From Myxococcota bacterium (GTDB lineage Bacteria > Myxococcota_A > Polyangia > JAAYKL01), in the NCBI GenBank assembly GCA_028278265.1, contig JANQET010000477.1, positions 1-37,996 on the forward strand: a DNA stretch of 37,996 nucleotides, in the 5' to 3' direction. The position numbers were made by a program, and so were the translations under genes. The notes below the pieces were generated by a model. That model saw only the letters and a list, made by a program, of their open reading frames with translations, did not search any database and had not been told where the DNA came from. Below, piece by piece: positions 1-37,996 of this stretch. Numbering within the stretch: the first letter of the stretch is position 1; every line of letters begins with the position of its first letter.

Positions 1-2
1 AG

Positions 3-248
3 AACGCCACGGCCTGGACCCTGATTGGCGTCGGTGCTGCCGCCGCAGTTGCCGGCGTCATCATGGGGCTCAAATTCGGCTCCCCTTCTCCGGAGGAGGC
101 GTACGTTTGGCCACTGCAGGTCGGCGGAATCGGTCTGGTGGGAACCGGCGCAGTGCTGTTCTTCATTCCCGAGCCAACCCCCCGGACGTCGGTAGACGCC
201 CGGCCGCTCAAACCGCGGGCCGGGGTTCAGTTGCGCTTTGAATTTTAA
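3..248 (+). CDS. C-terminal part of a small membrane protein, cut by window start
   Basis: The reading frame is open from the first complete codon at position 3 to a TAA at 246-248, so this is the tail of a gene that begins outside the window. The visible 81 residues hold two hydrophobic stretches, one Ala/Gly/Val-rich at the very start and one around the residues GGIGLVGTGAVLFFI. They are separated by a short polar Pro/Glu loop and followed by a basic tail ending in LRFEF. The protein is therefore probably an inner-membrane protein with its tail in the cytoplasm. I do not recognise a family, and the internal ATG at 63 falls inside the first hydrophobic segment, which argues against it being the start. 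Confidence 0.6.
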   Translation, partial: NATAWTLIGVGAAAAVAGVIMGLKFGSPSPEEAYVWPLQVGGIGLVGTGAVLFFIPEPTPRTSVDARPLKPRAGVQLRFEF

Positions 249-264
249 CCAAAATTGGTTAAAA
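243..264. other. AT-rich inverted repeat over the stop codon
   Basis: The arms TTTTAACCAA and TTGGTTAAAA face each other with only two bases between them, and the left arm contains the stop codon of the upstream gene. The symmetry and the run of A or T at each end fit either a factor-independent bidirectional terminator with a weak stem or a binding site for a dimeric regulator. The low GC of the stem makes a strong terminator unlikely. Confidence 0.4.
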
Positions 265-331
265 CTACGAAGTCAGGGACGACGAAACACGACGGATCGA
301 CAACCATAAGCTTCGGATCTCGCAAATACTG

Positions 332-1282
332 ATGCCACAAAAAACGCCCCCCTTTCAGCTGGCCCTGATTCTCTGCGCGGGGATGAGCACCGCGTGCGAA
401 CAACCCCAACATCGGCAGGTTTCCGCCGATTCAACGGTCGTCGAGACGCCCGCCGAGGAAAAGGACAACAGTCAGTTGCGCGCCTTTGAGCGGGAGCTCA
501 AAGATGTGCATCAGCGGGCAACAACGGCGTTTGCCGATGAAGACCTATCGCTGGCCAAGCAATTCGGTGACCGGGGCTTGAAGCTGGCTGAGAAGTGCGG
601 TCACAAATGCGAACTTTACAAGGCCAAGTTCTTCCTCATCAAGGGCAATGTTGCCCGGGAGAACGGTCTGGAGATCGACGCACGCCGCTTCTACGCCGAT
701 GCGATGGCCCTGTTCCACGTTCACAAGAACGACGAGGGCCGGTTCTCCACTTTTTTGGGTATCGGTGCGTTGGAGGCACGACTCGGGGATTACGCCAACG
801 CCGGTCGCCAGTTCGACCAGGCCAGCGCCCTCCGCGGAAAAGTGAAGAGCAAACAGCTGCTCGGTGACCTGCACGTCGCCCAGGGACGGCTACACTCCAG
901 ACAGCTCAAGCACGAAGCGGCCCTAAAGAGCCTGAACGAGGCGCTGCGGCTCTTTGACGTGACCAACAACAAATCGGAAAAGGCCGAAGCCCTCTTTCTC
1001 ATCGCCAAAGAAGAGGAGGCCCTGGGCCGGGAGCGCCAGTGCCGGCACAACCTCAACCGCGCCCTGCGCATCTTTCGCGACCTGGAAGATCTGGACGGAG
1101 AAGCCCGCGTGATTCACCGCCTCGCCGCCCTGCACGAGCAGAACAAGCAATACAAACAAGCGCGAAAGCTGCTGGGAAAAGTACACGCTCTGTACGTCAA
1201 ACTCGATCGGACAAGCGCCGCAGCCAAGGTCGAGCGCCACATCAACGCCCTGCCCGAGAAGAAAAAGAAAAAAAAGAAGTAA
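332..1282 (+). CDS. TPR-repeat probable lipoprotein
   Basis: The 316-residue product starts with a hydrophobic stretch (FQLALILCAGMSTAC) that could be a lipoprotein signal with the lipidated Cys at residue 22. The lipobox STAC is not ideal and no clear Shine-Dalgarno site precedes the ATG. From about residue 55 to 300 the chain is a series of helical hairpins with the spacing of tetratricopeptide repeats, for example around AFADEDLSLAKQFGDRGLKL, the segment with GIGALEARLGDYANAGRQFD, and EAALKSLNEALRLF. Such TPR lipoproteins usually act as scaffolds for protein complexes in the periplasm or at the outer membrane, but no partner can be named here. The last eight residues are almost all lysine. 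It stands alone between a convergence-free upstream membrane gene and rocD. Confidence 0.72.
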   Translation: MPQKTPPFQLALILCAGMSTACEQPQHRQVSADSTVVETPAEEKDNSQLRAFERELKDVHQRATTAFADEDLSLAKQFGDRGLKLAEKCGHKCELYKAKFFLIKGNVARENGLEIDARRFYADAMALFHVHKNDEGRFSTFLGIGALEARLGDYANAGRQFDQASALRGKVKSKQLLGDLHVAQGRLHSRQLKHEAALKSLNEALRLFDVTNNKSEKAEALFLIAKEEEALGRERQCRHNLNRALRIFRDLEDLDGEARVIHRLAALHEQNKQYKQARKLLGKVHALYVKLDRTSAAAKVERHINALPEKKKKKKK

Positions 1283-1334
1283 AAAGCCCTCCTGTTGCCG
1301 GACGATGCCCCCGTTTTGATGCAAAATCCTCATC

Positions 1335-1411
1335 GATCAAAAACCCGTATTGATCTTCGCCGATGTTGCGGTACTGTGCTAAGGGCTCGCCCAACATTGG
1401 TCATCGGCGAA
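1335..1411 (+). promoter_or_regulatory. Structured leader upstream of rocD (two inverted repeats)
   Basis: Two hairpins can be drawn in the 157-bp gap ahead of rocD. The first has arms GATCAA (1335-1340) and TTGATC (1350-1355) around a 9-nt loop. The second begins at the very next base, with perfect 10-nt arms TTCGCCGATG (1356-1365) and CATCGGCGAA (1402-1411). An inner TTG/CAA pair extends it if a short bulge is allowed. The ribosome site AAGGTAAGG follows about 20 nt later. This could be an RNA switch or attenuator, or a DNA operator pair. It matches no riboswitch I recognise. Confidence 0.4.
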
Positions 1412-1439
1412 AAACGACCGAGATTATTAAGGTAAGGAA

Positions 1440-2645
1440 ATGATCATGATGAACAGCAAAGATATCATCGACGTCACTGAACAATTTGGCGCCAACAATT
1501 ACCATCCGTTGCCGGTAGTGATCACCCGTGCCGAAGGGGTCTGGGTAGAGGATCCCGAAGGCAATCGCTACATGGACATGCTCAGCGCGTACTCCGCGCT
1601 CAACCAGGGGCACCGCCACCCCCGTATTGTCCAGGCGCTCAAGGATCAGGCGGACAAATGCACCCTGACGAGCCGCGCTTTTCACAACGATCAGCTGGGC
1701 CCCCTCTGTCAGGAGCTGGCCGAGCTGACCGGCATGGAGATGATCCTGCCGATGAACTCGGGCGCCGAGGCGGTGGAGACCGCGGTCAAAGCCGCGCGAA
1801 AATGGGGTCACACGATCAAGGGAATTCCCGCAGAAACTGCTGAAATCATTGTTTGTTCCGGAAATTTTCACGGCCGGACCACCACGGTGGTGAGCTTCTC
1901 CTCAGAGGAGTCCTACCGCCAGGGATTCGGTCCGTTCACCCCCGGGTTCACCATCATTCCCTACGGGGACGCCGAGGCTCTCAGCGCGGCGATTACCGAC
2001 AAGACCTGTGCCTTCCTGGTCGAGCCGATTCAAGGAGAGGCCGGCGTGGTGGTCCCCCCGGCGGGTTACCTCAAACGGTGCCGGGAGATCTGCGACAACA
2101 ACACCGTCCTGCTGATCGCCGACGAGATCCAGAGCGGTTTCGGTCGAACCGGCAAGATGTTCTGCTGCGAGCACGAAGGGGTGATCCCCGATGTGCTGGT
2201 GATGGGTAAGGCGTTGTCCGGCGGCATCCTCCCCGTCTCGGCAGTCGCCTCGAAAAACGACGTGCTCGGGGTGTTCCGGCCCGGTGAGCACGGATCGACC
2301 TTTGGCGGCTCACCGCTGGCCTGTGCGGTCGCCCGCGCCGCGATCGCCGTGATCCGCGACGAAAAGCTGGTCCAACGCTCGGCTGAGTTGGGCCACTATT
2401 TCGCCGAACAGTTGCTGGCGATCAATTCCCCGCACGTCAAAGAGATCCGGGGCAAAGGGCTGTTCATCGGCGTCGAGCTGACCGCAAAGGCCGGTCCGGC
2501 CCGCCCCTTCTGCGAGCGCCTGCAGGAGGAGCGCATGCTCTGCAAAGAGACCCACGAGTCGGTGATTCGCTTCGCCCCGCCGCTGGTCATCTCCAAAGAG
2601 GAGATCGACTGGGCCCTCGACCGCATCCGCAAAGTGCTCTCCTAG
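1440..2645 (+). CDS. rocD: Ornithine aminotransferase (ornithine--oxo-acid transaminase)
   Basis: This cytoplasmic PLP enzyme of the class III aminotransferases would transfer the delta-amino group of ornithine to 2-oxoglutarate. The product is glutamate semialdehyde, which links arginine catabolism to proline and glutamate. The 401-residue length is normal for RocD. The N-terminal [11 protein letters not shown], the segment [12 protein letters not shown], the glycine-rich [11 protein letters not shown] phosphate-binding turn, the [13 protein letters not shown] stretch with the Asp that contacts the pyridine nitrogen, and Lys257 in VMGKALSGG are all in place. The close relatives acetylornithine and GABA aminotransferase are less likely because of the RocD-type N-terminus. 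ATG codons at 1440, 1446 and 1449 are all possible. The AAGGTAAGG just upstream is better spaced for one of the two later ones. A 10-bp tandem duplication covers the stop. Confidence 0.9.
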
Positions 2646-2661
2646 GCTGACCTAGGCTGAC
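2642..2661 (+). repeat. 10-bp tandem duplication across the rocD stop
   Basis: The unit CTAGGCTGAC occurs twice head to tail (in the register CCTAGGCTGA from 2642), and the rocD stop TAG at 2643-2645 lies in the first copy. It looks like a recent slippage or micro-duplication and leaves the protein unaffected. Confidence 0.7.
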
Positions 2662-2744
2662 TTAATCCGGTTTACACCAGGCACCCAATTGCGCTAAACC
2701 TGCCACCATCTCGATCTCTTACGGTCTGCAAAAGGAGTATCCAA

Positions 2745-4376
2745 ATGAGTCGCGCACAGAACGCAGTTGTCGTTTTTCTAGCGTCTGCGGTGGCCCTCGG
2801 TCTGCCGGTTAAAACCGATGCCTGCACCTCTATTCTGGTGACCAAGGGCGCCTCGGTGGACGGTTCGACCATGATCAGCTATTCGGCGGACGCTGAATTT
2901 CACCCCCGTCCACGGATCATCCCCGCAGCGGATCACAAGCCGGGCAGCAAGAAGGAGATCCGCGGTTGGCGCGGGGTTCTGGGCCATGTCCCCGAGGTCC
3001 GGCACACCTACAAGGTGGTCGGTCTGATGAACGAGCACCAGCTGGCCATCGGCGAGACCACCTTTGGCGGACGCACCGAGCTCAAGAGCAACAAGGGCAT
3101 CTTTCACTACTACCCGCTGATGTTGATCGCCCTGGAGCGGGCGAAAACAGCGCGTGAGGCGATCACGGTGATGACCTCGTTGGTCGAGAAATACGGCTAC
3201 ATCAGCGAGGGGGAGTCTATTTCCATCGCCGACAAGAACGAGGTGTGGCTGTTGGAGATCGTCGGTCCGGGCAAGAACCGCAGGGGTGCTATTTGGGTCG
3301 CCGTCCGCATCCCCGACGGCATGGTCGCCGCCCACGCCAACATGTCGCGGATTCACCGGTTCCCCCTGAACGATCCGGACAACGCGCGCTATTCGAAAAA
3401 CGTCATTAAGTACGCAATAAAAAAAGGGTATTACAATCCCAAGAGCAACAAGCCGTTCAGCTTTTCCAACGCCTACAATCCGCCGACCCACGAGCAGGTC
3501 AAGGTCGCCGAGCGGCGGGTCTGGAGCATCTTTCGCCGGGCTGCCCCATCGCTGAAGCTCTCGCCGGACTACAGCTCCCTTTTACCGGGGAGCAAGCCGT
3601 ACCCACTGTTCATCAAGCCGGACCGCAAGCTCTCGGTGCGCGACGTGATCGCTCTGCACCGGGACCACTACGAGGGTACGCGATTCGACACTACCAAGGA
3701 TCACCTGGCCGGGCCGTTCGGTGCGCCGGATCGCTGGCGCCCGTTGAAGTGGGAAGCGGGCGGCAAAAAATACTCCTGGGAACGGCCGATCGCCACCCAG
3801 CAGGTGGGCTTTGTCTACGTCTCCCAGTCCCGGGCCGACTTTCCCGACGCCATCGGCGGGGTCAATTGGTTCGGCATGGACAATCCCTACACCAACGTGT
3901 TCGTGCCGTTTTACACTTCGATCACCCGGTTCCCCAAATCGTATGTCACCGGCAAGCTGAGCCACTTCACCCCGGAGTCGGCCTGGTGGGCCTACAACTT
4001 CGTCGCCAACTACGCCAACCTGCGCTACAGCTACATGATCAAGGATATTCAGAAGGTTCAACAAGAGATTGAGGACGTGATCTTCGGACTGCAGCCGGCA
4101 GTGGAACAGGCGGCCCGGCACCTGCGCAAAACCAACCCCGAAATGATCGGCCCCTACCTCACCCAATACTGCAACTCTACAGCAGAAGAGACCCTGCAAA
4201 AATGGTGGGATTTGGCCGATTTACTGATCACCAAGTACAACGACGGCTACATTCAAAATCCCAAAGGGCGGCCCCAGGAGATCGGTTATCCGAAGAAGTG
4301 GTTGGAACAAGAGCTCGAGCAAGGCCCCAAACGGGCACCCATCAGAGGGGAGAAGGCCCAGGACCGGGAGCTATAA
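2745..4376 (+). CDS. Secreted C69-family dipeptidase
   Basis: The 543-residue product has a cleavable signal peptide (hydrophobic core VVVFLASAVALGL) ending in Ala26. Removal of the signal would expose Cys27 at the start of CTSILVTKGASVDGS, the typical N-terminal nucleophile region of C69 dipeptidases, which are Ntn hydrolases. Further family features are the segment GLMNEHQLAIGETTFGG, the EKYGY segment before GESISIADKNEVWLLEI, and the WWAYNFVANYANLRYSYM stretch near residue 420. The enzyme probably hydrolyses dipeptides in the periplasm or outside the cell. It lies 99 bp after rocD with its own AAAGGAG site, so peptide breakdown followed by use of arginine or ornithine is a reasonable link, though only by position. 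The stop is 17 bp from the convergent gene's stop. Confidence 0.85.
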   Translation: MSRAQNAVVVFLASAVALGLPVKTDACTSILVTKGASVDGSTMISYSADAEFHPRPRIIPAADHKPGSKKEIRGWRGVLGHVPEVRHTYKVVGLMNEHQLAIGETTFGGRTELKSNKGIFHYYPLMLIALERAKTAREAITVMTSLVEKYGYISEGESISIADKNEVWLLEIVGPGKNRRGAIWVAVRIPDGMVAAHANMSRIHRFPLNDPDNARYSKNVIKYAIKKGYYNPKSNKPFSFSNAYNPPTHEQVKVAERRVWSIFRRAAPSLKLSPDYSSLLPGSKPYPLFIKPDRKLSVRDVIALHRDHYEGTRFDTTKDHLAGPFGAPDRWRPLKWEAGGKKYSWERPIATQQVGFVYVSQSRADFPDAIGGVNWFGMDNPYTNVFVPFYTSITRFPKSYVTGKLSHFTPESAWWAYNFVANYANLRYSYMIKDIQKVQQEIEDVIFGLQPAVEQAARHLRKTNPEMIGPYLTQYCNSTAEETLQKWWDLADLLITKYNDGYIQNPKGRPQEIGYPKKWLEQELEQGPKRAPIRGEKAQDREL

Positions 4377-4377
4377 C

Positions 4378-4394
4378 AGGGCGCTGCGAGCCCT
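4378..4394. terminator. Weak bidirectional hairpin between convergent genes
   Basis: Arms AGGGC (4378-4382) and GCCCT (4390-4394) with a 7-nt loop sit in the 17-bp gap between two convergent stop codons. The stem is only 5 bp and no U-tract follows on either side, so this is a weak candidate for a shared terminator. Confidence 0.25.
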
Positions 4395-4846
4395 TACTTG
4401 GCCTGGGGCTTGAGCGCAATTTTGCTGGCGACAAATTTGTCTCCCTCGAGCTTGCCCTCCACCGTGGCCTGGCGTGCTGTTTTGCACAGCCCGTCCGCCG
4501 CGTGGGCGTCCCCCAAATCGTGGATCTGCGCGCCTTCGACGAGGTGCGGTTTTCCGTCCAGTTTCACCGCCAGGGTGCACTTGTTGATGCCTTCCATCTT
4601 GTAGATGCACATGGCGCAGCCCGCCTCGACGGTCTGTGCGACTGACGCTACCGCTGCAGCGGGTTTCGCAGCGGGCGCTTTGTGCTCGTGACCGGCCTTG
4701 CCGTGATCGTGCTTGCCGTGGTCGTGACCGTGATCGTGACCGGCGTGATCGTGGCTGTGATCGTGACCAGCATGATCCCCGGTTTTTTGGCAGGCCAAGA
4801 ACACAAAGCAACACAACAGCGCGAGAATAAAATTTTTTCCAGTCAT
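4394..4846 (-). CDS. His-rich lipoprotein with DUF6370-like domain
   Basis: The 150-residue product begins with a lipoprotein signal (ILALLCCFVFLAC), with the likely lipidated Cys at residue 19. Next comes a stretch of about 30 residues made largely of His, Asp, Gly and Lys in HDH and HDHG units, a typical flexible metal-chelating segment. After an Ala/Pro/Lys linker the C-terminal domain carries CAMC, a further Cys in NKCTLAV, the segment GAQIHDLGDAHAADGLC and a final VEGKLEGDKF. This matches the pattern I know from small DUF6370 proteins. A role in binding zinc, copper or nickel at the cell envelope is inferred; the metal cannot be told. The AGAGAGGT site before the ATG supports the start. 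It is convergent with the dipeptidase. Confidence 0.75.
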   Translation of the reverse strand: MTGKNFILALLCCFVFLACQKTGDHAGHDHSHDHAGHDHGHDHGKHDHGKAGHEHKAPAAKPAAAVASVAQTVEAGCAMCIYKMEGINKCTLAVKLDGKPHLVEGAQIHDLGDAHAADGLCKTARQATVEGKLEGDKFVASKIALKPQAK

Positions 4847-5252
4847 ACTTACCTCTCTTGATCGGTTGGGTTGATTTTATCTCCTCGCATTAACAACACT
4901 TAGTCGCTGGTGTTGTCAATTCTCGGATGGGAGGCCTACCGTCTGAACCGGCCGGATGACCGGTTGTCCCATTGAGTCGGGTACCCCATACCCCAGGATT
5001 GACAGCGAGAGAATTCCCTCTTGTGAATTTCAATAAGTTTAAATATACTTAAAAGTTGCGGTATTCTTTATATTCGGAACAGGGGTAAGAGTTGGCAATT
5101 ACTCTAAAAAAAATGCCTACCTTGAAAAAAATGCGCAGTCGGTCAATAGGTCAACCGGCCAAGCGGACTGAATTATCGGTATTTGTTGGAAAAATGGGCT
5201 TCAACCAGAATCGTTTTCTGGTATGAGAGGGCTGACAACGAAGGGTCTGTTC
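4847..5252. other. AT-rich spacer between divergent genes
   Basis: This 406-bp stretch separates the His-rich lipoprotein gene (minus) from the giant surface protein gene (plus) and holds no credible gene. Its right half is clearly richer in A and T than the surrounding coding DNA. It contains a short inverted repeat AACCGG/CCGGTT (4946-4951 and 4960-4965), a promoter-like site at 5021-5049 and two A-runs each followed by ATGC near 5105 and 5125. Both genes are presumably transcribed outward from it. An isolated perfect TTGACA at 4999-5004 has no good -10 at normal spacing. Confidence 0.5.
5021..5049 (+). promoter_or_regulatory. Sigma-70-like promoter ahead of the giant surface protein
   Basis: TTGTGA at 5021-5026 and TATACT at 5044-5049 are separated by exactly 17 bases. 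The -35 matches the consensus at four of six positions and the -10 at five of six. The site lies about 200 bp before the start codon, so a long untranslated leader would result. Confidence 0.4.
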
Positions 5253-8200
5253 ATGAAGCATCAATCCTGTTTTCAAAACACTTTCGCGACGGTTGCCGGG
5301 CTGTTACTGGCGCTGTCGTGCAACGGAAACGACCCGCTGGGGGAGACCATACAATCGGGATCCACAGCGTTAACTGACCGAAATAAAACGGCAATTCATC
5401 CGATGGAGCGGTCCTTTGAAACGACACCGCGGTCCGACGTGCTCGGCGGCCTCTCGTTTCAAATCGGGATCGCCGACGATGAGGTGTCTCAAGGGGACGA
5501 GTGCTGCACCGAGCCGGGGCAGGCCGCGGAGTGCTGGCATCAGGATGCGATTCACGACAGTGTCCGCTGCAGCGAGAACACCGACTGCGCACCGGGCAAC
5601 ATCTGCAACGCCGACGGCCTGTGCACCTGTTCGAGTGAAGCCCACTGCAAGGGCACGGATTTCGGCGGGGATCACCCCCAGGCGTCGGCCAACGGTATCT
5701 GTCGCGATGACAACGTCTGCGGGCCGTCTTGGTGCAACGGCTACTTCGTCTGTTCCTGTTGGGGCGGCTGTGTCTGGTGGACCACCGCACCGCCGGACGA
5801 CGACGGCAACATGTTCACCCCGGCCGACATGTGCAGCAACAACGGGTTGGGCTGCGACAACGGACAGTATCCGTATGATCCCGAGCAGTCCGGTTTCTGT
5901 AGCGGCACGATCGTCGATCCCTGCCAGAATGACGCCGAATGCAACGACAACAACCCCTGCACCAGCGATCACTGCGATCCCGGGCACACCTGCACCAACG
6001 ACTTCGGCTGCTACTATGAGGTCGACACCACGCAAAACTGTTCGCTCTCCACGAGCGACCCACGCTCCGAGGATTGCGTCGACGCCCGCTGCGCGCCAAT
6101 TGAAATCGACGGCTGCGTGGTCGGTGCTTCCTGTGACGGTCCAGCGGTCAACGCCGGTGGATTCTGCGTAGACAATCCCCACGACGTGGACGCTTCCTGG
6201 TACGGCATGGGACCGCGCCACATCATGGGCGAAGCGAGCTGTTACCTGCAAAACTGCGACGCGGCGGGCCAATGCAACGCCGACGCTTCGTTGGCCAACA
6301 ACCTGGTCTGCGCCGAGGACGACGGCAACCCCTGCACCGACGAGCTCTGCTGGAACGGCCAGTGCACTCACAATCCGGACGCCCACGTGGGGGAGGACTG
6401 CGATCTGGACGGCAACCCCTGCACCCTGGATGAATGCGACCCAGCCGGTGACTGTACGTATATCTCCGACAAAGACTGTGACGATGAAAACGAATGCACC
6501 ACCGACGCCTGCGACCCGGCCGACGGCCTGTGTGTCAATGACGATGTACCGGACGGAACGCCCTGCGGCGGCGACGGCGACGTTTGCACCTTGGACGACT
6601 CCTGCCAAGGGGGGGTCTGCACCTCCGGCGATGCCAAAACCTGTATCGAGCTGTGGGATCAGTGCAACTACTGGATTTGCGATCCGACCGATGTCGATAC
6701 GGACGGCGAGGGGGAATGCGTTCGCTCGAACGAGGCACTCCTGGGCAGCTCCTGCAATGCGGATGGAGACGGATGCACGCAGGACGAATGCGTCTGCCTC
6801 AACCCCCCGTGTGACGACCCAGACGGAAACTACGAGTTGGTCTGCACCAACGTGGGCCAGACCATCTGCGATGACCTCAACGAGTGCACCGAGGATTACT
6901 GCGACCCGGCCGACGGCCAATGCAAGGTGACCTTCTCCGATGAAGGTACGGCCTGTAACGCGGACTCCAACGGCTGCACTCGAAACGACGCCTGCAACGG
7001 CGCCGGGGGGTGCTTGGCCGGCGAGCCGATCACCGGTGAATGGTGCTTGCTCAACGATCCGACCAACTGCCCCGCGGGGTGCGACCTGGACTGCAACACC
7101 GCGTCGTGCACCGATTTGGGCAATGCGGGGAACAATTTCAACGCCTTTGAATGCGCCTTTGCCGGACTCAGTGGTGAGTGCGATGCAGATGACGACCCGT
7201 GCACGTTGGACATTTGTGACACCACCGGACCGGCGCCCCAGGAATGCGTCGCCGGGCCGCCGCGGGATTGTTCGTTCCTGGACAACCAGTGTCGCTTCGG
7301 CAGCTGCGACCCGTTGGACGGGGATTGCGTCGCCGATTTTCAGCCCTTGGGCGCTCTGTGCAATGCGGACAGCAACGGCTGCACCGAAAACGACTATTGT
7401 GACGGGGGCGGGATGTGCGCTGCCGGCTCGTTGGTCAGCTGCGAACCGGAACCCACGGATCCGTGTCACGAGTACATCTGCCAGAGCGACGGGGCAGATC
7501 CCGCGTTCAACAGCCATACCTGCATCCCGGATGCGGATCTGCTGCCCGGCTGCTGCGAATCCGACGCCGAATGCAGCGGCTGTACCGCCGCCCTGGCAGC
7601 CGACGGGGGGTGCTGCACGCCCCGCTGTGGGGATGACGGCTCGGGCATCGGTTACAACGTTTGCTATCTCGAAATCGAACCTTATGGCACCGCTTGTACT
7701 GATATCGACGACGCGGTGTATCCGCCCAACTGCTACGAGGGATTCTGCGGGGTGACCCCGACGGGCATCCCCAGCGGTATCTGCGAGCCGGTGATGCACG
7801 CGGCGTACAACAACCTCTGCAGCGACGCGTTCATCGAAGGGGACATCACCGCCGTCGACAAGGGCTCCGACTCGTGGATCGGCGAGTTCAGCAAGGAAGA
7901 CGAATCGGGAACCACCCTCGAGATCATCGGCTCGACCACCTGTGCGAGCAACAATTACGAAGCGATCGGTGAACACTGCGTCGAAGACGACGGCACCGAC
8001 ACCCCCTTGGGCCAAACCGGGCCCGATCTGGTCTACGCCTTCTCCTATCCCACCAACGCGGCGGACGAGTACATCCTGTGGTCCTATGTGGTTAAGGTGC
8101 AGGCCGATTTCGATGTGGGTGTGTACGTGGCACAAGACATCCACACGGCAGAAGACTGTCCCGAAGGCAACCAGCCGGACAATGACTATGCCCATGTGCA

Positions 8201-11200
8201 GGTCTCTTCGGAGCGCTGCAACTATCCCCACGCCAGCGCCGTGGCGGTCACCGAAGACGACTGCGACGACACGGGCAACACCCTGGCCGGCCAGCAGTGC
8301 TGCTACCCCAATCCCCTGAGTGCCGAAGAGGAGCAGTGCGGCGGTCCGACCTGCACGGGCACGACCGGTGACGGCAAGTGCGGGTACTACTGGTGCCGGC
8401 GCTACTATCCCACCGGGTGCTGCAACTACGAAGATGGCGAAGACTGCGAGCAGAAAGTGGCGGACGGCACCTGCGACGGCCGCTGGGACTATCCCGAGAA
8501 TCCCCACGATTGCACCCAGGAGGTGCCCGGCGGGATGGAGGCGTTCGACTACGTGGCCAGTGCGGTGATCTTTCCCGAGGGCCGTTCGAGCGGCGAAACG
8601 CGCACTGTCTTCATTTTTATGGACGGGGCTCAGTCCGACAAAGGCAATTTCTATCTGACCGTCGAAAAGCGCAAGTGGTCGGCCAGCCCCTGTGACCGGG
8701 TCAATGACGATCCCCGCGTCTTCGACGTGACCCACCCGGGAGTGGACGGGGCGACCTGGACCGGCACCTTGGAGAACGTGGTCAACAGCATGCACGCCGG
8801 CGGCGGCGATTGCGGCGGGTACAACTGTGCCAACTCCTGGTCCGGGCGCACCAGCTGCCACGCGTCGGGCTCGGCCAATGAATTCTGGCCCAACACCGAG
8901 ATCTTCAAGATCCACCGCGGCTGGGACGAGGGCAACGCCAACTACTGTATCAAGAGTGAGGAGAATTTCCTCGGCGCTGCTGATCTGGTGGGTCAGATCT
9001 ATCGCCGCAGCTACTCCGGGGCGACGACGATTTGCGATGAATCCTACTACAACGTTGGCTGCGGTCACGATGACGTGGGGAACAACCTGCAATTCGAATT
9101 TGTGGCCAACGCCGGTCAGTTGTACCTGGTCGAATTTTCCCAGTATGCGCACACCACCCGGGTCTGCGATCCCGGTCTGGGGGATGACTGCCTGTACGAG
9201 ATCAGCGTGTACGAAGGCAGCTGCCCGATGGATTGCCTACCCCCGTGGGAGACCCCGCAGGAGACGGTGACCATCACCGAGCCCGACGGCTGTTTCACCG
9301 CTGACAGCACGGTCCAAGCGGCCGACGGCAACCACTACAACCCGCCGGGCATCGACGGGGATGACGAGATCTGGGAGGTCAACAACGTCACCGCGGAGAT
9401 GCAGCCGGTGACGATCACGGTCTGTCCGGAGTCATCGTGGAATATGGGTCTTTCGATCTACGACTGCGAGCAGAACCGACTGCAGGACAACAACATCGGC
9501 GGCGCCGGGGCCTGTGAGACGGCCAGTGTCGAGGTGTTACCGGGTCAAAATCAAATCTACGTCAATGTGGACAGCTACGGCGCTAGCGGCGCCTACAGCA
9601 TCGAGATCAAATGGGGCAACGGGGATTGCAGCGAGCCGGATACGGACACGGACGACAATTTCGCCAGCTGCGACGAGGCGATGCAGGCGGCCCACTACAC
9701 CTTCGAGGGTTGCGACGATCAGGGGTGGACCCTCGAGGGGGATTGGGCGGTCGGCACCCCCGGGGTCGGAGTGGCCTACGAGGGCAGCTGCACCATTGCC
9801 ACCAACCTAGGCGCCGCCTATTCGATGAACGCCGACGACGAGGCGACATCGCCGACCATCGATACCACCGCCTGTATCGGACAACCCGTCTACCTCCACT
9901 TCTTCATGTGGCGGGACATCGAAGGGAACAGCCGGTGTCTTTACGACTGGGCTGACGTTCAAGTGTACAACGGCTCGTCTTGGATCACCGTTTCCCCCTT
10001 CCAAGGGTATGACTACGAGCTGGGAAACCGGTGGTGCGGGAACATCGACACCGGCATCCAACCCGACTGGATCCACAATGTGGTGGATGTCTCCTTTGCG
10101 ATGAACGAGAATCTCCAAATCCGCTACCGGATGCATTCGGACGGCTCAATCGCCGAGCAGGGATTGTTCGTCGATTTGATCTGGCTCGACGATTCCTCAG
10201 GGACCGAGCTGTGCGGCAACGGCTGGCCGGACACCGGCGAACAATGTGACGACGGCAACAGCGACAACACCGATGCCTGCCTGACCGACTGCACCGACGC
10301 CAGTTGCGGCGACGGCTTCACCTGGGTCGGCCAGGAACAGTGCGACAACGGATCGGGCAACAGCGACAACGCCCCCAACGCCTGCCGCACCAACTGCCAA
10401 AACCCCTCCTGTGGGGACGGGGTCACCGACACCGGAGAGACCTGCGATGACGGGGGAACCGTCAACGGGGACGGCTGCGACCAAAATTGTCAACTGGAGT
10501 CGGTGTGCGGCAACAACGTCGTCGAGGGGGTCGAAGAGTGTGACGACGGGCCGGCCAACAGCGACACCGCGCCCGACACCTGCCGCGAGAACTGCAAAAA
10601 TCCCTACTGTGGCGATAGCGTGATCGATTCCGGGGAGACCTGTGACGACGGCAACGTGGATTCATCCGATGCCTGCGTGGCCTGTGCCGACGCGATCTGC
10701 GGCGACGGCCACGTGCGGACCGGCGTTGAGGACTGTGACGACGGAGCGGCGAACAACAACTGGCAACCCAATCACTGCCGACCCACCTGCGTCCTGCCCA
10801 CTTGCGGCGATGGGGTGACCGACGGAAACGCCACCTATGGGGAAGCGTGCGATGAAGGCGCGGCGATGCCCACGGCGTCCTGTGACAACTGTGCCATCCC
10901 GACGGGCTTTTGTGGGGACGGCGCAGTGGGCATGGCGTTGCAGGTGAAGGACGATTTCGAGACCGGTGACCTGAGCGCCCTCGACTGGGAGGTTCAGAAT
11001 TGGGCGGTCAACACGGAGCAGCAAAACAACGGCAGCTATTCCCTGCGCACGACCAACTACAACGTCAACAACAGCCTGGCCGTCGCCGCGGTGGAGGCCT
11101 ATTCCGACGGGGAGGTCTGCTTCAACTATTGGGGCGAGACCGAGCTGAATTACGACTACTTCCGCTTTTACGTCGACGGGGCGATCATCTGGGAACGCAG

Positions 11201-13274
11201 CGGTATCTTTGCCGCGGCCTGGGCCGAGAGCTGCCACCCGGTCTCTGTCGGCGTGCATCAATTCGTCTGGGAATACCACAAGGACTCGACCACCCATGAC
11301 GGTCACGATCGGATCTACATCGACGACCTCCGCTTTACTGCCGGGGACTATCCCGAGCAGTGTGACGACGGTGACACCGCCACGGGGGACGGATGCAATG
11401 CGTTTTGTCTCGACGAAACCTGCGGCAACGGCACGATCGATGAAGGCGAAGAGTGTGATGACGGCGGCACAGCGGACAATGACGGCTGTTCCGTGGGTTG
11501 CGCCATCGAATACTGCGGCAACGGGGAACTGGAGATCGTCCCCGAGGCCGTCGAGGACTTTGAGAGCGGCGATTTGCTGAGTCAACCCTGGGATTGGATC
11601 TGGGAGAGCACCTCGAGAACCAAACCGTTCGTGGTCACCGACGATGACGCGGCCGGGGGTACTTACTCCGCTGTCTCGTCGAACAAGCGGATGAACAACT
11701 CCCGCTCCGAGCTCAACCTCATCGCCTACACCGACGGGCAGGTGTGCTTTGATTGGCGCGGCTCGTCCCAGACCAATGCCGACCTGTTCCAGTTCATCGT
11801 GGACACCACGGTCGTGTTCAGCCGTTCGGGGGATCACGATGCCGCCTGGCAAACCCACTGCGAAGATCTCGCTCCGGGGGTGTACGACTTCCAATGGGTC
11901 TACCTCAAAAACGCGAGCTCTTCGTCCAATTGGGATCGATACTTCATCGACAACATCCGTCTGGCCGAGGCCTACAGCGAGAGTTGCGATCAATTCGACG
12001 ACTGGACCGGCGGCGACGGGTGTGGGCCCACCTGCAGTGACGAAATCTGTGGCAACGGTATCGTCGATCCCGGCGAGGAGTGCGACGACGCCAACAGCAT
12101 CAGTACCGACGCCTGCGTGGATTGTGCCGATGCGACCTGCGGCGACGGGTTCGTCTTTGCCGGCACTGAACAGTGCGACGAGGGCTCGGCCAACAACAGC
12201 TGGGATCCCAACAGCTGCCGACCGGACTGCGCCACTCCCAGCTGCGGCGACTTCGTCACCGACGACGCCGCACCGTACAATGAACAATGCGACGACGGCA
12301 ACGCCTTGACCACCGACGACTGCATCAGCTGCAGCGCGGCCTATTGTGGGGACGGCCACGTTCAGCAGGGGGTCGAAGAGTGTGACGACGGCAACGCGGT
12401 CCCGGACGATGAGTGCGACAACGACTGCAATTCGACCATCGACTGCTCGAGCTTCGTGTTGGCCACCTTTGACGACTCCCTCAGCCCCTACACCGAGGCG
12501 AGCGAGTCGGGTTCGATGGTCTGGGAGTGGAACACCGGCAGCTCACCGGGGAGCGGCGGCTACGCCTACTTCGACAGTGACTTCTATACCGTCAACTGGG
12601 ACAACTTGATTAGCCCCGAGTATCAGCGGATCCGCGACTGCGCTGTGGTGGTGGAGTACAACCACGACTACAAGGACTATAATTCCGGCTCTTATTACTC
12701 ATACGCCTCGGTACAGAAGCGCTCGTCGACATCGCCGAGTTGGTCTACGGTGCAGCTGTACCACGACGCCAGCGCCTCGGGTTTCGACTCCTATGAATTG
12801 GCCGCCGACTCGGCCACCGACTGGGCTGCCGATGGTGATGACATTCAAATCCGATTTCGATACGAGGCGTACTACGCCTTTCACTGGTCCCTCGATGACA
12901 TCAAAATCATCGGGGTGACCGGGGCGGACGCGGAGCCGGACACAGATACCGATCCCGGCCCCTGGTGCAACGGCGTCGAGGTGGCGGGATACTGCTGGTA
13001 CTACGGCGGGGGTGGCGAATCCTGCGGTACGGTGTGCGCTGCTCACGGAGGATACCATATCGCAACGCGATCCTACGCCGGCAGCGACGGCTCCACACTG
13101 AATTGCAGAGATGTGCTCGATGCCCTGGGCATCGGTAGCGGGATCCCCGGCCTGCAAACGGGCGTCGGGCTCGGCTGTAGCTTCTACAACGGGAACCGGT
13201 ACCGCACCATCGATCCCACGACCGAGACCGCATCCTTCACCGGATATGCAAGGGTATGTGCCTGCAATGAGTAA
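5253..13274 (+). CDS. Giant Cys-rich mosaic surface lipoprotein (2673 aa) with myxo-disulfide repeats
   Basis: ATG at 5253 is preferred over 5223 because GAAGGG precedes it by 7 nt and the signal peptide starts there. The signal ends LLLALSC, so Cys23 may be lipidated. Residues about 50-790 are Cys- and Asp-rich units of the DxNPCT...CDPADGxC type. Residues about 850-1100 and 1345-1460 resemble beta domains of the pre-peptidase C-terminal type. A beta-sandwich module lies at about 1475-1640. Residues about 1650-2395 hold 14 copies of the CGDG...E.CDDGN...C disulfide repeat known from Myxococcota; copies 8 and 10 are each split by a beta module ending in DRIYIDDLRF or DRYFIDNIRL. A fourth module (about 2395-2555), a short Asp-Thr linker and a distinct C-terminal domain (GYCWYYGGGGESC...VCACNE) follow. 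Probably exposed at the outer membrane for adhesion or recognition; no catalytic motif is visible. The next gene starts 13 bp downstream. Confidence 0.85.
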   Translation: MKHQSCFQNTFATVAGLLLALSCNGNDPLGETIQSGSTALTDRNKTAIHPMERSFETTPRSDVLGGLSFQIGIADDEVSQGDECCTEPGQAAECWHQDAIHDSVRCSENTDCAPGNICNADGLCTCSSEAHCKGTDFGGDHPQASANGICRDDNVCGPSWCNGYFVCSCWGGCVWWTTAPPDDDGNMFTPADMCSNNGLGCDNGQYPYDPEQSGFCSGTIVDPCQNDAECNDNNPCTSDHCDPGHTCTNDFGCYYEVDTTQNCSLSTSDPRSEDCVDARCAPIEIDGCVVGASCDGPAVNAGGFCVDNPHDVDASWYGMGPRHIMGEASCYLQNCDAAGQCNADASLANNLVCAEDDGNPCTDELCWNGQCTHNPDAHVGEDCDLDGNPCTLDECDPAGDCTYISDKDCDDENECTTDACDPADGLCVNDDVPDGTPCGGDGDVCTLDDSCQGGVCTSGDAKTCIELWDQCNYWICDPTDVDTDGEGECVRSNEALLGSSCNADGDGCTQDECVCLNPPCDDPDGNYELVCTNVGQTICDDLNECTEDYCDPADGQCKVTFSDEGTACNADSNGCTRNDACNGAGGCLAGEPITGEWCLLNDPTNCPAGCDLDCNTASCTDLGNAGNNFNAFECAFAGLSGECDADDDPCTLDICDTTGPAPQECVAGPPRDCSFLDNQCRFGSCDPLDGDCVADFQPLGALCNADSNGCTENDYCDGGGMCAAGSLVSCEPEPTDPCHEYICQSDGADPAFNSHTCIPDADLLPGCCESDAECSGCTAALAADGGCCTPRCGDDGSGIGYNVCYLEIEPYGTACTDIDDAVYPPNCYEGFCGVTPTGIPSGICEPVMHAAYNNLCSDAFIEGDITAVDKGSDSWIGEFSKEDESGTTLEIIGSTTCASNNYEAIGEHCVEDDGTDTPLGQTGPDLVYAFSYPTNAADEYILWSYVVKVQADFDVGVYVAQDIHTAEDCPEGNQPDNDYAHVQVSSERCNYPHASAVAVTEDDCDDTGNTLAGQQCCYPNPLSAEEEQCGGPTCTGTTGDGKCGYYWCRRYYPTGCCNYEDGEDCEQKVADGTCDGRWDYPENPHDCTQEVPGGMEAFDYVASAVIFPEGRSSGETRTVFIFMDGAQSDKGNFYLTVEKRKWSASPCDRVNDDPRVFDVTHPGVDGATWTGTLENVVNSMHAGGGDCGGYNCANSWSGRTSCHASGSANEFWPNTEIFKIHRGWDEGNANYCIKSEENFLGAADLVGQIYRRSYSGATTICDESYYNVGCGHDDVGNNLQFEFVANAGQLYLVEFSQYAHTTRVCDPGLGDDCLYEISVYEGSCPMDCLPPWETPQETVTITEPDGCFTADSTVQAADGNHYNPPGIDGDDEIWEVNNVTAEMQPVTITVCPESSWNMGLSIYDCEQNRLQDNNIGGAGACETASVEVLPGQNQIYVNVDSYGASGAYSIEIKWGNGDCSEPDTDTDDNFASCDEAMQAAHYTFEGCDDQGWTLEGDWAVGTPGVGVAYEGSCTIATNLGAAYSMNADDEATSPTIDTTACIGQPVYLHFFMWRDIEGNSRCLYDWADVQVYNGSSWITVSPFQGYDYELGNRWCGNIDTGIQPDWIHNVVDVSFAMNENLQIRYRMHSDGSIAEQGLFVDLIWLDDSSGTELCGNGWPDTGEQCDDGNSDNTDACLTDCTDASCGDGFTWVGQEQCDNGSGNSDNAPNACRTNCQNPSCGDGVTDTGETCDDGGTVNGDGCDQNCQLESVCGNNVVEGVEECDDGPANSDTAPDTCRENCKNPYCGDSVIDSGETCDDGNVDSSDACVACADAICGDGHVRTGVEDCDDGAANNNWQPNHCRPTCVLPTCGDGVTDGNATYGEACDEGAAMPTASCDNCAIPTGFCGDGAVGMALQVKDDFETGDLSALDWEVQNWAVNTEQQNNGSYSLRTTNYNVNNSLAVAAVEAYSDGEVCFNYWGETELNYDYFRFYVDGAIIWERSGIFAAAWAESCHPVSVGVHQFVWEYHKDSTTHDGHDRIYIDDLRFTAGDYPEQCDDGDTATGDGCNAFCLDETCGNGTIDEGEECDDGGTADNDGCSVGCAIEYCGNGELEIVPEAVEDFESGDLLSQPWDWIWESTSRTKPFVVTDDDAAGGTYSAVSSNKRMNNSRSELNLIAYTDGQVCFDWRGSSQTNADLFQFIVDTTVVFSRSGDHDAAWQTHCEDLAPGVYDFQWVYLKNASSSSNWDRYFIDNIRLAEAYSESCDQFDDWTGGDGCGPTCSDEICGNGIVDPGEECDDANSISTDACVDCADATCGDGFVFAGTEQCDEGSANNSWDPNSCRPDCATPSCGDFVTDDAAPYNEQCDDGNALTTDDCISCSAAYCGDGHVQQGVEECDDGNAVPDDECDNDCNSTIDCSSFVLATFDDSLSPYTEASESGSMVWEWNTGSSPGSGGYAYFDSDFYTVNWDNLISPEYQRIRDCAVVVEYNHDYKDYNSGSYYSYASVQKRSSTSPSWSTVQLYHDASASGFDSYELAADSATDWAADGDDIQIRFRYEAYYAFHWSLDDIKIIGVTGADAEPDTDTDPGPWCNGVEVAGYCWYYGGGGESCGTVCAAHGGYHIATRSYAGSDGSTLNCRDVLDALGIGSGIPGLQTGVGLGCSFYNGNRYRTIDPTTETASFTGYARVCACNE

Positions 13275-13287
13275 AGGTAAAACGCAC

Positions 13288-16194
13288 ATGAAACAATTAC
13301 GATGGAATTGGGGTATCTGGTTGTGTCTGGGCCTGGGGTTGCCGACGATGGGGTGTGATGACTGCAAAAACACCGCCGACTGTGATCTGGGGCAAGTCTG
13401 TGTCGACGGATCCTGCCAGAGTGCTCCCCCGCTTCCCGACAGTGGAACCGGTGGAGATGCCGACACCGATACCGATACGGATACCGATACCGACGCGGAT
13501 ACCGATACCGATACGGATACAGACAGCGACACCGACGGCGACACCGACGCGGACACGGATGCCGACACCGACGTCAACGGTGACGCGGCCAATGGCGAGC
13601 CGTGCGTGCACAACTACGAATGCACCTCGGCGTATTGCGGGGGGGGATTCTGCTGTCCGTACAAAGAGGGATTCGAGGAGTGCTGTGGAACCCAGCCCGA
13701 CTGCGATCAATCCCTGTGCACGATTCGCTCCTGTAATCCCAACAACCAGTGTGACTATCGAGCGATGGCCTGCGGCACCGAGGACAGCGAAGATGGAGAG
13801 GTTTGCCAACTAGGCAGCCGCTGCGACGGGCTGGGCAACTGTGCCGTGGTCGAGACCTGCGACGGGCCTTACGCAGTCGATGTGGTTGATCCCTACACTT
13901 GTACCGCCAACAGCGTCGTCGAAAACTGTTTTACGAGCTGCACCAACAATTTGATGTGCAATGCCGGCTTCGAATGCCACAACAGCGAATGCCAGAATGT
14001 GGGCGCGGCCTGTGAAACCAATGAAGACTGCTCGACCAATTTCTGCGGCGACGGGTACTGTTGCCAGCCGAGCCCATCCGGTGAGTGCTGTCCCAATCCA
14101 CCCGATCCCGGGGAATGTGACAACACCCTTTGCGTCGACAGGGCGTGCAACGGCGCCCACCAATGCGACTACGCCCCCTTGTTGTGTGGGGCCCCAGACC
14201 TCGCCGACGGGGAGACCTGTGATGGGGCCAACCGCTGCGACGGAACGGGTGAGTGCGAAACAGTGGCCCTGTGCGACGGGCCCTACGCCTGGAAGGAGTC
14301 GCAATACGATTGTTCGGGTGGAGGCGTGGCCCAGCTCTGCTACCCCTCTTGCGAGTCCAATCGAAACTGCAACGAAGGGTTTTACTGCAATGGGGCCAAA
14401 GAGTGTGTCACCGTGCTGGCCAACGGTGAATCGGAGTGCGACGAGGATAGTGACTGCGCCTCTGGACACTGCGAAAACGAGGTCTGTTGTGCCGCAGGTT
14501 TTTGCTGCAATGACGACCACCCCTGTCCCGGAGGAATATGCCTGACCGACACCTGGTCGTGCGTCTTTGACGAATGCCAGGTCGACGGTCTCGACGACGA
14601 CGCCCTCTGCCCGGAGAACCACCACTGCGACGACAACGATTGCCTGCCGGACATGGTGGATGGGGATTACTCGTGCAACGAGCATTCGGATTGCGCTTCC
14701 GGGTACTGCGACACCGCAGGGCCGGTGGGCATCTGTTGCCAAGGTGGTCCGGGGACGGTCTGCTGTCTGGATCACACCGATTGTGACGGTTCGATCTGCC
14801 TCGAGGAATTCGATCCCCAACCCTATAGCTGTGTCGACGACTGCAGCCCGGCCGGCACCGAGGATGACACCCTCTGCGCTGACGAAGAAAACTGGCACTA
14901 CCACTGCGAAGGGGATCTCTGTCTCCAGGACCTCAAGAGCGGCCAGAGCGGTTGCGATGAGCATTCGGACTGTGAGTCGGATCACTGTACTCCGTCGACC
15001 GGCGTCTGTTGTGACAGCACCGGTGGCGATGAGCTGTGCTGCAATGCCGCTGCCCAATGCGACGACGGGGAGACCTGTACCACCGACGTCTGCGATGCCA
15101 CGTACCATTGTCAACACCCTCCCAAGAGCGATGGTGAGTCGTGCGCCGATGAACTGTGGTGTGACGGCGAGGAAAAGTGCTACGACGGCGTGTGCGAACC
15201 GCCGACATTGGGTCCGTGCGACGGGTCGTTACCCCTGTGCGTCGCGTCACGGACTTGCGACGAAGCTACCGACAAATGCATCGACACTCACGAGCCCGAG
15301 GGGACCGAATGTTCTGAAGCGATGTTCTGTTACGGCGACAAGGCCAAAGAGTGCACTGTTGAAGGGAATTGCGAACCCCCGCCGGACGCGGCCGATCCCT
15401 GCGTGGATCTACCCAATGACAATCCCTGTGTGACCCCGGTTTGCGACGAGGACCTCGACGAATGTGTCGATCAGGACAAGCTCAACGGTTCTGCCTGCTA
15501 CCCGGATGATCCATGTCTGGACAAATGTTGGGGCGGCAACTGTCTGGAGAGCAAGGACAACCCCTGTGTGGTGGGCGGCTTTGATCCGTGTACGACCTAC
15601 GGATGCGAGCCCGATGGTTCGGGCGGGTACACCTGTGGAACGCCGGGCCCGAAGTTGGACGGCGACGCCTGTCAGGACGGACAGTGTTTTGGCGACGACC
15701 CCTTCTGCCTAGGCGGGGAGTGCATCCCGGATGACGAAAAACCATGTGATAACAATAACTTATGCGAATTCGGCACCTGCAGCATCACCACCGAGGGCCA
15801 GATCGAATGTACCGATATAGTGGGCTATCAGCCGTTCCCCCTCAGTTGTGGCGGCGCGACCAAGGTGCCCGGCGAACAGTTCATCCCGGACAGCTACGGG
15901 GCCTATCACGAGTACAGTTGCGCCGGGGAGAAATTTCTCGGCCGGGAAGCGGTGGTCTATGTCGATACCGTCGCCGGCGGTGCGGTGCAGCTCACTGTCA
16001 ATTCCACCTTGCCCCTGGATATGGGGGTGAACCTGCTCTACCTGACCGACTGGTGTGATCCCCAGAGCTGTGAACAATCGGGATCCGACACCCTCACTGT
16101 CAGCGGGCTTGCGGCCGGACGACACTACTTCATCATCGAGGCCGATCTCGGATCCTATCCCAGCGAGGTCAACCTCGCGGCGACCTGCCCTTAG
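13288..16194 (+). CDS. Cys-rich surface lipoprotein with Asp-Thr linker and tandem duplicated modules
   Basis: The start at 13288 is chosen because AAAGG lies 10 nt upstream and a lipoprotein-like signal (IWLCLGLGLPTMGC) begins there; an in-frame ATG at 13267 overlaps the previous gene. The 968-residue protein has a short Cys knot (CDDCKNTADCDLGQVC) and then a 39-residue Asp-Thr/Ala linker. Two tandem modules of about 138 residues follow (about 102-240 and 240-378), sharing the order CCG or CCP, DQSLC or DNTLC, NQCDY or HQCDY, and CDGPYA. Three shorter units start near 380, 459 and 552 with the signature DxxSDCxSxxC. A variable Cys-rich stretch leads to a C-terminal domain (about 850-968) of the pre-peptidase type without enzyme motifs. 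The 13-bp gap to the giant gene suggests co-expression and perhaps assembly into one surface structure. Function unknown. Confidence 0.82.
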   Translation: MKQLRWNWGIWLCLGLGLPTMGCDDCKNTADCDLGQVCVDGSCQSAPPLPDSGTGGDADTDTDTDTDTDADTDTDTDTDSDTDGDTDADTDADTDVNGDAANGEPCVHNYECTSAYCGGGFCCPYKEGFEECCGTQPDCDQSLCTIRSCNPNNQCDYRAMACGTEDSEDGEVCQLGSRCDGLGNCAVVETCDGPYAVDVVDPYTCTANSVVENCFTSCTNNLMCNAGFECHNSECQNVGAACETNEDCSTNFCGDGYCCQPSPSGECCPNPPDPGECDNTLCVDRACNGAHQCDYAPLLCGAPDLADGETCDGANRCDGTGECETVALCDGPYAWKESQYDCSGGGVAQLCYPSCESNRNCNEGFYCNGAKECVTVLANGESECDEDSDCASGHCENEVCCAAGFCCNDDHPCPGGICLTDTWSCVFDECQVDGLDDDALCPENHHCDDNDCLPDMVDGDYSCNEHSDCASGYCDTAGPVGICCQGGPGTVCCLDHTDCDGSICLEEFDPQPYSCVDDCSPAGTEDDTLCADEENWHYHCEGDLCLQDLKSGQSGCDEHSDCESDHCTPSTGVCCDSTGGDELCCNAAAQCDDGETCTTDVCDATYHCQHPPKSDGESCADELWCDGEEKCYDGVCEPPTLGPCDGSLPLCVASRTCDEATDKCIDTHEPEGTECSEAMFCYGDKAKECTVEGNCEPPPDAADPCVDLPNDNPCVTPVCDEDLDECVDQDKLNGSACYPDDPCLDKCWGGNCLESKDNPCVVGGFDPCTTYGCEPDGSGGYTCGTPGPKLDGDACQDGQCFGDDPFCLGGECIPDDEKPCDNNNLCEFGTCSITTEGQIECTDIVGYQPFPLSCGGATKVPGEQFIPDSYGAYHEYSCAGEKFLGREAVVYVDTVAGGAVQLTVNSTLPLDMGVNLLYLTDWCDPQSCEQSGSDTLTVSGLAAGRHYFIIEADLGSYPSEVNLAATCP
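13456..13572 (+). repeat. Asp-Thr coding hexanucleotide repeat
   Basis: Thirty-nine codons are built almost entirely from GAY and ACN in alternation, with some GCN, GGC and AGC. They encode the flexible acidic linker between the membrane anchor and the folded modules. Long runs of the unit GATACC make it prone to slippage and length change between strains. The alternating Asp residues could bind calcium. Confidence 0.85.
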
Positions 16195-16270
16195 TACCAC
16201 GACCTCCCGTACCGCGACCTATACTCCCCTACTGCATCGTGCTAGACTCTCTCCGAACGAAGGAGCTCAG

Positions 16271-17398
16271 ATGGAACATCCGATTGATGTGGGCGCGTTT
16301 TCAAAACAGGTCGCCAAGGTGTGCGGACCGGGTACACCGGCCAAACTCAAGCAGATGGCTGCCGCCGGCCTAGCGCCCTTGGGGCCGATCGATCTGGTCA
16401 ATGCATTGTACATCCTCGCCTACGACATTGATGAAGCCTTGGGAAATCAAGCGCGCCAAGCACTGCAGAAGATGCCGCAAAACATGTTGTTCAACGCCCT
16501 CGAAAAACAGGACAACGGTTCGGTACTCGACGGTCTGGCGCGAATTCTGCTGACCAATCACGAAGCAGAACAGAAAATATTGCTCAACCGCGCGTCACTC
16601 CCCGAGACCGTCATCTGGATTGCCGCTGAGACGGGGAATGAAAAGGTGCTCGAGATGATCGCCGCCAACGAGGCGAGAATGCTCGAACACCCCAAAATCA
16701 TCGAAACGCTCTATTTCAATAAAGCGACATTGATGTCCACTGCGGATCGGGCGATTGAGCTGGCCATTCGCAACCAGATCGAGCTCACCGGGATCCCCAG
16801 CTTTGCCGAGGTCAAAGCGGCGATCGAGGGAAATGCTGCGCCGGTGATGGATGAAGATCCGATTTCCGATGAGGAGTTCAAGGAGAACTTGGACAATCAA
16901 GAGTGGGAAGAGCTGGACGAAGCCCACTTGGATGCGACCCAGACCCATCGCCCGAGTCAGCCCCCATCGGTGCCCCCGTCCAAAAATGCGGAGCGCCTGC
17001 AAAAGGTGGTCACCCGGATGACACCAGCTCAAAAAATTCGCCTTGCTACACTGGGCAACTCCAATCAGCGGAGCCTGTTGATCCGGGACGCCAACAAGCT
17101 GGTGATCATGGCCTGTGTCAAATCGCCGGTGATCAACGAATCAGAGGTGATGCGCTATACCAAGTACCGCAGCTTGCCCGAGGAGGCGGTGCGCTACATC
17201 GGCAAGAAACGGGAATGGATCAAGCACTACGCGGTCAAGCTCAACCTGGTGCAGAACCCCAAAACCCCCGTCGATCTCGCCATGCGCTTTCTGCAGCATC
17301 TGCGCACCCCTGACGTGCGGGCTCTCGAGCGCGACAAGAACATCCCCCAAGCCATCGCCACTGCCGCCAAGCGCCTCCGCAACAAAAGGACGAGGTAG
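16271..17398 (+). CDS. Helical-repeat protein of unknown function
   Basis: GAAGGAG placed 6 nt before the ATG at 16271 fixes this start; the frame is open further upstream only because it runs over the previous gene. The 375-residue soluble product has no signal peptide. Residues about 20-180 are a series of amphipathic helix pairs (for example EALGNQARQALQKMPQNMLF and ETVIWIAAETGNEKVLEMIA) with the look of HEAT-like repeats. An acidic linker (about 190-240, rich in Asp, Glu, Pro, Ser) is followed by a second helical domain containing MTPAQKIRLATLGNSNQRSL and ending in a basic tail. I know similar uncharacterised proteins from Deltaproteobacteria but no function. It lies 38 bp before a THUMP RNA methyltransferase and is probably co-transcribed with it, so an RNA- or ribosome-related role is possible. 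Confidence 0.7.
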   Translation: MEHPIDVGAFSKQVAKVCGPGTPAKLKQMAAAGLAPLGPIDLVNALYILAYDIDEALGNQARQALQKMPQNMLFNALEKQDNGSVLDGLARILLTNHEAEQKILLNRASLPETVIWIAAETGNEKVLEMIAANEARMLEHPKIIETLYFNKATLMSTADRAIELAIRNQIELTGIPSFAEVKAAIEGNAAPVMDEDPISDEEFKENLDNQEWEELDEAHLDATQTHRPSQPPSVPPSKNAERLQKVVTRMTPAQKIRLATLGNSNQRSLLIRDANKLVIMACVKSPVINESEVMRYTKYRSLPEEAVRYIGKKREWIKHYAVKLNLVQNPKTPVDLAMRFLQHLRTPDVRALERDKNIPQAIATAAKRLRNKRTR

Positions 17399-17436
17399 CA
17401 GGAGATATCCGTTCGGCCAACCCAAGGAAAGTCGCG

Positions 17437-18609
17437 ATGCCGCAATCAACCTCTACAATTGATGTCCGGCCCAAAAGAACGCTGCCGCTAAAGCTCTACG
17501 CCACAACCTCTGTGGGCCTCGAAGAGGTGCTCGAGCAGGAGATCAAACGGATCGGCGGGCGGGAGGTGACCGTGGGCCGCAGGGGGGTCGCCTTTCGGGG
17601 CAACCTGGAGACGGTCTACATGGCCAATTTATGGCTGCGCACGGCTCACCGGGTGTTGCTCAATCTGGTCGAGTTCGACGCACCCGACCGAAAAGCGCTC
17701 TACGACGGCGTCCGCACGGTGCGCTGGGACGAACACCTGGGCCGGAAAGGCACCCTGGCCGCGGACGCGGTGAGCAACGATTCCGATTTGACCCACACCC
17801 GGTTCATCGCCCAGGTGATCAAGGACGGCATTGTCGACGAGTTTCGCGATCGGTACGGCACCCGCCCCAACGTGGACCGCAACAATCCGGATCTGCGCGT
17901 CAGCGCTCGACTGTTGAACAACCGCTGCGTCCTGAGCGTGGACACGTCGGGCGAGCGGCTGCACCGGCGGGGCTACCGGCCCAGTTTCGGGTTCAAGGCG
18001 CCGTTGATGGAGACCTTGGCCGCCGGCGTGGTGCTGCTCAGCGAGTTCGACGGATCAACCCCCTTTGTCGATCCGATGTGCGGTTCGGGCACCTTGCTCG
18101 TCGAGGCGGCCCTGGTCGCCCGGCAGGTGGCCCCTGGCTTGCTGGGGCGCGAGTTCGGCTTTATGCGCCATCCGTCGTATGACCGGCACTTGTGGCGACA
18201 GCTGGTCGAGCTGGCCAAGTCGCAGATGAAGAACGACGAAGAGTGTGCGATTTTCGGCTCTGATGTCGCAGATGAGTCCCTTCGCGCTGCTCGCGCTTCT
18301 GCCGCCGGCGCCGGAATGGATGATGTCATTCGGCTGAGAAAGGCGGATATTGCTGACCTCAAATCCCGCACCGAGGGGATGGTCGTGGTCAATCCCCCCT
18401 ACGGAGAACGGCTCGGGGAGATCGAGCAATTGGTCGAGCTCTATCAGACCCTGGGCCGGGTATTGAAGACCAGATGTACCGGAATGTCGGCTCACGTCCT
18501 CTCCGGATCACCATATTTGTCCCAAAAAATGGGCCTCAAGTCCGCTCGCCGCGATATAGTCTGGAACGGCGCAATCAAATGTCGGCTTTTGCACTATTCG
18601 CTATATTAA
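17437..18609 (+). CDS. THUMP-domain class I SAM-dependent RNA methyltransferase
   Basis: The 390-residue cytoplasmic enzyme has an N-terminal ferredoxin-like and THUMP RNA-binding part (about residues 14-165: LYATTSVGLEEVLEQEI at the start, then AVSNDSDLTHTRF and LLNNRCVLSVDTSGERLHRRGYR). The Rossmann methyltransferase part carries motif I as DPMCGSGTLLVEAA (about 210) and the catalytic NPPYGERLG (about 320), the pattern of N2-guanine methylation. This is the family of the N-terminal half of RlmL (m2G2445 of 23S rRNA) and of YpsC. The RlmK half is absent, so the exact target base is not certain. AAGGAAAG precedes the ATG. It likely forms an operon with the helical-repeat gene upstream. Confidence 0.88.
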   Translation: MPQSTSTIDVRPKRTLPLKLYATTSVGLEEVLEQEIKRIGGREVTVGRRGVAFRGNLETVYMANLWLRTAHRVLLNLVEFDAPDRKALYDGVRTVRWDEHLGRKGTLAADAVSNDSDLTHTRFIAQVIKDGIVDEFRDRYGTRPNVDRNNPDLRVSARLLNNRCVLSVDTSGERLHRRGYRPSFGFKAPLMETLAAGVVLLSEFDGSTPFVDPMCGSGTLLVEAALVARQVAPGLLGREFGFMRHPSYDRHLWRQLVELAKSQMKNDEECAIFGSDVADESLRAARASAAGAGMDDVIRLRKADIADLKSRTEGMVVVNPPYGERLGEIEQLVELYQTLGRVLKTRCTGMSAHVLSGSPYLSQKMGLKSARRDIVWNGAIKCRLLHYSLY

Positions 18610-18746
18610 AAAAAAGAGTGAACGACCGATAGAGTAAACATAGGGGAAGAGAAAAAGCGTTTGAGAAACGTGCAAAATCCGATTCAATTGCGAAAAACCT
18701 GGATTTTCGGCTATTGTGTAGGTGACGACAGAGGCTTGTTGCAACG
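18610..18746 (+). promoter_or_regulatory. Spacer with weak promoter and hairpin before the NtrC-type gene
   Basis: This 137-bp AT-rich gap contains an inverted repeat CGAAAA (18691-18696) and TTTTCG (18704-18709) with a 7-nt loop. Around it lie a TTGCGA and a TATTGT separated by 18 nt, a weak sigma-70-like pair. I see no -24/-12 sigma-54 site, so self-activation of the regulator is not indicated here. Confidence 0.25.
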
Positions 18747-20198
<1,452 letters not shown>

Positions 20199-20250
20199 AC
20201 TATGGCGATCGTGGCGAATGCATCAAGCTGACCAACACACCAATTGGCCT

Positions 20251-20281
20251 CTTTTTTTTTTTCTCGGCTCAAAAATAGTAC
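20251..20281 (+). terminator. Possible terminator: T-run after the NtrC-type gene
   Basis: A run of about eleven T residues near 20254-20264 follows a small palindrome CCAATTGG. The stem is too short for a convincing intrinsic terminator, but the T-run is the only one of this length on this strand. Nothing else stands out in the 163-bp gap except the leader ORF. Confidence 0.25.
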
Positions 20282-20326
20282 CATATTCTATATGCAGACG
20301 AGAACGTGTATAAGGAGACTTAATCG

Positions 20327-20362
20327 GTGATGATGAAACTTGAATCCGCCGGAGGGCATTGA
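20327..20362 (+). CDS. Eleven-codon leader ORF coupled to the diguanylate cyclase
   Basis: AAGGAG at 20312-20317 is spaced 9 nt from a GTG at 20327 (12 nt from the ATG at 20330). The frame reads MMMKLESAGGH and ends in TGA at 20360-20362. The last base of that stop is the first base of the ATG of the diguanylate cyclase. The cyclase has its own GGAGGG inside the leader ORF. The arrangement is what translational coupling or a leader-peptide control would look like. There is no proof of translation, and it may be chance. Confidence 0.35.
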   Translation: MMMKLESAGGH

Positions 20363-21294
20363 TGCCGAGTAACCCACATAAATCGCTTGAAAGAACGATC
20401 CAAATCGACCGGTCGACGATCGCTGAACAAATGCGCAATGAAAAGCAGAAGAAGGCCTGCTTCATCGTCATCGGCGGACTCGATGTGGGAAGCGTGATTG
20501 GGCTCGATGAACCGGTGGTCACCATGGGACGGGACGTGGACTGCAAGGTGGTGCTCAAGGACGACGGTGTGTCCCGGTTCCACGCCGAGGTTCGCCGGGA
20601 AGGCCCCGACAAGGTGATCATCAAAGACCTGGGGAGCACCAATGGCACCTTTGTCGCCGGTGAACGTATCGATCAGGCGGCGCTGACCGACGGAACCAAG
20701 GTGCTGATCGGTCGACGAACCATCCTCAAATTCGTTTTTCAGGACGAGCTGGAGCACTCTTACCAGCAGCAGATGTACGAGTCCTCCACCCGGGATGGAC
20801 TGACCGGCATCTACAACCGCAAGTACTTTGCACAGAAGCTGCTGACCGACCTCTCCTTTGCCCGCCGCCATCAAATCTTCTGTACATTGGCGATGTTTGA
20901 TATCGACCACTTCAAGAAGGTCAATGACACCTATGGGCACCGGGCCGGGGACAAGGTGCTGATCGGCGTTACCGAGGCGGTCAACAAAATGATCCGCACC
21001 GAGGATGTGCTGGCGCGTTACGGCGGTGAGGAGTTTGCGGTCATCGCTCAGGGGACCGATTTCAAAGGGGGCGCAGCGCTCGGAGAGCGCATTCGCGAAT
21101 GCGTGGCCCAGCAAAAGGTAAATATCGCCAAAGGGGGCGAGTTGATCCTTCAAGTCACCGTGAGCGTCGGCGTGGCCACGATCAGCCCGACCAAGGAGAT
21201 CGAACCCTCGGCAGTCGTCTCCGCAGCCGACGCCAATCTCTATCAAGCCAAGAACAAAGGGCGTAATCGAGTCGTAGCCACCCTCGTCAAGTGA
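20362..21294 (+). CDS. FHA-domain diguanylate cyclase (FHA-GGDEF)
   Basis: The 310-residue cytoplasmic protein starts at the ATG at 20362, served by GGAGGG 5 nt upstream. A Thr-containing N-terminal segment (SLERTIQIDRSTIAEQM) leads to an FHA domain (about 35-125) with the phosphothreonine-binding elements MGRD, VSRFHAEV and LGSTNGTFV. The GGDEF domain (about 140-310) has DGLTGIYNRKYF, DIDHFKKVNDTYGH and the active-site motif GGEEF. RTED sits five residues before GGEEF, the position of the inhibitory c-di-GMP site. It should therefore make c-di-GMP from two GTP, be product-inhibited, and be recruited or controlled through a phosphothreonine partner, presumably a target of a Ser/Thr kinase such as the one at 27816-29906. 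The bactofilin gene follows 30 bp later. Confidence 0.9.
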   Translation: MPSNPHKSLERTIQIDRSTIAEQMRNEKQKKACFIVIGGLDVGSVIGLDEPVVTMGRDVDCKVVLKDDGVSRFHAEVRREGPDKVIIKDLGSTNGTFVAGERIDQAALTDGTKVLIGRRTILKFVFQDELEHSYQQQMYESSTRDGLTGIYNRKYFAQKLLTDLSFARRHQIFCTLAMFDIDHFKKVNDTYGHRAGDKVLIGVTEAVNKMIRTEDVLARYGGEEFAVIAQGTDFKGGAALGERIRECVAQQKVNIAKGGELILQVTVSVGVATISPTKEIEPSAVVSAADANLYQAKNKGRNRVVATLVK

Positions 21295-21324
21295 GTATCG
21301 AGCGTCATTCCCAAGGAGCAGACA

Positions 21325-21726
21325 ATGGCCGATGAACAACAGGAGACCGGCTCACTATTGGGTCGAGGAAGTGAATTTCAGGGAAAGCTCACCTTTTTCG
21401 GAACCGTGCGCATCGAGGGGGCGTTCGAAGGGGATATTTTCTCGGATGACACATTGGTGGTGGTTCCCGGCGGCCATGTGCGGGGGACTGTCAACGTGGG
21501 AACCCTAATCGTCACCGGTGGCCGTGTCGAGGCCACTGTGAATGCCAAGTCAGCAGTCGAGCTCCACCCACCGGGACAGCTGAACGGGGAGGTCACCACC
21601 CCCTCCCTGCAAATAGAGCGGGGCGCTGTCTTCCTGGGCAACTGCACCATGCCCGAAAAAAAATCCAAGGAGGACTCGACCTCCGACTCCCCCACAGCTG
21701 AACGGAGCGATCCGACCGACGAATAG
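21325..21726 (+). CDS. Bactofilin (polymer-forming cytoskeletal protein)
   Basis: The 133-residue product has a short polar N-terminus, the typical entry GRGSEFQGKLTFFGTVRIEG and then about 95 residues of regularly spaced hydrophobic and glycine positions, which form the right-handed beta-helix of bactofilins. A charged disordered tail (KKSKEDSTSDS and onward) ends it. Bactofilins polymerise without nucleotide and place envelope enzymes or motility and chromosome factors at defined sites. AAGGAG is 6 nt before the ATG. It follows the FHA-GGDEF gene by 30 bp and is likely in one operon with it, suggesting that c-di-GMP signalling and cell-envelope organisation are linked. Its stop is only 3 nt from the stop of the opposing sensor kinase gene. 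Confidence 0.9.
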   Translation: MADEQQETGSLLGRGSEFQGKLTFFGTVRIEGAFEGDIFSDDTLVVVPGGHVRGTVNVGTLIVTGGRVEATVNAKSAVELHPPGQLNGEVTTPSLQIERGAVFLGNCTMPEKKSKEDSTSDSPTAERSDPTDE

Positions 21727-21729
21727 TCC

Positions 21730-24700
21730 TCAGTTTTGCGCGTCGGCGCTGACGGGGAAGGCCAAGATGAAGGTCGCACCCGAATCCACTCCCGAGCTCT
21801 CCGCCCACATCTTGCCCTTCATCTCGGACATGGAATTGGCACAGTTGTGCAGACTGACCCCCTGCCGATTGGGTTTGGTGGTGAAGCCGTAATTGAAAAC
21901 CGAGACCAGGTGTTCCCGGGGGATGCCGCAGCCGGTGTCGGAAATCCGCAATGACACTGTCCCGTTCTCCTGTCCCAGGACAAACTTCATTACTCGCTCG
22001 TCAGAAGCTGTTTGTTCCATCGCCTCCTGGGCATTGATAATCACGTTGTTGAGAATCTGCATCAGCTTCATCCGCTGGAGGGGTACCTTGGTGCTGGTAA
22101 AGAACTCGCGATGGATCACGATTCGGTTGCGCCGGATCGACTCTGAGTTCATAATCAACGCGTCTTCGACTAACCGTTCCAAGGAGATCACTTCGACAAA
22201 GAAATTGGACTTGTCGACGTAATCCCGCTGGGCGTTGATGATCTCCGAGATGGCGTGTATTTTCTCGGCCTGACGGTCGATGCTTTCCTTGGCTTTGTGC
22301 TGCTCTTCCAACAGGGTCTCCTCGATGCTGATGTAGAAATCCAACAGCATCTTGCCCTTGGGATCCTTGCAGATGAACTGCTCCAGATTGTCCTCGTTGT
22401 CCCGCAGCAGCTGATTGGCCATTTTGAGATTGTTGGCCACCGAACGGTCGAGAATGTGTTTCAAAACCGTGTTGGTGGTCACCACACTGGAGAGGATGTT
22501 GCCCACGTTGTGGATCGTACTGATCGCCACGTCGGCCATCCCCGCCTTGTGGGCGTGCTCCAGGGCGTGGCGTTGCACGGTTTTCAGCTCGGTGATATCC
22601 GAATCGATCGCGATCAGGCGGTAGAGCTCCCCCTGATCGTCGAGCATCGGGGTGATCGTGCGCTGGGTGTAGACCAGCCCCCCGTCATGCAGCTGAATCG
22701 AAGACTCGTAGGTGACCGTCTTTTTTTCGCGAATACAAGCCTCGATCGCCTGTTCCACCTCCGGGCTGGAGCAGGCATCGATCAGATTGGCCCCCTTGTT
22801 CCCGGTGAACTCCTCCAGGGTCATTTTGTACATCCGGGTGAACCCCTCGTTGACCCATTCCACATTGCCTGCGGCGTCCATGATAATCACCGCGTTGGCC
22901 GTCTTGCTGGCCACCATCGACAATTTCTCGAGCTCCAGGTTGGTCTGCTCCAACTCCTCGGCCTGTCGGACCACCTCCCGGGTGCGTTCGACGACCTTTT
23001 GCTCCAGGTTTTTTTTCTGGGTTTCGATGTTGCGAAATCGCGCCCGATACCAGCCGAAGGCGGCCAGGGTGGCCCCCAGGATGGTCAGCAGGCGAAACCA
23101 CCAGGTTTGCCAAAAAGGCGGCACGATGGTGATTCTGAGGGCCAGCCCCTGGTGGTTCCACACCCCGGTGCTGCTGGCCGCTTTGACTCGAAAGATGTAC
23201 TTCCCCGGCGGGAGATTGTTATAGGTTCGATAGCGCCGGGAGGCCTCGGTGTAGTTCCACTCCTTGTCGAGCCCCTCCATGATGAACGCGTACCTGTTTG
23301 ATTTGGGCATGGCGTAGTGCAGCGCGGCGAATTCAAAGGAGAAGACGTTGTCCAGATAGGAGAGCACCAGCTCGTTCGTGTCCAACACGGAGTTGTGCAA
23401 CAGGACGTGACCCGCCTCGCTCTTACCCCCCACGGGAATCGATCGGTTGAACACCTTGAAATCGGTCAGCACGACCGCCGGCGGGTGCTTGTTGTCCTCG
23501 ATGTCGTCCGGGTGGAAGACATTGAATCCATTCACCCCACCGAAGAACATCTCCTGACGGCTGTTCTTGAAGCAGACCGTGCCGTTGAACTCGTTGCTCT
23601 GCAGCCCGTCCCGTTGGGTGTAGGTGATCAGAGAATGGGTTCGCAAATTGAATTTGGTCAGTCCCCCGAGGTGGCTGATCCACAGATTTCGGCGATGGTC
23701 TTCGAGGATACAATTGATAATCCCGGCGGGAAACTCATCTTCGGACGTGTATTGCTTGAACGTTTCGGTCCGCCGATCGAACCGGTTGAGGCCGCTGGCT
23801 CCGGTCCCGATCCACAGGTACCCCATGCTGTCCTCGAAGATTTCGCTGATAAAATTGCCGTTGATGCTGTTGGGTTCGTTGGGATCGGCCAAATACCGGG
23901 TGAAGACCCCTGTTTGGGGATCGAGCCGGTTGAGCCCGCCGCCGAAGGTCCCCAACCAGATGATGCCCTCCTGGTCGATATAGATGCTGTACACCTCGTT
24001 GTAACTGAGGCTGTTGGGGTTATCGGGCTCGTTCCTGTAACTGGTAAATCGGGTACGGCTGACGTCGAGCTTGGTCACTCCCCCCCTGACCGTGCCGATC
24101 CACAAATTGCCCTGCTGATCTTCGTCGATACAGCGGATGCCGTTGTGGCTCAGGCTCTGGGGATTGTAGGGATCGTGTTGATAGTGGGTAAATACGCCGC
24201 TCTCCCGATTGTAACGATACAATCCGCCGCCCAGCGTGCCGAACCACATCGTCCCGGTGTGATCCTGAAACATCGCCCGCACGATGTTATGGCCCACTGT
24301 TCGCGGATCATTTCTCCGGACCGGGTAGTGATGAAAGTCATTGGTGCCCCGTTCGAACTTGCTCAACCCGCCACCCCAGGTGCCGATCCAAATCGTACCC
24401 GTATTATCTTCGTAAATCTGAACAACCACGTTCTCGTTGAGGCTGGCCGGATCCTGCGGATCCTGTCGGAACAGCAGAAACTGATTGGTCTTGCGGTTGA
24501 GCTTGTTGACCCCTTCGGATCGGGTGCCGAACCACATCACCCCGAAGCGATCCTCGTAGATGGATCGAATCACGTTCGAGCTCAGGGTGTCGGGCTTTCC
24601 CGAAACACTGCGAAACACGTCGAAGCGCCCGGTCGCCGGCTCCAACCGGCTAACGCCCCCGTCCTGCGTGCCGAACCAAATGATGCCCGACGAATCCTTG

Positions 24701-25542
24701 AACACCACATTGATATTGTTGTCACCGAGACTGTTGGCCGATTGAGGATCGTGGTGAAAATGCGCAAAGCGTTTCCCCTTGACGTCGAACCGGTTGGCCC
24801 CGTTTCGCGTGCCCAGCCAGAGCACCCCGGGTTTCTCCTCACAGATGGATTGAACCGCATTGTCGCTCAGGCTGTTCAGGTTCAGCGGATCGTGGCCATA
24901 CCGCGTGAACTGCCGGGTCTTGCGATCAAACCGGTTGATACCGTTGGCCGTCCCAACCCAGAGCACCCCGCCGGCGTCCTCGAAAATGGACAACACCGTA
25001 TTGGAGCTGATCGACGTATCCTGTTTGGGATCGTGGCGATATCGGATGAAACTGTCGGCGACCTCGTCATACCGATTGAGCCCCGCCTGATCGGTCCCCA
25101 CCCACAGGGTGTTTTGCCGATCCCGATAGACCACCCGCACGTAATCGTCGCTCAGGGAGGCGGGATCCTCGGGGTCGTGGGCGTAGAGCTTGAACCGATC
25201 GGTCTTCAAATCGAGTCGGTTCAAGCCCTGCCGGGTGCCGATCCAGAGCACCCGATCGGGTTCTTCACACATCGACTCCACGAAACTGTTGCTGAGGCAT
25301 CCCCTCCGTGTGGGACAGACGTTGTAGACCTTGAATGTGTAGCCGTCGTAGCGATTCAATCCCCCTTCACCGCCGAACCACATGAACCCCTTGCTGTCCT
25401 GAAAGATGCTGAAAATCGAGTTCTGGGACAGGCCGTCGTCTACTGTAATGCGCTCGAAATGGACATTGACACCCTTGGGATAGGCGTCTCCAATCGAGGA
25501 ACCGGTCAGCGCCGCAGCGGCGAATATGGACAAAAACCACAT
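21730..25542 (-). CDS. Two-propeller sensor histidine kinase (Reg_prop/Y_Y_Y/PAS/HATPase)
   Basis: The 1270-residue inner-membrane sensor has a short signal peptide, then 14 beta-propeller repeats with the LWIGT-type signature (about 25-680), enough for two seven-bladed propellers. A Y_Y_Y domain (about 725-800, with LPPGKYIFRVKA), one membrane helix (about 812-832), a coiled coil, and a PAS domain (about 885-1000) follow. The dimerisation domain has His1011 in STIHNVGNILSS, the likely phosphorylation site, and the ATPase domain has NNVIINAQEAM and DTGCGIP. The periplasmic half should sense a polymer or small ligand. No receiver or HTH is fused, unlike Bacteroidota hybrid systems of this design. 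The second glycine box reads GVSLHNCANSMSEM and lacks the usual GxGLG, so the ATP lid is atypical. No Shine-Dalgarno precedes the ATG, but no other in-frame start exists. Confidence 0.88.
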   Translation of the reverse strand: MWFLSIFAAAALTGSSIGDAYPKGVNVHFERITVDDGLSQNSIFSIFQDSKGFMWFGGEGGLNRYDGYTFKVYNVCPTRRGCLSNSFVESMCEEPDRVLWIGTRQGLNRLDLKTDRFKLYAHDPEDPASLSDDYVRVVYRDRQNTLWVGTDQAGLNRYDEVADSFIRYRHDPKQDTSISSNTVLSIFEDAGGVLWVGTANGINRFDRKTRQFTRYGHDPLNLNSLSDNAVQSICEEKPGVLWLGTRNGANRFDVKGKRFAHFHHDPQSANSLGDNNINVVFKDSSGIIWFGTQDGGVSRLEPATGRFDVFRSVSGKPDTLSSNVIRSIYEDRFGVMWFGTRSEGVNKLNRKTNQFLLFRQDPQDPASLNENVVVQIYEDNTGTIWIGTWGGGLSKFERGTNDFHHYPVRRNDPRTVGHNIVRAMFQDHTGTMWFGTLGGGLYRYNRESGVFTHYQHDPYNPQSLSHNGIRCIDEDQQGNLWIGTVRGGVTKLDVSRTRFTSYRNEPDNPNSLSYNEVYSIYIDQEGIIWLGTFGGGLNRLDPQTGVFTRYLADPNEPNSINGNFISEIFEDSMGYLWIGTGASGLNRFDRRTETFKQYTSEDEFPAGIINCILEDHRRNLWISHLGGLTKFNLRTHSLITYTQRDGLQSNEFNGTVCFKNSRQEMFFGGVNGFNVFHPDDIEDNKHPPAVVLTDFKVFNRSIPVGGKSEAGHVLLHNSVLDTNELVLSYLDNVFSFEFAALHYAMPKSNRYAFIMEGLDKEWNYTEASRRYRTYNNLPPGKYIFRVKAASSTGVWNHQGLALRITIVPPFWQTWWFRLLTILGATLAAFGWYRARFRNIETQKKNLEQKVVERTREVVRQAEELEQTNLELEKLSMVASKTANAVIIMDAAGNVEWVNEGFTRMYKMTLEEFTGNKGANLIDACSSPEVEQAIEACIREKKTVTYESSIQLHDGGLVYTQRTITPMLDDQGELYRLIAIDSDITELKTVQRHALEHAHKAGMADVAISTIHNVGNILSSVVTTNTVLKHILDRSVANNLKMANQLLRDNEDNLEQFICKDPKGKMLLDFYISIEETLLEEQHKAKESIDRQAEKIHAISEIINAQRDYVDKSNFFVEVISLERLVEDALIMNSESIRRNRIVIHREFFTSTKVPLQRMKLMQILNNVIINAQEAMEQTASDERVMKFVLGQENGTVSLRISDTGCGIPREHLVSVFNYGFTTKPNRQGVSLHNCANSMSEMKGKMWAESSGVDSGATFILAFPVSADAQN

Positions 25543-25627
25543 TTTTAGTTCGTGTTTAGTTGCATCAATTTTGAATCGATTAGCTAAGCATACTTATTTT
25601 TGGTTGAATTAGCCACATCGATCACCA

Positions 25628-26740
25628 TCAGGGGGTGACCAGCGGCTGGGACCACCGGCGGGCAAACTCGGCGAAGCGCTGCTCAGCGATCGCCTCTTTG
25701 GCACCGGCCATCAATGATCCGTAGTGATGGAGGTTGTGCAGGGTGAGCAGTCTCGAGACCAGCATTTCACCCACCGTGAACAGGTGCCGCAGGTAGCGCC
25801 GATCGAATTGGCGGCAGCAGGGACACGAGCAACCAGGCTCGAGGGGCAGGGGATCGTCGATGTATCGCGCCTGTTTGATATTGATGCGTCCCCCGTGAAC
25901 AAACGCTTGACCGTTGCGCGCGTTGCGCGTTGGCATCACACAGTCGAACATGTCGATACCCTGTCCAATCGCCGTGAGGAGATCGTCCGGGGTACCCACC
26001 CCCATCAGGTAGCGGGGCCGCTCCGCCGGCATCTGAGGAGCGACCGCCCGGAGGATCCGGTACATCTGTTCAATCGGCTCTCCCACCGACAGCCCGCCCA
26101 AGGCCAGCCCATCGAAGTCGAGCTCGGCGAGGGTTTGCAGATGGGCCAGCCGCAGATCTTCGTGAATCCCGCCCTGAACGATGCCGAACAAGGCCTGGTG
26201 CGCCGGCCGGATCAGCGCCACCTGCTGACGGGCCCACAGGGTGGTGCGATCCACCGCCCGCTCCACCTCCTCCCGCGAGGCGGTCCCGTGGGGGCACTCG
26301 TCGAGGATCATCGCAATGTCGGATCCGAGCGCCCCTTGAATCTCAATCGCCCGCGCCGGGGTGAGGTTCACCCGCTGGCCGTCGATATGGGAGGAAAACA
26401 CCACACCGTCATCGGTGAGCTTGACCCGCTCCCCCAGGCTGAACACCTGAAACCCGCCGGAATCGGTCAGCGTGGGGCCCCGCCACCCCATGAACTCGGC
26501 CAAGCCGCCTGCACCGCGAATCAGCTCTTCGCCGGGCCGCAGCATCAAGTGATAGGTGTTGCCGAGCAGAATGGACGCGCCGCTGTCCCGAACTTCGTCC
26601 GGGGTGACCGCCTTGACCGAGGCCCGGGTACCGACCGGCATGAAGGCCGGTGTCGGGACGGTCCCGTGGGCAGTGGTGATCAAGCCGCTGCGGGCCAAAT
26701 CGTCAGTGTGTCGAACTCGAAAGGAAAAGGCGTCGGTCAT
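25628..26740 (-). CDS. tgt: Queuine/preQ1 tRNA-guanine transglycosylase
   Basis: The 370-residue cytoplasmic enzyme exchanges guanine 34 of the tRNAs for Asp, Asn, His and Tyr against preQ1. Length and motifs are those of bacterial Tgt: the catalytic region LTDSGGFQVFSLG, ALGGLSVGEP, MPTRNARNGQAF, and the zinc site CSCPCC followed by RRYLRHLF. It starts 11 bp after queA, whose product performs the next step, so the two form an operon for queuosine synthesis downstream of the Ser/Thr kinase gene. The next gene on the same strand, the sensor kinase, is 85 bp away. Confidence 0.96.
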   Translation of the reverse strand: MTDAFSFRVRHTDDLARSGLITTAHGTVPTPAFMPVGTRASVKAVTPDEVRDSGASILLGNTYHLMLRPGEELIRGAGGLAEFMGWRGPTLTDSGGFQVFSLGERVKLTDDGVVFSSHIDGQRVNLTPARAIEIQGALGSDIAMILDECPHGTASREEVERAVDRTTLWARQQVALIRPAHQALFGIVQGGIHEDLRLAHLQTLAELDFDGLALGGLSVGEPIEQMYRILRAVAPQMPAERPRYLMGVGTPDDLLTAIGQGIDMFDCVMPTRNARNGQAFVHGGRINIKQARYIDDPLPLEPGCSCPCCRQFDRRYLRHLFTVGEMLVSRLLTLHNLHHYGSLMAGAKEAIAEQRFAEFARRWSQPLVTP

Positions 26741-26751
26741 CAGGTTCTTCT

Positions 26752-27815
26752 CTACGGGTTGAAACGGGGCGGTTCGGCCGAGGGCAAAATGAGCATCGCA
26801 TCGCCGTAGCTGTAAAAACGATACCGCTCTTGCACCGCGGCGGTGTAGGCCCGGCGAATTCGCTCCTCCCCGGCCAGGGCGCAGACCAGGCAGAGCAATG
26901 TGGAACGGGGTAAGTGAAAATTGGTCAGCAGGCCGTCCACCGCGTTGAAGGTAAATCCCGGGGTGATGAACAGATCGGTGAACCCGGAGCAGGCCTCAAT
27001 CGTTCCATGGGTGGCATAGGCGCCCTCGAGGGCACGCACCGTGGTCGTGCCCACGGCGATCACCGGCCGGCCGGCGGACTTGGCTCGATCGATCTTGGCT
27101 GCCACCGCCTCCTCGATCAGATACTGTTCTTCATCCATCCGGTGCTCGGCGATATCATCGACGACAATCGGCCGAAAGGTTCCCGGTCCCACGTGCAGGG
27201 TGATAAAGGCGATCTCGTTACCCCGGGCCTTCAGCTCGGCGAGGGCCGCTTCGGTCAGGTGAAGACCGGCGGTCGGCGCGGCCACCGATCCGTCGTGCCG
27301 GGCATACACCGTCTGGTACCGCGCGCGATCGGATTTCTCGGGAGCCCGCTTGATATACGGCGGTAGCGGCACCTCACCCACCGATTGCAGCACCTGTTTG
27401 ACCGCTTGCCCCGACGCCGCGAATCGGACCGTGGTGTCCCCCCGCTCCCCGCGGGTTTCTATCTCAGCGACGAGATCACCGCAGCTCACCTGATCTCCGG
27501 GCCTCAGCGGCTTGTTGGCCCGCGCCAACGTGGACCAGACCGAGGCGGTTTCCCCCTCCTCGACGAGCCGCACCAACAGCAGCTCCACCGCTCCACCGGT
27601 GGGACGTCGACAGTGCAACCGGGCGGGAATCACTCGGGTGTCGTTGGCCACGAGCAGGGCGTCGCGGGGCAAGTAGTCGGTCAACTCGGTGATGCTGGCG
27701 TGTGCCAGCCGATCGGGTTTTGGGCCGAGCACCAGCAATCGGCCCCCGTCCCGTTCGGTCGGGGGATGGGCCGCGATCAGCTCGTCGGGTAGCTGGTAGT
27801 CGAAGAAATCGGGCT

Positions 27816-27819
<4 letters not shown>
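26752..27819 (-). CDS. queA: S-adenosylmethionine:tRNA ribosyltransferase-isomerase
   Basis: QueA transfers and rearranges the ribosyl group of SAM onto preQ1 in tRNA, giving epoxyqueuosine. The product from the GTG at 27819 is 355 residues and begins MKPDFFDYQLPDELIAAHPP, the normal QueA N-terminus. Further family segments are ANDTRVIPARL, GEVPLPPYIKR, RYQTVYARHDGSVAAPTAGLH and TNFHLPRSTLL. The frame is open 61 codons further upstream, but that part overlaps the kinase gene and has no QueA similarity. The GTG overlaps the kinase stop in GTGA, so translation is probably coupled to the kinase. No independent ribosome site is evident. Confidence 0.95.
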
Positions 27820-29906
<2,087 letters not shown>

Positions 29907-29932
29907 TGGGGACCTCCTCAGCCCACCGACGG

Positions 29933-32149
29933 CTATCGTCGTCGGCGACGTTTCCCCTTCTGCGCAGCGCTCTTCACGACAAAATCGGCATTAATGGCGG
30001 GCACTTCGAGTTTTTCACCAGACGGCAGATCAACTGCTCGGCTGCCGGCCACTTTGCCGTAGACATCGACCCAGGAGTACATGCCGGCATCGGTTTCCCC
30101 GCGATACACGACGTAGATCGCGCATTTGGCTCCCTTGGGACAACTGGTGGCCATGTAGAGCAGAAAGACGGTGACCCCTTTTTCGGTGTTGATATTGACC
30201 ACGCGCCCGGTGACCTTGGCTTTTTTATTGACATGGGCGTTGGGGCTGCGCGCCAGGGTCGGGTAGTCGAGACGGGGGTCCAGCTCTTCGGACCAGGTGG
30301 CAATCGCCCCCTTCAAATCCCCGATGCGCGTCACTTTGACCGTCTGGGTCCTCGGTGCTTTGTTGGGGGCACGGGCGGTGATCTGAATCGAATGTTCACC
30401 CATCGCCGGTAGGGGCACGGAGGTGTTGAAACCGACTGCCGTGATCCCCACTGCCTTTCCGTTCACCGTCACCTTGGCGCCCTCCTCGGTGATGCCGGCG
30501 CAGGTCACGGTCTCGGTGTCCACGATGGCGTTGCGCGCCGGCCGGTCGATTTGCAGCCGGGTCTGGGGAATGGTCAGCACGTGCTGTCCCTGCTCACTCA
30601 AGCCCTTGGCATCGGTGATCTGAAACGAGACGCCGTAGACCAGATTCTCTGCAGTGCTCTGGTTCACCGCGGCGATTTTGGTCAGCTCGACCCGATGGGC
30701 GTAGGCACCGTTCACCGGTTGGACGGTCTGTCCCTCCACGGTGAGGGCGATCCCCGGAATGACGCGAAAGTTGACGACCACAAACGGTTGGGCACCAACC
30801 AGCCCGGTCATATCGGTCGTGATTAAATGGCGTAGCACAATGGGAAAGCTGTGCTGCTCGGCCGGCCGTCCCGGTTCGGTGTAAAGCACTTGGATTTCAT
30901 TGGCCCCGATTTGGAGCTGGGTCATCGGCAGGTCGATTCGGGCCTGCCCGTTGACCACCTGAACGGTTTGGCCGCCCAGCTGCAATGTGGTTCCCGGCGG
31001 TGCGGCGGGAAACGAGAACACGGTGGCCACCGCTTTACCGTCCGGTGTGGAAAACACCTGAGGCCGCACGGACTGGCCATCGTCAAACACGAAAAGGTAA
31101 ACCAGCACGCCGGCGCCGGCCAGGATCACCACGACCATGGCGACAATCAATCCGATGATCAGCCCCCCTTTGCGCTCCCCTCCCCCTTGCTCCTCTTCAT
31201 CCCACCACTGATCATCGTCGGTGGTCGGGGACGCCGCCGTTGATGTGGCCTGTTTCGGGGTGACTTTGCTCTCCCCCATCACCGGCTGATCGACGGTCTT
31301 GGCCTCAGCGCTCTGGGTCGGGGCCGGCGTCGGCTCGGCAGCAGCCGGTTTGGGTTGGGGTTCGGGCTCTGCCGGGGGCGGCGTAATGCCCCGCTTGGTG
31401 TCCGCTTTTTGGCTCGGCGGGACGACCATCCCCAGCATCGTGCGATTGCTCGGACCGCCCGGTGCGGCTGCCGGAGGGGCCCCCGAAGTGACTGCCTTGG
31501 CCATCGGCGGCTTGGACGATTTTTTGGACGGCATCTTGTCCGTGGAGACCGAGGGCATACCAAACACGGTCTTCTGACCGGATCCGGCGACCGGTGCGGG
31601 CCGCGGTTGGGCAGCCGGCGCGCTGTCTCCCTTGGGTGTACCAGGCCCCGCAGCGGGCGGCTCAGCCGCGGCACCCGCGGTATCGATCATCGTCTGCGCG
31701 GTGCCCAGCTCGTTCCGTGGCGCCTCCGTCGGGGCAGAGGCCGGCTGGGCCTGGGCTGGTGAAATCGGCTGGGCTTGGGCCGGTGAAACCGGCTGGGCTT
31801 GGGCCGGTGAAACCGGCTGGGCTTGGGGGGGCGCCTGCACCTGGCCGAACATCATCGTTTTATTGCCCCCAGCCTGATCCGTTGCGGGTTTGGCGGGCTG
31901 GGGCTGCGCCGGAGACACCGGCTGGGCCTGGGCCGGTTTAGCCGGTGGGGCCTGAGCCGATTTGGCCGGCTGGGCCTGGCCGAACATCATCGTTTTGGCA
32001 GTGCCTTCGGACTGGGCCGCCGGTTTGGCCTGTTGCGTCGACGGAGGGGACTTGGCTGCACCACCGGGGGTGAGCTCGCTGCCGCAAGCCGAACAAAACT
32101 CAATGGCGTCGTCGTTGGACACACCGCACATCTGACAGATTTTCGCCAC
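29933..32149 (-). CDS. Zinc-ribbon, Pro/Ala-rich membrane protein with repeated Thr motifs
   Basis: GTG at 32149 is used, with GAGGAG 8 nt upstream. The 738-residue protein has a zinc ribbon (Cys5, Cys8, Cys19, Cys22). A disordered Pro/Ala/Gln-rich cytoplasmic region of about 300 residues contains AKTMMFGQ, NKTMMFGQ, AQTMIDT, QKTVFGM and NRTMLGM. A membrane helix (about 331-355) is followed by periplasmic beta domains, one of which (about 550-620, with GAKVTVNGKAVGI) looks like a bacterial Ig-like domain. A final domain with KKAKVTGRVVNINTEKGVTVF and a basic tail GKRRRRR ends it. Family unknown to me. Because the kinase gene lies 26 bp downstream and shares the plan, I infer a kinase partner or substrate whose Thr motifs are phosphorylated and bound by FHA domains. 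It contains an internal 24-bp tandem repeat. Confidence 0.78.
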   Translation of the reverse strand: MAKICQMCGVSNDDAIEFCSACGSELTPGGAAKSPPSTQQAKPAAQSEGTAKTMMFGQAQPAKSAQAPPAKPAQAQPVSPAQPQPAKPATDQAGGNKTMMFGQVQAPPQAQPVSPAQAQPVSPAQAQPISPAQAQPASAPTEAPRNELGTAQTMIDTAGAAAEPPAAGPGTPKGDSAPAAQPRPAPVAGSGQKTVFGMPSVSTDKMPSKKSSKPPMAKAVTSGAPPAAAPGGPSNRTMLGMVVPPSQKADTKRGITPPPAEPEPQPKPAAAEPTPAPTQSAEAKTVDQPVMGESKVTPKQATSTAASPTTDDDQWWDEEEQGGGERKGGLIIGLIVAMVVVILAGAGVLVYLFVFDDGQSVRPQVFSTPDGKAVATVFSFPAAPPGTTLQLGGQTVQVVNGQARIDLPMTQLQIGANEIQVLYTEPGRPAEQHSFPIVLRHLITTDMTGLVGAQPFVVVNFRVIPGIALTVEGQTVQPVNGAYAHRVELTKIAAVNQSTAENLVYGVSFQITDAKGLSEQGQHVLTIPQTRLQIDRPARNAIVDTETVTCAGITEEGAKVTVNGKAVGITAVGFNTSVPLPAMGEHSIQITARAPNKAPRTQTVKVTRIGDLKGAIATWSEELDPRLDYPTLARSPNAHVNKKAKVTGRVVNINTEKGVTVFLLYMATSCPKGAKCAIYVVYRGETDAGMYSWVDVYGKVAGSRAVDLPSGEKLEVPAINADFVVKSAAQKGKRRRRR
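31743..31831 (-). repeat. 24-bp tandem repeat coding for AQPVSPAQ
   Basis: Units at 31743-31766, 31767-31790 and 31791-31814 are followed by a partial fourth. The second and third are identical and the first differs at three positions or so. They encode an eight-residue Pro/Ala/Gln repeat in the disordered cytoplasmic region. Identity of neighbouring units points to recent expansion, so the copy number may vary between strains. Confidence 0.85.
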
Positions 32150-32200
32150 CTTGTTGACTCCTCTATCTCAATCACCACCAATGGACACTTGTGTATTAGT

Positions 32201-33205
32201 TTATTGGGACCTCGTCGTCTTGGCAAATACTGTTCGAAAACGAGCCCGTTTTCCAGAGAGCTCCACCACGTGCGCCATCCCCACGGACCGCCCCTGTCCG
32301 ATCAACGACAGGGGAACCGCGTCGACCGCCCCGGTCTGGAGATACAGGGAGTCGTGCCAGATGCCCTCGGACACCGCTGTAGCGCCGTCGTCGAGCGTGG
32401 CGTGTCCCCCTGACTCGTAGACATAGCCGAACAGCCCGAAACGAAGCTCGTTCACCCGCAACAGCTCGGCCAGGGCCGGATCGCCCAGGTTTACATCGCC
32501 ACGCCCCCGATCGACCGCCTGCGCCCCGCGCCCCAAAGGAGGGGAAGGGGCGAGGATCACGGTGGTCCGCGCTTCGTCGAACAGGGAGGTGAGCTCCTCG
32601 AGATCGCTTTTTTGATATGCACACCCGCGCTTTCCCGCTTTGAGGTAGTACGGATTGTAGTACCCCGGGATGCTGACGATGTTGATGTTCCCCAAAATCA
32701 CTCGCCTGATTCGAGTCATATCCAATATTTGGGGGTATTTCTGCCGCACCTGTCGCACTGCCCGCCGAAAGACGTCAAAACTCTCCTGGGCCCCGGGGCA
32801 GACCAGAATCGGCACCGGCGCCTGGGCCAGACGCTCGAGAATCGGCGTCACCTGGTTGTCGAGCAGGCCGACACCGCCGGCGACCAGGATTGCTTGAACC
32901 CCGGTTTTTCTGAACTCGTTCAAAAAGAAATCGATATTGGCCAAATTGGCCGTGGAGGGTTCGACGACGCCGGCGAGCACGCCGAGCACGATTTGTCCCC
33001 GTTTGATCCCGCGAATGGTCACCGATAGCCCGTCGCGCTCGACAGTCAACGGGGTCAGGTTGAACTTCTCCCGAACACCGTCGTCATAGGGTTTGGCACA
33101 GCGCAAAAACCCCTGTCCCCGCTTCTTGCCCCCTTCGGGTTCGTCCGCGCTACCACACCCCAAGGCGAGCACTGCAACGAGCATCGCGATATGTCTTCTA
33201 AACAT
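32201..33205 (-). CDS. Lipoprotein with a degenerate metallophosphoesterase-like fold
   Basis: The 334-residue product has a good lipoprotein signal (MLVAVLALGCGS, Cys at residue 17). The rest follows the strand-helix order of calcineurin-like phosphoesterases: a strand entering LGVLAGVVEP, a strand ending ILVAGGVGLLDN, ILVCPGAQES in place of the GNHE turn, TTVILAPSPPLG in place of the His strand, and LRFGLFGYVYESGG in place of the GHxH turn. In each, the metal-binding Asp, Asn or His is missing, so a hydrolase activity is unlikely and a binding role is inferred. The family call is from pattern memory and needs a structure search. It lies 72 bp after the DUF296-like gene and 51 bp before the zinc-ribbon gene, in the same direction. 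Confidence 0.6.
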   Translation of the reverse strand: MFRRHIAMLVAVLALGCGSADEPEGGKKRGQGFLRCAKPYDDGVREKFNLTPLTVERDGLSVTIRGIKRGQIVLGVLAGVVEPSTANLANIDFFLNEFRKTGVQAILVAGGVGLLDNQVTPILERLAQAPVPILVCPGAQESFDVFRRAVRQVRQKYPQILDMTRIRRVILGNINIVSIPGYYNPYYLKAGKRGCAYQKSDLEELTSLFDEARTTVILAPSPPLGRGAQAVDRGRGDVNLGDPALAELLRVNELRFGLFGYVYESGGHATLDDGATAVSEGIWHDSLYLQTGAVDAVPLSLIGQGRSVGMAHVVELSGKRARFRTVFAKTTRSQ

Positions 33206-33277
33206 GCTGCGGAGTGTACGTGTTTAAGGCATCTCAGACAACCCTGGCCTGGCGGCTTCTTTCACGGAGCTGCACCC

Positions 33278-34072
33278 TCACCTTCGCGGTCGGACTTCGA
33301 CGTCGAAGACCATCCGCTTCCCCTCTTCGTCCTTTAGGCTGAACTTGAGAATGTGCAGACCGAGCTGGACCTGTCGTCCATTGGGTTTGCGCAGGGTGAC
33401 GTGCTCGTCATCGATTCGGGTCACGGTACACCGGCCGAATTGGCGGTGATTGACGATATCTCCGTGATCCGGACGATCTTCTGGTTCATCGTCAAGGGGC
33501 GGTGCTTCTCGCTCGATTCGCCGGGATTCGGCGATCGCCTGGGCCCATTTTTGCTGGGTCGAGGCGTCCGTCTCGGTCGGGCTGGTCCAGACGTTGTCCG
33601 CCTCGGGCGGAGCGTGAACCGCCGTCGGTTCGACCTGGGTCGGCGACGGCTGGTGGGTCGAGGCCGTTGTGCGCCCCGCCCCGCTGCCCTTGGCACTGCT
33701 CGCCTCCGACTCCAGCAGGGTGAGCTGGGTCAGGGTCAACTCGACCGACTCGACAATCGCGCTGCTCAGTCGTCCGCCGATAAGTTGGATCCCGTTGTCG
33801 GTCTGTCGCGACAGAGAACAGGTGTATTCGTCGATGCAGACGTTGTTGACCTGGCGCACCCGTCCGTGCAGGCTCAAAAGCGCAAAGGGCCCCTCGAGGA
33901 TCACCGATTCACTGTTTTGACTCCCCTTGAGTTCGACCGACTCCAGCTCACCGAAACCGTGAACATTGCAGAACGTCAGGTTCGCCCGGCCGACCAACGC
34001 CCGGATTTCCGCGAGCAACTCGACCCCGCCCTTCAGGTGAACACCGATCGGCGCTTGGTGTGTCATGGCCAT
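33278..34072 (-). CDS. DUF296 (plant/prokaryote conserved)-like protein with SH3-like tail
   Basis: Starts at GTG 34078, ATG 34072 and ATG 34066 are possible; TGGGG a few bases upstream favours one of the ATGs. The N-terminal part (about 5-120) matches the DUF296/PCC fold: IGVHLKGGVELLAEIRALV, VHGFGELESVEL, LEGPFALLSLHGRV and LIGGRLSSAIVESVELTL. The His residues that bind metal in many members (HxH and GGH) are replaced (EYT and GGR). A Ser/Thr/Pro/Glu-rich linker (about 125-190) leads to a small beta domain (GDIVNHRQFGRCTVTRIDDEHVTLR) resembling SH3/Tudor-like modules. DUF296 proteins are DNA-associated in plants and poorly understood in bacteria. A promoter-like site lies 106 bp upstream, so this may be the first gene of the series that includes the kinase. 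Confidence 0.7.
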   Translation of the reverse strand: MAMTHQAPIGVHLKGGVELLAEIRALVGRANLTFCNVHGFGELESVELKGSQNSESVILEGPFALLSLHGRVRQVNNVCIDEYTCSLSRQTDNGIQLIGGRLSSAIVESVELTLTQLTLLESEASSAKGSGAGRTTASTHQPSPTQVEPTAVHAPPEADNVWTSPTETDASTQQKWAQAIAESRRIEREAPPLDDEPEDRPDHGDIVNHRQFGRCTVTRIDDEHVTLRKPNGRQVQLGLHILKFSLKDEEGKRMVFDVEVRPRR

Positions 34073-34177
34073 AAGCACCCCATCATTGCTGTCAGAAAAG
34101 CCGGTCGCCGGACCGGACCGTCGCGCCTGTGCTGGATAGACGATTCGTGATAAGAAATATTTTTTCGACAGTCGACA

Positions 34178-34207
34178 ACTATACGGACTCGCCCCTTAAT
34201 GACTCAA
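34178..34207 (-). promoter_or_regulatory. Sigma-70-like promoter ahead of the DUF296-like gene
   Basis: Read on the minus strand, TTGAGT (34207-34202) and TATAGT (34183-34178) are separated by 18 bases. They match the consensus at four and five of six positions. The site lies between the stop of the receiver gene and the next start, so it could serve the whole minus-strand series down to tgt. Confidence 0.45.
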
Positions 34208-34221
34208 TCTCCCCCCTGCAG

Positions 34222-34611
34222 TCAGCTCTGTTCGGCGAGCAATCGTTTTATTTTCAAGGTGAGCTCGGCGAAATTGAACGGCTTGTTGAGGTGCTCGTCG
34301 GCCCCGTAGAGCGGCGAAGTCATATCGTTGAGGCTTTCGCCGATACCGGTCAACATGATCACTCCGGTGCGGGCGATGGACTCGTCGCGACGAATGGCCT
34401 TGCAGACCTCCCAACCGTTCATATTGGGCATCATCACATCTAAGATTACGATATCCGGTCTGTGTTTTCGGGTGAGCTCGAGCGCCTCGGAACCGTCTGA
34501 TGCGGTGATGATATCACAATCCAGATTCTGCAGGCGCTTCATCAAGATGCCAACGAGTTCAGGATCATCATCAGCGATGAGGATACGAGATTTTGCCTGT
34601 TGATTCGTCAT
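34222..34611 (-). CDS. Stand-alone response regulator receiver protein
   Basis: The product is a single CheY-like receiver of about 129 residues. It has the acidic pocket ADDDPE, the phospho-acceptor Asp in IVILDVMMPNMNGWE, the Thr in MLTG and the Lys in LNKPFNFAEL, and no output domain. It would act as a phosphorylation relay or through protein contact. AGAGG lies five bases before the ATG at 34611, which makes this start the best; an ATG at 34614 and a TTG at 34635 are alternatives. The large sensor kinase in this window lacks a receiver of its own, so the two could work together, though they are 9 kb apart. It is separated from the TolC-like gene by about 145 bp and has no clear promoter. 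Confidence 0.9.
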   Translation of the reverse strand: MTNQQAKSRILIADDDPELVGILMKRLQNLDCDIITASDGSEALELTRKHRPDIVILDVMMPNMNGWEVCKAIRRDESIARTGVIMLTGIGESLNDMTSPLYGADEHLNKPFNFAELTLKIKRLLAEQS

Positions 34612-34756
34612 CATTTCCTCTGAGTAGTCGCTCAACCCACGACCACCGCATATGCTCTAAGAAGGCTGCTTAAAAAGTCACAGAATGTCAACTGCCTAAG
34701 TCCCCCACATCATAAGTATTGTTTTAGATCGGATGGCCCGGATTTGAAAGCAGATT

Positions 34757-36226
34757 TTATTTTTTTGAAAGGTCCAGCAGATCCTGCCCGACACTGTTGA
34801 GCAGGGACAACAAAGCGATCTGGGATTCGAGCCGTTTGGTCGCCAAATTGATCTCCGCCGCCGCGGCGGTGCGTCGCGCGTCGGTCACGTCGAGCGAGGA
34901 CCCGGTTCCCGCGTTGTAGGCCGCCTCCACCAGGACGAGGGCTTCTTTGGCCAGCTGTTCCTGTTTGGCGGCGCTGTCAACGGACAGAAATGCGGTGAGA
35001 CAGTCCCGGCGCGCCTTGCGCACCTCCAGTGAGACATTCTGCTCGGCGTCCTGGCGCTGAATTGCCGCCTGACGCAGCGATGCCCGTTTGAGGTCCAGAT
35101 CTCCGTAGCGAAACTGGTTGTAAATCGGCACGCTCAAGGTGACCAGGGCAGTCCAGCGGGAGCGATCGGCAGATCCGATATCCCCCGGTTTGGTGAACTG
35201 ATACTGGAGTTGCCATGCGGCATCCAAGGTTGGCAGGAACTGCATCCACGATTGATCGAGTTGTTTGGCGAACAGCTTCTCCATCATGCGCTTGGACTTG
35301 ACATCCGGTCGATCACGAACCGCCTGACGGGCCAGAACCTCATCGGACTCCTGCGGGATCTCGATCGGGGGGGCGTCCTGGGGCATGGGCAGCCCCTTGC
35401 GTCCGGTCAGAATGGCCAGGGCATCGCGGGCGTTGTCAAAGGCCAGATGGGCGGTAAGCAGCTCCTGATGCGCCTGTTCCAAATCGGTCTGAGCGCGAAT
35501 GACATCGATGCGCAGTCCGGTGCCCGCGTCGAACCTCGCCTGGGCCACCTTGAGGTGATGGCTGGTCGAGTGCACCTGACTCTCGCTCATTTGAATCAGC
35601 GATTGAGCCATCAGGGCCACGTAGTAGGCCTGGGCCACCCCGAGGAGCACCTGTTGGCGCACCTGCCGGATGGTCATGCGGGCCAGCTCGACGCCGCTCT
35701 TGGCCACGCTGATTTTATACCATGACTCCACGTTGATCAGGGTCAGCCCCACCTCCAAGGTGCCCTTGAGATCGTGCTGGGGCATCACCACCATCTCACT
35801 CGATCCGCCAGGGGGTTGCATCGACTCGGGCAGACCCTCCGAAAAATTGACCGAGTCCTCGTGATCCCGCCGCATGAACTGGACCTTTCCCTGGGCTCCG
35901 GGGAGGACCAACCCCCAGGCCGAAGCGAGCTGGGCTTGGGACTTCTCCAACTCCAGCCGGGTCGCCGCGAGTGTCAGGTTTCGCTTCTCAGCGGCACCGA
36001 GCGCCTGGGCCAGGTTCATCGGCTCCCCCGGCGTGATCGTGGGCAACTCCCGATCGAGGCCGTGCACCGGTGGGGGATCGCCCTCGGGGCGAGGGGGCTG
36101 GACTTCTGGCGGAGGGGCCGACTGAGCCGGTGCGGCTTTTTGTTGCGGGTCGGCAGTCACCGCGGCGGATCCGGCCATCACGCACAGACTCACGAATAAA
36201 CATATGGTTCGTTGCTCAACTCTCAT
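34757..36226 (-). CDS. TolC-family outer membrane efflux protein
   Basis: ATG at 36226 is chosen because GGAGA precedes it by 7 nt and the signal peptide (RTICLFVSLCVMAGSAAVTA) begins directly after; the frame continues nine codons upstream. The 489-residue protein has a Pro-rich segment after the signal (about 25-60). Two copies of the long helix-strand-helix outer membrane factor unit follow, with hallmark segments NLAQALGAAEKRNLTLAATRLELEKSQ split over the first helix start, FDAGTGLRIDVIRAQTDLEQ in the first half and YNAGTGSSLDVTDARR in the second. It forms trimers spanning outer membrane and periplasm for export of drugs, metals or proteins. No membrane-fusion or pump gene is next to it in the window, so its partner is elsewhere. 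Confidence 0.9.
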   Translation of the reverse strand: MRVEQRTICLFVSLCVMAGSAAVTADPQQKAAPAQSAPPPEVQPPRPEGDPPPVHGLDRELPTITPGEPMNLAQALGAAEKRNLTLAATRLELEKSQAQLASAWGLVLPGAQGKVQFMRRDHEDSVNFSEGLPESMQPPGGSSEMVVMPQHDLKGTLEVGLTLINVESWYKISVAKSGVELARMTIRQVRQQVLLGVAQAYYVALMAQSLIQMSESQVHSTSHHLKVAQARFDAGTGLRIDVIRAQTDLEQAHQELLTAHLAFDNARDALAILTGRKGLPMPQDAPPIEIPQESDEVLARQAVRDRPDVKSKRMMEKLFAKQLDQSWMQFLPTLDAAWQLQYQFTKPGDIGSADRSRWTALVTLSVPIYNQFRYGDLDLKRASLRQAAIQRQDAEQNVSLEVRKARRDCLTAFLSVDSAAKQEQLAKEALVLVEAAYNAGTGSSLDVTDARRTAAAAEINLATKRLESQIALLSLLNSVGQDLLDLSKK

Positions 36227-36459
36227 GATTTGTCTCCGCTCTGGCAAAAACACATATCATCTGCTGAAGTCCCATTGTTAATCCCATAAAATGAACAAGT
36301 TTTACACCTTTTATCGTGATCTGTTAAACCCACCCCGCCGGACCCGGGGGATATTTTATTTCAAGAACCTGTTGACAACAATTGACGTCCAGAGGGTTAT
36401 GATCTACACCTCCTCAGTTTTTTTATCTGTGGTTCAAGAAACGGAGGTCAGAGAGCCAG
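36227..36459. other. Divergent intergenic region between TolC-like and EF-G2-like genes
   Basis: The region serves two outward-facing genes. On the plus strand it has a perfect -35 and a near-consensus -10 (separate entry). A GC hairpin CCCCG/CGGGG with a 7-nt loop, near 36335-36351, is followed by an AT-rich stretch and could attenuate or insulate. I find no convincing promoter for the TolC-like gene. Confidence 0.3.
36372..36403 (+). promoter_or_regulatory. Candidate promoter for the EF-G2-like gene
   Basis: A perfect TTGACA (36372-36377) and a TATGAT (36398-36403, five of six matches) are present, but the spacer is 20 bases, longer than the usual 16-18. The boxes lie about 60 bp before the start codon. 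Confidence 0.3.
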
Positions 36460-37996
36460 ATGAAAACATATGAATCAAAAGATATCCGTAATGTTTGTTT
36501 GGTGGGTCATGGCGGCAGTGGCAAGACCTCCCTGGGCGAGGCAATTCTCTTTGATACGGGCGCGGTTACCCGACTGGGAAGTGTCCTCGATGAGACCTCG
36601 ATATTCGACTACGAGCCAGAGGAAATTAAACGCCAGGGGTCGATCTCCGCGTCGTTCGCCGCCTGTGAGTGGCAAAAGAAAAAGATCATGCTGCTCGATA
36701 CCCCCGGGGACAATAACTTCTTTATCGACGCCCGAAATTCCCTGGCCGCCAGCGACATCGCCGCGGTCGTCATCTCGGCCGTCGACGGGGTCAAGGTGAT
36801 GACCGAGAAGACGTGGGAGGTGGCCGAGGAGCTAGGTATCCCGCGTATCGTGGTGATCAACAAACAGGACCGGGAACGGGCCAATTTCGACAACGTGCTC
36901 AGCGAGGCGAAAGAGCTGCTCTCCAAGCGCATCGCCCCGTTCACCATTCCCATCGGCGCAGAAGCCGACTTCAACGGAGTGGTCAACGTGTTGCTGGGCA
37001 AGGCATTCAAATTCGCCGCAGACGGTTCGAAAAGCGTCGAAGAGATCGACGTCCCCGCCGACATGGCCGGCGACGTGGAGAGCGCCCGGGAAGCCCTCAT
37101 CGAGGTCATCGCCGAGAGCGACGACGAATTGATGGAAAAATACCTCGAGACGATGGAACTCAACGAGGAGGAGATCCGTACCGCCCTGCCCAAGGCCGTG
37201 TTGAGCGGACAGCTGATTCCCGCGGTGGTCACCTCGGCAACCAAGAACATCGGTATTCAACAGTTGCTCAACATCATCTGCGATCGGTTCCCCTCTCCCG
37301 ACGAGCGGGCCGCCCGCGAGGGATCGTTCGAAGGTACCGAGATCACCTGTGCTCCCCAAGCGGACGCGCCGTTTTCCGGCACGGTTTTCAAAACGATTCA
37401 AGACAAGTTCACCGGCAACCTGTCGATGATCCGCGTCTGGTCGGGCACCCTGAGCGCGGACTCCGGGTTTATCAATTCCAATAAGGACGAGAAAGAGCGC
37501 TTCGGCCAAATTCTGATTCCCTTCGGCAAGAAGCAAGAGAGCGTCAAGACGGCGGGCCCGGGCGACATTATCGCCATCGCCAAGCTCAAGTCGGTCTCCA
37601 CCGGCGACACGGTCTGCGACGAGAAGCAGCTGGTGATCTATCCCACTCTGCCCGAGCTGCAACCGATTATCAGCTATGCCCTAAAGGCGAAAAACAAAAA
37701 CGAAGAAGACAAGCTGGGCACAGCGCTCAACCGCATCGCCGAGGAAGACCCCACGATCAAGGTCGTGCGCGACGCCGAAGCCAAAGAGACCCAAATCTCC
37801 GGTATGGGCCAGGTGCATATCGAGACCACCTGCGAAAAGCTGAAGCGCAAATTCGAGGTCGAAGTGGAACTGCTTCCGCCCAAGATTCCTTACCGGGAGA
37901 CGATTCGCAAAAAAATCGACAACATCGAAGGAAAACACAAAAAACAGAGCGGCGGTCGCGGCCAGTTCGGTGTCTGCTATATCAATCTCGAGCCGC
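36460..37996 (+). CDS. EF-G2-like translational GTPase, cut by window end
   Basis: The frame starts at ATG 36460, with GGAGG 12 nt upstream, and runs open to the window end (512 codons). G1 is GHGGSGKT, G4 is NKQD and G5 is TSATKN. The switch I segment reads RQGSISAS in place of RGITI, so the magnesium Thr is Ser. The switch II motif reads DTPGD (Asp84) in place of DTPGH. Domain II (about 300-395, with FSGTVFKTIQDKFTGNLSMIRVWSG split across its first strands) and domain III (EEDPTIKVVRDAEAKETQISGMGQVHIE) are normal, and domain IV begins with RETIRKK. This is the paralogous EF-G2 type rather than the main fusA; such proteins are found beside fusA in Deltaproteobacteria and Thermus and their role is not settled. 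GTP hydrolysis may be slow or differently controlled. Confidence 0.88.
   Translation, partial: MKTYESKDIRNVCLVGHGGSGKTSLGEAILFDTGAVTRLGSVLDETSIFDYEPEEIKRQGSISASFAACEWQKKKIMLLDTPGDNNFFIDARNSLAASDIAAVVISAVDGVKVMTEKTWEVAEELGIPRIVVINKQDRERANFDNVLSEAKELLSKRIAPFTIPIGAEADFNGVVNVLLGKAFKFAADGSKSVEEIDVPADMAGDVESAREALIEVIAESDDELMEKYLETMELNEEEIRTALPKAVLSGQLIPAVVTSATKNIGIQQLLNIICDRFPSPDERAAREGSFEGTEITCAPQADAPFSGTVFKTIQDKFTGNLSMIRVWSGTLSADSGFINSNKDEKERFGQILIPFGKKQESVKTAGPGDIIAIAKLKSVSTGDTVCDEKQLVIYPTLPELQPIISYALKAKNKNEEDKLGTALNRIAEEDPTIKVVRDAEAKETQISGMGQVHIETTCEKLKRKFEVEVELLPPKIPYRETIRKKIDNIEGKHKKQSGGRGQFGVCYINLEP

Follow-up and report, generated by a model that had tools for sequence, protein, structure and literature searches.

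Why should a membrane protein encoded beside a Ser/Thr kinase carry a series of nearly identical threonine-centred segments in its disordered linker? The question is raised by the gene at 29933..32149 (minus strand) of the window, the whole 37,996-nucleotide stretch of Myxococcota DNA analysed here. Our analysis shows that the segments are copies of a linear motif that is conserved, repeated and dependent on Thr, and that the membrane protein bearing it is genetically paired with a Hanks kinase.

Architecture of the scaffold protein

The product of this gene, which we refer to as the scaffold, has 738 residues arranged as an N-terminal zinc ribbon, a disordered linker of ~300 residues (27-329), one transmembrane (TM) helix and a periplasmic domain. 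Its Pfam matches are Zn_Ribbon_1 (below cut-off) and Glucodextran_B (38.3 bits), and the zinc ribbon itself (CQMC...CSAC, 32072..32137, minus strand) scores 26.6 bits against PF13240. The TM helix is placed at the hydropathy maximum, residues 330-348 (31106..31162, minus strand). The scaffold is probably a single-pass inner-membrane protein with the linker in the cytoplasm.

The periplasmic part (29936..31105, minus strand) was examined with AlphaFold2, Foldseek and Pfam. The AlphaFold2 model, built from 8 sequences, has a mean pLDDT of 80 and a pTM of 0.60, and our own reading of its strand order suggests beta-sandwich domains followed by a C-terminal OB-like barrel. Foldseek retrieves Ig-like proteins at low TM-scores. 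This part of the protein is thus modelled as tandem Ig-like beta domains plus a C-terminal OB-like domain with a conserved Cys pair. The scaffold reaches 25.2 bits, below cut-off, against the TcaA-like family PF22820, whose members likewise have an N-terminal zinc ribbon, one TM helix and extracytoplasmic beta domains; we know of no repeated Thr motifs in these TcaA-like zinc-ribbon membrane proteins.

Orthologues of the scaffold occur in 12 of the 13 other genomes of the family, which with its own makes 13 of the 14 genomes in the order sample. At the level of the phylum, a profile built on the periplasmic part detects relatives in 31 of 237 genomes.

A conserved threonine motif in the linker

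All five peptides listed in the earlier note are present on the minus strand between 31427 and 31999. They are motif 1, AKTMMFGQ (residues 51-58, 31976..31999); motif 2, NKTMMFGQ (residues 96-103, 31841..31864); AQTMIDT (residues 151-157, 31679..31699); motif 4, QKTVFGM (residues 192-198, 31556..31576); and motif 5, NRTMLGM (residues 235-241, 31427..31447), whose NRTMLG recurs in class-level homologues. Four of the five fit T[MVIL][LMFVIA].?G, for which shuffles of the same linker give an average expectation of 0.15. The proposed five-copy series is therefore better described as four good copies and a degenerate one: AQTMIDT has no Gly, and since orthologues carry RTV[LM]G at the same place, we take it to be a decayed or shifted copy.

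In a 13-member family alignment the near-invariant positions of the linker fall almost only within the motifs, as expected of the conserved linear motifs that had been proposed. The invariant columns are T53 in motif 1 and T194 and G197 in motif 4; the columns of T146 and G149 are near-invariant, with the window itself having N and G there. The motif Thr and Gly are invariant over genera, whereas the linker outside the motifs is unalignable. Across 36 homologous linkers from the whole phylum the motif is seen 105 times against 3.4 expected by shuffling. Every one of the 36 linkers has at least one copy, most have 2-4 and some have up to six. The spacing is TxxG in 90 copies and TxxxG in 15. 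The consensus reads N/K-R/Q/K-T-M/V/L-L/V/I/F-G-M/V-P/A, and a majority of copies show the fuller form [N/K][R/K/Q]-T-[M/V/L]-[L/V/I/F/M]-(x)-G-[M/V]-P.

The position of the Thr is strikingly selective. Over the 36 linkers it is filled by Thr 105 times, Met 9, Pro 9, Ser 6 and Val once, in linkers whose overall content of Thr (5.7%) and Ser (6.1%) is nearly equal. Loss of the Thr from orthologues, which would have spoken against the original proposal, is thus not what the invariant columns and the 105 to 6 ratio of Thr to Ser reveal. The motif is short, lies in a disordered region and is conserved above both its surroundings and chance, as are functional short linear motifs. The linkers are Pro/Ala-rich and repetitive, as functionless low-complexity drift or recent tandem duplication would make them, but the excess over shuffled sequence and the invariance of Thr and Gly over genera within unalignable surroundings refute this explanation and leave it a negligible probability.

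Occurrence of the motif in other proteins

At the DNA level the pattern TM[LMI]GMP has 41 matches in the 237 genomes. Judged by eye, 16 of the 29 loci examined are long low-complexity linkers, hosted by zinc-ribbon scaffolds, kinases, PilZ and similar proteins. The Ser version of the pattern has 27 matches in the same 237 genomes, none of them in a comparable linker. We adopted the Ser pattern as the control because the alternative T[LMI]MGMP is unclean, T[IL]MGMP being itself a variant of the motif; a search with the reversed pattern was also run as a control. Twenty motif proteins, hand-picked rather than randomly sampled, were read whole and fall by Pfam into scaffold homologues, PEGA and TPR kinases, degenerate kinases, PilZ and zinc-ribbon proteins and one Hsp70. 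The motif also occurs in response-regulator-like proteins. The class appears to be undescribed, and a literature search with the motif letters returned only irrelevant matches.

In a scan of the window's own genome with the motif, most matches are chance ones in globular proteins. Matches of the form TLFGV in FHA-sigma54 proteins were likewise set aside as, in our judgement, part of the globular AAA+ domain (the ESELFGHE element).

The partner kinase

The adjoining kinase gene (27816..29906, minus strand) encodes a 696-residue protein with a zinc ribbon, a PknB-type kinase domain, a TM helix and a periplasmic domain. The kinase domain occupies 28974-29765; the protein matches Pkinase at 174.5 bits and PknB is its best solved relative. 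The 26 bp between scaffold and downstream kinase that had been described are found at 29907-29932. By a hand count over the phylum that includes the window and leaves out loci at contig ends, a kinase lies directly 3' of the scaffold in 26 of the 39 loci that could be assessed. The adjacent kinase is absent from the other 13 loci, five in the window's family and eight elsewhere, and the scaffold motifs persist there. In the own-family loci of this kind that were read, QueA follows the scaffold instead.

The idea of a motif series in a membrane protein whose gene accompanies that of a PknB-type kinase is borne out, both by the 105 copies seen against 3.4 and by the pairing in 26 of 39 loci. Enrichment does not extend to kinases at large, with 3 copies seen against 3.6 expected in 28 kinases of the same genome, and 5 against 2.6 in 150 kinases of genome G190, whose closed chromosome carries the same scaffold-kinase pair. 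The segment PKTANLG does precede the membrane helix of the partner kinase as reported, but it is not conserved and so is not a further copy; among partner kinases we find no good copy in the juxtamembrane segment. In the window's own genome we count 40 FHA domains, with about 88 matches to kinases.

FHA domains and the proposed link to c-di-GMP

A related pattern, [KR]TM.[MF], occurs in 4 of 59 FHA ORFs compared with 1 of 1,363 other ORFs (Fisher p 1e-5, which overstates independence, as the four examples come from only two families). The FHA test loci were chosen regardless of the motif, and the pattern was set after two of the four examples had been seen. All four sit immediately N-terminal of the FHA domain: KTMFFSGAQIPG and RTMFMASP (L352), RTMFMGP (L364) and AKTMAMG (L370). 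The first three belong to zinc-ribbon FHA proteins; AKTMAMG is in a VWA-TM-FHA protein with an FHA-ABC transporter gene beside it (L370:3-1886 and 1890-3701). The window's own genome encodes a VWA-TM-FHA protein at C511 and a pair of zinc-ribbon FHA proteins at C421. Motif 1 of one relative's scaffold reads AKTMMFGKAPQIPE, close to KTMFFSGAQIPG. The position of the FHA-flanking segments is that of the self-peptide in GarA, OdhI and DgcB. In two outlying genomes [KR]TMF[FM] precedes the first FHA domain of the zinc-ribbon paralogues, and the Thr is lost in the window's family. Zinc-ribbon double-FHA paralogues, often adjacent to one another, are themselves conserved in that family (L355 (G000:C421), L344, L350, L352-L364).

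In GarA, OdhI and Bdellovibrio DgcB, a Thr in a disordered tail is phosphorylated by a Hanks-type kinase (in DgcB a presumed one) and read by the FHA domain (PMC6733907; PDB 6HBZ/6HC1). The DgcB peptide (LEKpTSIV) and the scaffold motif have a basic residue at -1 in common. The self-peptides, however, are single copies acting in cis with Glu at -2 and a hydrophobic residue at +3, whereas the scaffold is a separate membrane protein with several copies, no Glu and usually Gly at +3. The scaffold is thus not itself a DgcB-type protein: Pfam finds no FHA domain in it and its motifs have no Glu at -2.

The window does encode an FHA-GGDEF protein (20359-21294) with the N-terminal tail LERTIQID, and DgcB (6HBZ) is its closest solved structure. 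The segment ERTIQID, once grouped with the scaffold motifs, is present but is a different motif, an FHA self-peptide of the DgcB type, matching LEKpTSIV in its Glu at -2, basic residue at -1 and hydrophobic residue at +3 (PMC6733907). Other FHA proteins encoded by the genome carry ENTIRFD and ETTIRID, which fit this pattern too. On its sequence, LERTIQID is a true DgcB-type case, a known mechanism distinct from that of the scaffold motif. The suggestion that the scaffold feeds c-di-GMP synthesis is unsupported, as the FHA-GGDEF gene is ~9 kb away and is not seen near the scaffold in relatives' neighbourhoods; one relative locus near a scaffold (L030) has a GGDEF-type match.

Possible functions of the motif

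The reading we favour, with a probability of just over one half (0.52), is that the motifs form a multivalent set of phospho-Thr docking sites, which a kinase (the partner or another) writes and FHA proteins read. Phosphorylation of the motif Thr would fall to the Hanks-type partner, usually the product of the next gene, or to another kinase; the phosphorylated copies would then offer several docking points to cytosolic FHA-domain proteins, and a signal that scaffold and kinase sense in the periplasm might in this way lead to assembly at the membrane. We infer phosphorylation, FHA binding and the direction of signalling from knowledge of these protein families. The preference for Thr over Ser fits this reading because pThr-specific FHA recognition predicts Thr, and new support comes from two other families in which [KR]TM.[MF] segments directly precede an FHA domain. 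Several observations count against it. Known FHA ligands have a hydrophobic residue or Asp at +3, but Gly occupies this position in 90 of the 105 scaffold copies, leaving a hydrophobic +3 possible only in the 15 T-x-x-x-G copies (for example T-M-M-F-G). The derivation of the FHA-flanking examples from only two families, together with the loss of their Thr in the window's family, also argues against FHA reading, as does the lack of any conserved FHA gene beside the scaffold in the gene neighbourhoods of relatives. The weak point of the kinase-substrate part is the 13 of 39 loci that have motifs and no adjacent kinase.

Those 13 loci would fit a docking that is independent of phosphorylation, with the motif binding as a hydrophobic beta-type peptide in a groove of some common cytosolic partner and Thr being kept for its hydroxyl and methyl groups. 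The strongly hydrophobic core of the motif points the same way, as does its presence in proteins that lack an obvious tie to kinases (PilZ, Hsp70-like and response-regulator-like). A kinase substrate, however, better suits both the near-absolute use of Thr (105) over Ser (6) and Val (1) and the basic residue at -1, and the copies that flank FHA domains are also at odds with simple docking, so that we regard this account as possible but rather unlikely. Clearly less probable still is that the motif mimics the activation segment and recruits the partner kinase, or regulates it, by acting as a docking or (pseudo)substrate element. The P+1 loops read GSLVGTPYYM in the window kinase and GTVLGTPHYM in others, so that Phi-Phi-G-[TM]-P is common to motif and partner-kinase loops, and the scaffold-kinase gene pair is conserved. 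The likeness is nevertheless short, with Thr after the Gly in the loops and Met/Val in the motif; the motif is kept in kinase-less loci; and the loop of the PEGA kinases that bear it differs, reading GILKGKFGYM. Within the window's family, PEGA-domain kinases (L123, L134, L140-L142) carry one RTMLGMP-type motif between the kinase domain and the TM helix, which in L134 reads KPTMLGMP.

Multivalent phospho-Thr docking has parallels elsewhere. The FHA-ABC transporter Rv1747 of M. tuberculosis reportedly has several pThr in a disordered linker that are bound by FHA domains and promote clustering at the membrane; it differs from the scaffold in being a transporter of an unrelated family that has sites and FHA domains in one protein and no zinc ribbon. 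The juxtamembrane domain of StkP is likewise disordered and membrane-proximal and recruits partners through several phosphorylated Thr, although its sites are on the kinase itself and the abstract names no T-Phi-Phi-G motif (PMC12077195).

A broader and distinctly tentative proposal, which we consider doubtful, is that membrane signalling in Myxococcota uses T-Phi-Phi-(x)-G-[MV]-P as a phospho-Thr code not described before. Zinc-ribbon Hanks kinases would write this code and zinc-ribbon/FHA hub proteins would read it, and one assembly might thereby unite zinc-ribbon scaffolds with PEGA kinases, degenerate kinases and PilZ proteins. Few substrates are known in the Myxococcota, although a genome there encodes dozens of FHA domains and tens to more than 100 Hanks kinases (88 matches here, at least 150 in G190). 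The scaffold, which pairs a conserved Thr motif with a likely kinase encoded beside it, provides defined peptides for assays and a means of matching kinases, substrates and FHA readers from sequence.

Other features of the locus

Just upstream of the scaffold, and co-conserved with it in the family, lies the gene for what we read from its sequence as a phosphoesterase-like lipoprotein (32201..33205, minus strand); a Pfam search with it gave no match. The queuosine genes QueA and Tgt adjoin the scaffold gene (and that of the kinase) in much of the family, and in the window this group spans 25628-32149. The window also encodes a 2683-residue protein with many Cys-rich repeats (5223-13274).
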